DNA of 64,000 nucleotides from Opitutus terrae PB90-1 (lineage in GTDB: Bacteria > Verrucomicrobiota > Verrucomicrobiia > Opitutales > Opitutaceae): contig NC_010571.1 of assembly GCF_000019965.1 (NCBI RefSeq), positions 4,783,001 to 4,847,000 on the forward strand, read 5' to 3'. The notes under the pieces are model-generated. The model saw only the letters and a program-made list of their open reading frames with translations, did not search any database and was not told the DNA's origin. Shown in pieces: positions 1-64,000 of the stretch (position 1 is its first letter; each line of letters begins with the position of its first letter). Position numbers and translations under genes: made by a program.

Positions 1-24
1 GTCCGGTTCACGCGGAGGTCACCC

Positions 25-1029
25 ATGCCTAAACCGAAAGTCGCGTTCTACTGGTGTGCCGCCTGCGGCGGTTGCGAGGAAGCCATCGTCGATTTCGCCG
101 AGGACATTCTCGGCGTGATCGAAGCGGTCGACATTGTGTTCTGGCCGGTCGCGATGGATTTCAAGAAGAAGGACGTCGACGCGCTCCCGGACCAAGGTAT
201 CACCGCCACCTTTCTCAACGGCGCGATTCGCACCAGCGAGCAGGAGGAGATGGCGCAGCTGCTCCGCCGCAAGAGCCAGTTCCTGATCGCGTATGGCGCC
301 TGTGCGCACCTCGGCGGGATTCCGGGGCTGGCGAACCAGTTCGATCGCGAACAGCTGCTCAGCTACGTTTACGAACAGACGCCGACAATCGACAACCCCA
401 CCCACGTTCGGCCGCAACCGGCTCACCAAAACAACGGACATTCGCTCACGCTCCCCGAGTTTCGCCACACCGTCCGCTCGCTCGATCAGGTCGTCGCCGT
501 CGACTACTACATCCCCGGGTGTCCGCCGACGCCGAAGATCACCAAGGCCGCCATCACCGCCCTGCTCGAAGGCAAGCTCCCGCCGCGCGGCAGCGTGCTC
601 GCCCCCGATGTCGCGCTCTGCAACGAGTGCGCGCGCAAGCCGAGCAAGCCGGCCACGCTGAGCTTCACCGAGTTCAAGCGCCCACACCTCGCCAAAATCG
701 ATCCCGACCTCTGCCTGCTCGCCCAAGGCTTCGTCTGCATGGGCCCGGCCACGCGCGCCGGCTGCGAGGCGCTCTGCCCCGCTGGCAACATGCCGTGCAC
801 CGGCTGCTTCGGGCCGACCTCTCGCATCCGGGATCAGGGCGCAAAGATCCTCTCGTCCCTCGCCGCCAACGCCGTCGCCAAAACCGAAGCCGAAGCCGCC
901 GCCGTGCTCGCCGGCATTCCCGATCCCGTCGGCACATTCTACCGCTACGGTCTCGCGACCTCGATCCTCCGCGGTCGGATCGATCGCCCCGCCCCGTCTC
1001 CGCAGTCCGTCAGCCCGTCCGCCTCATGA
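25..1029 (+). CDS. [NiFe] hydrogenase small subunit, group 3 (Mvh/sulfhydrogenase-delta type)
   Basis: Electron-transferring small subunit of a cytoplasmic [NiFe] hydrogenase. The N-terminus carries the proximal-cluster ligands CAACGGC (Cys11, 14, 17), followed by YGACAHLGG and PGCPPTP, the classic set of small-subunit [4Fe-4S] ligands. There is no Tat signal, so the enzyme is soluble and not periplasmic. The C-terminal third holds further cysteine groups (LCNEC, GFVCMGP, CEALCP, CTGCFGP), suggesting extra iron-sulfur clusters as in the F420-non-reducing (MvhG) and sulfhydrogenase families. At 334 aa it is slightly longer than typical MvhG. Its stop overlaps the large-subunit start by 4 bp (ATGA). 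Assignment to group 3c rather than 3b or 3d is inference; diaphorase or Hdr partners would lie upstream, outside the window. Confidence 0.9.
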   Translation: MPKPKVAFYWCAACGGCEEAIVDFAEDILGVIEAVDIVFWPVAMDFKKKDVDALPDQGITATFLNGAIRTSEQEEMAQLLRRKSQFLIAYGACAHLGGIPGLANQFDREQLLSYVYEQTPTIDNPTHVRPQPAHQNNGHSLTLPEFRHTVRSLDQVVAVDYYIPGCPPTPKITKAAITALLEGKLPPRGSVLAPDVALCNECARKPSKPATLSFTEFKRPHLAKIDPDLCLLAQGFVCMGPATRAGCEALCPAGNMPCTGCFGPTSRIRDQGAKILSSLAANAVAKTEAEAAAVLAGIPDPVGTFYRYGLATSILRGRIDRPAPSPQSVSPSAS

Positions 1030-2555
1030 ATCCCGCCGTCGAAGCCTCCTGGAACGAAGCCCATCACCGTGCGGGCGCCGCCTACGCCGCCGCGCGCCGC
1101 CGCGTCACGATTGACCCGATCACGCGGCTCGAGGGTCACGGCAAGATCGATGTGTTCCTCGACGAGGCGGGCGACGTCGAGCGCGCGTATCTCCAGATAC
1201 CGGAGCTGCGCGGTTTTGAGGTTTTCAGTCTCGGCCGTCCCGCCGAGGACATGCCCCAGATCACGAGCCGGATTTGCGGCGTCTGTCCGACCGCGCACCA
1301 TATGGCGGCCACGAAGGCGCTCGACGATCTTTACCATGTCGAGCCGACGCCCGCGGCGCGGAAGATCCGCGAACTGGTCTACAACGCGTTCATGATCGAG
1401 GACCACTCGCTGCACGTTTACCTGCTGGGCGGTCCGGACTTCATCGTCGGCCCCCAGGCGCCCGCGGCCGAGCGCAACGTCATCGGCGTCATCAACAAAG
1501 TCGGACTCGAGGTCGGCAAGCGCGTGATCGCCACCCGCCGCCGGCTCCGCGAGCTGATCGCTTACTTCGGCGGCAAGGTCATCCATCCCGTGCTCGGACT
1601 GCCCGGCGGCGTCGCGAAGGGCCTCAAACCGGAGGATCTCGCCACGTTCCAGGCGCTGGCCGCCGACACACTGGATTTCGCCCAGTTCACCTTGCAGGTG
1701 TTCCGCGACCTCGTGATCGCCAACCAGGACTACGTGAAGCTGATCACATCCGATCCATACACCCACCGCACCTACTACATGGGACTCGTCGATGCGGCCA
1801 ACAAGGTGGCTTTCTACGACGGGCAGATCCGCGTCGTCGACGCCGACGGCCGGGAATACGCAAAGTTTCCGGTGCAACGCTACCGCGAGTTCATCGCCGA
1901 GCACGTCGAGCCGTGGAGCTACGTGAAATTCTGTTATCTGAAGCCGCTCGGCTGGCATGGCTTCGAGGAAGGCCCGGCCAGCAGCATCTACGCGGTCGCG
2001 CCGCTGGCGCGACTGAACGTCGCCGACGGCATGGCCACGCCGCTCGCACAGAAAGCCTACGACGAGTATTTCTCCGCTCTCGGCGGCAAACCGGTGCACC
2101 ACACGCTCGCCAATCACTGGGCGCGCGTCGTGGAGATCCTCGCCGCCGCCGAACGGATGGTCGAGCTGGTCAGCGATCCCGAGATTCTCAGCACCGACCT
2201 GCGGACGATCCCCACCGCGAAGCCCACCGTTGGCATCGGCGTCGTCGAGGCGCCGCGCGGCACGCTGTTCCACCACTACGAGACCGACGAACGCGGGCTG
2301 ATCACGCTCGCGAACCTGATCGTCGCCACCCAGAACAACGCCGCGCGCATCGCGATGAGCGTCGACCGGGCGGCGAAGAGTCTGATCAAGCAGGGCCAGG
2401 TTTCCGACGGGCTGATGAACATGATCGAGATGGCGTTCCGCGCCTACGATCCCTGCTTCGGCTGCGCCACGCACGCGCTGCCCGGCCACGTTCCGCTCAA
2501 GATCAATCTCTACAATCCCCAACGGCAACTCGTCCGCCAGCTCGTGCAGCAATGA
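1026..2555 (+). CDS. [NiFe] hydrogenase large (catalytic) subunit, group 3
   Basis: Catalytic subunit carrying the Ni-Fe centre. Both diagnostic cysteine pairs are present: RICGVCPTAH near residues 81-90 and DPCFGCATH near residues 474-482. About 26 residues follow the last motif; in this family such a C-terminal peptide is removed after the histidine by a dedicated protease, which is encoded just downstream. The start is the ATG embedded in the stop of the small subunit, giving translational coupling and a 509-aa product, a usual length. ITRLEGHGKI at the N-terminus is the conserved L0 motif. The motif style (CATH ending) resembles MvhA-type enzymes. A longer open frame extends upstream but only shadows the small-subunit gene. 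Confidence 0.93.
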   Translation: MNPAVEASWNEAHHRAGAAYAAARRRVTIDPITRLEGHGKIDVFLDEAGDVERAYLQIPELRGFEVFSLGRPAEDMPQITSRICGVCPTAHHMAATKALDDLYHVEPTPAARKIRELVYNAFMIEDHSLHVYLLGGPDFIVGPQAPAAERNVIGVINKVGLEVGKRVIATRRRLRELIAYFGGKVIHPVLGLPGGVAKGLKPEDLATFQALAADTLDFAQFTLQVFRDLVIANQDYVKLITSDPYTHRTYYMGLVDAANKVAFYDGQIRVVDADGREYAKFPVQRYREFIAEHVEPWSYVKFCYLKPLGWHGFEEGPASSIYAVAPLARLNVADGMATPLAQKAYDEYFSALGGKPVHHTLANHWARVVEILAAAERMVELVSDPEILSTDLRTIPTAKPTVGIGVVEAPRGTLFHHYETDERGLITLANLIVATQNNAARIAMSVDRAAKSLIKQGQVSDGLMNMIEMAFRAYDPCFGCATHALPGHVPLKINLYNPQRQLVRQLVQQ

Positions 2556-2681
2556 CGAGAACTCCTGTCTCCGCCTGAAGCGCACCGCCCGAACGTCGGC
2601 GCCCTCCGCGACCGACGGGAGGTTGATTCGCGCGACTGTCCGCCCCCAACAACTGATCGCTCCCCCAACCGTTTTCCCGCC

Positions 2682-3173
2682 GTGCAAAAAGTCCTCGTGC
2701 TTGGCTTGGGCAACGACCTGCTCACGGATGATGCCGTGGGTCTCCGGGTGGCGCGCGAAGTGCGTGAGCGCCTCGCGGCCGACCCGCGCATCGAAGTTCG
2801 CGAAACCACTGAAATGGGCCTCGGGCTGCTCGATTTCATCGTGGGACACGAAAGCCTCGTCGTGGTCGACTCGGTCGTCACCGGCGACCAATCGCCCGGC
2901 CACATCTACGAAACCGCGCCCGAAGACTTCCCCACGCGCGGCACGCGCTCGCCGCACGCGCTCGGCATCGATCGCATCTGCGCGATCGCCGAAAGCCGTG
3001 GCACGCCCGCGCCGCGCCGCGTGCGCATCGTCGCGATCGAGGTGGCTGATCCCTACACCGTCGGCACCGAAATGGCGCTGGAGGTCGAACAGGCGATCGA
3101 CGACGCCGCGGATCTGGTCGTGGAGCGCGCCCTCGAGTTTGCCTCGAGCCCGGCCGAGCCCCGGCCGGTGTAG
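2682..3173 (+). CDS. Hydrogenase maturation protease (HyaD/HybD/HoxW family)
   Basis: Nickel-dependent endopeptidase that clips the C-terminal peptide of the hydrogenase large subunit after metal insertion. The 163-aa product opens with LVLGLGNDLLTDDAVGLRV, containing the GNxLxxDDxxG motif of the family; the acidic residue there and the aspartate in VVVDSV correspond to nickel-binding positions. Translation appears to begin at GTG. It lies 126 bp after the large-subunit gene on the same strand, and the gap holds no other gene, so it is probably cotranscribed and specific for that enzyme. The general hyp maturation genes are not in this window. Confidence 0.88.
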   Translation: MQKVLVLGLGNDLLTDDAVGLRVAREVRERLAADPRIEVRETTEMGLGLLDFIVGHESLVVVDSVVTGDQSPGHIYETAPEDFPTRGTRSPHALGIDRICAIAESRGTPAPRRVRIVAIEVADPYTVGTEMALEVEQAIDDAADLVVERALEFASSPAEPRPV

Positions 3174-3185
3174 CCTCGGGTCTTC

Positions 3186-3241
3186 GCCGTCCTATCAGTC
3201 CTATTCATTCCTCTAGGACCTATACGTCCTAGAGGTCCTAT
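3186..3241. repeat. CCTAT-type tandem tract with 10-bp hairpin between convergent genes
   Basis: Low-complexity tract of repeated TCCTAT words containing a perfect 10-bp inverted repeat (arm CCTCTAGGAC, loop CTATAC, 3210-3235). It fills the 64-bp gap between two convergent genes and also contributes the TAG stop of the phosphatase gene on the minus strand. It could act as a bidirectional terminator, although no strong T-run follows. Confidence 0.6.
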
Positions 3242-4248
3242 CCTCCCGCCTTCATCAGCCGCCTGAGCACCGGCCGCACCTGCCGTGCGAGCGTGGCGTT
3301 CGCATACCCCACCCAAGCCACCGGAGTGGTCGTGTCCAGCAGCGCGCGCAAGGGCCCGCCTTCCGGCGCCTCGACGATCCCTCCCGCCTCCCGCAGGATA
3401 AGCTCGGTGCAGATGTCGTAAGGGTGACACGCCAGCGCGGTCGTCACCCCGAGCCGCGCGAAGATCTGCGGCCGCAGGTCCGCGATCATCCGATCATGCC
3501 CGACCAGCAACTCGTAGATCTGTCCGCCCGTGGTGAGATACTGATCGTCGAAGACCAAGGCCGTGTTCTGCGCATCGGCGCAGCCGAGTTCGCTCCACAT
3601 GCCCTCTTCAATTCGCGCCGCGGCCGCTTTGCCCTCGGGGAAAAACTTCACCAGCGACGCGAACCCGTGACGAAAGTCCCGCGCCCGCGACGGCTGCGGC
3701 CAATACCGCTTCGCCCGGCCAGTCCTTAAGTCCATCGCCGTGGCCACGACGCCCCGCCGTCCCGCGCCCTTGCAGACGCTGATCTGATCCGCCCGCCACT
3801 GCTTCGTGGTGGGCAGCTCCGTCATCACCGCGACCACGATGTCGCTCAACGCCGTGCGGCTGCCGCGTTGCGGCGCCAGCCCCGTCAGCACCCACGCGCT
3901 GCGTTTGTCATACATCAGGTTCCGCGTGCCGTCGATCGGATCGAGGATGCACTTGAACATCGTCTCGCTCACCGGCGTGCCGCGGGGCCACGTGACGACT
4001 TCGCCGTCCGGAATGCCCTCCATCACCAGTTCGACCGGCCAGCGGCGGGGCCATTGTGACTCGAACCACTCCATCACCACGGCTTCGCTCAGCTTGTCGA
4101 CGTGGTAGATGGTGTCGGCTTGGGTCACCGCCACGACCTTCGCGAAGCTGCGACCCTGGCGCGCCCGGCTCCGGATCAGCCGCTCGCGAATCGCCCGGTG
4201 CAACGCGCACAGCAACCGGCGCGCACGTTCAAGTTGCTGGGAGGTCAT
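3238..4248 (-). CDS. Inositol-monophosphatase-superfamily phosphatase
   Basis: Mg2+-dependent phosphatase of the IMPase/FBPase/CysQ fold. It shows the metal-binding signature DPIDGTRN (motif DxxDGT) and a C-terminal CHPYDICTELILREAGG segment equivalent to the WDxAAGxxIxxEAGG motif of the family. About 336 aa with the start at 4248 (MTSQQLERAR), which is longer than bacterial SuhB (about 267 aa); the extra length lies around and before the catalytic core. An in-frame upstream extension of 27 codons has no recognisable content. The substrate (inositol phosphate, PAP or a sugar bisphosphate) cannot be read from sequence. The stop codon lies inside a tandem repeat tract. Confidence 0.8.
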   Translation of the reverse strand: MTSQQLERARRLLCALHRAIRERLIRSRARQGRSFAKVVAVTQADTIYHVDKLSEAVVMEWFESQWPRRWPVELVMEGIPDGEVVTWPRGTPVSETMFKCILDPIDGTRNLMYDKRSAWVLTGLAPQRGSRTALSDIVVAVMTELPTTKQWRADQISVCKGAGRRGVVATAMDLRTGRAKRYWPQPSRARDFRHGFASLVKFFPEGKAAAARIEEGMWSELGCADAQNTALVFDDQYLTTGGQIYELLVGHDRMIADLRPQIFARLGVTTALACHPYDICTELILREAGGIVEAPEGGPLRALLDTTTPVAWVGYANATLARQVRPVLRRLMKAGG

Positions 4249-4581
4249 CGGCGCCAGCAAAACGCTTCGGCGAGGGTTTGGCGAACCGACACTGCCATGC
4301 TGGTCAGTTCGTTGCGGCCCCGGTTCCAAGCGTCCACGCGCGAGGGCAGCCGCAGCCCTGCGGCGGACACGATCGCAGGTACCGGGTTTTTCACGCCGGG
4401 CGGTTTGCGCGAATCCCCATCTGGGCCGACCGCAAAATGCACGAAGAAACGCTGCCCACGCGGGTTATGACAGTTCCTCCAAAAATTTAGGCCGCTCATT
4501 TTCCGGGACTTAAGAACTTCGTGAGCCGGCTGGCACGTTACGAGGTAAAGGGGGTGCGCTTACACACAACCACACTTCTCC
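4249..4581. other. Intergenic region between divergent phosphatase and sigma-factor genes
   Basis: Divergent gap of 333 bp. Short frames occur (an 84-codon one on the minus strand) but none resembles a known protein and they overlap the phosphatase start. The only structure found is a possible ECF promoter close to the sigma-factor gene. Confidence 0.5.
4514..4540 (+). promoter_or_regulatory. Possible ECF-type autoregulatory promoter
   Basis: GAACTT at 4514-4519 and CGTTA at 4536-4540, separated by 16 bp, resemble the GGAACTT / GTCnnA elements of RpoE-like ECF promoters. The site lies 42 bp before the ATG of an ECF sigma-factor gene, where autoregulation is common. This is only a motif match. 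Confidence 0.3.
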
Positions 4582-5325
4582 ATGCCAGCCACCACCCACC
4601 TCACCGCCAAAGCCTCCCGCTCCCACCCGTCGACCGAAAACCTCCGCCGGGCAACCCCCGACGCCGCGATCGATGACGAACTGGTTCGTCGCTTCGCGCA
4701 AGGGGACGAAGCCGCGTTCGTCGAGATCATGGAGCGCTACCGCGGCAAGATCTTCACCGTCACGCTCGGCCTGCTGCGCAACCACGCCGACGCCGAAGAG
4801 ATCACGCAGGACACCTTCATCCGCGCGCACCGCGGCCTGGCCAACTTCCGCGGCGACTCTTCGCTCGCGACCTGGCTCTATCGCATCGCTGTCAACTTGG
4901 CGCGCAATCGCTACTGGTATTTCTTCCGCCGCCGCCGGCAGGACTCGCTGTCGCTCGACTGCGCGTTGAGCGAGGACAGCGCGGCGACCTTCGCCGATCT
5001 GGTCGCCGACGTCGTGCAGGATCCGGCGCAGGAAACTGTGGCCGGCGAATTCTCGACGCTCGTCGATCTGTGCATGGAAAAGCTCGACGCCCGGCACCGC
5101 GAGATTCTCACGCTGCGCAACGTGCTCAACCGCTCCTACGAGGAAATCGCCACGACGCTCGGCATCAATGTCGGCACGGTCAAGAGCCGCATCGCCCGGG
5201 CCCGCGAGAACCTCCGCACGCTGCTGGCCGAGGCCTGCCCCGAGTTCGCTCCGGGGGCCGCACCCGGCGAGTGGTTCCTTCCGAGCCGCGCTACCTACGG
5301 CCGCCCCGCCATCGCCTGCGCCTGA
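4582..5325 (+). CDS. RNA polymerase sigma factor, ECF (RpoE/SigW-like)
   Basis: Alternative sigma factor of the extracytoplasmic-function class. Region 2 contains YRGKIFTVTLGLLRNHADAEEITQDTF-type sequence (residues about 53-80), followed by TWLYRIAVNLARNRYW. Region 4 (about residues 175-215) is a helix-turn-helix: SYEEIATTLGINVGTVKSRI. It has 247 aa; the first 30 or so residues are a poorly conserved extension, so a later start is possible. No anti-sigma gene follows directly; instead a strong hairpin terminator ends the unit, so it appears monocistronic. Target genes cannot be inferred. Confidence 0.9.
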   Translation: MPATTHLTAKASRSHPSTENLRRATPDAAIDDELVRRFAQGDEAAFVEIMERYRGKIFTVTLGLLRNHADAEEITQDTFIRAHRGLANFRGDSSLATWLYRIAVNLARNRYWYFFRRRRQDSLSLDCALSEDSAATFADLVADVVQDPAQETVAGEFSTLVDLCMEKLDARHREILTLRNVLNRSYEEIATTLGINVGTVKSRIARARENLRTLLAEACPEFAPGAAPGEWFLPSRATYGRPAIACA

Positions 5326-5351
5326 TTTCTGCCATAGTGGATTAACATTCG

Positions 5352-5400
5352 CAGCCAGATTGGTGTCACGATCATGACATCAATCTGGCTGTTGTGTTTT
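5352..5400 (+). terminator. Intrinsic terminator after the ECF sigma gene
   Basis: A 17-bp stem (arms 5352-5368 and 5375-5391, pairing throughout with one G-T wobble) with a 6-nt loop, followed by TTGTGTTTT. It lies 26 bp after the sigma-factor stop codon. Confidence 0.8.
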
Positions 5401-5586
5401 CCAGCACGACACGCCGCTCGCCGCCAGCTGCAGCTGCTTCCTGCTCCGAGCCCAATGAGCGGCTAGGAACGGCAGGGCCCGACCGCCGAGCCGGCCGCGA
5501 GGGACGAGCCGCGTCGAAACGATGTCCGGGGTTGCCAACACTGGCCGTTCCCAATCAGCCCGCTGCGACGCGGGCCGCCAGATCGC

Positions 5587-6702
5587 TCACCGGCGCAGCC
5601 CCAAAAACGCCGCCAGTTCCTTGAGCGCGCCTGCAGCCGCGTACCCGCGGCGCAACTTTTTCCCCGCGAGCAGCAGCTTGCGGGCGGTCCGGTCCGCCTT
5701 GGGGTCGACGTGTCCGACCAGTTCCGTCCCCGCCAGCACCGGCAGCGAATAGTGTCCGCGCACGCGCTTGTGCGCCGGCGTGTAAACTTCCCACGTGTAG
5801 TCGAACTGCCACAGCGCACGAGTGACGCGACGGTCGTAGATCAACGGATCCAGCGGCGCGAGCAGCTGCAGCCGCACCGCGGAATCCTGCGGCGCAGCCG
5901 CCACGGCGTCGATCAGCGGCACGTCCTCGCGCCGACAGTAGAGCAGCGGGCAGTCCGGGACCCTCACCGGCTGCACCACGTCCTCGACCAGCGGAAGCTC
6001 GTCGCGTTTCAGTGTCACCAACCGCCGCTGCCGCAATTTGGTGAGCACCAGCCAGCGCGCCGTGTCGTCCGCGGGCGGCGGCTTGATCGCCAGCACGCTG
6101 GCGGGCAGCACCCGCTCGGGCAGATCGTAGTGCCGGCGGTTGTTTTCGCGCCGGGCAATCAACACGCGTCCGTGAAAAAACAATTTCTGCAGCGTCGTTT
6201 TCGCCAGGGTCGAGCTGCCCCACACGCGCCGACCGCGGCGGTCATCGTCGATGTGTTCGGACGACAGCGGACCGCGCGCGCCGATCTCCCCGAGAATTCG
6301 TTCGGCCAGCTCGCGCTCACGCGGCGTCAGTCGGCCGGACCACGCGCCGCGCTGCCGTGCGCGCGCTTGCATCGCGGTCAGCAGGTGCGGCCACGCGTCC
6401 AACGGGAAAGCCACCAGGATCGAACTCGACGGCAGGTGGTGCTCGATCGCGCGGCGCTGCCCGGGCCCGAGTGCCGCGCCGTCACCGTGCAGGTGCCGCA
6501 TCAAATCGCCCTCGCGGTAGTCCCGCACGCGATTGCGCAGGATCAGGTCATGCATCCGTCCGCAGACGTTGACCGGATCAATCTGCACGTAGCCGTGATG
6601 AGCAAGCGCCACGCCCACATCGGCGACGCGCTCGTCGAGCAACACCGCGCGCCGGTGAAAGCGACGCGCGACCTCCGCGGTGAGTTCGAGGGCGGGCAGC
6701 AT
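5587..6702 (-). CDS. YcaQ/AlkX-type DNA glycosylase (HTH_42 family)
   Basis: Winged-helix protein of the AlkZ/YcaQ family, whose members excise alkylated bases and unhook interstrand crosslinks. The catalytic loop near residues 38-45 reads YVQIDPVN, a Q-x-D motif (Gln40, Asp42), which is the YcaQ/AlkX version rather than the QxQ of Streptomyces AlkZ. Other family-typical segments are RGRRVWGSSTLAKTTLQKLF and LLAPLDPLIYDRRVTRALW near the C-terminus. The start chosen, MLPALELTAE, gives 371 aa; 14 more in-frame codons lie upstream. It is 48 bp downstream of the thioredoxin-like gene on the same strand and may share its transcript. A DNA-repair role is inferred from the family. Confidence 0.85.
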   Translation of the reverse strand: MLPALELTAEVARRFHRRAVLLDERVADVGVALAHHGYVQIDPVNVCGRMHDLILRNRVRDYREGDLMRHLHGDGAALGPGQRRAIEHHLPSSSILVAFPLDAWPHLLTAMQARARQRGAWSGRLTPRERELAERILGEIGARGPLSSEHIDDDRRGRRVWGSSTLAKTTLQKLFFHGRVLIARRENNRRHYDLPERVLPASVLAIKPPPADDTARWLVLTKLRQRRLVTLKRDELPLVEDVVQPVRVPDCPLLYCRREDVPLIDAVAAAPQDSAVRLQLLAPLDPLIYDRRVTRALWQFDYTWEVYTPAHKRVRGHYSLPVLAGTELVGHVDPKADRTARKLLLAGKKLRRGYAAAGALKELAAFLGLRR

Positions 6703-6750
6703 GACTTGTCCGCTCGTGAATGCCGGCCGGCCGCATCGACGCAAGTATTG

Positions 6751-8082
6751 TCAACGCGCCGGTGCCAGCGCGCGCATCAATGCAAGCGGCGGCATGGCCT
6801 TGAGTCGCTGCAGCAGATCCTCGCCGCTGATCAGCACCAGTCCGTGCTCGGCGGCGAACTGCCGCGCCTCCGCGGTGAACCCGCCCGCCGAGACGAACCA
6901 CACGCCGTCGACGCCTTCCATCACCGTCGTCCCGAAAAATGTCCGCACGCCCTTCGCCGCCGCCAGTCCCGCGCTCGCCGCCTGGCAGCGCACCAGCACG
7001 CGCGGCTTCGGCTCGCTCGGATGCAGCAACGCGAGATCCGCCCCGCTGTCGGCCGGCCGCACTTGCACACGCGAGCCTTCGTATTCGAACAAGGCCGCTG
7101 CCACATCGCGCAGCCGTTCCTGCGACCACGCCGCGACGTCCGCCGGCGTCGGCAGGATCGTCGCCGGCCCGGTGTGGCTCGCCTCCGACTCGGCGGCCCG
7201 CCGGCGGATTAGCCACCAGCACAGGCCCAACACGATCACGGCGCCCGCCATAATCACCACACTCACCCGGCCCAGCGCGCCTCCTGCCAGGTTGCGGCCA
7301 GCCGGCGCTTCACCGGCGCGCGTGACCAGCGGCGAGGTCGTGGGTCGCGCCTCCGCGACTGCTGCAATCACCTGCTCGCGATACGTCGGCTCGCGGCGTT
7401 CCTTCGCCAGGTTTACTCGCGACACTTCCTGCCCGTCGGCGTCGACCAGCACGAGCGTCGGATAAGTCGTCACGTTGTAACGCTCCCGCAACACGGCGTT
7501 CTGCTCCCGCAGCGCGGGGGCCAGCGTGGTGGTGCGCGGAAAATCCAACCGCACCAGCACGAGGTCGCTCACCGCGGCCAGAAATTCAGGTGCATTCGCC
7601 ACCTCGGCTTCAAAGCGCTTCGACGGCGGCGACCAATCGGACCCCGTGAACAGCAGGAGCATCTGCGCGGCCCGGCTCGCCGCCTCCGCCTTCGCCGCCG
7701 CGATGTCGGCGAGCCAGGCGTCCTTTCTCGCGACCGCGACCGGCTTCTCCGCGACCGACGGCTTCGTGCTCGCCGTGGCCGCCGGCGGACGCGGCTTCGG
7801 TTTCGGCCACGGCACGTTGGGCGAAAAATCCATCCTTTCGACCACCCCATCCTTCAGCACCACCTGCCCCTGCGGATAGGTGAAGATCTCGCGGCCGCCG
7901 GACAACGACTGCCCGCTCGGCCAACCATACGCCGCCAGCACTTCGTCGCGTGTCGCGCCTGGGCCGACGACCGGGCTGTTCTCCGCCGCCGGCAGCAGCG
8001 TCGCCAGCAACAGCACTCCGAGCCACGACCAAATAAACCGGCTGCTGCGGTTTGTCCTGCTTCCTCCTGCTGGTGGGGTCAC
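6751..8082 (-). CDS. Membrane protein with degenerate thioredoxin and Mrr-nuclease-like domains
   Basis: A 443-aa multidomain protein of unknown function. From a GTG start it has a signal or anchor segment (residues about 16-33), a small domain ending near residue 92, a Pro/Lys-rich linker, a thioredoxin-like domain (about 121-245), a transmembrane helix (about 272-292) and a C-terminal domain (about 310-430) whose GVWFVSAGGFTAEARQFA segment matches Mrr-type restriction endonuclease domains. The usual thioredoxin WCxxC site reads DWSPPSKRF, so both cysteines are serine. The nuclease motif, normally QxK after a conserved aspartate, reads VRCQ (Asp349, Gln367), so the catalytic lysine appears lost. 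The start is uncertain because no ATG lies close to the signal segment. The domain reading is by eye. Confidence 0.65.
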   Translation of the reverse strand: MTPPAGGSRTNRSSRFIWSWLGVLLLATLLPAAENSPVVGPGATRDEVLAAYGWPSGQSLSGGREIFTYPQGQVVLKDGVVERMDFSPNVPWPKPKPRPPAATASTKPSVAEKPVAVARKDAWLADIAAAKAEAASRAAQMLLLFTGSDWSPPSKRFEAEVANAPEFLAAVSDLVLVRLDFPRTTTLAPALREQNAVLRERYNVTTYPTLVLVDADGQEVSRVNLAKERREPTYREQVIAAVAEARPTTSPLVTRAGEAPAGRNLAGGALGRVSVVIMAGAVIVLGLCWWLIRRRAAESEASHTGPATILPTPADVAAWSQERLRDVAAALFEYEGSRVQVRPADSGADLALLHPSEPKPRVLVRCQAASAGLAAAKGVRTFFGTTVMEGVDGVWFVSAGGFTAEARQFAAEHGLVLISGEDLLQRLKAMPPLALMRALAPAR

Positions 8083-8315
8083 GGCTCGTTTATCATGAAA
8101 CGGCTCTCCGTTGGCAACGCGAAGGTGAAACTCCGCCGGCCGCGCGCGCTTGGCACGACGGAGCCGTCTGTTTGCATGCACCGGCCTTGCTGTCCGTCCT
8201 GCGGCCGTTGCTCCGCCGCATTCAGCGCGAAGTGCGCAGCCCGGCCAAACTTCGTCCGGCACCACTCGATTTTCCGTGTGTTTCGCGTCCCCGATCGACT
8301 ATCACGTCCGCATTC

Positions 8316-10154
8316 ATGCCGCTTGCTCCCGATGATCTCGACCTGACGCTGAAACGCACGTTCGGCTACGGCTCCTTCCGCCCGCTGCAGCGGGAGATCA
8401 TCGCGGCCACGCTCGCGGGCCAGGATGTATTTGCGTTGCTGCCGACCGGCGGCGGCAAGTCGCTCTGCTTCCAACTCCCCGCGCTCGTGCGGCCGGGACT
8501 CACCGTCGTGGTTTCGCCGCTGATCGCGTTGATGAAGGATCAGGTCGACGCGCTGCAGGCGAGCGGTGTCGCCGCCACGTTTCTCAACTCGACGCTCGAC
8601 GCCGACGAATCGCGCCGCCGGCTGCGCGGGCTGCATCAGGGCGAGTTCAAGCTCCTCTACGTCGCGCCGGAGCGGCTGATGCTCAACGGCTGGCAGGACA
8701 ATCTCCGTGCGTGGCAGATCGCCTGCCTCGCGATCGACGAGGCGCATTGCATTTCCGAGTGGGGCCACGATTTCCGACCGGAGTACCGCCAGCTCGCGAA
8801 GCTGCGCCGCGCGTTGCCCGACGTACCGGCGATGGCGCTTACCGCCACGGCCACGACGCGCGTGCGGGCCGACATCATCGAGCACCTGAAGCTGCGCGAG
8901 CCCGCCGTGTTTGTCGCCAGCTTCAACCGGCCGAATCTCACCTACCGCGTCATTCCGAAAGACCAGCCGCTGAAACAGATCATCGACTTCGTCCGCAAGC
9001 GCGAGGACGAGAGCGGGATCATCTACTGCGCGAGCCGCGCGGCGGCCGAGCGGCTGGCCGAATCGCTCGCCGGTCGCGGTTTCTCCGCCAAGCCCTATCA
9101 CGCCGGGCTCACCGCCGACGAACGCACGCGCCATCAGGAGGAGTTTCTCCGCGACGACGCGCGGATCGTCTGCGCCACGATCGCGTTCGGCATGGGCATC
9201 AACAAACCGAACGTCCGCTGGGTCATCCACCACGACCTGCCCAAGAACATCGAGGGTTATTATCAGGAGACCGGTCGCGCCGGCCGCGACGGACTGCCGG
9301 GCGACTGCCTGCTGCTGTTCAGCGCCGGCGACATCGCCAAGCAGCTCCATTTCCTCGACGAGATCACTGACGAACAGGAACAGCAGATCGCGCGCACGCA
9401 GCTCCGGAAAATCGTCCACTACGCCGAGAGCGCCGGCTGCCGTCGCGCCGAGTTGCTGGCGTATTTCGGCGAAACCTTCGGCGTGGACAACTGCGGCGCG
9501 TGCGACAACTGCCTCGAGCCGCGCGAAACCTACGACGGCACGCTCGTCGCGCAGAAACTTCTCTCGTGCGTTTACCGGATTCAGCAGAATAGCGGATTCA
9601 GCGTCGGCCTGAATCACCTCATCGAGGTGCTCACCGGCGCCGACACCGACAAGATCCGCCGCTGGGGCCACGACCGACTCACCACCTATGGCATCGGCGC
9701 CGAGCTCTCGCGTTCGCAATGGGCTGCCGTCGGGCGGGAGCTGACGCGGCTCGGCCTGCTCACCGTCGCCGAGGGCGAATACGCCACGCTCGCACTGACA
9801 CGGGACGGGCTGACGGCACTCGTGCAGCGCACGCCGATCACGCTCACGAAGCCCATGGACACGCCGAAAGCGAAACGCGTCAGCCGGCGCGAGGGCGAAG
9901 TCGCATGCGACGAAATCCTTTTCACCCGGCTGCGTGGTCTGCGCAAACAACTCGCCGACGAGCGCCGCGTGCCCGCCTACATCGTTTTTGGCGACACCAC
10001 GCTCCGCGCGATGGCGCGTTACTATCCGCAATCGCTCGACGCGATGGAGGGCATTCCCGGCATGGGCGAGAAGAAGCGCGCCGAGTTTGGCGCGCGGTTC
10101 GCCGCGGAAATCGCCGCCTACCTCCAGACCAATTCGAGGCAGTCGTTTGGGTGA
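8316..10154 (+). CDS. recQ: ATP-dependent DNA helicase RecQ
   Basis: 3'-5' DNA helicase for recombinational repair. Helicase motifs are complete: motif I LLPTGGGKS (residues 41-49), DEAH box in AIDEAHCISEWGHDFRPEY, motif III LTATAT, and motif VI QETGRAGRDG. The RecQ-C zinc-binding cysteines (CRRAELLAYFGE, then CGACDNC) and a winged helix follow. A C-terminal HRDC domain (LRGLRKQLADE through MEGIPGMGEKK) ends the 612-aa protein, a standard bacterial RecQ length. The start MPLAPDDLDL is chosen because it precedes the first helicase residues; 88 further in-frame codons upstream look non-coding. It is divergent from the thioredoxin/Mrr-like gene. Confidence 0.95.
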   Translation: MPLAPDDLDLTLKRTFGYGSFRPLQREIIAATLAGQDVFALLPTGGGKSLCFQLPALVRPGLTVVVSPLIALMKDQVDALQASGVAATFLNSTLDADESRRRLRGLHQGEFKLLYVAPERLMLNGWQDNLRAWQIACLAIDEAHCISEWGHDFRPEYRQLAKLRRALPDVPAMALTATATTRVRADIIEHLKLREPAVFVASFNRPNLTYRVIPKDQPLKQIIDFVRKREDESGIIYCASRAAAERLAESLAGRGFSAKPYHAGLTADERTRHQEEFLRDDARIVCATIAFGMGINKPNVRWVIHHDLPKNIEGYYQETGRAGRDGLPGDCLLLFSAGDIAKQLHFLDEITDEQEQQIARTQLRKIVHYAESAGCRRAELLAYFGETFGVDNCGACDNCLEPRETYDGTLVAQKLLSCVYRIQQNSGFSVGLNHLIEVLTGADTDKIRRWGHDRLTTYGIGAELSRSQWAAVGRELTRLGLLTVAEGEYATLALTRDGLTALVQRTPITLTKPMDTPKAKRVSRREGEVACDEILFTRLRGLRKQLADERRVPAYIVFGDTTLRAMARYYPQSLDAMEGIPGMGEKKRAEFGARFAAEIAAYLQTNSRQSFG

Positions 10155-10188
10155 GGGAACCCACGGCTTCCGGTTTGCAGCTCGATTC

Positions 10189-10298
10189 GTAGGGGCGTCG
10201 CTTGCGACGCCCGCGAGGTCGCCAAGGTAGGGCGCTCACTCCGTGAGCGCCGCGAATCTCCGGCGACATCCCGGCGGGCAGCGGAATGCCCGCCCTAC
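10189..10298. repeat. GTAG-hairpin (REP-like) elements, one single and one inverted pair
   Basis: At 10189 GTAG is followed by the hairpin GGGCGTCGC / GCGACGCCC. At 10227-10298 an inverted pair begins GTAGGGC and ends GCCCTAC, enclosing two hairpins (GGCGCTCAC / GTGAGCGCC and GCGGGCA / TGCCCGC). This is the architecture of REP/BIME elements. It lies downstream of recQ. Confidence 0.7.
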
Positions 10299-10324
10299 CT
10301 CCGCAAACCGCTCCACCTTTTCAT

Positions 10325-10380
10325 GCTCCAGGCTCTCAGCTCTGGACTCTAGACTCTAGGCTCTGGACTGCACTCCAGAC
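10325..10380. repeat. GGCTCT/CAGCTCT low-complexity tract
   Basis: Degenerate tandem words CTCTCAGCTCTGGACTCTAG and variants. The same words occur in frame inside metH (23476-23522) and purL (39580-39608, 40928-40959), so this is an intergenic member of a dispersed family. Confidence 0.6.
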
Positions 10381-10423
10381 TCGCTTGCCAACGCTCTGGT
10401 AACCGCCACCGTCTTTTCCCGCC

Positions 10424-11725
10424 ATGCACACATCCCACGGACTAGGCACCAAGGCGCTCCACGCCGGCCAGCAACCCGATCCCACCACCGGCTCCCGCGC
10501 CGTTCCGCTCTACCAAACCACCAGCTACGTCTTCCGCGACACCGAGCACGCCGCGAACCTTTTTGCGCTGAAGGAGCTCGGCAACATCTACACGCGGATC
10601 ATGAACCCGACGACCGACGTGTTCGAGCAACGCGTCGCCGCGCTCGAGGGCGGTTCCGGCGCGCTCGCGCACAGCTCGGGTCAGTCCGCGATCACCGACT
10701 CCATTTTCAATGTCGCCGGCGCTGGCGATCACATCGTCTCCGTCGCCCAGCTCTATGGCGGCACTTACAATCTCTTCCACTACACCCTGCCGCGGCTCGG
10801 CATCGAGGTGTCGTTCGTCGACGCCGATGATCCGGACAGTTTTCGCCGCGCGCTCCGGCCAAACACCAAGGCCTTTTACGGGGAAGGCCTCGGCAATCCG
10901 GCGCTCAACATTTTCCCGTTCGAGGAGGTCGCCAAGATCGCACGGGAGGCCGGCGTGCCGCTGATCATCGACAACACCTGCCTCTCGCCGATGCTCAACC
11001 GGCCCTTCGAGTGGGGCGCCAACATCGTCGTGCACTCGAGCACGAAATACATCGGCGGCCACGGCACGTCGATCGGCGGCATCGTCGTCGACGGCGGCAA
11101 TTTCGACTGGGGCTCCGGCCGCTTCCCAGGATTCACCACAGCTGATGCGTCCTACCACGGACTAGTGCACTGGGACGCCTTCAAGAGCTTCCCGCCGGCC
11201 GGTGGCGCGAACGTCGCCTACATCCTGAAAATGCGGCTGCAGCTGCTGCGCGATATCGGCGCCTGCATTTCGCCGTTTAACTCCTTCATGATGCTGCAGG
11301 GGCTGGAAACACTGCATCTGCGCATGCCGCGGATCAGCGAGAACGCGCTCAAGATCGCCGAGTTCCTGTCGCAGCACGACCGCGTCACCTGGGTCAACTA
11401 TCCCGGGCTGAAGACGAGCCCCAATCACGCCGCGGCGAAGAAATATCTCAACGGCGGATTCGGCGGCCTGCTCGGCTTCGGCGTCAAGGGCGGGTTCGAA
11501 GGCGGCCGCAAGCTCATGGAATCGCTCAAGCTCTTCTCGCATCTCGCCAACATTGGCGACTCGAAGTCGCTCGCGATCCATCCGGCGAGCACGACGCACA
11601 GCCAGCTCAATGCCGATGAGCAGGAAGCCGCCGGAGTGAAGCCCGACTACATCCGGCTCTCGCTCGGCACGGAGGACTACGCCGATCTGCAGGCCGACAT
11701 CGAGCAGGCGCTCGCGAAGGTCTGA
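10424..11725 (+). CDS. metY: O-acetylhomoserine sulfhydrylase (MetY)
   Basis: PLP-dependent Cys/Met metabolism enzyme that makes homocysteine from O-acetylhomoserine and sulfide. It starts HTSHGLGTKALHAGQQPDPTTGSRAVPLYQ-like (family N-terminus: TxxLHAGQxPDxxTGxRAxPIYQ) and has the PLP-lysine motif VHSSTKYIGGHGTSIGG (Lys near residue 207). The 433-aa length and the IYTRIMNPT segment fit MetY rather than MetB or MetC. The product homocysteine is the substrate of the split methionine synthase about 9 kb away, so the window encodes two consecutive steps of methionine synthesis. No SAM riboswitch motif was recognised upstream. A hairpin terminator follows the stop. Confidence 0.93.
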   Translation: MHTSHGLGTKALHAGQQPDPTTGSRAVPLYQTTSYVFRDTEHAANLFALKELGNIYTRIMNPTTDVFEQRVAALEGGSGALAHSSGQSAITDSIFNVAGAGDHIVSVAQLYGGTYNLFHYTLPRLGIEVSFVDADDPDSFRRALRPNTKAFYGEGLGNPALNIFPFEEVAKIAREAGVPLIIDNTCLSPMLNRPFEWGANIVVHSSTKYIGGHGTSIGGIVVDGGNFDWGSGRFPGFTTADASYHGLVHWDAFKSFPPAGGANVAYILKMRLQLLRDIGACISPFNSFMMLQGLETLHLRMPRISENALKIAEFLSQHDRVTWVNYPGLKTSPNHAAAKKYLNGGFGGLLGFGVKGGFEGGRKLMESLKLFSHLANIGDSKSLAIHPASTTHSQLNADEQEAAGVKPDYIRLSLGTEDYADLQADIEQALAKV

Positions 11726-11751
11726 CGCCTCCGCCACGCTCGTTTCCTGGA

Positions 11752-11778
11752 GCCGCGACGCCCTCGTCGCGGCTTTTT
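11752..11778 (+). terminator. Repeat-derived intrinsic terminator after metY
   Basis: A 9-bp perfect stem (arm GCCGCGACG, loop CCCT) followed by TTTTTCTTT, 26 bp after the stop. The stem is a copy of the TGGAGC-type palindrome found elsewhere in this window, including inside coding sequence. Confidence 0.8.
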
Positions 11779-11800
11779 CTTTCGGGGACCTACACCGCGC

Positions 11801-12313
11801 TCATGAATGCGTTCTCGGCCACCCGAGATACCGCGGCACCCGCGCCCGATGTTCCCGCCACGCATCGCCGAACCGCTGCTCGAGGAAACGTTCCTCAGCG
11901 AGCGCGATCCGGTGATGCAGCAGAACTGTCAGCGCGGCCGAAATCAGCACCACCGGATGCGGGCAGTAGAGGCAGCCGGCAGCAGCGGCGAGAAACAGCG
12001 CCACGTAAAGCGGGTGCCGGCTCAACCGATAGATTCCGCCTGTCTTCAGTTCGGTCGCTTCCTTCGGCAGCCCCACCCGCAACGACGCGCCCAACGCGCG
12101 GGCACCGAGAATCAACAGCATCACCGCCGCCATCGCGAGCCCGAGCGCCACCATTCTCCCGCCCGGCACCGGCGCACGCAGGCGAAATCCGGCGAGCTGC
12201 ATCAGCGGCGGCACGATCGCGCCAAAAATTGCCGCCTTCGCGAGCAAAAACAGCACCGGGTGAATCGGCGGCGTGCCGAGCAGTCCCGGTGAACGTTTTT
12301 CTTCGCGGCCCAT
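11801..12313 (-). CDS. Isoprenylcysteine carboxyl methyltransferase-like membrane protein
   Basis: Small integral membrane methyltransferase (ICMT/PEMT-type fold) of 170 aa. Hydrophobic helices occupy about residues 18-45, 52-75 and 98-125. The family signature is the C-terminal stretch GGIYRLSRHPLYVALFL followed by EERFLEQRFGDAWREHRARVPRYL, matching the RHPxY and E-x(n)-F/Y-Y motifs that bind SAM. The methyl acceptor in bacteria is usually unknown. The start MGREEKRSPG was chosen because upstream codons are shadow sequence of the ThrE-like gene. It is 32 bp downstream of that gene on the same strand and convergent with metY. Confidence 0.75.
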   Translation of the reverse strand: MGREEKRSPGLLGTPPIHPVLFLLAKAAIFGAIVPPLMQLAGFRLRAPVPGGRMVALGLAMAAVMLLILGARALGASLRVGLPKEATELKTGGIYRLSRHPLYVALFLAAAAGCLYCPHPVVLISAALTVLLHHRIALAEERFLEQRFGDAWREHRARVPRYLGWPRTHS

Positions 12314-12345
12314 CGCATCGCTCCGTTCGTGCGCTGCGCCGCCTC

Positions 12346-12807
12346 TCACACCACCGGCCGTCGCCGGTAGAATAGCAGTCCGGGCATCGCAAGCCCGACC
12401 GCGAGCGCGCCGATCACGAAGAACGCGCGCAGCCCGGAGTTGATCGCTTGCGACAGCAGTGCATCCGTCGCGCCGTGCTGCTGGATCAGCTGGATCGTGA
12501 TCAACGTCGTGAACAGCGGCACGCCCGGAATCATCGGGATCACCGCCGCGACCGTGAATACCTTCGGATGCGCCCGCAGCCGCGGCGCATCCCACACGCC
12601 AAGGAAGCTCACCGCCGACGCCGCGATCAGGGTCGCGAGTTCCACCGGCACGCCGGCGCGCTGCAGCAGAAACCGCAGCCCGTGCCCGATCGCGCCCAGC
12701 ACCGCGCAATGCCACAGCACGCCGCGGGGAACGTTGAACAACATGCCGAACCCGATCGCCGGCACCGCGGCCAATGCCATGTCCTGCAGCAGCTCGAGGA
12801 GAATCAT
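12346..12807 (-). CDS. ThrE-type threonine/serine exporter, small subunit (ThrE_2)
   Basis: Second half of a ThrE-like amino-acid exporter, a four- to five-helix membrane protein (153 aa) matching the ThrE_2/DUF3815 domain: a glycine-rich first helix (AIGFGMLFNVP), then FLGVWDAPRLRAHPKVF and VAAVIPMIPGVPLF, the conserved PxxPG loop. In Corynebacterium these domains are one fused polypeptide; here they are two proteins whose genes overlap by 4 bp (ATGA). Export of threonine or serine is inferred from the family. Confidence 0.82.
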   Translation of the reverse strand: MILLELLQDMALAAVPAIGFGMLFNVPRGVLWHCAVLGAIGHGLRFLLQRAGVPVELATLIAASAVSFLGVWDAPRLRAHPKVFTVAAVIPMIPGVPLFTTLITIQLIQQHGATDALLSQAINSGLRAFFVIGALAVGLAMPGLLFYRRRPVV

Positions 12808-13589
12808 GACAGCCACCCCCACACGCCCCAGATGCTCATCGCCGCCACGATCCCGAGGCAGGTCGCACCTGACAGCAGCAACGCGAACATCCCCCGCGAG
12901 ATTCCCGTGTTGATGTAGCCTTTCACCATGTCCGAGACCGCGTTGATCAGCGGATAACCGGGCACGAGCAGAAGCACGCTCGCCGCCATCGCCGCCTTCG
13001 GTGTTCGACTCAGCTCATACGCGAAGCCCACCACCGTGATCGACGTCGCCACGAACGCCGTGAGAAAAAACACCACCAGCGGACTGAAATGTCGTGCGGC
13101 GAGCTGTTGTCGGGCGGCCATCGCGACGGAGCTCGCCACGGCCACGAGCGCGCAACCCGCCCAATCCGACGCACTCAACCGCGCGAAGCACGCGCAGGAC
13201 AACCCGACCGCGACCGCGACCAGCCACCGCGGATGATGGACCGGCTCGAGCGCAAGCAAGCGCTGACGGTAGTGCACGCGATCGATCTTCCCCTCCTCCG
13301 CCTCGAGCACCAGCCGCTGCACCTCCATCACGGTGTGCATGTTGATTCCGCGATCCTCGTTGCGGCGCACCGTCGTCTTGCTCCGGCCGCTGATCCGCAC
13401 GGTCACCGTGACCGCATTCGCCATCAATGCGACCTCCACGCGTTCCGCTCCCAGCGCCAGCCCAACCCGGCGCGCGAGCGATTCAACCAGCGCGCTTTCC
13501 GCTCCATGCTGCAACAGCTTCAACGCCGTCTCCGCGCAGAGCGGAGCCAGGTCGATGGGCTCCGGAGGAGGGAGTGGTGACGTGCTCAT
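12804..13589 (-). CDS. ThrE-type threonine/serine exporter, large subunit (DUF1212)
   Basis: First half of the ThrE-like exporter. The N-terminal soluble part (residues about 1-110, LLQHGAESALVESLARRVG and NRGINMHTVMEVQRLV-like sequence) is characteristic of the DUF1212/ThrE domain and is followed by about five transmembrane helices, with LLLVPGYPLINAVSDMVKG as the conserved PGxPxxNxxxD motif. Length 261 aa from MSTSPLPPPE; nine upstream codons are less plausible. It is translationally coupled to the small subunit and first in a three-gene minus-strand unit ending with the ICMT-like gene. Confidence 0.85.
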   Translation of the reverse strand: MSTSPLPPPEPIDLAPLCAETALKLLQHGAESALVESLARRVGLALGAERVEVALMANAVTVTVRISGRSKTTVRRNEDRGINMHTVMEVQRLVLEAEEGKIDRVHYRQRLLALEPVHHPRWLVAVAVGLSCACFARLSASDWAGCALVAVASSVAMAARQQLAARHFSPLVVFFLTAFVATSITVVGFAYELSRTPKAAMAASVLLLVPGYPLINAVSDMVKGYINTGISRGMFALLLSGATCLGIVAAMSIWGVWGWLS

Positions 13590-13747
13590 CAGGATCGTGG
13601 TGGCCGCGCGTTTCACACCGCGCTCCAGGTAAACTCATTCCGAGCGCTGCGAATAATCCAGCCAACTCTTTTGGTCCGTAGGCGATTTTCCGCGGCTCAT
13701 ACCTCCGCAGCGCCCCGCCGGCCGCCCTTCCGGCGAATGTTCGTAAT

Positions 13748-13822
13748 ATGATCATTCGCCCAGCCACCCGCGACGACGCGCGGCGAGCGGCAGCTCAGCC
13801 GAAACCCGACGAAAAGTCGTGA
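13748..13822 (+). pseudogene. Possible GNAT acetyltransferase N-terminal remnant
   Basis: A 24-codon open frame encodes MIIRPATRDDARRAAA then ends. MIIRPATxxDA is the very typical first beta-strand and turn of GNAT acetyltransferases, but nothing of the acetyl-CoA domain follows in any frame before cobQ begins on the opposite strand. It may be the stub of a deleted gene. A chance match is possible at this length. Confidence 0.3.
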
Positions 13823-13842
13823 ACGATCGCGCGTTCGCGGGC

Positions 13843-15297
13843 CTACAGCCCCAGATACCGCCGCACCGGCGCAAGATCCAGGTGCTCGGCAATGTGATCG
13901 GCCATGGCGCGATATACGTCCTGACGTTTCTCGCCCCACAACCTCGCCGCCGGCCGGTGCGCGACGAGGCCGGCCGCCTGCGCCACCTTCGCGCGCAAGC
14001 GCGGCGATTCGAACCAGCCGTGCAGATACGTGCCCCAAACGCGACCGCGTCGCACGCCTTCTGCGCGCGGTTGTCCATTCTCCTCGACGATGTGCAGCGG
14101 CTCGATCTCCGCCGTCGACGCCGTCCGCCCCATGTGAATCTCGTAAGCGCACCAGCGCTCGCCATCGCACTGCGCCATCACGGGGCGAACGATTTTGGGG
14201 GCGCGAAACTCCGTGCGCACCGGCAGCAGTCCGAGTCCGGGCTCGTCGCCCACGTCACCCGCCACCCCGCTCGGATCGCTCAGTCGCTCGCCGAGCAATT
14301 GATATCCTCCACACACGCCGATCACGAGTGTCCCCCGCTCCGCCGCGGCGAGGATCGCCCGATCCAACCCGCGTGCGCGCAACCAGCGCAGATCCGCCAG
14401 CGTGTTTTTAGTGCCGGGCAAAATGATCGCTCGAGCCGAGCCGAGCACCGCGGGATCCGCCGTCCATCGCGTGCGCACGCCGGCATCGTCCCACCACGGC
14501 TGGCAATCGCTGAGATTCGCGGCGTGCGGCAGCCGCACCCACGCGATCGTGTCGCCTTCGCCGCGGTCCTCGTCTTCGGCGCGCAGCCCGTCCTCCTCCT
14601 CCGGCTGCAGGTCCGGCCGGAAAGGTACGGTGCCAAGCACCGGCAATCCCGACGCGTGCGGCGCGAGCCAGTCCGCCGGATTCGGGAACAGCCCAATGTC
14701 GCCGCGAAACCGGTTAACGATCGCGCCGAGTCCGCGCGCGCGATCCTCGGCCGGCAGCAGGTTCCACGTGCCGGCGAGCTGCGCGTAAATTCCGCCGCGA
14801 TCGATGTCGCCCACAAGCAGCCACCGTCCATCCAGCTGCCGGATCGGCCGCAGGTTCACGAGATCGCGATCCATCAGGTTCAACTCGACCGGACTGCCCG
14901 CGCCTTCGAGCACCAACACGTCACAGCGCGATTTCCAACCCTCCAACACGTCGCGCACCAGCGCCCAGTTGCGCTCGAAATCGCGGTAGTAGTCGCGTCC
15001 GCTCTGATGCGGCTGCGCGCGGCCGAGCAACACGACCTGCGAGCCCATCGGTCCGCTCGGTTTCAGCAAGATTGGGTTCATCTCCACGCACGGCGTCAGC
15101 CCGCACGCCTCCGCCTGCACGACCTGCGCCCGCGCGATCTCGCCGCCGTCCGGCGTCACCGACGCGTTGTTCGACATGTTCTGCGCCTTGAACGGCGCCA
15201 CGCGCACGCCCTCGCGCCGCAGCCACGCGCACAGCGCCGTGGCCATCCACGTTTTCCCTGCGCCCGACGATGTGCCGAGAACCGCCAGCGCTTTCAT
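13843..15297 (-). CDS. cobQ: Cobyric acid synthase CobQ
   Basis: Glutamine-dependent amidase that converts adenosylcobyrinic a,c-diamide to cobyric acid in the cobalamin pathway. The N-terminal ATP-binding domain has the P-loop LGTSSGAGKT (residues 7-16) and the CobQ signature FKAQNMSNNA with GGEIARAQ. The C-terminal class I glutamine amidotransferase domain carries the nucleophile in VIGVCGGYQLLG and the histidine in YEIHMG. Length 484 aa, standard. It follows btuD by 118 bp, a gap filled by palindromic repeats, so it may be the last gene of the riboswitch-led B12 unit. No other cobalamin-synthesis gene is in the window. Confidence 0.95.
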   Translation of the reverse strand: MKALAVLGTSSGAGKTWMATALCAWLRREGVRVAPFKAQNMSNNASVTPDGGEIARAQVVQAEACGLTPCVEMNPILLKPSGPMGSQVVLLGRAQPHQSGRDYYRDFERNWALVRDVLEGWKSRCDVLVLEGAGSPVELNLMDRDLVNLRPIRQLDGRWLLVGDIDRGGIYAQLAGTWNLLPAEDRARGLGAIVNRFRGDIGLFPNPADWLAPHASGLPVLGTVPFRPDLQPEEEDGLRAEDEDRGEGDTIAWVRLPHAANLSDCQPWWDDAGVRTRWTADPAVLGSARAIILPGTKNTLADLRWLRARGLDRAILAAAERGTLVIGVCGGYQLLGERLSDPSGVAGDVGDEPGLGLLPVRTEFRAPKIVRPVMAQCDGERWCAYEIHMGRTASTAEIEPLHIVEENGQPRAEGVRRGRVWGTYLHGWFESPRLRAKVAQAAGLVAHRPAARLWGEKRQDVYRAMADHIAEHLDLAPVRRYLGL

Positions 15298-15307
15298 CGC
15301 GGCCCGT

Positions 15308-15385
15308 GGTAGGGCGGGTTGTCCTCAACCCGCCGCGTGTTTCGACAATTCCGGCGCGGGCGCGGCGCGTTAAGGATAACGCGCC
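15308..15385. repeat. GTAG-hairpin inverted pair between btuD and cobQ
   Basis: GTAGGGCGGGTT-type left element (arm GCGGGTT, loop GTCCTC, arm AACCCGC) and a right element with a 9-bp stem (GGCGCGTTA / TAACGCGCC, loop AGGA, 15364-15385). It occupies most of the btuD-cobQ gap and has no T-run. Confidence 0.65.
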
Positions 15386-15415
15386 CTGCCCTTGCCGATT
15401 CTGCTTCCACACAAC

Positions 15416-16129
15416 TCATGGTAGCTCGATCGACAGTCCCGGGGCGGTTCGCGCCCGCACGCCGAACACTTCGCGCAGCAACTCCGGCGTGAGTACCTGC
15501 TCGGGCTTGCCCGCCGCGCGCAATCGCCCTTCGTGCAGCACCACGACCACGTCGAGGCAGTGCGCCACGCGCAGATCATGGAGCGAAAACAGCATCGTCC
15601 CACCGGCGTTCGCCAGCTCGCGGCCGAGCATCAACACCTCCAGCGCATGCCGCGGGTCCAGCGGCGCCAACGGCTCGTCCCAGAGTTGCAGCCGAGCCTG
15701 CGTTGCCAGGGCCCGTGCCAGCAGCACGCGTTGCCGTTCGCCGCCGGAGAGCCGGTTCACCGGGCGGTGCGCCAGCGTCGTCAGGTCGAGTCGCGCGAGC
15801 GCCGCGTCGACGCCGTGCTCGTCGTCACCGTGCGCAAACCGCCCCTGCGCCACGACGGAGCGCACGGAAAACCCGAACTCGAACCGCGCTTCCTGCGGCA
15901 CCCACGCCGCGCGCCGTCCGCGCTCAAGCACCTCGATCTGCGGCAGCGTTTGGCCGTCCCATCGCACTTCGCCGCGTGCCGGCAGCAGCCCCGCCGCCAC
16001 CTGCAGCAGCGTCGACTTGCCCGACCCGTTCGGGCCGACCAACCCCGCCAGGGTGCCGGGCGCCAGTTGCAGGCTCACCTCGGCGACGCGTCCGGTCACC
16101 GTCGCGCCCTCGATGCTGAGCGCGCTCAT
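15416..16129 (-). CDS. btuD: Cobalamin ABC transporter ATPase (BtuD-like)
   Basis: ATP-binding subunit of a BtuCDF-type importer. Walker A GPNGSGKST (about residues 32-40), signature LSGGERQRV, Walker B LQLWDEPLAPLD and the switch histidine in LFSLHDL are all intact. The 237-aa product starts at MSALSIEGAT, whose ATG overlaps the permease stop by 4 bp. Sequence alone would also fit an iron-siderophore importer, but position in an operon behind a cobalamin riboswitch and before cobQ argues for B12. Confidence 0.9.
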   Translation of the reverse strand: MSALSIEGATVTGRVAEVSLQLAPGTLAGLVGPNGSGKSTLLQVAAGLLPARGEVRWDGQTLPQIEVLERGRRAAWVPQEARFEFGFSVRSVVAQGRFAHGDDEHGVDAALARLDLTTLAHRPVNRLSGGERQRVLLARALATQARLQLWDEPLAPLDPRHALEVLMLGRELANAGGTMLFSLHDLRVAHCLDVVVVLHEGRLRAAGKPEQVLTPELLREVFGVRARTAPGLSIELP

Positions 16130-17103
16130 GCTTTTCGCCGTAGCAGCCATAGGAAAAAAGGTCCTCCCACCAGCGAGGTCACGATGCCCAAGCGCAGTCC
16201 GCCGGCGAGCCGGCCCAGCAAATCGCACGCGAGCACAAACGCCGCGCCGCCGATCAGCGCGAGCGGCACGAGTCGGCGATGCTCCGGTCCCACGATCAGC
16301 CGCAATACATGCGGCACGATCAAGCCCACGAATCCGACCGTGCCGGCCACCGCGGTCGCAAGCGCCGTGAGCACGGTCGAAAGCACCAACAACGTCCGGC
16401 GCAGCTGCGGCACGTCTACGCCCAGGCTCTGAGCCTCAACCGCGCCGAGGCTCAGCAGGTCCATCCGCCGGCCCAGCGGCCAGAGCAGGATCGCCCCGAC
16501 CACAATCGGCAGCGCCATCGCCACGTGCTCCCACGTGCGATCCTCCAACCCGCCGAGCAGCCAGAACATGATCTGCGCGTTCCGTTCGTAGCTCAGCGTG
16601 AAACTCGACAGCACGTAGCTCGTCACCGCGCCGAGCAGCGCGTTCAACGCCACGCCCGCGAGCAGCAGCCGTTCGGTGCTCGCACCACTTCGCGCCAGCA
16701 TCAACACCGCCGTTGTGGAACACACCGCGCCAATCACCGCGGCGACCGGCAGCACCAGCAACGAAGTGGACGCCCACCCAAGCCCGATGGCCACCACCGC
16801 GCCAGCCGAACCGCCCGCGCTCACCCCCAGCAGCCCCGGGCTCGCGAGGCTGTTGCGAAAATACGCCTGCATGACCACGCCGCTCGCCGACAACGCCGCG
16901 CCGATCAGCATCGCCACGAGCAGCCGCGGCAGCCGGATTTGCCACAACACCATCGCCGCGAGTTCGTCCTCGCGCATCAGCCCCGCGAAGATCCGCGGCA
17001 AACCGAGTCGAAGATCGCCGACACCGAGCGACAGCAACATCAACACCACCAACGCCACCAGCACGGCCGGCAGCGCACTGCGGGTGACCCATGCCGGCGT
17101 CAT
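16126..17103 (-). CDS. btuC: Cobalamin ABC transporter permease (BtuC-like, FecCD family)
   Basis: Integral membrane permease of 325 aa with roughly nine to ten hydrophobic helices. Diagnostic FecCD/BtuC segments are QIRLPRLLVAMLIGAALSASG, FRNSLASPGLLGVSAGGSAGA and GTVGFVGLIVPHVLRLI, followed by GRLAGGLRLGIVTSLVGGPFF. The start MTPAWVTRSA overlaps the preceding btuF stop by 4 bp, and its own stop overlaps btuD by 4 bp, so the three importer genes are tightly translationally coupled. It pairs with BtuD as the dimeric channel in the inner membrane. Confidence 0.92.
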   Translation of the reverse strand: MTPAWVTRSALPAVLVALVVLMLLSLGVGDLRLGLPRIFAGLMREDELAAMVLWQIRLPRLLVAMLIGAALSASGVVMQAYFRNSLASPGLLGVSAGGSAGAVVAIGLGWASTSLLVLPVAAVIGAVCSTTAVLMLARSGASTERLLLAGVALNALLGAVTSYVLSSFTLSYERNAQIMFWLLGGLEDRTWEHVAMALPIVVGAILLWPLGRRMDLLSLGAVEAQSLGVDVPQLRRTLLVLSTVLTALATAVAGTVGFVGLIVPHVLRLIVGPEHRRLVPLALIGGAAFVLACDLLGRLAGGLRLGIVTSLVGGPFFLWLLRRKA

Positions 17104-17993
17104 CGGAACACCTCCGGATGCAGCGCTCGCGCCAGCTGCTCGTAGCCGTCGATGCGGTAGTGCGACACGCAGCTGATCTGCCACGGCTTGAGCATCGCCA
17201 CGCGGCCCTCGCGGACCGCGGGCATGAACTGATAGGGCGGCAACTCGCGAAAAACCGCGAGCGTCGCCGCCGCATCGTCACCAGCCAGCACCACCCGGTC
17301 GATCGGCCAGGTCAGCATCTGCTCGGCCGGCGGCACAGCGTGGCCCTTCAACCCGCCGAGCGTGGCCGCGAGATTCTCCGCGCCGGCATGATCGCAGAGA
17401 TCCTGGAATGTCGAGTCAGTGCCCGGGATCACGCCATAGGTCGACGGAGCGATGACGCGCACGGGCTGCACGCCGTGCAGCCGCGTGCGAAGCGCGGCGA
17501 CCCGCGCGCGACAGCCGGCGATCAATTGCTCGGCCTTCTGCACGGCGCCGATTTCCTGCCCGAGCAGCCGCAGGTTCGCGTAAGCGTCGTCGAGCGTTTT
17601 GTAGTGTTCGAACACCAGCACGCGGACGCCGGCGCGCCGCACCTGCTCGACCAACTCGCCGCGGCTATAGTCGGCGAACAATACCAGCGTGGGACCGAAT
17701 TTCAGGATCGTCTCGGCGTCGCCGCGCGTGATCCGCGGATAAGCCTTCGCCTGCTCGGCGACGGCCGAATACGCGGGGTTGTAGGCGAGATGACTCAGCG
17801 CGGCGATTTGGCCCGGCTCCGCCAGCGCGAGCAACAGTTCGTCGCCGCCGACTGTCTGCGAAACCACGCGCACCGCCGCGGGCGCGGCGAAGCCAGTGCA
17901 GACGCCGAGCCAGCCCATCAGCAGCACGCCGCAGCGCACGAGCCGTCGCCATCGACCGCTCGTCACCAACCGGGTGTTGCCGTTTCTCCGCAT
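17100..17993 (-). CDS. btuF: Cobalamin-binding periplasmic protein (BtuF-like)
   Basis: Periplasmic substrate-binding protein of the BtuF/FepB class, 297 aa. An N-terminal signal segment (LVRCGVLLMGWLGVCTGFAA, about residues 18-37) precedes a helical-backbone receptor: VVSQTVGGDELLLAL, then YPRITRGDAETILKFGPTLV and YKTLDDAYANLRLLG, typical of this fold. The start at 17993 overlaps the btuB stop by one base (TGATG); an alternative ATG four codons upstream is possible. Lying between the outer-membrane receptor and permease genes, it completes a periplasm-spanning B12 route. Confidence 0.88.
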   Translation of the reverse strand: MRRNGNTRLVTSGRWRRLVRCGVLLMGWLGVCTGFAAPAAVRVVSQTVGGDELLLALAEPGQIAALSHLAYNPAYSAVAEQAKAYPRITRGDAETILKFGPTLVLFADYSRGELVEQVRRAGVRVLVFEHYKTLDDAYANLRLLGQEIGAVQKAEQLIAGCRARVAALRTRLHGVQPVRVIAPSTYGVIPGTDSTFQDLCDHAGAENLAATLGGLKGHAVPPAEQMLTWPIDRVVLAGDDAAATLAVFRELPPYQFMPAVREGRVAMLKPWQISCVSHYRIDGYEQLARALHPEVFR

Positions 17994-19855
17994 CAGAATC
18001 TCCATTCCACCGAGCCGAACACGCCGCGCGGCAGCGACGCGTAGCCGCGCACTTCGTCGTAGGTTTCATCGAGAGCGTTCTCGATCCGCACCTTCAGCTC
18101 CAGGTCGTCGCGGACGGTGTAGCTCGCAAAAACCCGGGCCGTCGTAAAATCCTCAAACGGCCCCGTCGACTCGGTGCGGTCGGCCACCACCCGCACGCCG
18201 ACGCCGACGAGCCAAGCCTTGGTGAGATGTGCGCGCACCTCCGCGTCGCCGCTGTGCCGCGGCCGCCGGATCAACCGCTGACCCGTGGCCGAGTCCTTCG
18301 CCTCCAGGTAAGTGTAGCTGAGCCGCGCTTGCGCCGCCGCGCCCAGCTTCGCCCGCGCAGCGAGCTCCACGCCCTCCGTCTCCGCGCGCGCCAGGTTCAC
18401 GGTTTGGCCGGCATAAGTGGTCCAATCCACCGTCTGCCATTCGAAGAGATTCCGGAATCGATTGTGGAAATACGTGACTCCGACGGTCAGGTCGGCGCGG
18501 GCGAACGTCTGGTCGAGCCCGACGTCCCAGCCGCGCGATTTTTCCGGCCGCAGCTCCGGATTCGGCAGCTGGTTCCACGACGGCACGCCGTAACGGTCGT
18601 CGGAACCCGGGGCGCTGAACCCAGTGCCATAGGTCGCGCGCAGTTTCGTCGCCTTCGCGGCCAGCCAGGATACGCCCATACGCCACGTGGTCGCGGCTCC
18701 AGCCGAGTCGAAATCGTCGCGTCGCGCTCCCGCCGTGACCGTGAAATCTTCGCGTGGCCGCGCCGTCGCCGAAACATACCCCGCGCGCACCTCGTCGCGC
18801 GACGGCACGCCTTCCACATCGTAACGCGAGCGCTCCCAGTTCGCCCCTCCGACGAGCTCGAGCGCCGGCAACGCCTGCCACGTGTTCTGCCAGTCGAGAA
18901 TTTTGCGTGTGTTGCGCAGCCTGGAATTCATTGCCCACGGACTGCCCGAGAGATCGGTCCAGTCGTAGCCACGGCGATGCAGCGCGAGCGTCAGCCGCGA
19001 GGCGAAGTCGTCGCCGACGCGCGCTTCACCGTAAACAGTTCCGAGGTGATTTCTCGCGTTCATCCGGCCCGGCGCCGGATAGTCGCGCGAGCCGGTTTGG
19101 AGAAACTCGCTTTGCTGGCCGCGCAACGTCGCGCCGACCAGCAGCAGCGGCGAGACGATCCACTCCTGCCGCGTGGAATAACTCCACTGCTCGTAGTCGT
19201 TCGACGGCTCGTCGTTCGCCGTCGCGTAACGCGAGAGCGCGCCACTGTAGCCCCAACTCCCCGTGCTGCCCTGCACGGTCGCCCCACCGCCCCACGTCTC
19301 GAAGCTGCCGGCCGTCGCGCTCAACGCTCCGTGTGCCGCCCCGGCCCCGCGCGTCGTGTTCATCAGGATCACGCCGCCCATCGCCGAGCTGCCGTAAAGC
19401 GTGCTCTGCGGGCCCCGCAACACCTCGACGCGATCGAGTCCCGCGAGATCGGCGCCACCGAGAAAATTGAAATACGCTGCGGAGCGATCGTTCATCCGCA
19501 CGCCGTCGACGATGAAGAGCACCTGGTGGGAGGCCGCGCCGCGCAGCAGCACCGAGCTTTGCCCGCCGGTCGCGCCCGTGGTGTTGATGATCACGCCGGG
19601 CTCCTGCGCGAGCGCGAGCCGCAGATCCGGCACCTGCGCCGCCGCGAGGTCCGCCAGCGGCAGCACGCTCACGCTGCTCGGCGTGTATCTAGGATCCTGC
19701 GGCGTGCGGGACGCCGAGATGACGTAGTCGTCGAGCACAATCGCCGACGTGCCGGCGAGCGTGAATTGAGCCCGCGCCGACGCGAGGGCGCCGAGCGCAA
19801 GCAGGAAGGCGGGAATCAGCCGCGACGAGCGCGACCGACGAGGGAGGGGAGTCAT
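17993..19855 (-). CDS. btuB: TonB-dependent cobalamin receptor (BtuB-like)
   Basis: Outer-membrane beta-barrel receptor of 620 aa. A signal peptide (about residues 10-30, ending ASARAQ) precedes a TonB-box-like stretch (VLDDYVISAS), a plug domain (residues about 50-165, with VDGVRMNDRSAAYFNF and VEVLRGPQSTLYGSSAMGG) and a barrel ending in the terminal phenylalanine of VEWRF, the usual BAM recognition end. The size matches BtuB (about 600 aa) rather than larger siderophore receptors. A cobalamin riboswitch sits about 140 nt upstream on the same strand, which is the main reason for the B12 assignment. It heads the btuB-F-C-D operon. Confidence 0.92.
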   Translation of the reverse strand: MTPLPRRSRSSRLIPAFLLALGALASARAQFTLAGTSAIVLDDYVISASRTPQDPRYTPSSVSVLPLADLAAAQVPDLRLALAQEPGVIINTTGATGGQSSVLLRGAASHQVLFIVDGVRMNDRSAAYFNFLGGADLAGLDRVEVLRGPQSTLYGSSAMGGVILMNTTRGAGAAHGALSATAGSFETWGGGATVQGSTGSWGYSGALSRYATANDEPSNDYEQWSYSTRQEWIVSPLLLVGATLRGQQSEFLQTGSRDYPAPGRMNARNHLGTVYGEARVGDDFASRLTLALHRRGYDWTDLSGSPWAMNSRLRNTRKILDWQNTWQALPALELVGGANWERSRYDVEGVPSRDEVRAGYVSATARPREDFTVTAGARRDDFDSAGAATTWRMGVSWLAAKATKLRATYGTGFSAPGSDDRYGVPSWNQLPNPELRPEKSRGWDVGLDQTFARADLTVGVTYFHNRFRNLFEWQTVDWTTYAGQTVNLARAETEGVELAARAKLGAAAQARLSYTYLEAKDSATGQRLIRRPRHSGDAEVRAHLTKAWLVGVGVRVVADRTESTGPFEDFTTARVFASYTVRDDLELKVRIENALDETYDEVRGYASLPRGVFGSVEWRF

Positions 19856-19991
19856 GGTTGTCTGCTGCAGGTTAAGGCAAGAGCAGACACGTCTCCCGTC
19901 GCCGGGCGGTGCGCTACTCTCACGCTTCATTTTTGCGATGAAGATTTCGCGACCGACGTGCGCAAAAACCAACCACGTCGACGCGTGAGCA

Positions 19992-20177
19992 TTCCAGGAC
20001 GGATATTCGGACTCCGCATTTCCCGCCGGCTTTCGCCAGCTACCTCGCTTCTCACCTTCACCGCCGACGAAATCGGCGATTGGTGGTCGGTGCGTTGCCG
20101 CACAAGAGAAGTTCGGATTGATGCGTTACCGCAGCGCAACTGTGGCCGAATCGCACGGCCTTTCCCGCTGCCTGGAA
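19992..20177 (-). promoter_or_regulatory. Cobalamin (AdoCbl) riboswitch
   Basis: On the minus strand the leader opens TTCCAGGCAGCGGGAAAGG and continues with a stem GGCCG / CGGCC around GTGCGA, then GCGCTGCGGTAACGC. This parallels the E. coli btuB core (GGGAA..GTGCGA..GCGCAGCGGTAA). Near the 3' end AGTCCGAATATCCG corresponds to the B12-box region. The first seven bases, TTCCAGG, pair perfectly with CCTGGAA at the 3' end, closing P1. It ends 136 nt before btuB, long enough to hold an expression platform. Binding of cobalamin would be expected to repress the operon. Confidence 0.88.
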
Positions 20178-20334
20178 CGGACGAACAAAGAACGCGGTCA
20201 CTGCACGCCCACCGACGGCGCGGCGCAAGTTCCTTTTCTGTGCACGCGTTGCCGATTCCCGCGCATCCGGTGTTCGAAAGTCGCGGGTCAGCGCTCGGTA
20301 TGCGAGATCTTGCGATTCCTGTCTGCCCTTCCAT

Positions 20335-20372
20335 CTTCGGCGTTCGTCGTTCGGCGTTCGTTGTTCGGTCCT
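20335..20372. repeat. TTCGGCG/TTCGTCG tandem tract
   Basis: Low-complexity run of near-identical words (TTCGGCGTTCGTCGTTCGGC then GTTCGTTGTTCGG) in the divergent gap between the riboswitch and metH. The rest of 20178-20474 shows no gene; it must contain both promoters. Confidence 0.6.
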
Positions 20373-20474
20373 CCCCTCGTTCCTCCAGGCAGGCCGCTCC
20401 GCTACCTATCTTCCCATCCGGATTCGAAGATATGATTTCTTGCATTCGCTCGGCCCACGCCTACGGTGCCAGCC

Positions 20475-21554
20475 ATGAGCACACCTTCCCTCACCGCCCG
20501 CCAGCGCTCCGCCGCCGCGGAGTTGCGCGCGCTGCTCGCTCGCCGCATCGCCGTCCTGGAAGGTCCGAAGGGCACCATGGTGCAGGCGCGCGGACTCTCC
20601 GAAGCCGATTTCCGCGGCGCATGCTTCTGCGGTCACTCGCACGATCTGCGCGGTGACAACGACATTCTCAATCTCACCCAACCGGCGCTGATCGAGGACA
20701 TCCACCGCGCTTACATCGATGCCGGCGCGGACATCGTCTCGACGAACACGTTCAACGGCACCCGGATCTCGCAGGCCGACTACGCCGCCGAATCCTCCGT
20801 CGCCGACCTTAACCGCGCCGCCGCGGAACTCTGCGTGCGGGCGGCGCTCGCCGGCGAAGCGCGGCACCAGCGGCGGATCTTCGTTGCCGGCGCGATCGGC
20901 CCCACCAACCGCACGCTGTCGCTGTCCCCGGACGTCAACCGGCCGGATTATCGCGCGGTGACCTTTGACGAGGTGGTAACCGCCTACTACGAGCAGGCGC
21001 GGTCGCTCGTCGCGGGCGGCGCCGAGTTGCTCCTCGTCGAAACGATCTTCGATACGCTCAACGCCAAAGCCGCGGTCTACGCCATCCACCAGCTCTTCGA
21101 CGAGCTCGGCGAGGCGCTGCCGCTTTCCATCTCGGTCACCGTCACCGACGCCTCGGGCCGCACGCTCTCGGGCCAGACCGTCCGCGCGTTCTATCACTCG
21201 ATCCGTCACGCACAGCCGTTCAGCGTTGGCCTCAACTGCGCGCTCGGCGGCGCACAGATGCGGCCTTACCTCGAGGAACTCGCCGGACTCGCCGAGTGTT
21301 ATGTCAGCTGCTACCCGAATGCGGGCCTGCCGAACGCCTTCGGCGGCTACGACGAAAAACCGGAGGACATGGCGCGCGTGCTCGGAGAATTCGCCGCCAA
21401 CGGCTGGCTGAACATCGCCGGCGGCTGCTGCGGCTCGACGCCGGCGCACATCGCCGCGATCGCGGGCGCGGTGGCGCCGCACGCGCCGCGTCCCCGCCCC
21501 ACCGGTCGCGCCGAGCTGTTGCTCAGCGGTCTCGAACCCCTCGCTGTCGCCTGA
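20475..21554 (+). CDS. metH: Methionine synthase, homocysteine-binding module (split MetH, N-terminal part)
   Basis: Zinc-dependent homocysteine S-methyltransferase domain corresponding to residues about 1-350 of E. coli MetH. It has the family motifs LEGPKGTMVQ, GADIVSTNTF, AGAIGPTNRTLSLSPDV and LVETIFDTLNAKAA, and the three zinc cysteines in GLNCALG and GGCCGSTP. It ends cleanly after about 359 aa with a stop, and the rest of the enzyme is a separate gene 12 bp downstream. Unlike the E. coli enzyme the two halves must associate in trans. The start is the ATG of MSTPSLTARQ. It is divergent from the B12-uptake operon. Confidence 0.92.
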   Translation: MSTPSLTARQRSAAAELRALLARRIAVLEGPKGTMVQARGLSEADFRGACFCGHSHDLRGDNDILNLTQPALIEDIHRAYIDAGADIVSTNTFNGTRISQADYAAESSVADLNRAAAELCVRAALAGEARHQRRIFVAGAIGPTNRTLSLSPDVNRPDYRAVTFDEVVTAYYEQARSLVAGGAELLLVETIFDTLNAKAAVYAIHQLFDELGEALPLSISVTVTDASGRTLSGQTVRAFYHSIRHAQPFSVGLNCALGGAQMRPYLEELAGLAECYVSCYPNAGLPNAFGGYDEKPEDMARVLGEFAANGWLNIAGGCCGSTPAHIAAIAGAVAPHAPRPRPTGRAELLLSGLEPLAVA

Positions 21555-21566
21555 CCGATTCCTGGT

Positions 21567-24392
<2,826 letters not shown>

Positions 24393-24427
24393 AGGTTCCA
24401 GCCGCGCGAACGGCGCTGGCGTGGCAG

Positions 24428-24513
24428 CGCGGACGCCCTCGTCCGCACGTTTGTAGCCGGGGTCGTTGCCCCCGGCCCTAGCCCCCGCCCGGCTCAACGA
24501 GCGGGGCTACACC
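24428..24513. repeat. Palindrome plus GTAG-hairpin pair after metH
   Basis: A GCGGACG / CGTCCGC palindrome (24429-24446) is followed by an inverted GTAG pair (24453-24510) running from GTAGCCGG to GGGGCTAC. The right element contains the stop codon and last codons of the minus-strand HAD gene. Confidence 0.65.
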
Positions 24514-25291
24514 ACTCCGAAACGCCGTTCACCGCATACCGCTGCTCGAGAAACTCCGCTACGCCGTCCTCGTCGTTGGAGCCGGTCACCGCATGCGCGA
24601 TCGCTTTCAATTCCGGCACCGCATTCGCCATCGCCACGGCGCAGCCGGCGCGCTGGAACAGCGGCACGTCGTTGTGATCGTCGCCAAAGCACACGACGTG
24701 CTCGAAACCGACGCCGAGCTCGCGCAGCACTGCGGCCACACCGCTCTCTTTCGTCGCGCCCGCCGGCATGATTTGGCACAGTCCGCCACCGTCGGTGCAC
24801 AGCGCGTAACAGCTCGCCGGTAGCACGCCCAGGAACGCCGCGAAATCCAGTCCTGCCAAATCGACGAGCACCTTCGGCGAGCTCCGCTCACACGGCCCCC
24901 CCGGTAGCATGGGTGTGCAAAACTCCGTCGAAAAATGCCGGTCGAAACTCCCGCGCACGAAAAGCTGGTCTTCATGTTCGAAACCGCAGGCGGTGCAGGG
25001 CGCGTTCTTCTCCAGCCGGGTGAAGATCCGACGCACGTCGGCCGCGGGAATTGCGCATTCGCTCCGCACGCAGCCCTGCTGCAGCACCAGCGCGCCGTTG
25101 TAGCAGACGAGATAGTCCATCGCAAACTCCGCCGGCAGCACCGCCTTCACCGCGCGCGGCGGCCGCGCCGTCGCGAAGACGAGCGTCTGACCCATGTCCT
25201 TCAACCGGCGCAACACCGCGCTCGCGCGCTGCGAGATCGTCTTGTCGCTGCGGAGCAGCGTCCCGTCCAGATCCAGCACGACCACGTCCAT
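24494..25291 (-). CDS. HAD-superfamily hydrolase, Cof/IIB type
   Basis: Phosphatase of the Cof (HAD-IIB) subfamily, 265 aa, the usual size. Motif I VLDLDGTLLRSDKTIS contains the nucleophile Asp7 and Asp9, motif II lies in VFATARPPRAV, and motif III/IV is VCFGDDHNDVPLFQRAG. A large C2-type cap domain lies between. Members act on sugar phosphates, pyridoxal phosphate and similar small molecules; the specific substrate is unknown. The last few residues and the TGA lie inside a GTAG-hairpin repeat, so the original C-terminus may have been altered. The gene is convergent with metH. Confidence 0.87.
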   Translation of the reverse strand: MDVVVLDLDGTLLRSDKTISQRASAVLRRLKDMGQTLVFATARPPRAVKAVLPAEFAMDYLVCYNGALVLQQGCVRSECAIPAADVRRIFTRLEKNAPCTACGFEHEDQLFVRGSFDRHFSTEFCTPMLPGGPCERSSPKVLVDLAGLDFAAFLGVLPASCYALCTDGGGLCQIMPAGATKESGVAAVLRELGVGFEHVVCFGDDHNDVPLFQRAGCAVAMANAVPELKAIAHAVTGSNDEDGVAEFLEQRYAVNGVSEWCSPAR

Positions 25292-25421
25292 GGACGTTTC
25301 AAGCCACTCTCGCCTGACCGGTCAAGTTTCCGAACCGCGCGCGTGATGCCGCATTCTCCCTATGCCCCGCTAGCGTTCGGTTTTGCTTCCGGCGCGCGGG
25401 CGGGCAACGTCTGCTCCAGAC

Positions 25422-26318
25422 ATGTCCGCCACCCCTCGCCTCGACTTTCTCCTTCGCGCGCTCGCCGCGGCTGCGCTGTTCTTTACGACGCTCAGCAGCC
25501 TGCGCGCCGCATCGACTGATCGCACGACCGCGACCGCTCCGCTCGCGCTGCGCGTGATGTCCTTCAACCTTCGCTTCGCCAGCCCGCAGCCGCCCCACGC
25601 CTGGCCCGAGCGCCGGCCGATCATGCAGCACGTCATCGAGCAGACCGCGCCCGACCTCATCGGCACGCAGGAAGGACTCTATACCCAGCTCCGCGACCTG
25701 GCCGCCGATCTGCCCGCCTACGAGTGGATCGGGTTGGGCCGCGAGGGCGGCAGCCGGGGAGAATTCATGGCGGTGTTTTATCGACGCGAGCGGTTTGAGC
25801 CGGTCGCGTTCGATCACTTCTGGCTCTCCGATACGCCCGACGTGATCGGTTCGATGACCTGGGGAAACAATTACCGCCGAATGGTGACGTGGGTGCGATT
25901 TCGCGAGCGCGCCAGCGGCCGCGAGTTCTATTTCTGGAACACGCATTTCGATCACGAGGTGGAGACTGCCCGGCAGAAAGCCGCCATCCTGATCCGCGAT
26001 CGGCTCGCGCAGCTCGACGCATCCGTGCCGCTCCTGCTCGTCGGCGATTTCAACTGTGCCGCGGGAAACAGCCCCGCCTACGAAACGCTCACCCGTGAAG
26101 CAGGTCTCACCGACACGTGGACGGCGGCCACGGCGCGGGTGAACGAAGGGTTCAACACGTTTCACAATTACGAGCCGCCGCGGCACGATGGCGTGCGCAT
26201 CGATTGGATCCTCGCCCGCACGCCCTCCGCTGTGCCGCGCGCGGAAATCGTCACCTATCGCGAAAACGGCCAGACCCCCAGCGATCATTTCCCGGTCCTG
26301 GCCGACGTACAGTTTTAG
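25422..26318 (+). CDS. Exported endonuclease/exonuclease/phosphatase (EEP) family protein
   Basis: EEP-fold metal-dependent hydrolase, 298 aa with an N-terminal signal peptide (LLRALAAAALFFTTLSSLRAA, about residues 9-29). Core motifs are LRVMSFNLRF, IGTQEG (metal Glu), FWNTHFDH, LLVGDFNCAAGN and the C-terminal PSDHFPVLADV with the catalytic His. Secreted Bacteroidetes and Verrucomicrobia members are variously annotated; the substrate may be a nucleic acid, a phosphodiester lipid or a sugar phosphate. The start MSATPRLDFL is chosen for the signal peptide. It stands alone, divergent from the HAD gene. Confidence 0.85.
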   Translation: MSATPRLDFLLRALAAAALFFTTLSSLRAASTDRTTATAPLALRVMSFNLRFASPQPPHAWPERRPIMQHVIEQTAPDLIGTQEGLYTQLRDLAADLPAYEWIGLGREGGSRGEFMAVFYRRERFEPVAFDHFWLSDTPDVIGSMTWGNNYRRMVTWVRFRERASGREFYFWNTHFDHEVETARQKAAILIRDRLAQLDASVPLLLVGDFNCAAGNSPAYETLTREAGLTDTWTAATARVNEGFNTFHNYEPPRHDGVRIDWILARTPSAVPRAEIVTYRENGQTPSDHFPVLADVQF

Positions 26319-26370
26319 CGCCGAAGGATTTGGCGGTAGGTGGAGTGCATTGCCCTCGATGCGCTGCGCT

Positions 26371-26418
26371 TGTAGCCGGGGTCGCTGACCCCGGCCCGGG
26401 CTCGGCGAGCCCGGCCAC
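26371..26418. repeat. GTAG-hairpin element pair
   Basis: GTAGCCGG followed by hairpins GGGGTC / GACCCC and GGGCTC / GAGCCC, ending CCGGCCACA instead of the usual CCGGCTACA. Just before it (about 26341-26369) is a degenerate GGAGTGCATTGCCCTCGATG tract related to the GCGCGTTGCCCTCAACGCGC palindromes. The rest of the 278-bp gap shows no gene. Confidence 0.65.
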
Positions 26419-26596
26419 ACCTCAGACATTGACCGCCCGTCGCGGAGGGCAACGCGCCCCCCCCTGCGAGCGGCGATCGTTCGATTGCGGCGCAGGACGC
26501 GCTCGAAACGGAACCCGGCCGCGCTTCCGCCGTCCATGAGCGCGGTGCTTGCGCGCAATTCCAGCGGGCGACGTGGCCCTTACTGCCGTTGCCCGC

Positions 26597-27160
26597 ATGA
26601 GTTTGATCAATGATGCTCTCCTGAAAGCCGAACGCGATCGGACCGAAGCCGCCGCGGCCAGCGCAGCCCGGCTCGATCCGCTCACGCGCGCAAAGCTCCG
26701 GCGCGAGCAACGCAAGCGGCAGTCGCTCGGCCCGATCCTCGCCAAAGCCGCGGTGCTCGGCGTGGTTTTCGCGTTGTTGCTGGTCGTGTTGGTCCGCCAG
26801 CGTGCGCTCAACGAACGCGCCGCGCCACCGCCGTCCGCGCTCGTGGCTCGACCCGCTCCGGCAGAACTCGCCACCCCAGAGCTTTCGACGCCCTCCCCGT
26901 TCGCGCCGCCCGCCGCGAGCGAGCCGCCCCCGCCCACCGCCGACGCCGACTACGCGCTTGCCGGCATGAGCGTACTCGGGCCAGACACGCTGCTCAGCAT
27001 CGTGCGCCAGAGCGACAAACGCAGCATCTGGGTGCCCGTCGGCAAAACCGTCGGCGAGATCACCGCGATCCGCTACGATCCCGACCACGATCTCGCCGTA
27101 ATTCGCGTCGGCGGCCGGCATCTCACGCTTCGGATGGGAGCAGCCTCGGCAGCGGAATAA
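26597..27160 (+). CDS. GspB/MSHA-biogenesis-like single-pass membrane protein
   Basis: Inner-membrane protein of 187 aa. It starts MSLINDALLKAERDR, closely matching the MSLILDALKKAxxER opening of GspB/ExeB-type and MSHA-biogenesis proteins, which recruit type II secretion or pilus components to the cell wall. A basic stretch is followed by a transmembrane helix (about residues 49-66), a Pro/Ala-rich periplasmic linker and a small C-terminal beta domain (about 125-185). No gsp or pilus genes are nearby, so a role in secretion is inferred from the N-terminus only. Sixteen in-frame codons upstream are ignored. Confidence 0.6.
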   Translation: MSLINDALLKAERDRTEAAAASAARLDPLTRAKLRREQRKRQSLGPILAKAAVLGVVFALLLVVLVRQRALNERAAPPPSALVARPAPAELATPELSTPSPFAPPAASEPPPPTADADYALAGMSVLGPDTLLSIVRQSDKRSIWVPVGKTVGEITAIRYDPDHDLAVIRVGGRHLTLRMGAASAAE

Positions 27161-27355
27161 GCCCACACCGCGGCACGTATTGCGGCGGCGGACTGAGCCT
27201 TCGCTAGCTGTCGTTTCCCATTGGGCCAGCGTGAGGTTGCCCAGGCACCGCCGCCCAGGCCCGAGGGCCAGTTGTAACCTCAGCTGTAACCACCTCTGCC
27301 CGGTCGCATCCAATCGGGTGACAACAAAAGCATTCTTCCAAACCCATTCGTCACC

Positions 27356-27796
27356 ATGGCTCTCACTCAATCCATTCATCCCTCGTCCACGCTTCCGGCA
27401 GAACACAACGTCGTCCACACGACCCAGCTCACGCTGAAGATCCTGTTTACCGCCGTACCGATCGTGGCGGGATTGGACAAGTTCACCAACCTGCTCGCCA
27501 ACTGGGAAACCTATCTGAATCCGCTCGCGCTGCGGATCGTGCCGGTCAGCGCCGCCACGTTCATGGGCATCGTCGGCGTGATCGAAATCATCGCCGGCAT
27601 CCTTGTGTTTCTTAAGCCCCGGATCGGCGGACTCGTCGTGGCCGCCTGGCTGATCGCGATCTCGCTGCAGCTGATCCTGTGGGGCCGGTTCCTCGATGTC
27701 GCCGTGCGCGATATCGTGATCGCGTTGGGCGGCGCACTGACGCTCGCGCGACTCACACCGTTCGCGGCCGAATCAGCGCGGATCTCGCAACGCTGA
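27356..27796 (+). CDS. Small four-helix membrane protein (DoxX-like)
   Basis: Membrane protein of 146 aa with four predicted helices (about residues 27-45, 60-82, 88-110, 115-135). The spacing and the segments AGLDKFTNLLANWETYLNP and GIVGVIEIIAGILVF resemble DoxX-like proteins, whose function is poorly defined (redox or thiosulfate-related in a few cases). The preceding 195 bp hold no recognisable gene or motif. No functional neighbour. Confidence 0.65.
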   Translation: MALTQSIHPSSTLPAEHNVVHTTQLTLKILFTAVPIVAGLDKFTNLLANWETYLNPLALRIVPVSAATFMGIVGVIEIIAGILVFLKPRIGGLVVAAWLIAISLQLILWGRFLDVAVRDIVIALGGALTLARLTPFAAESARISQR

Positions 27797-27961
27797 AGTC
27801 ATCGAAACAGGGACGCGCGGGATTCTGTCCCTCGCCGGGACCGACGTCACCATTTCACAATGCGCAGTCGAAGACTGGCGCAACGTGGGTCGCGTCGGTC
27901 CTCCGCCGGCGGCCGACGAGACTGGGACCATCTCTTCGCGCAAGTTGTCGGATCGGCTTGA

Positions 27962-28015
27962 TGGAGCGGCGACGCCCTCGTCGCCGTTATGACGCGACGA
28001 GGGCGTCGCGTCTCC
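27962..28015. repeat. Inverted pair of TGGAGC-type palindromes
   Basis: TGGAGCGGCGACG with partner CGTCGCCG, then the inverted copy GCGACGAGGGCGTCGC ending TCTCC. It lies between convergent genes, two bases before the stop codon of the SDR gene. The rest of 27797-28017 shows no gene. Confidence 0.7.
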
Positions 28016-28017
28016 AA

Positions 28018-29058
28018 TTATCGGCGGTTCCACACCGGGCCGCGACTCGGGTTTTTGCGCCGCCACGCAAACGCCACTGCACTCGCCATCCCGACAAACG
28101 CCCACAGCCAGGCGGAGCGGTGCTTGGAAATGGTGAGATGCAGCGAGCCGGACTGCGCTTCGGCAACGTAGGGCCCCCGCGCCGCATAGAGTCCCTTCGC
28201 CGGCCGCCACAGATTGTCGGGCTGGCGCGGATCGCGCGTCCGCTGGGCTTCGCCAAATGAGCGCTTTCCCAGGAATCGGTCGAGAAACGCCGGGATGAGT
28301 TTGTTCAACTTGATCCCGAGCGACGTCTTGTAGCCGACATAAACTTCGCGCCGTCGGTGATGCGCCGCCCACCAGATCGCCTCCGCGGCGACTTCTGGCT
28401 GGTAGATCGGTGCCGGTGGTTTCGCCGCTTGCGACAGCCGGTTCCGGGCCCAGAGGAATTGCGGCGTGTTCACCGCGGGCAACTGAACCATCGTCAGACC
28501 GATCTTCAGCCGGTCATGCTTCAGTTCCGAGCGGAGTGAATTGGTAAACCCGCGCACGGCATGTTTCGCCGCGCAATACGCCGATTGAAACGCAATGCTC
28601 CGATACGCCAGCGTGGATCCGACCTGCACGATCATGCCCCGATCGCGCGCGCGCATGCGCCGCAATGCCGACTGCGTGCCATAGACCACGCCGAGGTAGG
28701 TCACGTCGGTCACGCGCCGAAACTCCTCGGGCGGCATCTCGTGGATCATTGAATACACGGAGGTCATCGCGTTGTTGATCCAGATGTCGATGGCCCCGAA
28801 GGTTTGTTCGACCAAGTCCGCGATGGCTTCGTGCGCCGCCGGATCGGCCACGTCGCCCGCGTGGATGACGGCTTTGCCGCCGAGCGATTCGATCTCGCGT
28901 TTGGCATCCTCCAGCCGCGCCGGATCACGGGCCAGCAGCCCGATCCACGCCCCTTCGCGGGCGAACCGTTGCGCCACGGCGCGGCCCACACCAGCTGATC
29001 CTCCGGTGATGACAACCACCTCGTGCTTGGGGAGTGCGTGAGTTGGGCGAGGAGCCAT
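28018..29058 (-). CDS. SDR-family oxidoreductase with C-terminal membrane anchor
   Basis: NAD(P)-dependent short-chain dehydrogenase, 346 aa. The nucleotide-binding glycine motif is TGGSAGVGRAV (about residues 18-28). The catalytic set is Ser in VGSTLAYRS and Tyr-Lys in SAYCAAKHAV (YxxxK). Beyond the normal core of about 250 residues it has a basic C-terminal extension ending in a hydrophobic helix (AWLWAFVGMASAVAFAW) and Arg/Lys residues, suggesting membrane attachment. The substrate is unknown. It is convergent with the DoxX-like gene across a palindromic repeat pair. Confidence 0.85.
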   Translation of the reverse strand: MAPRPTHALPKHEVVVITGGSAGVGRAVAQRFAREGAWIGLLARDPARLEDAKREIESLGGKAVIHAGDVADPAAHEAIADLVEQTFGAIDIWINNAMTSVYSMIHEMPPEEFRRVTDVTYLGVVYGTQSALRRMRARDRGMIVQVGSTLAYRSIAFQSAYCAAKHAVRGFTNSLRSELKHDRLKIGLTMVQLPAVNTPQFLWARNRLSQAAKPPAPIYQPEVAAEAIWWAAHHRRREVYVGYKTSLGIKLNKLIPAFLDRFLGKRSFGEAQRTRDPRQPDNLWRPAKGLYAARGPYVAEAQSGSLHLTISKHRSAWLWAFVGMASAVAFAWRRKNPSRGPVWNRR

Positions 29059-29169
29059 GACGCGGCCGCCGCGTCCGAGCCCGCGACGACCGTTCCATGG
29101 ACCGCGCCGATGCCTTCCCGGTTCATCGGGGGTTTCCCGATTTCACTGCCGGGCGCCGATGCGAAGGCG

Positions 29170-30423
29170 TTAGCGAAAGTCCACGGTCGCGATCCCGTGC
29201 CGCTTCGCCAGCTCGACCTGCCTCTGCTGGCCCGCGGCGCGGACTAGGTGCCGTCCGAAAAACGCTGGCACGACGCACCGTCCGCTTTCGTCGGCCTTCC
29301 CCTCCCAACGTGTCCACCACTCTCCGAACACGAGATCGCGGTAGGCCTTCAGCGCCGGAGTCGGCTTCCAATCCTGTTTGTAGAGCGAGGCCTGCGGGAT
29401 CCAGTTCGCCCCTTCCCAGTAGCCCCACATCAGGACGCCGTCGACGGCAGGATGCGCGAAGCAGATTCGATAGTAGTCCGCGATCGCCCTGCCCTTGGCG
29501 TCTTCTTCCTCGGCGGTGATCGCGAGTTCGCGTTGCTGGTAGAACTTCGAACGCTGACCGGGAAAGTTGAACTCCGTCACCCGGATCGGCAGGTGAAACT
29601 GCGCCAGTTCGTCGAGCGCGCTCCGCAGTGCCGCCGCGTCGAACGTATCGCCGTGCAAATGTCCCTGCACCCCGATGCCGTCGATCGGCACGCCCATGGC
29701 CAACAGCTCGCGGATGTGCGCCAGGTAGTCCGCCAACCGACGGCCGGTGAGAATGTCATAATCGTTGACGAACAGCCGCGCGGACGGGTCCTCGGCCTTG
29801 ATCCATTGCGCCATGTCGAGCGTGACGCGCGGCCCGAGCCGGTCGGCATAGTAATTGCCGTGGATCATCTCGTTGTTGAGATCGTACTCGGCAAACCGGC
29901 CGCGATAACGCCGGCCGATGTCCCGTGCGCGTTCCTCGATGGTCTGTCGCAGCATCGCGTCATCGAGCTCCTTGATCCATGCCTGCGTCCATTTCGGCAC
30001 GCCCCAGTAGAGGTTGTGACCGCGCAGCGGTACCTCATGCTGATCAGCCCAGGCGAGAATCGCATCGACCGTCGCGTAGTCCCGCTCGCCGCGCTTCGGC
30101 TCCATCGCCATCCATTTCAGCGCGTTTTCGGTGACGGCCGCGTTAAAGTTTTCCAAAAACGTCGCGAGGTAGCGTTCGCGATCGGCTGCGGGCATCCGGC
30201 CATCGAAGGCCTGGTTCGCCAGCGCCGCGCCGAACCAGAATTCGTGCTTCACCTGCTCCACCTGCACCGTCGCTCCGGGCACGGTGTGCACCACCAGCGT
30301 ACCCATCCGGTGCCGCCGGATCGATTCCCGGTCAGCCTCGACATCGTCTGCCGCACGCAGCCAGGGCGTTGCCACGACCAATGCCATCAGTCCGCCGACG
30401 AGCGCGCCGAGCGACCGCGTCAT
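29170..30423 (-). CDS. Secreted endo-1,4-beta-xylanase, glycoside hydrolase family 10
   Basis: GH10 TIM-barrel hydrolase that cleaves xylan backbones. From the start MTRSLGALVG the product is 417 aa with a signal peptide (about residues 1-24). The acid/base is Glu185 in DLNNEMIHGN and the nucleophile Glu284 in RVTEFNF; WGYWEGANW near the C-terminus is the conserved tryptophan-containing loop. ENALKWMAMEPKRGERDY and RGHNLYWG are also typical. An alternative ATG 13 codons upstream (30462) would add an arginine-rich n-region. It is monocistronic or follows the HNH gene, which ends 77 bp upstream. Confidence 0.9.
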   Translation of the reverse strand: MTRSLGALVGGLMALVVATPWLRAADDVEADRESIRRHRMGTLVVHTVPGATVQVEQVKHEFWFGAALANQAFDGRMPAADRERYLATFLENFNAAVTENALKWMAMEPKRGERDYATVDAILAWADQHEVPLRGHNLYWGVPKWTQAWIKELDDAMLRQTIEERARDIGRRYRGRFAEYDLNNEMIHGNYYADRLGPRVTLDMAQWIKAEDPSARLFVNDYDILTGRRLADYLAHIRELLAMGVPIDGIGVQGHLHGDTFDAAALRSALDELAQFHLPIRVTEFNFPGQRSKFYQQRELAITAEEEDAKGRAIADYYRICFAHPAVDGVLMWGYWEGANWIPQASLYKQDWKPTPALKAYRDLVFGEWWTRWEGKADESGRCVVPAFFGRHLVRAAGQQRQVELAKRHGIATVDFR

Positions 30424-30500
30424 CGTACGCCGCCGGCGGTTTGGGGTAGGTTTGGAGCACATCGCAGCCGCCTGACGCACGTGGCTGCCGATGGATTCGC

Positions 30501-31118
30501 TCACTCGTCGAGTTCGACGTTCCAGTAAGCGAGATCGAGGAAGTCCTTCCACATCTCCCGGTGCTGGGTGCCGAGCACGAGCGAGATCACCGGCCGCCAC
30601 TTCGGCCGCGAGGGCTTGCGGATGAGCCGCAGGTGCGCCTCGTGCGGAAGCCGATTCGCCTTCTTCGTGTTACACTTCACACACGAGCAAACGATGTTCT
30701 CCCAAGTCGTCTTGCCTCCGTAATCGCGCGGGATCACGTGATCCAGGTTCAGCTGTTCGCGCGGGAAGATCCGACCGCAATACTGGCAGGTGTTCTTGTC
30801 GCGCTCGAAGATGTTGTTGCGCGTCAGCTTCAGCTCCTTGCAGGGGAGCTTGTCGAAGAACGTCAGCAGAATGACGCGCGGCAGACGGATCGTGCGCGTC
30901 GGCGTGCGCACCGTCTCGAGTTCGGCGATCGGCGGGTTGTGCGTCGAGAAATCGATCCAGTCCAGCAGCGCAAACGTGCGGAAATCATCCTCGTGGTGAT
31001 GCACCACCTGCGCATGCCCGCGCGCCAGCAAGCCGAACGCGCGGCGCGCGCCGATGACGTTCACCGCCTGCCACAGGCGGTTCAACACCAGCACGGGTTG
31101 GTCGAGCGCGGCTTCCAT
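30501..31118 (-). CDS. HNH endonuclease family protein
   Basis: HNH nuclease domain protein of 205 aa, a conserved stand-alone family in many bacteria (COG1403 type). Zinc ligands CQYC and CVKC flank the active-site region LNLDHVIPRDYGG, with CNTKKANR completing the fold. The N-terminal 90 residues (VLVLNRLWQAVNVIGARRAF) are typical of this subfamily, which is not tied to restriction systems or mobile elements as far as is known. The start MEAALDQPVL is chosen because the upstream in-frame sequence is arginine-rich and unlike protein. Confidence 0.82.
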   Translation of the reverse strand: MEAALDQPVLVLNRLWQAVNVIGARRAFGLLARGHAQVVHHHEDDFRTFALLDWIDFSTHNPPIAELETVRTPTRTIRLPRVILLTFFDKLPCKELKLTRNNIFERDKNTCQYCGRIFPREQLNLDHVIPRDYGGKTTWENIVCSCVKCNTKKANRLPHEAHLRLIRKPSRPKWRPVISLVLGTQHREMWKDFLDLAYWNVELDE

Positions 31119-31203
31119 ACGGGGCCACGGGAATAACGTCGGACCCGCGGGGGTGTCAAGAATCCCGGTCCCTGCGCGCCCGCAGTTTACCGCCGCGTGA
31201 CAC

Positions 31204-32988
31204 TCACGTCGGGCCCGTCGTCGTCGGCAGCACCGGCGCAAGCGCCACGCCCTTGAGCCGGATCCCGGCGAGCTTCTTGATCACGACCGGCACGGCGTTC
31301 TCCGCCACGTCCACCAGCGTGTGCCGCTCGTGAATGTCGATCGCGCCCACGATGCTCGCCGCGAGGCGCGTCACCCCCGCGATCTTGCCGACGATGTCCG
31401 CCGGCGTGACCTGATGCTCGCGCCCCACGTTGAGAACCACCGGCGACATGCCGGGCTCCGCCCCGGTCCGCGGCGGTCGCGCGTATTTTTGCTTTTTGCG
31501 CCCCGCGAGCGCGGGCAGCCCGTCCGCTGTCTTGTCCGGCGTGGGCTTGGCGAAGGAGGAAGCCTTGGGCGAAGGCCGGATCTCGCCCGCTTCGGATGGG
31601 AACGCCGTCCGGCTCTCCGGCGCAGATTTCCTTCGGGCCCAGTCCGGCGCCGCCGCGGAAGCTTTCGCGCTTTCGTGAACAGCCGCCGGCGTCCCCGTGC
31701 TCCCACCCTGCAGCAGATGAATCAGCGCCGAGCAGATGTCGGTGCTCGCATACCCCTGGTCGAGCAACCGGTCGATCATCCGGTCATGCGGCTTGAACTC
31801 CTTCGCCTCGAGCGCCGCCCGGATTTTTTCGAAGAACACGTTGGTGCGCGCCTCCTCGACTTCGTCGAGCGAGGGCAGCCGGCCGCGCCGGAGATCGAGC
31901 TTCGCCCAGCGGACCATCGCCTGCAGTTTGTAGATCTCCTGCCCCGACACGAAGGTGAACGCGCGCCCGGACTTGCCCGCCCGTCCGGTCCGGCCGATCC
32001 GGTGCGTGTAGTCTTCCGCGTCGTTCGGCAGGTCGTAGTTGAACACCACCTCGAGATCGTCGACGTCGAGCCCGCGCGCCGCGACGTCGGTGGCGATCAG
32101 GAACTCGAAGCCGCGCCGGCGGAATTTATCCATCACCCGATCGCGTTGGGTTTGCGACAGGTCACCGTGCAACCGGTCGACCGCGTATCCGCGCGCATGC
32201 AGATGCTCGTCGAGATCGTCGACCATCACCTTCGTGCTGCAGAAGACGATGCCATAGCGGAAATCGTGCACGTCGATGAGCCGTGTCAGCGCCTCGAGCT
32301 TCGAACGGCGATCCACCTCGAAATAGATCTGCTCCACCTGCGGCGCGTTCTGTGCCACCGCCTCGATCTTGATCCATGCCGGGTCGCGCGCGGTGCGCTT
32401 GATCAGCTCCTGGATCGGGCGCGGCATCGTCGCGGAAAAGAACAGCAGCTGTCGCGGCACGGGCACGGCGGAGAGGATTTTCTCGATGTCCTCGCGGAAA
32501 CCCATGTCGAGCATCCGGTCGGCCTCGTCGAGCACCACCAGCTTGAGCGCGCCCAGCTTCAGCGTGCCGCGCTCCATGTGATCCATCACGCGACCCGGCG
32601 TGCCGATCACCACCTGGCTGCCGGCCGCGAGCGCTCGATATTGTCGCTCGTAGCTTTGCCCGCCGTAAATCGGCACGCCCATGATGCCACGCTTGAATTG
32701 CGCGAGGTGGCCCATCTCCTCCGCCACCTGCACGGCGAGTTCGCGCGTGGGACAGAGCACGAGCACCTGCACCGCGCGAAGCTTGGGATCCACGCGCTCG
32801 AGTGCGGGAATCGCAAACGCCACCGTCTTTCCCGAACCCGTCGACGACACTCCGACGACGTCCCGCCCGCCGAGCACGGTCGGAATCACCGCGGCCTGGA
32901 TCGGTGCCGCCTCCTCGAAACCCATCTTGTCCACGGCGCGGAGAATCTCCGGCGACAGCCCAAGTTCAGCAAAGGGACGTTTTTCCAT
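31204..32988 (-). CDS. DEAD-box RNA helicase with DbpA-type RNA-binding domain
   Basis: ATP-dependent RNA helicase, 594 aa. Q motif FAELGLSPEIL, motif I STGSGKT, Ia PTRELA, II VLDEADRMLD, III SATM, V DVAARGLD and VI HRIGRTGR are intact. After the helicase core (about residues 1-365) comes a low-complexity linker, then a DbpA/CsdA-type RNA-binding fold (about 525-585, VVLNVGREHQVTPADIVGKI). This suggests a role in ribosome assembly or cold-adapted RNA remodelling. The start is MEKRPFAELG; 20 upstream codons lie in frame but lack family similarity. Confidence 0.92.
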   Translation of the reverse strand: MEKRPFAELGLSPEILRAVDKMGFEEAAPIQAAVIPTVLGGRDVVGVSSTGSGKTVAFAIPALERVDPKLRAVQVLVLCPTRELAVQVAEEMGHLAQFKRGIMGVPIYGGQSYERQYRALAAGSQVVIGTPGRVMDHMERGTLKLGALKLVVLDEADRMLDMGFREDIEKILSAVPVPRQLLFFSATMPRPIQELIKRTARDPAWIKIEAVAQNAPQVEQIYFEVDRRSKLEALTRLIDVHDFRYGIVFCSTKVMVDDLDEHLHARGYAVDRLHGDLSQTQRDRVMDKFRRRGFEFLIATDVAARGLDVDDLEVVFNYDLPNDAEDYTHRIGRTGRAGKSGRAFTFVSGQEIYKLQAMVRWAKLDLRRGRLPSLDEVEEARTNVFFEKIRAALEAKEFKPHDRMIDRLLDQGYASTDICSALIHLLQGGSTGTPAAVHESAKASAAAPDWARRKSAPESRTAFPSEAGEIRPSPKASSFAKPTPDKTADGLPALAGRKKQKYARPPRTGAEPGMSPVVLNVGREHQVTPADIVGKIAGVTRLAASIVGAIDIHERHTLVDVAENAVPVVIKKLAGIRLKGVALAPVLPTTTGPT

Positions 32989-33184
32989 GCACCACCGTGC
33001 GCCACTTCCGCGCACTCGGCCAGTCTGCAATCTGTCCTGACGCGCCACGGGTCCGAGGTGTCAGCGTTATGCTGATGCGCCCGCGCCAGTGCACCCCGGT
33101 ATACAGATGCTGGCGGATTGCGGCATGCTGCGTCCAAACCCGCCGCTTTCAATCCGCGCCCTCACCTCCCGTGATCGCCGGCTA

Positions 33185-33940
33185 ATGAACATGAAACACC
33201 CCGCAGTCCAAGCTCCGCGATTTCGCGGCTCACACGGAACGATCCTTCTGGCGCGCTCCGTTCTGCTCTCGCTCTTCACTCTGTGCCTGCCGCTGGCCGG
33301 CCGCGCCGCGGCCCTGTCTCTGGTCGACTTCAACGTAAATCTCAACCTCGGCGGTCAACCAGCGCCCGTCGGCGCGCTGAATCCGCCCGCACTGCTGACG
33401 TATACGGAAACCGACACCGATGCGACGTTCTCGCTGGCCGGTTCGGGCTTCAGCAGCGACTCGAATCTGACCTTCGGGATCATCGGTGCCTTCTGGAAGG
33501 GCACCTTCCAAGTCAATCAGGACGCCGGTACGATCAATGACGGGCTCACCGTCAGCGGCACGTTCCAGCACATCGTCTCGCCCGCCGGCCATGCGGACAA
33601 ACCGTTCGGCGGAATCTTCGCGTTCAATCTGATCGTCGACGCCGACAAGGCGATCGGCGGCGCTGTCTCGGCCGCCACGCCGCTCACGATCAGGTCGCAC
33701 CTGCCGAAGCACGAGGACCAGTTCACTGCGCAATTGCAGGCGGCCGTGTCCTCGTCGGCGTTCCTCGATGATATCACCGGCTGGACGTTCACGCTGGAAG
33801 CGCATCACCTGGGCCCGAGCGACCCGCATTTCGTTCCGATACCCGAGCCCGGCTCGATCGCCGTCGGATGCGCGCTCATCGGATTCTGCGGCCTGGCCGG
33901 CGCCGCTCGTTACCGCCGGCGCGCCTCGCGATTGAGGTAA
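33185..33940 (+). CDS. PEP-CTERM sorting-domain protein
   Basis: Exported protein of 251 aa with an N-terminal signal peptide (LLARSVLLSLFTLCLPLAGRA, about residues 20-41) and a C-terminal PEP-CTERM tag: PIPEPGS, a hydrophobic helix (about 225-240) and a basic tail YRRRASR. Such proteins are sorted and cleaved by exosortase, which is not in this window. The middle is beta-rich (TYTETDTDATFSLAG) without a recognised domain; its function is unknown. The start MNMKHPAVQA was preferred; upstream ATGs add non-conserved sequence. Confidence 0.78.
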   Translation: MNMKHPAVQAPRFRGSHGTILLARSVLLSLFTLCLPLAGRAAALSLVDFNVNLNLGGQPAPVGALNPPALLTYTETDTDATFSLAGSGFSSDSNLTFGIIGAFWKGTFQVNQDAGTINDGLTVSGTFQHIVSPAGHADKPFGGIFAFNLIVDADKAIGGAVSAATPLTIRSHLPKHEDQFTAQLQAAVSSSAFLDDITGWTFTLEAHHLGPSDPHFVPIPEPGSIAVGCALIGFCGLAGAARYRRRASRLR

Positions 33941-34002
33941 GAACTACCCGGCACTTGGGCTCGCGCCAGGGCAGCCCAAGTGCCTTTGGCCGACGCGCCC
34001 GT

Positions 34003-34728
34003 TCACTCCTTCCAAGCGTGCACCGCCACGCGACCCCGCTGGAAATGCCGCCACGAAAACCGCCCGTGCTGCACGGCCCGGCGCAGGCGCGTGAACCAGG
34101 AGGGCGGCCGCGCGACGACCCTCACCGTCTTGAAACCCACCGCGTGCAACATGTCCCGCAGCCCGGCGACATTCGGCGCCCACCAGTTGGTCGCATCGGC
34201 GTTTAGTTCGTCGCCGACATAGAACGCCATCGCCGGCGCGCGGCAGCCGAGCAGGTCCACGCGCGTCTCGAGAATCAGCTGCCGCTTCGTCACACTCGCC
34301 ACCTTCTCCAGCGCCAGCAGCGGATGACGCATGTGGTAGAGCACGCCGAGGAAGAAAACCACGTCGAAGGTCCCGATCGTCTCCGGCGAAATCGCGAGCA
34401 CGTCGAGTTCGCGATCCTCGACGCGTGAGTTCAACACGCGCCGCGCCAGCTCGAAGCCCGCCTTGCGGCCCCAGCCGGCGCCGCTCCACGAGAACGAGTC
34501 GGTCGCCAGCACGCGCGCGGCGCCACGGCGCTCCGCTTCGAAGGAGAAGAACCCATCCCACGCCCCGATATCGAGCACCGTCTGCCCGGCGAAACTGTCC
34601 GGCAGGCGGAGCCGTCGCAGTTTCGCCCGCGTGTCGTCGACGCCGGGCGTGATCACTCCCTGCCCGAGGGGGATCTGGTGAAACCAACGGATCGCCTCAA
34701 CCTGCTGCTGCAGCTCCTCGCGAGTCAT
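34003..34728 (-). CDS. Class I SAM methyltransferase, CmoB-like
   Basis: SAM-dependent methyltransferase of 241 aa. Motif I VLDIGAWDGFFSFEAERRGA with VLATDSFSW, then FDVVFFLGVLYHMRHPLLAL, strongly resembles the CmoB/DUF1698 family (carboxymethyl transfer to tRNA U34) and related sugar or natural-product methyltransferases. The product is shorter than E. coli CmoB (323 aa), lacking the N-terminal domain, so tRNA modification is not established. It follows purM by 22 bp, with a hairpin in the gap, and ends before the unrelated PEP-CTERM gene. Confidence 0.75.
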   Translation of the reverse strand: MTREELQQQVEAIRWFHQIPLGQGVITPGVDDTRAKLRRLRLPDSFAGQTVLDIGAWDGFFSFEAERRGAARVLATDSFSWSGAGWGRKAGFELARRVLNSRVEDRELDVLAISPETIGTFDVVFFLGVLYHMRHPLLALEKVASVTKRQLILETRVDLLGCRAPAMAFYVGDELNADATNWWAPNVAGLRDMLHAVGFKTVRVVARPPSWFTRLRRAVQHGRFSWRHFQRGRVAVHAWKE

Positions 34729-34730
34729 AA

Positions 34731-34751
34731 GGTTTTTGCCCCGCAAAAACC
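34731..34751 (-). repeat. 9-bp hairpin at the purM-methyltransferase junction
   Basis: Perfect inverted repeat (arm GGTTTTTGC, 3-nt loop). On the minus strand it starts at the last base of the purM stop codon and ends 2 nt before the next ATG, so it would cover the ribosome-binding region of the methyltransferase gene. It could tune coupling; there is no T-run for termination. Confidence 0.5.
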
Positions 34752-35857
34752 TACCGCACCTGCAGCGTGTCGCCCTCGAACGTGAGCCCGAGCGACGGCA
34801 CCACGACCGCCTTGCGCGCCCCCTCCTTGCGCACGGTGCCCGCGAGCCACGCGTCGTAACCGGACTCGCGCGCCGCCGCGACGACGGCGTCCGCTTTTTC
34901 CGGTGACACATACGCCGCGAATCCGACGCCCTGGTTGAACGTCGCATACATTTCCCGGCGCGAAATCGGCCCGGCCTGCTCGAGAAACCGAAACACCGCG
35001 GGCGGCGTGCGCACGTTCGTGATCTCGTAGACGAAGGGCTCGTCCAGTCGCATCAGCTTGCGCCAGCCGTGTCCCGTCACGTGGGCGACGTAGTTGAGCT
35101 TCAGTCCGCGCCGCTGACATTCGCGTACGAACGCGACGTAGATCACCGACGGCGCGAGCAGCGCCTCGCCGTAGCTGCGCGGGTCACCGAACCCAACCGG
35201 CGTCTGGTAGCCCTGCGGCAACTGCGCCGCCAGCCGGCGGCAGAGCGTCAGCCCGTTGGTCTGCACGCCCGAGCTCGCGAGAAAAACAATCGTGTCGCCG
35301 GCCTTCACGTCGCCGGTGATGCGCAGGCTCTTCGGCGCAATCTTTCCGATCGCCGAACCCGCGAGCACAATCGCCTCGGGTTCGACCACGCCGCCGAGCG
35401 TCGGCGTTTCGCCGCCGCCCCAGACCGCGCCGGCCGTTCGGCAGCCTTCCGCAAAACCCTCCACCAGCGCGTTCGTACGCTTTTCGTCCGCAAACCACCC
35501 CGAGTCGCCCACCGCCGCGTGCATGGCCACCGAAATTGGCAGCGCGCCGCACGTGATCAGGTCGTTCACAATCGTGGCCACGGTGTCGATGGCGACCTCG
35601 CGATAGAAGCATTTGCCGGTCGCCGCATACACCGCGTCGGCGACGAGATTTTTCGTGCCGAGCCCTTCCTCGACGTGGGCCAGGAAATGGTCGGCCGCCT
35701 CCATCAGATACGCGCTCTCGCCCCGCGTGGTGGCGGGTTCCGCGTAGCCGTGGCCGTGCAGCACCTGCGCGGTGGCGCGCGCCGCTTTCTGGCACGCGCG
35801 CTTGAACGCATCGAGCTGGTCATAACGAACGCCGGAGGATTCGTAGGAGAGGGACAT
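34751..35857 (-). CDS. purM: Phosphoribosylformylglycinamidine cyclo-ligase (AIR synthase) PurM
   Basis: Converts FGAM to aminoimidazole ribonucleotide in de novo purine synthesis. It shows the PurM-fold ATP-binding elements: VAIDTVATIVNDLITCGALP, then AVWGGGETPTLGGVV and SSGVQTNGLTLCRRL, and VTGHGWRKLMR. At 368 aa it is slightly longer than the E. coli enzyme (345) and diverged at the N-terminus, like the longer AIR-synthase forms in some Verrucomicrobia. It lies downstream of purF on the same strand, separated by 158 bp containing a 29-bp inverted repeat, and supports a purF-purM transcript. Confidence 0.88.
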   Translation of the reverse strand: MSLSYESSGVRYDQLDAFKRACQKAARATAQVLHGHGYAEPATTRGESAYLMEAADHFLAHVEEGLGTKNLVADAVYAATGKCFYREVAIDTVATIVNDLITCGALPISVAMHAAVGDSGWFADEKRTNALVEGFAEGCRTAGAVWGGGETPTLGGVVEPEAIVLAGSAIGKIAPKSLRITGDVKAGDTIVFLASSGVQTNGLTLCRRLAAQLPQGYQTPVGFGDPRSYGEALLAPSVIYVAFVRECQRRGLKLNYVAHVTGHGWRKLMRLDEPFVYEITNVRTPPAVFRFLEQAGPISRREMYATFNQGVGFAAYVSPEKADAVVAAARESGYDAWLAGTVRKEGARKAVVVPSLGLTFEGDTLQVR

Positions 35858-35894
35858 GAAATGGCGCTGGAACCGATGGAGGGGATCGCCCTTC

Positions 35895-35978
35895 TGTCAT
35901 TCTGAGCGAAGCGAAGAATCCAGCACGGCAATCGCCATCGGTCACGCAACTGGATTCTTCGCTTCGCTCAGAATGACA
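35895..35978. repeat. 29-bp perfect inverted repeat between purF and purM
   Basis: Arms at 35895-35923 (starting TGTCATTCTGAGCGAAGCGA) and 35950-35978 are exact reverse complements, with a 26-bp spacer. The whole would form a very stable hairpin in the purF-purM leader. No target-site duplication is evident. Confidence 0.85.
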
Positions 35979-36015
35979 ATCCTCTTTTTGCGTGCGGCAT
36001 GTGATTCGCGGGCCG

Positions 36016-37923
36016 TCAATACGCCCGGCCCTCGTGCTTGTCGTAATAATTCACGTAGGCCTGGTTCACCACGCGATAGCCACCGGGCGTCGGATACCGG
36101 CCCGTGAAATACCAGTCGCCCGTCGCCGTCGGCACCGCCGCGTGCAGGTTTTCGATCGTCTGGAAGATGATCTCGATCTCACCCTTCCACTCGATCCCCT
36201 GCGGCCGCACCATCTCGGAGATCTCCGCGGAGATCTCCTCGGGCGTGAAGGGTTCGTAGATCCTCCGGACATGATTCGTCGTGCCGCGCCGGCCGACCTC
36301 CTCGCGACAGAGTGCGTAGACTTCCTCGAGCAGCCCGGTTTGCCCGCGCCGCCGCAGCAGCGCCACCGCCGCCTCGAACGCGATGAATTTGCCGATCTCC
36401 GACATGTCGATGCCGTAGCAGTCGGGATAGCGGATCTGCGGCGCCGTGGACACGATCACGATCTTGCGGGGTTGCAGCCGCGCGAGGATCCGCAGGATCG
36501 ACTTCCGCAGCGTCGTGCCGCGAACGATCGAATCGTCGATGCACACCAGATAATCGCCCGGCTGCACCGAACCGTAGGTGATATCGTAGACGTGACTCGC
36601 CAGCTGGTTTCGCAGGCCTTCCTGCCCGATGAACGTGCGCAGCTTGATGTCCTTGCTGACCACCTTCTCGCCCTTCGGCCAGTTGCGCATGATCAGCTCG
36701 TCGAGCAACGCATCCGTCAACGTGCCGTCCTTGCTCGCCTGCAGGATCGCCGCCTTGACCTCTCCGCGACGCCGCTGCCGCAGCGCGGACAGCATGCCGT
36801 AATAGGCCACCTCGGCGGTGTTCGGGATGAAACTGAACACGGTATGCGCCCAGTCGCTGTTCACCGCCTTCACCACCTGCTCGACGAGCTGCGCGCCCAG
36901 CGCCTTCCGCTCCTTGTAGATGTCGAAATCGTTGCCGCGCGAAAAATAAATCCGCTCGAACGTGCACGAGGTCCGCGGCAGCGGCGCGGTGAACGGATTC
37001 GAGCTCACCGTCCCCCGCTTTTTTACCACGACGACGTGGCCCGGTTGCACTTCCTTCACCTGTTCCAGCACGAGATCGAACACCGTCATCAACGGCGCTC
37101 GCTCGCTCGCGAACGCCACCACTTCGTCGTTCTGAAAATAGAAAAGCGGCCGGATGCCCGACGGGTCGCGCGCGACGAACGCATCACCGTTGCCGATCAA
37201 GCCCGCGATCGCGTAACCGCCATCCCACTTCTGCGAGGCGCGCGTGATCACGCGCGTGAGGTCGAGGTCCTCGCTGATCTTCCGCGATAATTCCTGACCG
37301 GAGAGCTCGCGCGTGCGCAGGAACCGGTAGATGTCCTCGTGCTCCTCATCGAGGAAGAACCCGATTTTTTCCAGCACGGCCTGCGTGTCCGAGGCGAAGA
37401 TGGGGTGCTGACCGATCGCGATGAGGCTGTCGTTCAGCTCCTTCGTGTTGGTCATGTTGAAATTCCCGCACAGCGCGAGATTGCGCGTCGGCCAGGAACT
37501 TCGCCGGAAATAGGGATGGCAGGCGCTCACGCCGTAGCCGCCCGAGGTGCCGTAGCGCAGGTGCCCGAGGTAGAGCTCCGCGCCGAAATCGAAGTGCTGC
37601 TTCACCGTGTCCGGGAACTCCGGGTGCACGGTGCCCGCCTTCACCAGGTCGCGATACCGTTCAAGCACGGAGCCGATCACGCGATCCAGCGGATTCGGCT
37701 GCGTGTTGCGCTCGCGAAACATGTAGGGTTCCCCCGCCGGCATGTCGAACTTCACGCACGCGACGCCCGCGCCATCCTGGCCGCGGTTGTGCTGCTTTTC
37801 CATCAACAGGAAGAGTTTTTCAAATCCCCACAGCGGGCTGCCGTATTTCTCCTGGAAGTAGGCCAGCGGCTTAAGCAACCGCACGAGCGCGATTCCGCAT
37901 TCGTGGCCGATCTGTTCGCTCAT
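36016..37923 (-). CDS. purF: Amidophosphoribosyltransferase PurF (long form)
   Basis: First committed enzyme of purine synthesis: glutamine plus PRPP to phosphoribosylamine. The N-terminal Ntn-hydrolase domain begins [13 protein letters not shown]; Cys9 is the expected nucleophile exposed after removal of a short propeptide. [20 protein letters not shown] and [13 protein letters not shown] follow. The PRPP site is [17 protein letters not shown]. At 635 aa it belongs to the long PurF type seen in Bacteroidetes and Verrucomicrobia rather than the 505-aa E. coli type, with an extra C-terminal domain (about residues 520-635). It is divergent from purL. Confidence 0.94.
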
Positions 37924-38245
37924 GTCAGGAAGGACACCGGTGGGTGACCGGTGTCGGAAAGCGGCCGTCCTGGGAGGACAGGACAGTCACAAGGATCGGC
38001 GAAGTCATAGGGCAGGAAAGCGGCTGATTTCGTCAGCCGTCCGGGTTTGGTCAACGGCTTTCTCCAACCCGCCGCCGCCGTGGTTGTTGTGGCACCGGCG
38101 TCTCGCCCGTGGACGACGCTCTGCGCCGCAACGCTTCATCCTCCCACCGCCCCGCTCCACAGGCGAGACGCCCGTCCCACCCACGACCTCCATCCCCTTC
38201 CTTGACCGCGCCCGCGATGTCCGGAAACATCCGTCTTTCGCCACC
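37924..38245. other. Divergent purF/purL intergenic region with palindromic repeats
   Basis: Gap of 322 bp that must carry both promoters. It contains CCGGTGGGTGACCGG near 37935 and a large imperfect inverted pair (GGCGTCTCGCCCGTGGA near 38096-38112 against TCCACAGGCGAGACGCC near 38155-38172), related to the GGGCGTCTCGCCC palindromes at 57650. No riboswitch or gene was recognised; in-frame codons upstream of purL look non-coding. Confidence 0.55.
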
Positions 38246-41200
38246 ATGTTGACGCTCCGCGGCTCGCCAGCCCTCTCCCAGTTCCGCCTCCAAAAACTGC
38301 TCGATGACCTGAAATCGGCCGGCGTGCCGGTCCGCGCTGTCAGCTCCGAGTATCTCCATCTGGTCGAATTGGTTCCCGGCGCCGCCGACCTGACCGATCC
38401 CGAGTGCCACGTACTCGAACGGCTGCTGACCTATGGTCCCAACCGCGCGACTTCCTCCGTTAGCGGTATGCTTCAGATCGTCGCGCCCCGCCCCGGCACG
38501 ATCTCGCCGTGGTCCTCCAAGGCCACGGACATCGCCCACATTTGCGGGCTTACGAAAATCAAGCGGATCGAGCGCGCCGTCGCCTACACCGTCGCGCTCG
38601 ACAACGCCGCACTGCAGCCACCGCTGCATGTCCTGCCCGCGGCGATCCTCGAAACGCTTCGCGCGCGGTTGCACGACCGTATGACGCAGTCCGTCTTCGC
38701 GGACCGCGATGCGCTGGCGGTGCTGTTCAGCCACGAGCAGCCGCGACCGATGACCACGGTGCCGATCCTCGCCCAGGGCCGTGCCGCTCTGGTCGCCGCC
38801 AACACCTCGCTTGGACTCGCGCTCGCCGACGACGAAATCGATTACCTCGTCAAGGCGTTCACCGGTCTCGGCCGCGACCCAAACGACATCGAGCTGATGA
38901 TGTTCGCGCAGGCGAACTCCGAGCACTGCCGGCACAAGATCTTCAACGCCACGTGGGACATCGACGGTGAAAAACGCGACCGCTCGCTGTTCCAGATGAT
39001 CAAGAACACCTACGAGCTGCACCGCGACGGCATCCTGTCCGCCTACAAGGACAATGCCGCGGTGATCGAGGGCTCGTTGGGGAAACGGTATTTCGTCGAC
39101 CCGACAACCAACGACTACGTCACTCGCGAGGAAGACATCCACATTCTCTGCAAGGTGGAGACGCACAACCACCCGACCGCGATCTCGCCGTTTCCGGGCG
39201 CCGCCACGGGCTCCGGCGGCGAGATTCGCGACGAAGGTGCCACCGGCCGCGGCGGCCGGCCCAAGGCCGGACTCACCGGCTTCACGGTTTCGAACCTGAA
39301 GCTGCCCGGCGCCGTGCAGCCGTGGGAAAAGGAGAACGGCAAACCCGAGCGGATTGTCTCCGCGTTGGACATCATGATCGACGGCCCGCTCGGCGGCGCC
39401 GCGTTCAACAACGAGTTCGGTCGACCGAACATCAACGGCTATTTCCGGACGTATGAACAAGAGGTGCCTGCGGCGAGCCCAGAGCCCAGTGTCCAGAGCC
39501 CAGAGCCAAGCCCCAGCTCGCATTTACCCAGTTCTCTCACCCTCGCCCGCAGCTCGGAAGAACTGACAGGTTCCGGCTCTCAACTCTCAGCTCTCAGCTC
39601 TCAACTCCGCGCCACGGAGTGGCGCGGCTACCACAAACCTATCATGCTGGCGGGGGGCCTCGGCAACATCCGTGCCGAGCACGTGCGCAAGGGCGAGATC
39701 AAGCCTGGCGACAAACTCGTCGTCCTCGGCGGACCGGCCATGCTCATCGGGCTCGGCGGTGGCGCGGCCAGCTCGATGGCCAGCGGTCACGGCAGCGAGG
39801 ACCTCGATTTCGCCAGCGTGCAGCGCGACAACGCCGAGATGGAGCGCCGTTGCCAGGAGGTCATCGATCGCTGCTGGGCGCTCGGCGCCGAAAACCCCAT
39901 CGCGTTCATCCACGACGTCGGCGCCGGCGGGCTGTCCAACGCGCTGCCCGAGCTCGTCAACGACGGCGGCCGCGGCGGGCGTTTCGATCTGCGCAAAATC
40001 CCGAACGACGAGCCCGGCATGACGCCGCTCGAGATCTGGTGCAATGAATCCCAGGAGCGCTACGTCCTCGCCGTTCCTGCCGGACGCATCGACACGTTCA
40101 AGCAGCTCTGCGAGCGCGAGCGTTGCCCGTTCGCGATCGTCGGCGAAGCCACCGAGGAAAAGCGGCTCGTCCTCGAGGATCCCCACTTCGCCAACAAGCC
40201 GATCGATCTCCCGCTCGAAATCCTGCTCGGCAAGCCGCCGCGGATGCACCGCACGGATCGTTCTCTTTCGCGTTCTCTTTCTCCGGTGAAGCTCGACGGG
40301 GTGTCGATGGCGGAGGCCGTCCGCCGCGTGCTCGCGCATCCGACGGTGGCCGACAAGACGTTCCTCATCTCCATTGGCGATCGTACCGTCGGCGGATTGA
40401 TCTGCCGCGACCAGATGGTCGGACCGTGGCAGGTGCCCGTCGCCGACTGCGGCGTGACCGCCGCCACCTATGACAGCTATGCCGGCGAGGCGCTCGCGAT
40501 GGGCGAACGCACCCCGGTCGCGGTGAACAACGCCGCCGCTTCCGCCCGACTTGCCGTCGCGGAAGCGCTGACGAATCTCGCGGCGGCCCAGGTCGGCGAA
40601 CTCGGTCGCGTGATTCTTTCCGCCAACTGGATGGCCGCGCCCGCGGTGCCTGGCGACGGCGCCGATCTCTACGCCGCCGTGCAGGCGGTCGGGCTCGAGC
40701 TTTGCCCTGCGCTCGGGATCACGATTCCCGTCGGCAAGGACTCGATGAGCATGAGCACCGTCTGGAAGGACGGTTCTGCGCAAAAGCGGATCACCGCGCC
40801 CGTGTCGTTGATCGTCTCCGCCTTTGCACCGGTCACCGACATCCGGCTCTCGCTCACCCCGCAGCTTCAGGTTCATGTAGCCGGGGTCGCTGACCCCGGC
40901 ACCGGCCTCAGCGAGGCCGGCTACAAGAGCTCTCAGCTCTCAGCGCTCAGCTCTCAGCTTCTTCTGATCGACCTTGGCCGCGGCAAGAACCGGCTCGGCG
41001 GCTCGATCCTCGCGCAAACGCTTTCGCAGACCGGCGCCGAGCCGCCCGATGTCGATAGTCCGGCCGACCTAAAAGCATTCTGGAACGCGATCCAGCAACT
41101 CGGCCGCGAACAAAAGCTCCTCGCCTACCACGACCGCAGCGACGGCGGGCTCCTCGCCACGATCGTCGAGATGGCCTTCGCCGGCCACACCGGTGTCGAT

Positions 41201-42562
41201 CTCGATCTTTCGGAATTGGCCCCAAAAGGTGCTGCCCCTGGGGACGCGACGCCCTCGTCGCGTCCCGCCTCGGGCGTAGCCGCGCCGGTTGGTGTAGCCG
41301 GGGTCGCTGACCCCGGCACCGGGCTCAACGAGCCCGGCTACAACCGCGCCTTCGCCGCCTTGTTCGCCGAAGAGCTCGGCGCCGTCATCCAGGTTCGCAC
41401 CACCGATCTTGACGCGGTCCTCGCCGTGTTGCGGACGCACGGGCTCGACGCCTGCACGCATCGGATCGGCACGCTCAACGCCGACCACGCCATCCGCATT
41501 AGTCAGAACAACGAGGTGCTGTTCGACGAAAACCTGTTCGCGTTGCGTGCCATTTGGTCCGACGTCACGCGCCGGATCGCGCAGCTCCGCGACAACCCCG
41601 CGTGCGCCGAACAGGAGTATCAGCTCAAGCTCGACCCGAAAAACCCCGGCATCCGGCCGGTGGTGAATTTTGCAGTCGGCCCGGTGACCGGGCGACCGGC
41701 CGGCAAGGAACAAGTATCAACTAGCAAGTCCCAAGGCTCGAGCCAGGTTCTTGCTACTTCCCACTTGCCACTTGTCACTTCGCGTAACCAGCCGGCGGTC
41801 GCCATCCTCCGCGAGCAGGGCGTCAATTCGCAGAACGAGATGGCCAACGCCTTCGCGCGCGCCGGATTCCGCGCCGTCGATGTCCACATGACGGACCTCC
41901 TCAGCGGACGCGTGTCCCTTCGCGATTTCCGCGGCCTCGCCGCGTGCGGCGGGTTCAGCTACGGCGACGTGCTCGGCGCCGGCGAGGGCTGGGCCAAGAG
42001 CGTGCTCTTCAATTCCCGCGCGCGTGCCGAATTCGCCGCATTCTTCGCCCGCGAGGACACGTTCGCCCTCGGCTCGTGCAACGGCTGCCAGATGATGAGC
42101 AACCTCCACGAGATCATCCCCGGCGCCGAACTGTGGCCGCACTTCGTGCAGAACAAGTCCGAACGCTACGAGGCGCGGTTCGCATCACTGAAGATCGAGA
42201 AAAGCCCGAGCATTCTCTTCGCCGGCATGGAGGGATCCGTGGTGCCAATCGCCGTCGCGCACGGCGAGGGTTACGCCGAGTTCACGGACGCCGCCGCCGC
42301 GCAGCGCTGCAGCGCCTCCGGCCTCGTCGCCGCGCGGTTCGTCGACAATCACCACCAGCCGACCGAGCTATATCCGCTCAACCCGAACGGCTCGCCGCTC
42401 GGCATGACCGCGTTCACCACCACCACCGGCCGGGTCACGATCCTGATGCCGCACCCCGAGCGCGTCTATCGCACCGTGCAGATGAGCTGGCACCCCGCCG
42501 ATTGGGGCGAGGACTCGCCCTGGATGCAGCTCTTCTACAACGCGCGCGCCTGGGTCGGCTGA
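38246..42562 (+). CDS. purL: Phosphoribosylformylglycinamidine synthase PurL (single-chain) with repeat-derived insertions
   Basis: Large single-chain FGAM synthetase, 1438 aa against about 1295 in E. coli. Key segments are intact: [46 protein letters not shown], the ATP site in [18 protein letters not shown], and a C-terminal glutamine amidotransferase domain ([16 protein letters not shown], nucleophile in [16 protein letters not shown]). Four low-complexity inserts (residues about 407-455, 876-905, 993-1033 and 1150-1180) together account for roughly 140 residues and are translated copies of dispersed repeats. They fall between conserved blocks. The start [10 protein letters not shown] matches the family N-terminus. 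It is divergent from purF. Confidence 0.95.
39465..39608. repeat. purL insertion 1: AGAGCCCAG and CTCTCAG tracts
   Basis: Between the RTYEQEV block and the [11 protein letters not shown] block the gene has repeated CAGAGCCCAG/TGTCCAGAGCC words (to about 39508) and, after a spacer, an AGCTCTC tract (39575-39608). It encodes a Ser/Pro-rich loop of about 48 residues where E. coli has about ten. Confidence 0.7.
40876..40959. repeat. purL insertion 2: GTAG-hairpin pair plus AGCTCTC tract
   Basis: A complete inverted GTAG pair (40877-40924) runs from GTAGCCGG to CCGGCTAC, followed by AGCTCTCAG repeats. It encodes [17 protein letters not shown] then a Ser/Gln/Leu tract, between LTPQLQ and LLIDLG. 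Confidence 0.85.
41241..41342. repeat. purL insertion 3: palindrome plus GTAG-hairpin pair
   Basis: An 11-bp-stem palindrome (GGGACGCGACG, loop CCCT, 41241-41266) is followed at 41293-41342 by a second copy of the inverted GTAG pair in the same orientation and reading frame as insertion 2, encoding [17 protein letters not shown]. Confidence 0.85.
41708..41780. repeat. purL insertion 4: AAGTGGC/CTTGCTA-type tract
   Basis: Words such as CAAGTATCAACTAGCAAGT and CTTGCTACTTCCCACTTGCC form a degenerate self-complementary tract with lower GC than the flanks. It encodes a Ser/Thr-rich linker just before the amidotransferase domain. Confidence 0.6.
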
Positions 42563-42614
42563 ACCCGCGGGTCGAGCGTCGACAGTCGTTCTTCATTTTG
42601 AGGTAACTGGCTTC

Positions 42615-42662
42615 GTAGCGGCGTCGCTCGCGACGCCCCAGGCGCACCGAGGTGCGCCCCTG
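42615..42662. repeat. GTAG-hairpin element pair after purL
   Basis: GTAGCGGCGTCGC with partner GCGACGCC, then hairpin GGCGCACC / GGTGCGCC. It ends CCCTGC where CCCTAC would be expected. The remainder of 42563-42818 shows no gene. Confidence 0.6.
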
Positions 42663-42818
42663 CGGGCCAGAAAGTCGTAGGACCGGCGGTCGCCTGCGGT
42701 AAGCCGGTCGAATCCGCCGCCGGCCGCTTCTTTGGTGGTGCATAACTTTTCGTTGCCCCGCCGCGAAAAGTCCGCTCGCTAGTGCGCAGCCCCGCCACCC
42801 CTGCCTTCCGAGCTGACG

Positions 42819-43802
42819 ATGGTCCTCGACACCACATCGCTGCTCCGCTTCCTCGAGCCGCAAGTCCGCGACTACGGAGCGGAGGTCGAACTCGAATCCG
42901 GATTCTGGATCGTGTTTGCCGTTCCGGCTTCGGACCACTCCGCCAACGAGCACGCTCGCACCCTTTTGCAGGACGCCGCTTTCGCTCACGACTGCGGTTT
43001 GTCGAGCGACGATCAATGGATGCTCTACTATGTCGACTCGGCGAACCGCGCGCGGGCGCGGCATTGGCTCCGCGACACGGTGGCGATCAGTCGCGGGGAG
43101 ATTCGGCCGACTGCCCCCGAGTACCAGGCCTGGGTCGCGGAGCTCGCTGAATCCCCCAAGCCGCACCGGATTGCGCGGCAGCTGATCGATCTCCATGCGC
43201 GGGGCGAAGTCTCCGCCGGCGTGGTGCGCGATGCCCGCACCGTCCGCGCCTGCCTCGACCGATTGCACCAGCGCGAGCCGCTGTTCTTCCACGCGTTTCA
43301 TTCGCTGCTGACCCACCATCTCGTCGACATGGTCGTGCTGCTGCAGCAGCTGGTCGCCGAGGACGTGATCCTCAAAAACGAAATCGTGGCGGGCTCGCTC
43401 TCGCACGATCCGTGGCTGCAAAAGCGCCAGGATTGGGCCGCAGGCATTCACCACACGCTGGTTCGGTTTCGGGTCATCAACCCGCTCGACCAGCAGAAGA
43501 ACACGGTGTTGGGCAACCCGTACGCGGCCTATCTCGATCTCCACGGCATCGCGGGGCAACTCGTCCTTGTCGTCGACGGCTTCACGGCGACGGTGCCCCG
43601 CGCCCATTTTCTCAGCGCGATCCACTCGATTCGGCGCAGCCTGTATCGCGGCGAGGAATTCCGCGAGCTCGGCACGCACGCGCCGTGGATGACGGACAGC
43701 ATGGCTTATCCGTTCCGGTTCATCCGCCAAAAACTCGATAGTCGGCGCGACCTCCCGCCCATCGACGCGCTCTACATGTTCGAGCGCGCGCTCGAGGAAT
43801 GA
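42819..43802 (+). CDS. Conserved-looking protein of unknown function
   Basis: Clear coding region of 327 aa that I do not recognise. It lacks a signal peptide and transmembrane helices, so it is probably cytosolic. It has a mixed N-terminal domain (about residues 1-100), a helical middle with the acidic/His-rich stretch LLTHHLVDMVVLLQQLVAEDV (about 167-187), and a C-terminal alpha/beta region (about 225-325) with VLGNPYAAYLDLHGIAGQLV and WMTDSMAYPFRFIRQKL. No P-loop, metal-site or nucleotide-binding motif was seen. It lies between repeat clusters, downstream of purL, with no obvious functional partner. ATG was chosen as the first in frame. Confidence 0.75.
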   Translation: MVLDTTSLLRFLEPQVRDYGAEVELESGFWIVFAVPASDHSANEHARTLLQDAAFAHDCGLSSDDQWMLYYVDSANRARARHWLRDTVAISRGEIRPTAPEYQAWVAELAESPKPHRIARQLIDLHARGEVSAGVVRDARTVRACLDRLHQREPLFFHAFHSLLTHHLVDMVVLLQQLVAEDVILKNEIVAGSLSHDPWLQKRQDWAAGIHHTLVRFRVINPLDQQKNTVLGNPYAAYLDLHGIAGQLVLVVDGFTATVPRAHFLSAIHSIRRSLYRGEEFRELGTHAPWMTDSMAYPFRFIRQKLDSRRDLPPIDALYMFERALEE

Positions 43803-43809
43803 GCCCGAG

Positions 43810-43835
43810 GTAGAGCGCGTTGCCCCCAACGCGCT
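43810..43835. repeat. Single GTAG-hairpin element
   Basis: GTAGAGCGCGTT, loop GCCCCC, then AACGCGCT, 8 bp after the preceding stop. The rest of the gap to 44013 shows no gene. Confidence 0.6.
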
Positions 43836-44013
43836 TTCTCCGCAGTCCGCAGCCGCACGGCTGCGCCGCGCGGACCGTGCCGTAATCCGCTTTTCCGCAA
43901 ACCCACGGCCGGGACGCCCGTGTCAGAAAAACTGGCATGCCGCCGGCGCGGCCCGCTCGCCGCGAACTTTATGCTGTCGCCCGCCGCGTGATGGCTCACG
44001 TTCTACTTTTCGC

Positions 44014-44937
44014 ATGTCTGTCGACCGTTCATCTGCTGCGCCACCCGCGCCCGATCGCTCCCATCTGGCGGGCATTACCCTCGCGGTGTCGGGCGTGCTG
44101 TGTTTCGCGTGCATGGACACCTGCGCGAAATGGCTTAACCGCACGCTGCCTCCGGCCGAGACGGTCGCGATCCGCTACCTCGGAAGTTTCTTCTTCGTGC
44201 TCCTGCTGGTGAAGCCTTGGCAAAAGCCGGCCGTGATGCGCACGCACCGGCTCGGGCTGCAATGCGCCCGCTCGTGCTGCCTCGTGCTCGGCACCCTGTG
44301 CTCGTTCACCGCACTGCGCTACCTGCCGCTCACGCAGGTGACATCCATCACGTTTTCCGCGCCGTTGATCGTCGCGCTGCTGGCGGGCCCGCTCCTCGGC
44401 GAACGCATCGGGCCCCGCCGCGCGGTGGCGGTCTGCGTCGGTTTCGCCGGCGTTCTCGTCGCCACGCGTCCCACGCCCGGCGGGCTCCATCCGGCCGCCC
44501 TGCTCTGCCTCGGCAACGCGATCACGAGCGCGTTCTACTACATTTTCACGAGGCGGCTCGCCGCACACGACCAGCCCGAGACGACGCTGTTCTACACGAG
44601 CTTCGTCGGCTCGCTCGTCTGCCTTCCAATGCTGCCGTTCGTGTGGGTCATGCCGGCGACCTGGGGAGCCTGGCTCGCGCTGCTCGTGCTGGGCGCGCTC
44701 GGCGCGCTCGCCCACTGGCTGCTGATTCTCGCGCACAAGCGGACGCCCGCGTCCGTCCTCGCGCCGTTTTTCTACGCGCAGCTGATCGGCGCGGCAGGCC
44801 TCGCCTGGCTCGCGTTCGGCGAGATTCCCACCGGCTGGACGATCCTCGGCGGCTCGATCGTGCTCTCGTCCGGACTCTACCTAGTCTATCGCGAACGCGT
44901 CCGCCAAAAGTTTCCCAGCTCGGACGTCGCGCTGTGA
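44014..44937 (+). CDS. EamA/DMT-family transporter
   Basis: Ten-helix drug/metabolite transporter-type permease, 307 aa, made of two EamA repeats (about residues 15-150 and 160-300). Typical segments are GVLCFACMDTCAKWLNRTLPP in helix 1, RYLPLTQVTSITFSAPLIVALLAG at the end of the first repeat and LLILAHKRTPASVLAPFFYAQLI in the second. Direction and substrate cannot be inferred; related proteins export amino acids, nucleotides or other metabolites. The downstream mannanase gene begins 98 bp later on the same strand. Confidence 0.87.
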   Translation: MSVDRSSAAPPAPDRSHLAGITLAVSGVLCFACMDTCAKWLNRTLPPAETVAIRYLGSFFFVLLLVKPWQKPAVMRTHRLGLQCARSCCLVLGTLCSFTALRYLPLTQVTSITFSAPLIVALLAGPLLGERIGPRRAVAVCVGFAGVLVATRPTPGGLHPAALLCLGNAITSAFYYIFTRRLAAHDQPETTLFYTSFVGSLVCLPMLPFVWVMPATWGAWLALLVLGALGALAHWLLILAHKRTPASVLAPFFYAQLIGAAGLAWLAFGEIPTGWTILGGSIVLSSGLYLVYRERVRQKFPSSDVAL

Positions 44938-45035
44938 ACGCCGCGCTCGCGGGCGCCCGTTTTCCGCCGCAACTTTCCTGCGCCGGTTTCGTCAACTCGC
45001 CCACACCTCCGTCGCCTCAGCTCTCGCTCACTCCC

Positions 45036-46556
45036 ATGTCGCTGCTCCGCTTCGCTTGCCTCCCGCTTCTGGCCGCGCTCTGCGCAACGCCGACCTTCGC
45101 CGCGCGCGCCTTGCCTGTCACGCCCGACGCCTCTCCGGAAGCGCGCGCGCTGCTCGAGTTGCTCTACGATCTCTCGGGCCGGCATACGCTCACGGGCCAG
45201 CACAACTATCCCAACATCAAGGACCGCAACAGCCGGTTCGCCGCGCAGCACATCGGCAAGATGCCCGCGGTGTTCAGCACCGATTTCGGTCACGCGGTGG
45301 CCGGCAATTCTGATTCCTACCTCGCGCGGCCGGACATCGTGCAGGAGTGCATCCGTCAGCACCAGCTCGGTGCGCTGGTGACGATCTGCTGGCATGCCGT
45401 GCCGCCGACGGCCGATGAACCGGTGACCTTCCGCCCACTTCCCGGCAGCGACCCCAAGGCGCTGAAGAGCGTGCAGGGCCAGCTCCTCGACGAGCAGTTC
45501 CGCGACGTGCTCACGCCCGGCACCGCGCTGCACACGAAATGGGCGGCCCAGGTTGACGCGATCGCGGTGTTCCTCAAACAGCTCGAAGCCGCGCACGTGC
45601 CCGTGCTCTGGCGCCCCTATCACGAGATGAACGGCGGCTGGTTCTGGTGGGGCGGCCGCACCGGCGAATACAGCACCGAGCGACTCTACCGCCAGATCTT
45701 CGACCGGCTGGTGAACCACCATCAGCTCAAGAATCTGGTTTGGGTCTGGAGCATGGACCGCGTCAGCAAGCCAGGCATGGAACACGAGAAATTCTTCCCG
45801 GGCATCGATTACGTCGACGTGCTCGGGCTCGACGTCTACGGCAACGATTTCGCTCAGTCCTACTACGAAAGCCTGGAAAAACTTTCGCAGGGCAAGCCGC
45901 TCGCACTCGCGGAGGTCGGCAATCCGCCGGCGCTCGAGATCCTCGACCGGCAGCCAAAGTGGACGTTCTACGTCACGTGGGCCGGCATGGTCCGCAACAC
46001 CTCGCGCAAGGCCTACGCCACGCTGATGGCCGATCCACGGATCTTGAATCTCGATGACGCGGCCTACACCGACGTGACGCGCGCGTATCGCGACGCGTGC
46101 GCGCTGCCGCCGGTGCACGTCGCCCCGCTGCCCGCGGATTTTTCCGGTGAATGGGTGATCGACGAGGAACGGAGCGAATTCGGCCGGATGGGCGCCGCGT
46201 TTGCACCAGCCCGGCTGCAGGTCACGCAACGCGGCAACGATTTCCTCGTGAAAACAACGCGGATCCTCGAGCACGCCGACGATCAGGTGACCGAGGAGAA
46301 GCTCACGCTCGATGGGGCCGAAGTGAAATCGGAGTTCATGGGCGGGCCGCGGATCACCACCGCGCGGCTCTCGGACGATGGCCGCGAGCTGCACCTGGAA
46401 TCCACGTTCAGCCTGCCGTGGACGCCGCCCGGCACGAGGACCGTGGTGAGGGAAACCTGGAGCCTAGTCGACGGCGGAGCCCGCCTTTCGCTCCGTCGTG
46501 TCGCGCCCACACCCGCCGGCGAGCAAACGACGGTCTACGTCTTCGACCGCCGGTGA
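45036..46556 (+). CDS. Secreted beta-mannanase, glycoside hydrolase family 26
   Basis: GH26 (clan A) endo-mannanase of 506 aa with a signal peptide (about residues 1-22). The catalytic barrel (about 32-345) has the acid/base Glu197 in RPYHEMNGGWFWWGG and the nucleophile Glu293 in LALAEVGNPP; TGQHNYPN near the N-terminus and VDVLGLDVYG are also family-typical. The last about 140 residues form a separate beta domain of lipocalin-like or unknown type (FSGEWVIDEERSEFG onward). The start MSLLRFACLP follows from the signal peptide; the longer open frame upstream only shadows the transporter gene. Confidence 0.88.
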   Translation: MSLLRFACLPLLAALCATPTFAARALPVTPDASPEARALLELLYDLSGRHTLTGQHNYPNIKDRNSRFAAQHIGKMPAVFSTDFGHAVAGNSDSYLARPDIVQECIRQHQLGALVTICWHAVPPTADEPVTFRPLPGSDPKALKSVQGQLLDEQFRDVLTPGTALHTKWAAQVDAIAVFLKQLEAAHVPVLWRPYHEMNGGWFWWGGRTGEYSTERLYRQIFDRLVNHHQLKNLVWVWSMDRVSKPGMEHEKFFPGIDYVDVLGLDVYGNDFAQSYYESLEKLSQGKPLALAEVGNPPALEILDRQPKWTFYVTWAGMVRNTSRKAYATLMADPRILNLDDAAYTDVTRAYRDACALPPVHVAPLPADFSGEWVIDEERSEFGRMGAAFAPARLQVTQRGNDFLVKTTRILEHADDQVTEEKLTLDGAEVKSEFMGGPRITTARLSDDGRELHLESTFSLPWTPPGTRTVVRETWSLVDGGARLSLRRVAPTPAGEQTTVYVFDRR

Positions 46557-46562
46557 TGGTTT

Positions 46563-46617
46563 GTAGCCGGGCTCGCCGAGCCCGGCGTCTCTCGTAACGG
46601 CGCAGTCTTGCTGCGCC
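46563..46617. repeat. GTAG-hairpin element and second palindrome
   Basis: GTAGCCGG with hairpin GGGCTCG / CGAGCCC, then GGCGCAG / CTGCGCC (46599-46617). It starts 6 bp after the mannanase stop. Confidence 0.6.
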
Positions 46618-46692
46618 CTTTCCCCGCCACGGCGCCATGAATATCGCACGCTCGCCTTGTCGCCGCCGCCGCGTCCATTCTGTGGCCTCACC

Positions 46693-47385
46693 ATGGCCGA
46701 ATCCACCACGCCCGAAGTCGTCGCCTATCCAGCGGGTGACGAGCCGCTGCCGGTCTTGAGCGAAGTCGAGGTCCGCGTGCTCGGCGCGTTGGTCGAGAAA
46801 CAGCTCACCACACCGGAGTATTACCCGCTCACGCTGAACGCGCTCGTCAACGCCTGTAATCAAACTTCCAGCCGCGATCCCATCGTTTCCTACGACGAGG
46901 CGACGGTCACGCGCGGGCTCGACGGACTGCGCGACAAGAAACTCGCCTATGTGTTTGCGGGCGCCGAGAGCCGGGTAGTGAAGTTCGGCCACAAGTTCGC
47001 CGAGCGGTTCGAACTCGGCCGCGCCGAAGTCGCGGTGCTCTGCGTGCTGCTGCTGCGCGGTCCGCAGACCCCGGGCGAACTCCGCAGCCGCACCGGCCGG
47101 ATGCATGCATTCGAGTCGCTGCCGGATCTCGAGCAGACGATCGCCGCGCTCGCCGCCAAGCAGCCGCACCCGCTCGTCACGCGACTCCCCCGCCAGACTG
47201 GGTTCAAGGAGGTGCGCGTTACCCACCTGCTCGGCGGTTCGGTTTCAGTTTCGTCCGCCGAGCCCGCACCCGAGCCGCCGCCCGTAGATCGAACCATGCA
47301 GCTCGACCAGGATGTCGCCGCATTGCGGCAGGAACTCGCCGAGCTCCGAGAGCAGTTCGCTGCGTTTCGAAAGCAGTTCGAATAG
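46693..47385 (+). CDS. YceH/DUF480 family winged-helix protein
   Basis: Protein of 230 aa matching the YceH (UPF0502) family: opening LSEVEVRVLGALVEKQLTTPEYYPLTLNAL, then CNQTSSRDPI and LLLRGPQTPGELRSRTGRMH. These are two tandem winged-helix domains. A C-terminal coiled-coil (about residues 205-230, LDQDVAALRQELAELREQFA) is typical. Function in bacteria is not firmly established. The start MAESTTPEVV is chosen over an upstream ATG 12 codons earlier. Confidence 0.88.
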   Translation: MAESTTPEVVAYPAGDEPLPVLSEVEVRVLGALVEKQLTTPEYYPLTLNALVNACNQTSSRDPIVSYDEATVTRGLDGLRDKKLAYVFAGAESRVVKFGHKFAERFELGRAEVAVLCVLLLRGPQTPGELRSRTGRMHAFESLPDLEQTIAALAAKQPHPLVTRLPRQTGFKEVRVTHLLGGSVSVSSAEPAPEPPPVDRTMQLDQDVAALRQELAELREQFAAFRKQFE

Positions 47386-47533
47386 CTCCGCCCATCAAGC
47401 GGCCCAAGCACCGCCGCGGTGGAATCCTCTCCGCCTGCCGCCTCTCGCCTGGCGATTTGGTGTAACACCTGTTACAGATTTTTGCACGGGCCGGTGGTCG
47501 CTCCCCGCGAACAGGAACGCCGCGCAGCGGAGA

Positions 47534-49939
47534 TCATTCCGCCCTCAGCGTCTGCGCGCCGGCCCCCAGCGGCATCCGCTTGCCGTGCCACACAAACTCA
47601 CCGGTCACGCCCTCCGGCAGCGTGATCTCCGCCTTTACCGCGGACGCTCCTTCTCGCTCGTAGGCAACGCGAATCTCGCCGGCTGGATGCGGCACGACGC
47701 CTTGCGCGCGCGGCAACGACCCGAGGTGCGGCTCGATCCGCACCGTCGCAAAACCCGGCGAGGCGGGTTCCACGCCGCATACCGTGGCGAGTAACTCGTA
47801 AACCGGCGAAGCGCTCCACGCGTGGCAGTCCGAGCGTGTCGGATCCGGCTTCTCCGCAAACGTCGTCAGCCCGCGTTCCAACATCGTCCGCCACGGTCCG
47901 AGCTGCGCCAGATACTCGTCGCCGCGGCCCGCCGCCTTCAACGCCCGCAGCAGATAGAATCGAAAATACGTCGACGCCTGCACGAGCCCCGGCTCAGTGA
48001 GCGTCCGCTCCATCAGCGCCTTCGCCGCGTCGCCGGTCACGAGCCCGTTGAGCACCGCGAGCGCGTTGGCGTGCTGGCTGAACGTCCGCTTCGTCGGCGC
48101 ATCCGCAAACAGCTTCCGCTGCTCGTCCCAGCACTGCTTCGCGACCGCTGCCTTTAGGTTCGCGGCCATCTTCTCGTATCGGCCGGCCGCCTCTTCGCGG
48201 CCCAGCGCTCGTCCCATTTCCGCCGCGCGCACGAGCGCGTCGGCGAACTGCAGCGAGACGATGCTCGAGCCGCCCTCGCGCGCACCTTCGGGTTCGCCGC
48301 CGATCCGCCGAGCCTCGCTCCACGGCCACTCGTCGGTCCAATCGACGAACGTCCAGTAGTCGAGCGGCCCAAGCAGCCCCGTCGCCGGATCCAGCTTGTG
48401 CTCGAACCAGCGCAGCACGGACTCCACGCCATCGAGCCGCGCCCGCACGAACGCCTCATCGCTGCGGTGCATCCAGTAGTCGTGCACCATATCGACCCAG
48501 AACAGCGAGAACGTGTTGATCACCTGCGGCGTCACCGAGGGATAACGGCTCTGCGTCAGCCCCTCCGCGATCCGTGAGCGATCGTAGAGTTCAATCGCAT
48601 TCCGCATCAGCCGGTCGTCGCCCGCCACGTAAAGCGAGATCAGCGCCTGGATCCGCGTGTCGCCGACATATTGGAGCTGCTCGTAATAAGGACAATCGAC
48701 ATACGTCTCGAACGCGCACAGTCGCGCGGTCCGCCAGCCCACTTCCCAGATTTTTGCGAGGGACGCATCATCGCTGCGAAACGACCCGCGCTCGACGAAC
48801 GGATAACCGGTGAAGACCCCGTGCAGGTCATCGATCTGCAGCGGTTCGTTCGCCGTCTGCACCTCCAGCTGCAGGTAACGGTAGGTCCGAAAATCCAAGG
48901 GTTCAAACAGGCGTCCCACGCCGCCATCCGGCCGAAACTCGTCGGTGATCCCCGCCAGCGTGCGCCCCTCCACCTCGTCGCGATTGCCCTTGTTGCCGTC
49001 GCGATCGATCAGTGCCTCGGCATACGTCAGCGCCACGCGTGCACCCGCGCCGCCGCTAACGGTAAGCCGCGGGAACGCGTTCGTCTCGAAGCCCTGGTCG
49101 AGCAACACCGTCGCCCGTGTGTTCGCCGGCACGCTCAGCGGCGCCCGCCCCGCCACGAAAGCCTCACCCACCTCGACGCCTTCCGCGCGCCGGACCCGCG
49201 CGAGCCGCTGCGGCGTTTCTTCCATCAGCGGAATCGTCCGTGGCGCGAGCCAGTGATCCATGTCGGTGCCGAGTCCGTAGGGATTGCCGCGCGTCAGCGT
49301 CCGCGCCGCGGCCCACCGCGCGTCGTTGAATCCCGGTTGCACCCATCCCCACGGGTGCCGCGCCGCATCCATCCGGCTGCCCGGCCCAACCACGATGTAG
49401 GTGGGCAGCGTGACCGGAATCGTCGAGCGCGAGTCGTCGCGGACCACTTTCCACGTCGCGTCGGTGTTCACCGCCTGCTCGCGATCGGTGTCACCTTGCA
49501 ACAGCAAACTCGTGCGCACGCCGGTGATCGCATACGGCGTCTGGTCCCCGTAGCCGACCACGCGCGCCGCGACGACATTCGCGCCGGCCTGAAGAAACGG
49601 CGCGAGATCCACGCTCTCGTAACGCCACACCCACGCATCGCTGCGCTGCGGCCCGAAGCACACCGATTCGCCGTTCACGTAGAGCCGGTAACGCGCGTCG
49701 GCACTCACATGCACCACGAACCGCTCGGGTTTCGCCGGCAGGTCAAACTGCTTTCGAAACAACCACACGCCATACTCGTTCTTCGGCGCCGCCGGATGCG
49801 TGATCCACGATGCCGGCCACGCCAGCTTGCGCAGCGCCTCAGCGGGCGCTGGCGCTCCGCTCGCGGCCACCGCTGGGGCCGCTGCCAGCATCTGTCCGCC
49901 CGCGACGAAACCGATCAGGGCCAAGAAAGCGCTTCTCAT
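47534..49939 (-). CDS. Alpha-L-rhamnosidase, glycoside hydrolase family 78
   Basis: Exported GH78 enzyme of 801 aa removing rhamnose from pectic or other rhamnosides. A signal peptide (about residues 1-25) is followed by beta-sandwich domains (WITHPAAPKNEYGVWLFRKQF, then VSADARYRLYVNGESV) and the (alpha/alpha)6 catalytic domain containing the family signature YVDCPYYEQLQYVGDTRIQA, whose acidic residues include the likely general acid. A C-terminal beta domain ends the protein (GEFVWHGKRMPL). It is last in a minus-strand run GH28-GH43-six-hairpin-GH78. The start was set by the signal peptide; the upstream open frame shadows the neighbour. Confidence 0.9.
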   Translation of the reverse strand: MRSAFLALIGFVAGGQMLAAAPAVAASGAPAPAEALRKLAWPASWITHPAAPKNEYGVWLFRKQFDLPAKPERFVVHVSADARYRLYVNGESVCFGPQRSDAWVWRYESVDLAPFLQAGANVVAARVVGYGDQTPYAITGVRTSLLLQGDTDREQAVNTDATWKVVRDDSRSTIPVTLPTYIVVGPGSRMDAARHPWGWVQPGFNDARWAAARTLTRGNPYGLGTDMDHWLAPRTIPLMEETPQRLARVRRAEGVEVGEAFVAGRAPLSVPANTRATVLLDQGFETNAFPRLTVSGGAGARVALTYAEALIDRDGNKGNRDEVEGRTLAGITDEFRPDGGVGRLFEPLDFRTYRYLQLEVQTANEPLQIDDLHGVFTGYPFVERGSFRSDDASLAKIWEVGWRTARLCAFETYVDCPYYEQLQYVGDTRIQALISLYVAGDDRLMRNAIELYDRSRIAEGLTQSRYPSVTPQVINTFSLFWVDMVHDYWMHRSDEAFVRARLDGVESVLRWFEHKLDPATGLLGPLDYWTFVDWTDEWPWSEARRIGGEPEGAREGGSSIVSLQFADALVRAAEMGRALGREEAAGRYEKMAANLKAAVAKQCWDEQRKLFADAPTKRTFSQHANALAVLNGLVTGDAAKALMERTLTEPGLVQASTYFRFYLLRALKAAGRGDEYLAQLGPWRTMLERGLTTFAEKPDPTRSDCHAWSASPVYELLATVCGVEPASPGFATVRIEPHLGSLPRAQGVVPHPAGEIRVAYEREGASAVKAEITLPEGVTGEFVWHGKRMPLGAGAQTLRAE

Positions 49940-50052
49940 GCCGGCAGGTTGGAGCGACACGCCGTCCGATACAACTTCGCCGCGTGTTTGGCCGCGGCAT
50001 GGACGTCCCGCCCATGGTCGGAAATTACAGGCAAGATGCCCGTGCCACCTCC

Positions 50053-52200
50053 CTACGGCAGCCGTTGCCAGCCTTCGGCGCGGACGCGCCAGGTGCCGTC
50101 TTTCGGAAACCCGGGATGCTCCACCTCGCAACCGTCCCACCCCGCGATCATCAGCGCCACGGCCGACAGGAACGAGCCATTCGCCGGGAGATACACCGCG
50201 ATCTCGCGCCGGCCTGGGCCCGATTGCCCGGTCCGTTGCGCCGTGTCGCTGCGCTGCGGCACGTGTCCCACCGCCGTGTAGCGGTTGTTCGGCCCATCGC
50301 GCAACAGCACCTCCATCGCCACCTCGGGCCGGCCCAGCCGCGTCGCGGTCATCGCGATCATCGGGTAATCCCAACCCCAGATTTTCGTCTCCCAATCCCA
50401 CTCCTTCATGACCGCATCCAGCGTGCGCTCCATCGTCGCGCGATCCACCCCCGGAGCTTCCGGCAGGAAACCGAGCGGCATCAGCATCTCCGGATGATCG
50501 TGCCGGCTGGCGAGATTCGTCCACGTATCCGGATGCGACTCCAGCGCCACATACTTTCCGTCGCGCACCGGCAGTGCGGACAGTTTCGCGATCACGTCGT
50601 CCCACTTCGCGTCGCGGCCGAGCTTCAGCCGTTCGCGCCACTGCTGCGCCACGCCGAGCGCCCAGCGCCAGTAGGCCAACTCGAACGACGGGTTCTGACT
50701 CGTCGCCTGGTCGTGAATCTCCTGGGCAATCCAGAGCGGCGGACCTAGCACGTATTCTCCGCGCTTCGGATCCAGCCACACCATCGACGCCAGTCCATCG
50801 GCCGTCTCGAGCACCAGCTCGTGATACGCGGCGAGCGTTTCCGGCGTCGGCGCCAACCGATAAAGCAGCTCGGCCAGATAGATCGCGTGAGGTTGGTTCC
50901 AGACGATGAGCGGATTGCCGCCCGGACTCTCCCGCCCTTCCGGCCCGACCATCTTCGCCCAGCGCGCGCCCTTGAGTCCGCGACTCTGCGCCAGCGCCCG
51001 CGCCTCGGGCAGCCGCGCCCGATACCACGCCAGATTCTTCGCGAGCAGCTCCGGATGGTTCCACAGCGCGAAATGCGCCGCATGCCACCACATCATCTCG
51101 GTGTGATGTTTTCCGTACCACGTGCTGCAGGTGAGTCCGCTTTCCTGCGGCGGCACGTCGCCGGCGAGCTGCACGGCAGTTAGGTATTGCGACAACACCA
51201 CGCGCCGCTCGAGCTTCGCCGCGAGTGGATTCGTGCTGCCGCTCAAATCGAGTACGCCTGCCGTGCGCCAGAATTTTGCCCAGTGCGCGGCGCTGGCGTT
51301 GGTGACATCCGCCACGGTCGGCATCGTCTGCGCGCGCTCCTGGCCGAACCGCAGCGTAAACGCCAGCTCGTGCCGCGCGCGCTCCGGCTCGAGCTTGAAC
51401 ACGTGCGGTCCCGCTGCGTGCAACGCCCGGCTGCTGCACACAAAATACTTCGTTCCTCCGATCGTCCGCTCGATCGTCCGGTCGCCCTGCAACTCCGACC
51501 GGTGCGACTCCGGCGCGGACCAGTCGAGCGCGGGCGTGTTTTTCACCGCTGGATCATGTCCACGCGGAAACGCCAGCCGCACGCGCATCTGGCCGGTCCG
51601 CACCCATTGCGAGCGGATCCGCACCGCGATCGTGTCGCTGCCGGGATCGCACGCCGTCGTCACTTCGACGGGAATTCCGCCGAGCTCGTAACGACTCGTG
51701 ATCACGCCGACCCAAAGGTCGAGCCGCTGGTCAATCTCCTCGACGTCCGTCGGCACGAACGGCGTGCCGTCCGGTTTGTCCCACTCGAGTTGCAGCACGC
51801 CCAGCGGCTGATCGCGCGGATTCTTCCGCAGCCATTCGCCGGCCGGGGTCGAGGCATTCGTCGGAAACGGCTGCACGCGGCCGTCCGCGAGCGTGTAGTC
51901 GCGATTCGCGTCCGCGAGCGTGTAGCCCTGCGGGTTTTCGTCGGCGACCCAGCACCAGCGCGATAGCGTTTCCAGCGGAATCCCGCGTTGATAATACGCC
52001 TCGCCGAAGGTCTGCAGCCCGGTCACATCGGCGGTAAACGCGAAACCGCCATTGCCCACCGTCAGCGGCGATTCGTAGTCAACCGTGCGCACGATCGGAT
52101 CGTGCCGCGCGATCAACGCCGGCCGGTCGATCGGCTGCGCCCACGCCACCCCTGTGGTGGCCAACCACGCCAAAGCCTTCACGACGCGTCGGAAGCTCAT
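50053..52200 (-). CDS. Putative six-hairpin glycosidase (GH65-like)
   Basis: Exported protein of 715 aa with a signal peptide (about residues 1-22). It begins with a beta-rich domain containing YESPLTVGNGGFAFTADVTG and continues into a helical region with ESGLTCSTWYGKHHTEMMWW, WNQPHAIYLAELLYRL and WGWDYPMIAMTATRLGRPE. This order resembles (alpha/alpha)6 clan-GH-L proteins such as GH65, but the exact CAZy family could not be decided by eye; activity is unknown. It starts 8 bp after the GH43 stop, so the two are cotranscribed, and it precedes the rhamnosidase gene by 113 bp. Confidence 0.7.
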   Translation of the reverse strand: MSFRRVVKALAWLATTGVAWAQPIDRPALIARHDPIVRTVDYESPLTVGNGGFAFTADVTGLQTFGEAYYQRGIPLETLSRWCWVADENPQGYTLADANRDYTLADGRVQPFPTNASTPAGEWLRKNPRDQPLGVLQLEWDKPDGTPFVPTDVEEIDQRLDLWVGVITSRYELGGIPVEVTTACDPGSDTIAVRIRSQWVRTGQMRVRLAFPRGHDPAVKNTPALDWSAPESHRSELQGDRTIERTIGGTKYFVCSSRALHAAGPHVFKLEPERARHELAFTLRFGQERAQTMPTVADVTNASAAHWAKFWRTAGVLDLSGSTNPLAAKLERRVVLSQYLTAVQLAGDVPPQESGLTCSTWYGKHHTEMMWWHAAHFALWNHPELLAKNLAWYRARLPEARALAQSRGLKGARWAKMVGPEGRESPGGNPLIVWNQPHAIYLAELLYRLAPTPETLAAYHELVLETADGLASMVWLDPKRGEYVLGPPLWIAQEIHDQATSQNPSFELAYWRWALGVAQQWRERLKLGRDAKWDDVIAKLSALPVRDGKYVALESHPDTWTNLASRHDHPEMLMPLGFLPEAPGVDRATMERTLDAVMKEWDWETKIWGWDYPMIAMTATRLGRPEVAMEVLLRDGPNNRYTAVGHVPQRSDTAQRTGQSGPGRREIAVYLPANGSFLSAVALMIAGWDGCEVEHPGFPKDGTWRVRAEGWQRLP

Positions 52201-52208
52201 GCGCCAAA

Positions 52209-53729
52209 TCAGCGAGTTGGATTCGCGCTGTGTCGATACTGAAACTCGTCGAAGTCCGCCGCGCCCGCGGCCGGTCCATAGGCGAACAGCGTCACGCGCG
52301 CGCCTTTCCACTGCCCAAACCGCAGCACCACCTTCGCACCGACATCGGTGAACGTCTCGCCGTCCGCGCTGAAATACAGCCGCGCTTGTTCGCCGTGGTA
52401 GGTGCCGCGCAGCCAGACGTCCTGCTCGCCGATCACCGGCCCGAGTCCCGTCTCCGAATAAAACCGCAACCGCCCGTCGAGCCGCGCCACGCCGACCGCG
52501 TTGAACACGCGTCCGCTCATGAACGCGAACCCCGCCGCCTGGCCCTCGCTCAACCCGCGCGGATCGAGCTTCACCGTCACCGTCCCGCTCTCGCCCCAGA
52601 GTTTTTGCGTAAGCGTGTTGCGCGCCACGACTGGCTCCGGCGCCGGCAGACCCCGCAGCCGCAGCCAGCCGCGCCGCTCGCTGAGCGACCATGCCGCGGG
52701 CACCGGATTGTGATTCCATTGCCACTGCGGCGAAAGCGCGGCCGACTCGAAATCGTCGCTCGTCTGCGGATGCAGGATCGGCCCGCCCGCGCCCACGCCG
52801 GGTTTCTTTCCGCCCGGCACCGGCTGCCCGTGATCGCCGAACACCGGCCAGTCGTCCGCGCCCCATCTCACGGGCAGCAGATGCGCAACGCGCCCGAGAT
52901 GGCCGGTGGACTTGAACGCGATGAACCACGACTCGCCGTTGTCGAGTTCGACGATTCCACCCTGGTGCGGACTGCCCGCCGGCAGCACCTCGCGGCGTTC
53001 GTAGGGACCATAAATGCTCTTCGCGCGCAGCACGGTCTGCCCGCCTTTCTCGACGCCGCCCTCCGGCAGCGAAATGTAATACCAGCCGTTTCGCTTGTAA
53101 AACTTCGGGCCCTCAGCCACCGGACCGCGGTAGATCACCACGCCGTCGTCGAGCAGCTGCGTGCCTTCGCGGTTCATCTTGTGCAGGATCAACGGTCCCG
53201 CGCCGTGCACGCTGTGGACGAGATACGCCTGCCCGTCATCGTCCCAGATCGGACACGGATCCTCCCACGCATCCACCGTCTTGACGGTTACCATCTCCCA
53301 CGGCCCAGCGGGATCCTTCGCGGTAAATCGATACAGCCCGTCGTGCGGCGTACAGACGTAGAGGTAGAACACGCCGTCATGAAACCGCAGCGACGGCGCC
53401 CACGTGCCCTGCGCGTAGCCACGCATCTCGTCGTAGCTGGCGTCCATCGTCAGCCGGTCGAACACCTGGCCGATGATCCGCCAGTTCACTAAGTCGCGCG
53501 AATGCAGCACCTGCATCCCGACGAAATGGAAATCCGACGCGACCAGATAAAAATCGTCTCCGACGCGAATCACGTCCGGGTCGGAGTAGTCCGCCGGCAG
53601 GATCGGATTCCGATACGTGCCATCGCCCTGGTCGCCCCACGCGAGCATTGGCTCCGCGCGCAGCGTGGCCGCCCACAAGAGCAGCCCGGTGCCAATCAGC
53701 CGCCCGATAGCGTTCGTTTTCATGATCAC
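52209..53729 (-). CDS. Glycoside hydrolase family 43 (beta-xylosidase/arabinofuranosidase type)
   Basis: Exported five-bladed beta-propeller hydrolase, 506 aa. The signal peptide spans about residues 7-25. Catalytic elements of GH43 are visible: the base Asp in NPILPADYSDPDVIR, the pKa-modulating Asp in AWEDPCPIWDDDGQAYL and the acid Glu in GPVAEGPKFYKRNGWYY. After the propeller (about residues 30-320) comes a beta-sandwich with a C-terminal concanavalin-like domain (about 330-500, RNTLTQKLWGESGTVTVKLD), as in GH43 xylosidases. An ATG two codons in is an equally good start. Confidence 0.9.
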   Translation of the reverse strand: MIMKTNAIGRLIGTGLLLWAATLRAEPMLAWGDQGDGTYRNPILPADYSDPDVIRVGDDFYLVASDFHFVGMQVLHSRDLVNWRIIGQVFDRLTMDASYDEMRGYAQGTWAPSLRFHDGVFYLYVCTPHDGLYRFTAKDPAGPWEMVTVKTVDAWEDPCPIWDDDGQAYLVHSVHGAGPLILHKMNREGTQLLDDGVVIYRGPVAEGPKFYKRNGWYYISLPEGGVEKGGQTVLRAKSIYGPYERREVLPAGSPHQGGIVELDNGESWFIAFKSTGHLGRVAHLLPVRWGADDWPVFGDHGQPVPGGKKPGVGAGGPILHPQTSDDFESAALSPQWQWNHNPVPAAWSLSERRGWLRLRGLPAPEPVVARNTLTQKLWGESGTVTVKLDPRGLSEGQAAGFAFMSGRVFNAVGVARLDGRLRFYSETGLGPVIGEQDVWLRGTYHGEQARLYFSADGETFTDVGAKVVLRFGQWKGARVTLFAYGPAAGAADFDEFQYRHSANPTR

Positions 53730-53756
53730 GTCAGATTAGTTTTGACCGCACACTCG

Positions 53757-53990
53757 GAGGTGGAGCGCCTTGCCCTCAAGGCGCTGGCCTTTGACGTAGC
53801 CCCGTTGGTGACGACGTGGTCTGCACCGTCCAGCTGTTCCGCGACGCCGCAGAGCGCGTTGAGGGCAACGCGCTCCACCTGCTGAGACGCCATCTCCGCC
53901 AGACGGCAACGAGTCTGCAGCCTTTCCTCTGGAGCCGCGACGCCTTCGTCGCGGTCTTCACTAAAACGCGACGAGGGCGTCGCGTCTCCA
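53757..53990. repeat. Two inverted repeat pairs between GH43 and GH28 genes
   Basis: First pair: GGTGGAGCGCC with TTGCCCTCAAGGCGCT (53758-53785) and inverted partner GCGCGTTGAGGGCAACGCGC through CCACCT (53853-53880). Second pair: GGAGCCGCGACG with partner (53931-53955) and the inverted GCGACGAGGGCGTCGC ending TCTCC (53967-53990). They fill nearly all of the 285-bp gap in the hydrolase cluster; no gene is seen. Confidence 0.7.
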
Positions 53991-54014
53991 TGAAGTCTCC
54001 AGTTTCGCCCCATT

Positions 54015-55721
54015 TCACCGCAGCTCGGTCGCCCCCATCACCTCGCGGTCACCGTCGGGCAGTGACGTGCAATTACGCGATTTGAGACCGCTCACCTTCG
54101 TCAACGACCACGTCGGTATTCCCCCACCCTGCAGCTGCACATCGAGCAATTGCGAGTTCCACACGTCATCGAGCACGACCGCCGGTCGCGCGTCCGGTTT
54201 CATGACTCGTAGGTCCACCCCGCGCAGCACCAGTCCGCTCACGTGCCGAGCGAACACACCCCACGACGGCATCACGCCAAACACATACGGCTCCGGATAA
54301 CTCTTCTCGTGCTCCGGCACCACCCGCGCCGCCTGCTCCTTCGTGCCGCCGCCACGGAAATGGATCTGGATGTTCGACAGCACCACATCCTCCACGGCAC
54401 GCGCATACCCACCGCTCTCCGGTAGGCCCATGAGCATGATGCCGTGATCGGCGGACACATTGTAGGCGACCACATTGTCGATGAGGATCCGTTGCACCCA
54501 GCCTCCTGACGTGGTGTCCGGCTTGCGGAACCGCGCTCCGAGCCGGATGAAGATCGGCGCGTTGGCGATGTCGCGCATCGTGAGGTTCGTCACGGCCACA
54601 TCTTCCAGCACGCCGCCGTCGACCTGCTCGAGCGCGAACCCGCGGCAATATTCGAACACGCAATTCGAAATCGTGATGTTCCTGAACCCGCCGCCCGCTT
54701 CCGTGCCGAACTTGATCCGGCCCATCGGCCCGCCGCGCTGCACGCTCTTTCGCTGCCGCGTGCCGTCGAGCAGCGTCCCTTCGTCGTAGCCGCTCACGAA
54801 GCAGTTCGTGATCGTCACGTTCTTGGTCAGGCGCGCAACTCCGAGCGCGTGCGACGACTTCAGGCAGATGCCGTCGTCCCACGGCGAGTTCACCGAGCAG
54901 TTCGCGATCCGCACATTGCTGCAGGCATCGATGTCCATCCCGTCGCGGTTGGTGTCGATGATCAGGTTGTCGATCGTGAGATTGTCCACGCCAGTCGCGA
55001 GAATCCCAAAATGTCCGCCGTGCAGGATCGAGAAATCGCGCAGCACCACGTTACGGCAATTTTTCAACGCGATCGCCTTGTTGCCCACGCCATCGGCCAG
55101 TCGGTCGCGCGCGTTGGGATAGCCGAACGGTCCCGGCTTGAGCTCCGGCCGCGGCACGATCTCGAACGCGCCGTCCGCCTCGAGCACATCCGGCGGCTTC
55201 GCGGGATCAAACCCTGCGAACGTCTCGCCCACCGGCAGCGCCTTGCGGCCGTTGCCGCGGCTCAGTCCGCGTCCGTAGATCCGGCCCGGCCCGGTGATCG
55301 ACACGTTTTCGAGGCCTTCGCCCCAGATCAGGCTGTTGCGCCAGTGCGAGTGGCCGAAATCCTGATACTCCGACCAGTCGTTCGGTTCGGGCGCGTCGTA
55401 ACCGCCCGCTTCGCCCACCGCCGGGGGATCGGCCGCAATGAGCGTCGCCCCCGGTTCCAGCCGGAGTTCGACATGACTCTGCAGCCGGATGCTGTGGCTC
55501 AGATACTGGCCGGCGGGAAACTCCACGACGCCGCCGCCCGCCTGCGCGGTCGCCGTGATCGCGCGGTTGATGGCCGCGGTGTCGAGTGTCACGCCATCGC
55601 CGGTCGCGCCGAAATCGCGCACCGACACAGGCGCGGCCGACACCCCTACAAGGCCAGCGAGCCAACCGCATCCAATCAGCCACCATCTGAACGACCGCCT
55701 GAAAAATGGAAGAATCCGCAT
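54015..55721 (-). CDS. Polygalacturonase-like glycoside hydrolase family 28
   Basis: Exported right-handed beta-helix enzyme of 568 aa acting on galacturonans. A signal anchor (about residues 12-30) precedes the pectate-lyase-like opening VSVRDFGATGDGVTLDTAAINRAI. GH28 active-site elements are IDTNRDGMDIDACSNVRI (NxDGxD), SPWDDGICLK (two catalytic Asp) and GRIKFGTE (RIK); the GHG element is not obvious. The helix region shows regular NVTITN- and NLTIDN-type repeats. It is the promoter-proximal gene of the minus-strand hydrolase set and divergent from the FecI-type sigma gene. The start MRILPFFRRS was preferred over an ATG three codons upstream. Confidence 0.88.
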   Translation of the reverse strand: MRILPFFRRSFRWWLIGCGWLAGLVGVSAAPVSVRDFGATGDGVTLDTAAINRAITATAQAGGGVVEFPAGQYLSHSIRLQSHVELRLEPGATLIAADPPAVGEAGGYDAPEPNDWSEYQDFGHSHWRNSLIWGEGLENVSITGPGRIYGRGLSRGNGRKALPVGETFAGFDPAKPPDVLEADGAFEIVPRPELKPGPFGYPNARDRLADGVGNKAIALKNCRNVVLRDFSILHGGHFGILATGVDNLTIDNLIIDTNRDGMDIDACSNVRIANCSVNSPWDDGICLKSSHALGVARLTKNVTITNCFVSGYDEGTLLDGTRQRKSVQRGGPMGRIKFGTEAGGGFRNITISNCVFEYCRGFALEQVDGGVLEDVAVTNLTMRDIANAPIFIRLGARFRKPDTTSGGWVQRILIDNVVAYNVSADHGIMLMGLPESGGYARAVEDVVLSNIQIHFRGGGTKEQAARVVPEHEKSYPEPYVFGVMPSWGVFARHVSGLVLRGVDLRVMKPDARPAVVLDDVWNSQLLDVQLQGGGIPTWSLTKVSGLKSRNCTSLPDGDREVMGATELR

Positions 55722-55888
55722 GATGAGCACAGAGAGCCTTAACGTAGTGTGACGCGCGCCGGAACCAAATTGGGGATCCCGCGGACGAAGTTTTCAAAAT
55801 AAAACTGCCACCGGCGTTGCTGATCACAATCGGGCTTGTCAGCGCCCGCGGCCGGTCTATCAGCGACTCAGGCGACCTCCCCCACCCG

Positions 55889-56449
55889 ATGTCATCGCAC
55901 GAAACCGAGCACGCGCGCTGGTTCGCCGTGGAAGTGCAACCCCACGAACCGGCCCTCCGCGCTTACCTGCAGTCTCATTTTCCGCTGCTGCAGGATCCCG
56001 ACGATGTGATCCAGGAGACCTACAAGCGACTGTGGGTCGAGCAAACCGCCGGCCGTATCCGCCACGTGCGGGCGTTCATGTTCACCGCGGCTCGCAACGT
56101 CGCGCTCGATCTCTTCCGGCGCACGCGCAAGATTCAGTTCGAACCACTCACCCATCCCGAGGTGATCGACGTCGTAAAGGAGGCGCCGAGCACGGCGGAG
56201 GCCCTCAGTCAGCAACAGGAGCTCGAAATTCTGGCCCAAGCGGTGCAAAAGCTGCCGGATCGGTGTCGCCAAGTCATGCTGCTGCGCTATCTCAAGGGTT
56301 GCTCCTACAAGGAAATCTCCGCCCTCCTGGATATCTCCCCGGAGACGGTGAAGACCCATCTCGCTAAAGGAATCCAACAGTGCACCGATCATTTCGCCGC
56401 GTGTGGCTTGCTCAACGAGCGGAGGTTCTTCTCCCATGAACCCCGGTGA
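55889..56449 (+). CDS. FecI-type ECF sigma factor
   Basis: Iron-starvation-type ECF sigma factor, 186 aa. Region 2 contains LQDPDDVIQETYKRLWV and RAFMFTAARNVALDLFRR, and region 4 contains QLPDRCRQVMLLRYLKGCSYKEISALLDIS-type sequence with SPETVKTHLAKGIQQC as recognition helix. The family is usually switched on by a FecR partner in response to substrate binding at a TonB receptor; exactly this gene order follows (fecR-like overlapping by 14 bp, then a receptor with an STN domain). The start MSSHETEHAR was chosen; 24 in-frame codons upstream are low quality. Confidence 0.9.
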   Translation: MSSHETEHARWFAVEVQPHEPALRAYLQSHFPLLQDPDDVIQETYKRLWVEQTAGRIRHVRAFMFTAARNVALDLFRRTRKIQFEPLTHPEVIDVVKEAPSTAEALSQQQELEILAQAVQKLPDRCRQVMLLRYLKGCSYKEISALLDISPETVKTHLAKGIQQCTDHFAACGLLNERRFFSHEPR

Positions 56450-57464
56450 CGTATCCGCGGAAATCCTCCGCGACGAGCATCTCACGCAAGCCGCCGCCGA
56501 ATGGTTGATCCGGCGCGGCGCCGGGCTGAACTCTGCCGAGGCCGCCGAGTTCGCCGCGTGGCACGCGGACCCGCGGCACGCGATTGCTTTTGCCCGCGTG
56601 GAGAAAACGCAGCACCTGCTTTTCCGGCTTCCACAGGCCCCGACCGCCGCGGCCTTGATGGCCGAGGCCGATTCACTGATGCGGCGCGCCCGCCCTGCGA
56701 AACCCTCGCGGCTTCACGGCTGGCCCACTTACGTCACGCTGGCTGCGGCGGCCTGCGTCACCGTCGCACTCTGGCTCGCCTGGCCGACGCTGCGACCCGA
56801 ACGGGATATTTTCGCCACGCTGGCCGGACAACGGCAGTCGGTGACACTCAACGACGGCTCCACGCTCGTCCTCAACGGCGACTCTGAAGTACAGGTCGCC
56901 TTTGCCGCCGCCGAACGCCGCGTTCAGCTCCACCGCGGCGAGGCGCACTTCTTCGTCGCGAAGGATCCGGCGCGGCCGTTCTTCGTGAGCGCCGACAAGG
57001 TGACGATCCGCGCGGTGGGCACCGCGTTCAACGTACGCCGCGAAGCCAACGCCATCGACGTGCTGGTCACCGAGGGCAAGGTCCAGGTGACGCACGGTGT
57101 GACCGGCGCGAACGGCGCTGCGGCCCTGCCGATCTATCTGGTGAGCGGCGAAAGCGTGCACATCGACACGCTCTCGAGCGCAATCGCCGTGGCCTCGGAC
57201 GCCGCACCCGCCGGCGAAAAATTGCTCCACTCCGCCCCGCGGCTCGTCTTCAGCGACACACCGCTCGGTGAGGTCGTCGCCCTGTTCAATCGCTACAATC
57301 AGCTCCAGATCGAGATCGCGGAGCCCGAGCTCGCGCTTCGCGCCGTGCGCGGGAACTTCGACGCGGACAACGCGGAGTCGTTCATTGCGCTGATGGAACG
57401 CTCCGGCGACGCGCAGATCGAGCGCGTCTCCCCGACCAAGGTCCGGCTGCACAAGGCGCCGTGA
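56436..57464 (+). CDS. FecR-type anti-sigma factor/transmembrane regulator
   Basis: Single-pass regulator of 342 aa. The cytoplasmic N-terminal DUF4880-like part has AAAEWLIRRGAGLNSAEAAEFAAWHADPRHAIAF (about residues 20-53). A transmembrane helix follows (about 104-122), then the periplasmic FecR domain (about 130-225, GSTLVLNGDSEVQVAF and VRAVGTAFNVRREA-like). The C-terminal domain (about 270-340) is the STN-like/DUF4974 type that contacts the receptor's signalling domain. Its start overlaps the sigma gene by 14 bp, giving coupled synthesis of regulator and sigma factor. Confidence 0.9.
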   Translation: MNPGDVSAEILRDEHLTQAAAEWLIRRGAGLNSAEAAEFAAWHADPRHAIAFARVEKTQHLLFRLPQAPTAAALMAEADSLMRRARPAKPSRLHGWPTYVTLAAAACVTVALWLAWPTLRPERDIFATLAGQRQSVTLNDGSTLVLNGDSEVQVAFAAAERRVQLHRGEAHFFVAKDPARPFFVSADKVTIRAVGTAFNVRREANAIDVLVTEGKVQVTHGVTGANGAAALPIYLVSGESVHIDTLSSAIAVASDAAPAGEKLLHSAPRLVFSDTPLGEVVALFNRYNQLQIEIAEPELALRAVRGNFDADNAESFIALMERSGDAQIERVSPTKVRLHKAP

Positions 57465-57574
57465 GCCCGCGCTCGCGGGCATCGGGGCGCCAGTGTCCGA
57501 CTGTGCACTGAGGAGCGTCACGGAGACGCGACAGTTTACCCCGACCAGTCGGGGCCCTCGTCGCGTCGTTTGGA

Positions 57575-57712
57575 TGTAGCCGGGCTCGCTGAGCCCGGCC
57601 CACTCACCGAGGTCGGCGACCTCGGCTACATCAACCGCCCGCCGCCTGCGTGGGAGCCGCGGGCGTCTCGCCCGCCTCGGCGAAACTGCGGGCAAGATGC
57701 CCGCGCTCCCAC
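57575..57712. repeat. GTAG-hairpin pair followed by GGGCGTC palindrome pair
   Basis: GTAGCCGG with hairpin GGGCTCG / CGAGCCC and inverted partner through CTCGGCTAC (57575-57629), then GGGAGCCGCGGGCGTCTCGC and its inverted partner ending GCGCTCCCA (57650-57712). An in-frame ATG at 57697 lies inside this last element. Confidence 0.7.
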
Positions 57713-57798
57713 CGCCGCCCGCTCCGCCAGTCCATAGAGAGACGGTGGTTTTTGCCGCCCCAGCATCGCCATTTCGGCGGATTCAGCTCTACCGTTTG

Positions 57799-60387
57799 GT
57801 GTTCGACGTGCCCCCGACCTTAACCACAAGCCCTGATCGCCTTGCGTTTCGGCGGTGCTGCTGCCTGGCCGCCTGGGTCTGTGGCTGGTTGCTCGCGTTC
57901 GCTCACGCGCTCGGCGCCGAACCGCCGCGGCTGAGGTTTCACCTGCCCAGTGGCGACGCGGCCGACACCCTCGCCGAGTTCGGCCGGCAGTCGGGCGAGC
58001 AGGTGGTTTATCTCGTCGACAACGTTCGCGGACACCGCACCCGCGAGGTCGTGGGGCAGTTCACCGCCTGGGCCGCGCTCAACCAGATGCTCGCGGGCAC
58101 CCACCTGATCGTGCACCGCGATGGCGTGGATGGTCCGATCTCCGTCTCGCGACGCGCGGAAATTCCGCCCCCACTGCCGCGCGCCGCGTCGCCGCCGCGC
58201 GCCGTCAGCAGCCGAACGGATTTGTCCGACGTCGTCGTGCTCCCCGAGTTCACCGTCTCGAGCCAAACGGCCGATCGCTACCGCGCGGCCGACGCGATCT
58301 CCGCCGTGCGCGTCCGCGCCTCGTTGCTGGATGCGCCGAGCTCCATCTCCGTGCTCACCCGCGACGTGCTCGACGATCTGGCGCCAATCCGGATCTTCGA
58401 CGTCACCCGCTACGTGGCCGGCGTGCAGGAAGGCCGCGGCATCCAGTTTCAGGACCGGATGATCCTGCGCGGATTCGAGAGCAACGGTCAGCGGAGCGTG
58501 GACAATTTCCTGCAGCCCGCCGATGCCGACAACATCGACGAGGTCGTGATCGACCGGATCGAGATCACGAAAGGGCCGAACGCCATCCTGTCCCCTTCCG
58601 GCTCGCCCGGCGGCTCGATCAACGTCCTCACCAAATCGCCGCTCTATGACCGGCAGCGCAGCCTCACGGCCACCCTCGGCTTGTTCGATGCACAGAAGCT
58701 CAGCGTCGACGTCACCGACACGTTCGGCGCCGGCAGTCCGTTTGCTTACCGGATCATCGGCTCGCTGCAGGACTCGCGCCGCTATTGGTCGGCCGACGCG
58801 CGGCTGCGCGGCCGCGTGTTCGCGCCGATGTTCGCCTACCGGATTTCCGACCGCACCCAGCTCACCGTAAAACTGATCGGCGCCGAGCATTGGATCTTCC
58901 GCGAGCCGCTGCTGATCCTCGACCCGGCCGTCAGCGCCCAGACTCGGCAACCCTACCTCGCGCCTGGTCTTTCGACCCGAAGCCGCAATGGCATCCAGCC
59001 GTGGAGCCACGTCGGCACGCACACCGCGGATCTGTTCGCGCTCCTCACCTCGAACCTGACCGACATTCTCAGCCTCCGCGTCGCCGCCAACGGTCGCTAC
59101 TACTTCGAGGATTCGGTGCAGGAGTTCCTGGCCACGCCAAGCCTCACCGAGCGCTACAATCCCATGACCGGCGAGCTCACGCAGGACACCGTCTGGACGC
59201 TCGATCCGGCGACCAACACCTATGTGCCGACGCACTCGCCCTTCTTCGATCCCGCCTCCGTCCCGGTCCGCGGCGACAAGCAGGCCACGCGGCGCAAGAC
59301 GGTAAACTTGCAGACCGATCTGGTTGGCAAGTTCCAGCTCGGACCTGTCAGCTCGCAGACCGTGGCGGGACTCGCGCTCTCGCGCCAGACCAACTACGGT
59401 CGCGGCGTCTCCGGCGTGCTGCCGGGCGTCGACCTGAGCCAGCCACAGCGGCGAGTCGTGCCCGCGTGGTCGTCGGATTGGCTGTTCTACTACGTCACCT
59501 CGTTCACCAACTGGCAGGCCTACGTCAACCAGCGCGTTGGACTGCTGCAGGACCGGCTCCAGCTCACCGGCGGGCTGCTCCACTACGATACGAAAACGCG
59601 GTCGCTCAACCGCGTGAGCAGCGCTCCGCCCGGCGTCCTCGACGACGAGAAGGACATGTGGATGGCGAGTGCGCTGCTGAAGCTCCGGCCCAATCTCTCG
59701 CTCTACTACAGCCACTCGACCAACTCCACGCCGGTGATCGCCAACGACGTTCCGTTGTGGCGCGACGGCGTGCAGGACGAGGTGGGGTTCAAGAGCGAGT
59801 TCTTCAACCAGCGGCTGTCGTTCACCGCGGCCTACTTCGAGATCGCGCAGACCAACGTCACCGTGCCGAATCCCGATCGGCAGACCAACCCCGCGGCGCC
59901 CGAGCAACTCGTGTCGGACTTGGGCAATCACGGCTACGAATTCGAGATCGTCGGCGGACTCACGCCCAACCTGTCGGCCATCGCGAGCTTCTCCCAGCTG
60001 AAGATGCGTGATGCGCTCGGCCGCCACGTGCGGGCCGTCGCCGATCACAACGCCGCGCTGCTGCTGAACTACCGGTTCCGCGCCGGCCGGCTCGACGGGC
60101 TCTCGCTGAACGTCGGCGTCAGCTACAACGGTCGCCGCGCCGGCGACTCGCCGATCAACTACACTCCGCTCAACGTGGTCGGCCAAACCAGCTTCTTCGT
60201 GCCGTCTTACTACGTGACGAGCTTTGGCGCCTCCTATCGCTGGCGCGATTTCCTGTTCCGGCTCAACGTCGACAATTTTTTCGACGACCAAGGTTATCTG
60301 CAGCAAGCCGGCGGCCGGGTGTCCGGCACCGGCATCACCACCGCGCCCGGCATCAACGTGAAGGCTTCCACGACGTGGAATTTCTAG
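57799..60387 (+). CDS. TonB-dependent receptor with N-terminal STN signalling domain
   Basis: Outer-membrane transducer of about 862 aa. A signal peptide (CCCLAAWVCGWLLAFAHALGA) is followed by an STN domain (about residues 45-120, LRFHLPSGDAADTLAEFGRQSG and NQMLAGTHLIVH), the domain that talks to FecR. Then come a plug (TRYVAGVQEGRGIQFQDR, ITKGPNAILSPSGSPGGSINV) and a 22-strand-type barrel ending in aromatic TWNF. It follows the FecI/FecR genes and completes a cell-surface signalling set. The ligand (siderophore or glycan) is unknown. The start is uncertain: an ATG at 57697 sits in a repeat, so a GTG at 57799 was preferred. Confidence 0.85.
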   Translation: MFDVPPTLTTSPDRLAFRRCCCLAAWVCGWLLAFAHALGAEPPRLRFHLPSGDAADTLAEFGRQSGEQVVYLVDNVRGHRTREVVGQFTAWAALNQMLAGTHLIVHRDGVDGPISVSRRAEIPPPLPRAASPPRAVSSRTDLSDVVVLPEFTVSSQTADRYRAADAISAVRVRASLLDAPSSISVLTRDVLDDLAPIRIFDVTRYVAGVQEGRGIQFQDRMILRGFESNGQRSVDNFLQPADADNIDEVVIDRIEITKGPNAILSPSGSPGGSINVLTKSPLYDRQRSLTATLGLFDAQKLSVDVTDTFGAGSPFAYRIIGSLQDSRRYWSADARLRGRVFAPMFAYRISDRTQLTVKLIGAEHWIFREPLLILDPAVSAQTRQPYLAPGLSTRSRNGIQPWSHVGTHTADLFALLTSNLTDILSLRVAANGRYYFEDSVQEFLATPSLTERYNPMTGELTQDTVWTLDPATNTYVPTHSPFFDPASVPVRGDKQATRRKTVNLQTDLVGKFQLGPVSSQTVAGLALSRQTNYGRGVSGVLPGVDLSQPQRRVVPAWSSDWLFYYVTSFTNWQAYVNQRVGLLQDRLQLTGGLLHYDTKTRSLNRVSSAPPGVLDDEKDMWMASALLKLRPNLSLYYSHSTNSTPVIANDVPLWRDGVQDEVGFKSEFFNQRLSFTAAYFEIAQTNVTVPNPDRQTNPAAPEQLVSDLGNHGYEFEIVGGLTPNLSAIASFSQLKMRDALGRHVRAVADHNAALLLNYRFRAGRLDGLSLNVGVSYNGRRAGDSPINYTPLNVVGQTSFFVPSYYVTSFGASYRWRDFLFRLNVDNFFDDQGYLQQAGGRVSGTGITTAPGINVKASTTWNF

Positions 60388-60422
60388 CGTCGCTCCGCGC
60401 CCTTCCGCCGGCCGCCGCTTGC

Positions 60423-60640
60423 GTAGGAGCGCGGCCGCCCTCGGCCGCTCCGTTTCGGATGTAGCCGGGCTCGCCGAGCCCGGCTCACGCGCCGCAATCC
60501 GCTACCCCAGCTACTTCACGCCGCCTGCGTGGGAGCGCGGGCGTCGGGGCCGCATCGTTGCCGTCGCCTCGCTCAGTAGACGCGCCCGACACGGGCCGGA
60601 CTTAACAGCGGGCAAGATCCCCGCGCTCCCAAGGCGCATC
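60423..60640. repeat. Cluster of palindromic repeats between the two TonB receptor genes
   Basis: GTAGGAGCGGCCGC-type hairpin (60423-60452), GTAGCCGG with hairpin GGGCTCG / CGAGCCC (60461-60484) and a pair starting GGGAGCGCGGGCG and ending CCGCGCTCCCA (60531-60640). Nothing else was identified in this 330-bp gap; any promoter for the second receptor is not recognisable. Confidence 0.65.
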
Positions 60641-60717
60641 CGCTATCCCCCATTTCGCGGCGCGCAACGTCGTTTAGGGAAGCCGGCATTCCGCCGGCCC
60701 CAAACCTGACGCACATC

Positions 60718-63021
60718 ATGCTGATGAAACCCCAAGCATTCGACGTGGCGCGCTGGCGCCACTTCGTTCTCTCCGGCCTCTGCGCCGCAATTGTTACCGT
60801 TCCGGTCCTTGCCCAAACCGCCACCCCCTCCTCGGACTCCGCCGCACCACGGGCGGATGACGAGGTGATTACGCTGCCGCAGTTCACCGTGTCCGGCGAA
60901 GCCGCCGACCGGTATCGCGCAGCCGACGCCGTGTCCGCCGTCCGCGTCCGCGCCCCGCTGCTCGAGACCCCGAGCACGATCACGGTCCTCACCCGCGACA
61001 TGATCGATGATCTGGCACCGTCCCGCCTCTTCGATGTCACCCGCTACGCCGCGGGCGTGCAGGAAGGTCGCGGCATTCAGTTCCAGGATCGCATGATCCT
61101 CCGCGGTTTTGAGAGCAACGGCCAGCGCGTCGTCGACAACTTCCTGCAACCGGACGATGCCGACAACATCACCGAGGTGGTGATCGATCGCCTCGAAATC
61201 TCGAAGGGCCCGAACGCCATCCTTTCGCCCGCCGGCGGTCCCGGTGGCGCGGTGAACGTGATCACGAAATCGCCGCTCTATCGCCGCCAGCGCAGCGTGA
61301 CCGGAGTCATCGGCTTGTTCGACGCGCAGAAGCTCACGCTCGACATGACCGACGCCTTCTCCCCCGGCAGCAAGGCCGCCTACCGGTTCATCGGTTCGAT
61401 CCAGGACACCCGGCGTTACTGGTCCGACGATGCACGCATGCGCAACAAGGCCCTCGCGCCGATGTTCACCTACAAGATCTCCGACCGCACGCAGCTGACG
61501 GTGAAGCTCATCGGCTCGACCCAGTGGATCTTCCGCGAGCCGCTGCTGATCATCGATCCGCGCGTCGGCCCGCAGACCGACGATCCGTACCTGGCGCCCG
61601 GTCTCTCCAAGAAGGGCCGCAACGGCATCCAGCCGTGGAGTCACACCGCCGTCGACACCGCCGACCTGTTCGCACTGCTCACCACGAGTTTTAACGAGAA
61701 CATCAGTCTGCGCGTCGCCGCCAACGGCCGCTATTACTTCACCGATTCCGTGCAGGAGTTCATCACGCTGCCCGGCTTGAACAACACGCGCTACCAGCCG
61801 CTCACCGGCGAGTTCACCCAGGACTACGTCTGGTCGATGGTCAACGGCCAGCCGGTCTCGACCTTCTCGCCGCTGTTCCAGCCGGGGAACATCCCCGTCC
61901 GCGGTGATGCGCAATGGACGCGGCTGCGTTACGCCAATCTGCAGTCGGACCTCGCCGCGCGCTACAATTTCCCAGGGGTGACCACGCAGACGGTCGGCGG
62001 CGTCGCCGTCTCGCGCCGGCTCAGCGTCAACAAGGTCAAGAGCGGCACCCTGCCCGGCATCGATCTCAGCCGTCCCTACGTGGCCGCGACTCCGATCTGG
62101 GACTCGAATCTTTACGCGAACAACGTCGGCAACTTCACCAACTGGCAGGCCTACGTGAACGAGCGGCTCGGGTTCCTCGATGACCGCGTCCAGGCGACCG
62201 GCGGCATCCTGCACTACGACACTTACACCTACGCGCGCAACGCCATCAACGCCACCAACGCCCCCAGCATCCTCGACGATGCGAAGAACGTCTGGATGGC
62301 CAGCTTGCTGGTGAAGGTGCAACCCAACGCGTCGGTCTACTACAGCCACTCGACCAATTCCTCGCCCGTCATCGCCAACAACCAGCCGCTGTGGCGCGAC
62401 GGCGTGCAGGACGAGGTCGGCTTCAAGACCGAGTGGTTCAACCAGCGGCTCGCGTTCAACGCCGCCTATTTCGAGATCTCGCAGACCAACGTCACGACGC
62501 CCAATCCCGAACGGCAGACGAACCCAAGCGCGCCGGAGCAGATCGTGCAGGATCTGAACAATCACGGCTACGAGTTCGAACTCACCGGCGGCATCACCAA
62601 CAACCTGTCGGTGCTCGCCGCCTATTCGCAGCTGAAGATGCGCGACTCGCTCGGCCGCCACGTGCGCGCCGTCGCGGATCGCAATGCCTCGATCTTGTTG
62701 AACTACCGGTTTACCGAGGGCGCGCCAAAGGGCCTGTCGCTGAGCCTCGGCGTCAGCTACAGCGGCCGTCGCGCCGGCGACGCTCCGCCCGCCTACACGA
62801 TCGCGAGCGTCCCCGCCAAAACGAGCTTCTTCCTGAAGCCGTATTACGTGACGAACTTCAGCGCGTCCTACACCTGGCACGATTACGTCTTCCGACTCTA
62901 CGTCGACAACGTGCTCGATGATAGCGGCTACATCCAGCAGGCCGGCGGGCGCGTGTCCGGCACCGGTATCACCACCGCTCCCGGGATGAACGTGAAGTTC
63001 TCCACGACCTGGAACTTTTAG
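60718..63021 (+). CDS. TonB-dependent receptor, paralogue without STN domain
   Basis: Outer-membrane receptor of 767 aa, strongly similar along its whole plug and barrel to the receptor encoded just upstream (shared blocks include DRYRAADAVSAVRVRAPLLE, TRYAAGVQEGRGIQFQDR and LYYSHSTNS-like segments). Signal peptide about residues 15-33, then a TonB-box-like VITLPQFTVSGEAADRY, the plug, and a barrel ending TTWNF. It lacks the STN domain, so it can transport but should not signal through FecR. The arrangement indicates tandem duplication. ATG at 60718 or 60724 are both possible starts. Confidence 0.92.
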   Translation: MLMKPQAFDVARWRHFVLSGLCAAIVTVPVLAQTATPSSDSAAPRADDEVITLPQFTVSGEAADRYRAADAVSAVRVRAPLLETPSTITVLTRDMIDDLAPSRLFDVTRYAAGVQEGRGIQFQDRMILRGFESNGQRVVDNFLQPDDADNITEVVIDRLEISKGPNAILSPAGGPGGAVNVITKSPLYRRQRSVTGVIGLFDAQKLTLDMTDAFSPGSKAAYRFIGSIQDTRRYWSDDARMRNKALAPMFTYKISDRTQLTVKLIGSTQWIFREPLLIIDPRVGPQTDDPYLAPGLSKKGRNGIQPWSHTAVDTADLFALLTTSFNENISLRVAANGRYYFTDSVQEFITLPGLNNTRYQPLTGEFTQDYVWSMVNGQPVSTFSPLFQPGNIPVRGDAQWTRLRYANLQSDLAARYNFPGVTTQTVGGVAVSRRLSVNKVKSGTLPGIDLSRPYVAATPIWDSNLYANNVGNFTNWQAYVNERLGFLDDRVQATGGILHYDTYTYARNAINATNAPSILDDAKNVWMASLLVKVQPNASVYYSHSTNSSPVIANNQPLWRDGVQDEVGFKTEWFNQRLAFNAAYFEISQTNVTTPNPERQTNPSAPEQIVQDLNNHGYEFELTGGITNNLSVLAAYSQLKMRDSLGRHVRAVADRNASILLNYRFTEGAPKGLSLSLGVSYSGRRAGDAPPAYTIASVPAKTSFFLKPYYVTNFSASYTWHDYVFRLYVDNVLDDSGYIQQAGGRVSGTGITTAPGMNVKFSTTWNF

Positions 63022-63045
63022 TTGGACTGGTAACTAGGGGTAAAC

Positions 63046-63077
63046 GTAGCGCGGGCCGCGGCCCGCGCTACTTTTTT
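63046..63077 (+). terminator. Intrinsic terminator after the second TonB receptor
   Basis: A 26-nt perfect palindrome built on GTAGCGCGGGCC and its complement, followed directly by TTTTTT, 24 bp after the stop. Its GTAG/CTAC ends make it another member of the GTAG-hairpin family. Confidence 0.8.
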
Positions 63078-63106
63078 GGTCCACGTTGCCCCGATCGGGC
63101 CGAGTC

Positions 63107-63332
63107 CGTGGAGACGCGCCGCCCTCGTCGCGTCATTCGCGATGTAGCCGGGCTCGCTGAGCCCGGCCCGATCCACCGAGGTCACCGACCTCGGCTACAT
63201 TGGCCGCCTGCCGCTTGCATGGGAGCGCGGCCGTCCCGGCCGCATGCATTGGTTGTAGGCCCGCTCGCTGAGCGGCCGCGCTCCCGGGCGCCCTGCCGCT
63301 GATCAATGGAGCCGCGACGCCCTCGTCGCGGC
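63107..63332. repeat. Dense repeat cluster upstream of the asnS 3' end
   Basis: Successively: GGAGACGCGCCG palindrome (63107-63134), GTAG-hairpin inverted pair (63144-63197), GGGAGCGCGGCCG element (63220-63245), GTAGGCCCGCTCG element (63255-63285) and the GCCGCGACG palindrome followed by TTTT (63311-63336). Together with the terminator they fill the whole 333-bp gap; no gene is seen. Confidence 0.7.
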
Positions 63333-63354
63333 TTTTCGTGCTTCGAATTTCCGT

Positions 63355-64000
63355 TCAGAACGCTGCATTCCCCGGCGTCCGCGCGAACGGGATCACATCG
63401 CGGATATTCGGCACTCCTGTGACGAACATCAGCATCCGCTCGAACCCGAGCCCAAACCCCGCGTGCGGCACGGTACCGTAGCGGCGCAGATCGAGATACC
63501 ACCCGTAGTCCTTCGGATCGACTCCGTGCCGGCGCATGTTCGCTTCGAGCACGTCGAGCCGCTCTTCACGCTGACTGCCGCCGACGATTTCGCCGATCCC
63601 CGGCACCAGCACGTCCATCGCCGTCACCGTTTTGTCGTCGTCGTTCAGCCGCATGTAGAACGGCTTTATCTCCTTCGGATAGTTGTAGACCGTCGTCGGA
63701 CATTTGAAGACGACTTCCGTCAGGTAACGCTCGTGCTCCGACTGCAGGTTCGTGCCATACTCGACGGGATACTCGAACTGCTTGCCGCTCTTCTTCAATA
63801 GCTCGATCGCCTCCGTGTAGCTCACGCGCTGAAACGGCCGCTCGAGCACGAAGTCCAGCCGCGCCAGCAGTTCCTTGTCGACGAACTTGGCAAACAGCTC
63901 GAGGTCCTCGGCGCAGTTCGTCCTCACCTCGCGGATCAGCGCCTTCACGAACTCCTCGGCGAGATCCATATTCCCCTGCAGGTCGCAGAACGCCACCTCG
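63355..64000 (-). CDS. asnS: Asparaginyl-tRNA synthetase, C-terminal part (5' end beyond window)
   Basis: C-terminal half of a class IIb aminoacyl-tRNA synthetase. The visible 215 residues start in the motif-2-proximal region ([17 protein letters not shown]), include [16 protein letters not shown] and [14 protein letters not shown], which discriminate AsnRS from AspRS, and the class II motif 3 [15 protein letters not shown] with the invariant arginine, ending [14 protein letters not shown]. The gene runs off the right edge of the window, so its start and anticodon-binding domain are not seen. Confidence 0.93.

Follow-up and report, generated by a model that had tools for sequence, protein, structure and literature searches.

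We found that the single-chain phosphoribosylformylglycinamidine synthase (PurL, essential for purine synthesis) of the soil bacterium Opitutus terrae PB90-1 carries four in-frame inserts made of small repeats that, apart from the heptad of the fourth insert, recur elsewhere in its genome, and that PurLs across its family turn over different elements at the same few sites. We posit, with a probability of roughly 0.78, that dispersed hairpin repeats insert widely and that the in-frame copies in tolerant linkers are the ones that survive. Positions below are those of the window, i.e., the whole 64,000-nucleotide stretch of DNA that was analyzed.

The purL reading frame (38246..42562, + strand) encodes 1438 residues, matches the NCBIfam profile NF003672 along its length (2070 bits, residues 1-1438) and most likely starts at the ATG at 38246. 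It is the single full-length purL match in its own genome; a second copy was considered and rejected, as the five other genome matches correspond to query residues 989-1046, a REP-bearing insert. Comparison with Salmonella PurL (1T3T) using phmmer yields four blocks (query residues 3-409, 457-876, 897-991 and 1036-1438), and in the family alignment the inserts follow residues 412, 878, 989 and 1149, with 43, 20, 41 and 24 extra residues. Both agree with where the original prediction had placed them, and the blocks, together with a frame that is open throughout all four inserts, bear out its reading of repeats inserted in frame between conserved blocks. It had estimated about 140 inserted residues in an excess of 143 over the E. 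coli enzyme, which corresponds to an E. coli length of 1295 residues; in the family alignment, the inserts hold 128 residues beyond the core columns, and the 1438 residues exceed the 1300 core columns by 138. In an AF2 model of residues 232-1431 (TM 0.84 against 1T3T), each of the four inserts falls largely within segments of pLDDT below 50, in the setting of a shallow input alignment (38 rows) and of conserved loops that also have low pLDDT. A search of Rfam over 38000-42700 returned zero matches at E<=1.

All the elements lie on the + strand of the window. Insert 1 (39474..39612; extra residues ~413-455) is a heptad hairpin called as an inverted pair, with GAGnnnA repeats in its left arm (39474-39515) and CTCTCAR repeats in its right arm (39571-39612); it has low pLDDT (fragment 184-223 of the model) and is missing in relatives G001 and G006. 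Insert 2 comprises a 48-bp GTAG REP dimer encoding 16 residues (40877..40924) and, directly 3' of it, an AGCTCTC heptad array (40924..40962). Insert 3 combines the GCGACGCCCTCGTCGC palindrome of the GCGACG type (41236..41264), which the original prediction had called TGGAGC-type and which is a perfect 29-nt inverted match to 23440-23468 within metH, with a second 48-bp GTAG REP dimer encoding 16 residues (41294..41341). Insert 4 (41705..41784) is a CAAGTnn/nnACTTG heptad hairpin, in which array calling picked up only the right arm (41746-41784) and the left arm was recognized from sequence and fold; a closely resembling element occupies the same site in relative G070. The insert DNA anticipated earlier, i.e., two GTAG dimers, one palindrome and heptad tracts, was located. 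Both dimers are exactly 48 bp long, start with GTAG, end with CTAC, use GTA as a codon and have one open frame out of three on each strand. The RNA-fold z-scores are -2.17 for the insert 1 region (39468-39613), -4.39 for insert 2 (40870-40965), -5.70 for insert 3 (41225-41346) and -2.18 for insert 4 (41705-41788). That the two heptad inserts are hairpins with inverted arms had escaped the earlier reading.

TAGG starts 59 stems of 9 bp against 1.9 expected, and 12 inverted GTAG dimers of 46-49 bp were found, seven of them 48 bp long. Strict patterns were used for the GTAG counts because a loose scan for GT[AG]G stems gave 137 matches versus 92 with a control tag. The loose pattern GTAGCCGG..CCGGC has 159 genome-wide matches (overlaps counted) as against 35 for its reversed control, and three consecutive CTCTCAR units have 30 as against 5. 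Period-7 arrays number 33 in 864 kb, compared to 5 in a single order-3 Markov shuffle. Of 10 pairs of neighboring arrays that share a period (6-8) and lie no more than 300 nt apart, nine are inverted with respect to each other, and many arrays have no detected partner. The insert 4 array (three CACTTGY units, at most one mismatch) has three matches, one of them purL itself, versus two in the control, so its recurrence is not clear. The expectation that the insert DNA recurs in the genome hence holds for the REP, the palindrome and CTCTCAR, and is not clearly borne out for the exact heptad of insert 4. These elements are depleted in genes: in the genome sample, 17/24 strict GTAG matches are intergenic and 7/24 lie in genes, where the coding fraction predicts 20.2, and 11/33 period-7 arrays are in genes versus 27.8 expected on the same basis. 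purL itself holds four of these seven intragenic GTAG matches and four of the 11 in-gene arrays; one of the seven (L231) is outside the expected codon phase. Selection for stop-free heptads in genes was also considered and is unsupported, with 9/11 in-gene arrays open in all three sense frames; the same is true of 22/32 intergenic array strands.

For the heptad arrays only, there is a possible, if doubtful, alternative, namely that they grew in place, within flexible linkers, by replication slippage and template switching, with the REPs and palindromes alone being mobile; this is compatible with wide dispersal and survival in linkers rather than exclusive of it. It draws on the variation of these arrays in unit and copy number, the near-uniqueness of the CACTTG array and the proposal, in a passage of PMC4679880, that 7-nt repeats favor polymerase slippage. 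Against it stand the CTCTCAR, GTTGAG and ACAGAG unit families, which are found at many loci and in several cases as inverted pairs. Under our preferred reading of dispersal followed by survival in linkers, the inserts would be copies of small dispersed hairpin-forming elements, and the inverted heptad and nonad arrays would constitute a second hairpin class beside the REPs. A more far-reaching version, in which inverted 6-10 nt array hairpins are an undescribed dispersing class that, with the REPs, time and again colonizes interdomain linkers of essential enzymes family-wide and places mRNA hairpins at domain boundaries where they affect co-translational folding, appears unlikely to us.

The GTAG REP dimers would be non-autonomous elements that most likely owe their spread to a Y1 transposase of the RAYT type encoded in their own genome, as suggested by the gene neighborhood of one of the four Y1_Tnp loci examined. 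At this locus (L115), GTAGCCGGGCTCGTTGAGCCCGGG / GTAGCCGGGGTCGCTGACCCCGGC borders the gene on one side and GTAGCCGGGGTCGCTGACCCCGGC borders it on the other, where GTAGCCGGGGTCGCTGACCCCGGC has exactly the sequence of the first REP unit in PurL; the gene product would be the candidate for mobilizing the dimers. With the known GTAG REP/BIME systems linked to RAYTs, these elements have in common the GTAG tag by a palindromic stem, inverted dimers of 46-49 bp, many dispersed copies and one transposase gene flanked by REPs.

We then compared PurLs across the family, which is inferred to be Opitutaceae. Of 80 family genomes searched, 78 matched and 15 were left out (purL absent, weak or fragmentary); 64 relatives were taken and one was dropped as truncated (G027), which with the window gives 64 PurL species sequences spanning 41 genera. 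Two apparent duplicates (L032 of G008 and L033 of G022) were left out, the likely family member Ca. Didemnitutus mandela (L031) served as an outgroup row only, and the partial sequences G010 (5' end) and G057 (3' end) were kept. Inserts of at least 12 residues, counted beyond core position 200 along the whole chain, are present in 48/64 family PurLs, with a total of 104, versus 1/76 other PurLs, the latter counted over residues 232-1431 on a separately built core with the family member L106 left out. With that one exception, non-family PurLs are free of such inserts, as the original prediction required. The inserts cluster at core positions 402, 633, 825, 916 and 1035, with 792 used in two. 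The sites are mostly outside annotated domains, and related species often have different elements there; this linker position is not universal, since 792 (window residue 845) is within a Pfam domain (PurM_N-like, 703-862) and 916 is probably inside the second AIRS_C copy. That relatives fill the same PurL sites with other elements had likewise gone unnoticed.

Turnover is apparent between close relatives: G010 and G055, with 95% identical cores, differ by a 41-residue insert at 825, and in G040 and G073 (93%) site 402 is empty in one and holds a REP in the other, the elements at 825 differ and that at 1035 is the same. Other close pairs have inserts in common, e.g., G003/G051 (97.5% core identity) at 402 and G026/G066 (91%) at 402 and 633. 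Fitch counts on one FastTree tree, with losses included, give 13, 6, 2, 11, 8 and 13 changes at the six sites. Many family inserts are inverted arrays with a period of 7 or 9 nt; recurrence in the relatives' own genomes, counted for one 9-nt pattern, was seen in 14/80 genomes, and no clean case of a target-site duplication was readable from empty-site pairs. Folding was assessed for 84 inserts of at least 15 residues at the six sites (8 flanking residues on each side, 60 shuffles), 50 of which reach z<=-2 versus 10/84 control core segments (nt 480-1150 of the same genes, 40 shuffles). The remaining 34 fall short, and relatives have in common several site-633 inserts that resemble one another and look like ordinary linkers, so a repeat origin is not required for every insert. 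The residues FILMVWYC make up 14.8% of the inserts versus 31.7% of the core.

These family data also bear on whether the inserts are functional, with hairpins at domain boundaries slowing the ribosome or the added peptides lengthening linkers and thereby aiding PurL folding; selection would then keep some hairpin, its sequence being exchangeable. The location of several PurL and MetH sites between annotated domains, the presence of at least one insert in three-quarters of the family members (48/64) and the strong folding of 50/84 inserts fit this explanation. We nonetheless consider it quite improbable, given that 16/64 family PurLs and 75/76 others have none of this size, that related species differ freely and that the elements are depleted in genes overall. 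That the working enzyme lacks the inserts, owing to RNA processing, ribosome bypassing or proteolysis, is very improbable: strong insert RNA hairpins could in principle be bypassed, but a frame open through four inserts would be needless, and R. conorii proteins with an N-terminal RPE-1 are said, in a passage of PMC3733652, to be expressed in vivo. We favor dispersal with survival in tolerant linkers, whereby elements would land broadly and most in-gene copies would be lost. Those kept would preserve the frame and occupy flexible parts of PurL, for the most part interdomain, that tolerate a linker of low hydrophobicity; they would be translated, retained in the protein and nearly neutral. The same few permissive sites may then have been filled and emptied repeatedly by whichever element was active in each lineage. 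PurL offers a natural insertion-tolerance experiment on an essential enzyme, indicating where ~12-50 new residues fit, with the relatives' different repeats at the same spots marking where it absorbs such DNA without breaking.

Intragenic REPs of O. terrae are already known: in the portions consulted, Di Nocera 2013 (PMC3733652) reports intragenic GTAG REPs in both uvrA genes, DNA ligase and RNA helicases and compares them with the Rickettsia RPEs, so the earlier supposition that repeats within proteins were undescribed for Verrucomicrobia is not supported. Its main text has no match to purL; the gene list, Additional file 3, may include it. The heptad arrays and family-wide reuse of sites seen here were not found in those portions, and no title beyond PMC3733652 on intragenic REPs in Verrucomicrobia appears among the matches listed. 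The likeness to Rickettsia holds as analogy, both being palindromic repeats in frame within protein genes, and not as membership: RPE-4 and RPE-6 are assigned there to the CGTC super-family, unlike the GTAG-tagged PurL dimers, which are from another phylum and whose REP also flanks a transposase gene. Passages of PMC4679880 describe dispersed 7-nt TAACTGA repeats of marine Beggiatoaceae, some within ORFs, which, the authors propose, may be tolerated at protein ends or between modules; these share the 7-nt period but are direct, mostly intergenic upstream of start codons and inverted in one case, in contrast to the several arrays here with inverted arms in linkers of conserved enzymes. Literature matches to six array strings included none that is bacterial by title. 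The STRR heptamers of cyanobacteria are, like the PurL arrays, degenerate 7-nt tandem arrays, but direct ones. The family-wide insert pattern was not found described in the literature searched. It takes intragenic REPs beyond a list of genes in a single species, to turnover at common sites throughout the family; inverted arrays of heptads and nonads point to a second repeat class becoming coding sequence.

A second housekeeping gene in the window, missed in the original prediction, also has linker repeats. This metH-type ORF (methionine synthase; 21585..24389, + strand, bounds from the gene caller), identified by NCBIfam TIGR02082 and Pfam domains, matches the TIGR02082 profile from about position 341 on. 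A degenerate heptad array (22472..22502, + strand; residue ~295) lies between Pterin_bind, which ends at 248, and B12-binding_2, which starts at 314. Two GCGACG-type palindromes and an AGCTCTC heptad array (23405..23527, + strand; residues ~606-646) precede Met_synt_B12, which starts at 646, and the MetH alignment breaks near 600/644 in many relatives.

The purL gene (38246, ATG, to 42562, + strand) forms a reading frame of 1438 residues that matches the NCBIfam equivalog over its full length (2070 bits), and a genome-wide search of the single 5,957,605-base contig recovered no second full-length PurL match. Alignment to Salmonella PurL falls into four blocks (residues 3-409, 457-876, 897-991 and 1036-1438), and the family alignment reveals a fourth insert near residue 1149, with inserts 1 to 4 adding 43, 20, 41 and 24 residues, respectively. 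Because the frame is open and purL is single-copy, we infer that these inserts are translated into stable PurL protein. At the DNA level, inserts 2 and 3 each contain one 48-bp inverted dimer of the GTAG REP, a GTAG-tagged palindromic repeat. Such a dimer has just one open frame per strand, which both purL copies occupy; seven of the 12 GTAG dimers in the sampled DNA are 48 bp long, and the others are 46, 47 or 49 bp. Insert 3 additionally displays a GCGACG palindrome; an inverted copy of its 29-nt sequence, with 0 mismatches, is present in metH (23440-23468). Heptad arrays (7-nt tandem repeats) are present in inserts 1, 2 and 4: in insert 1, a GAGnnnA arm and the CTCTCAR arm opposing it are separated by 55 nt, and in insert 4, nnACTTG repeats pair with CAAGTnn repeats in the predicted fold. 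Relative to shuffles, inserts 1 and 4 fold about 2 SD better and the REP-bearing inserts 4-6 SD better.

Core positions 402, 633, 825 and 1035 of the family alignment correspond to residues 412, 686, 878 and 1149 of this PurL, all outside the Pfam domains called with coordinates, namely FGAR-AT_linker (to 231), AIRS_C (486-644, the one of two AIRS_C matches that is placed), PurM_N-like (703-862) and GATase_5 (from 1182). Residues 232-485 have no listed Pfam domain. An AlphaFold2 model of residues 232-1431 (pTM 0.81; TM 0.84 to Salmonella PurL) places the four inserts largely in segments with pLDDT <50, predicted mostly as coil, with insert 2 partly helical. Since the alignment was shallow and certain conserved loops are also low in pLDDT, all that the model shows is that the core PurL fold still emerges when the inserts are included.

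Besides the window, the purL comparison covered 63 relatives and another ten PurLs: eight from gammaproteobacteria, one labelled Fibrobacter, and that of Ca. Didemnitutus mandela, which is probably itself a family member. At least one insert of at least 12 aa is found in 48 of 64 family PurLs (104 inserts in all) and in 1 of 76 outside the family. Inserts fall mainly at core positions 402, 633, 825, 916 and 1035, with 792 used in two sequences. As read from the DNA, GTAG REP dimers occupy insert sites in G073 and the window (twice each) and in G030, and a GTAG-type stretch is seen in G024; GTGGCACGGGCG-type inverted repeats occur in G016 and G079, GTAGGGGCG-type ones in G037 and G039, and many family inserts are inverted 9-nt (ACAGAGnnn, GCAGAGnnn) or 7-nt arrays. 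Among the inserts of at least 15 aa at six sites, 50 of 84 have a fold z-score against shuffles of -2 or below, versus 10 of 84 core segments. The relatives G010/G055 and G040/G073 share 93-95% core identity, yet a site can differ completely; G003/G051 and G026/G066 have some inserts in common. The 9-nt array pattern was found in 14 of 80 family genomes (reversed control, 0 matches), with 0 in the window's own genome. In one relative (G005:C1:7246634 onward), purL lies within an open frame that, at 2017 codons, exceeds all others among the family matches listed.

Across 864 kb (the window together with forty 20-kb stretches), for which the gene caller predicts 654 genes covering 84%, there are 33 period-7 arrays versus 5 in one Markov shuffle. 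Eleven of these, and 7 of 24 strict GTAG matches, are inside genes, four of each in purL; for both, genic copies are fewer than the coding fraction predicts. Only 14 of the 654 genes have any element, some just a short palindrome that is possibly due to chance, and purL has the most. The insert 4 array shows no clear recurrence in the window's genome. In the same window, metH bears one heptad array in the stretch that separates Pterin_bind from B12-binding_2, and another with two GCGACG palindromes immediately before Met_synt_B12. Against 61 family genomes, among the matches listed, many metH alignments are split near 600/644, and in the relative both matches lie almost side by side, the pattern that an extra segment in the window would produce; nine other genomes align through as a single match.

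The simplest account is that hairpin elements would disperse through the genome, most copies in genes would then be lost, and in-frame copies in tolerant stretches would be retained. For the REP part there is a candidate enzyme: of four Y1 transposase loci, one has the REP found in purL on its flanks. The inverted short-period arrays are without a candidate enzyme, and their local growth by slippage is a real alternative. GTAG REPs in O. terrae genes are described in the study by Di Nocera and colleagues (PMC3733652), which places the list of REP-bearing genes in its supplement; the GTAG part of the PurL finding thus adds one more case to a phenomenon already published. Among the matches listed in a literature search, we found no description of heptad/nonad hairpins within genes or of family-wide reuse of PurL sites; the nearest is that of the Beggiatoaceae TAACTGA repeats (PMC4679880), a study that reports some heptad repeats inside ORFs.

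Several further repeats were observed. The heptad array (AGATGAG)n, with ~33 copies (L227:18465-18705), is by far the longest listed in the sampled 864 kb. Four loci (L217, L223, L244, L247) display inverted pairs of period-6 arrays, CTCGTT opposite GAGAAC, with spacers of ~15-60 nt, and in L221 such arms are 3.4 kb apart; these pairs add one more member to the short-period inverted class. A Snf2-type-helicase-like gene (under NCBIfam cut-offs; L242:13607-16156) carries two heptad arrays and a GTGG-type REP dimer. At 35895-35978 of the window, just past the 3′ end of an ORF (36016-37923) that is purF-like from its translation, there is a perfect inverted repeat of 29 nt (TGTCATTCTGAGCGAAGCGAAGAATCCAG; loop, 26 nt), a sequence also seen in unrelated bacteria. 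Finally, 58239-63021 comprises two diverged tandem copies of one region, ~2634 bp apart with blocks 70-80% identical, and GTAG-type palindromes lie nearby at 60460 and 63143.
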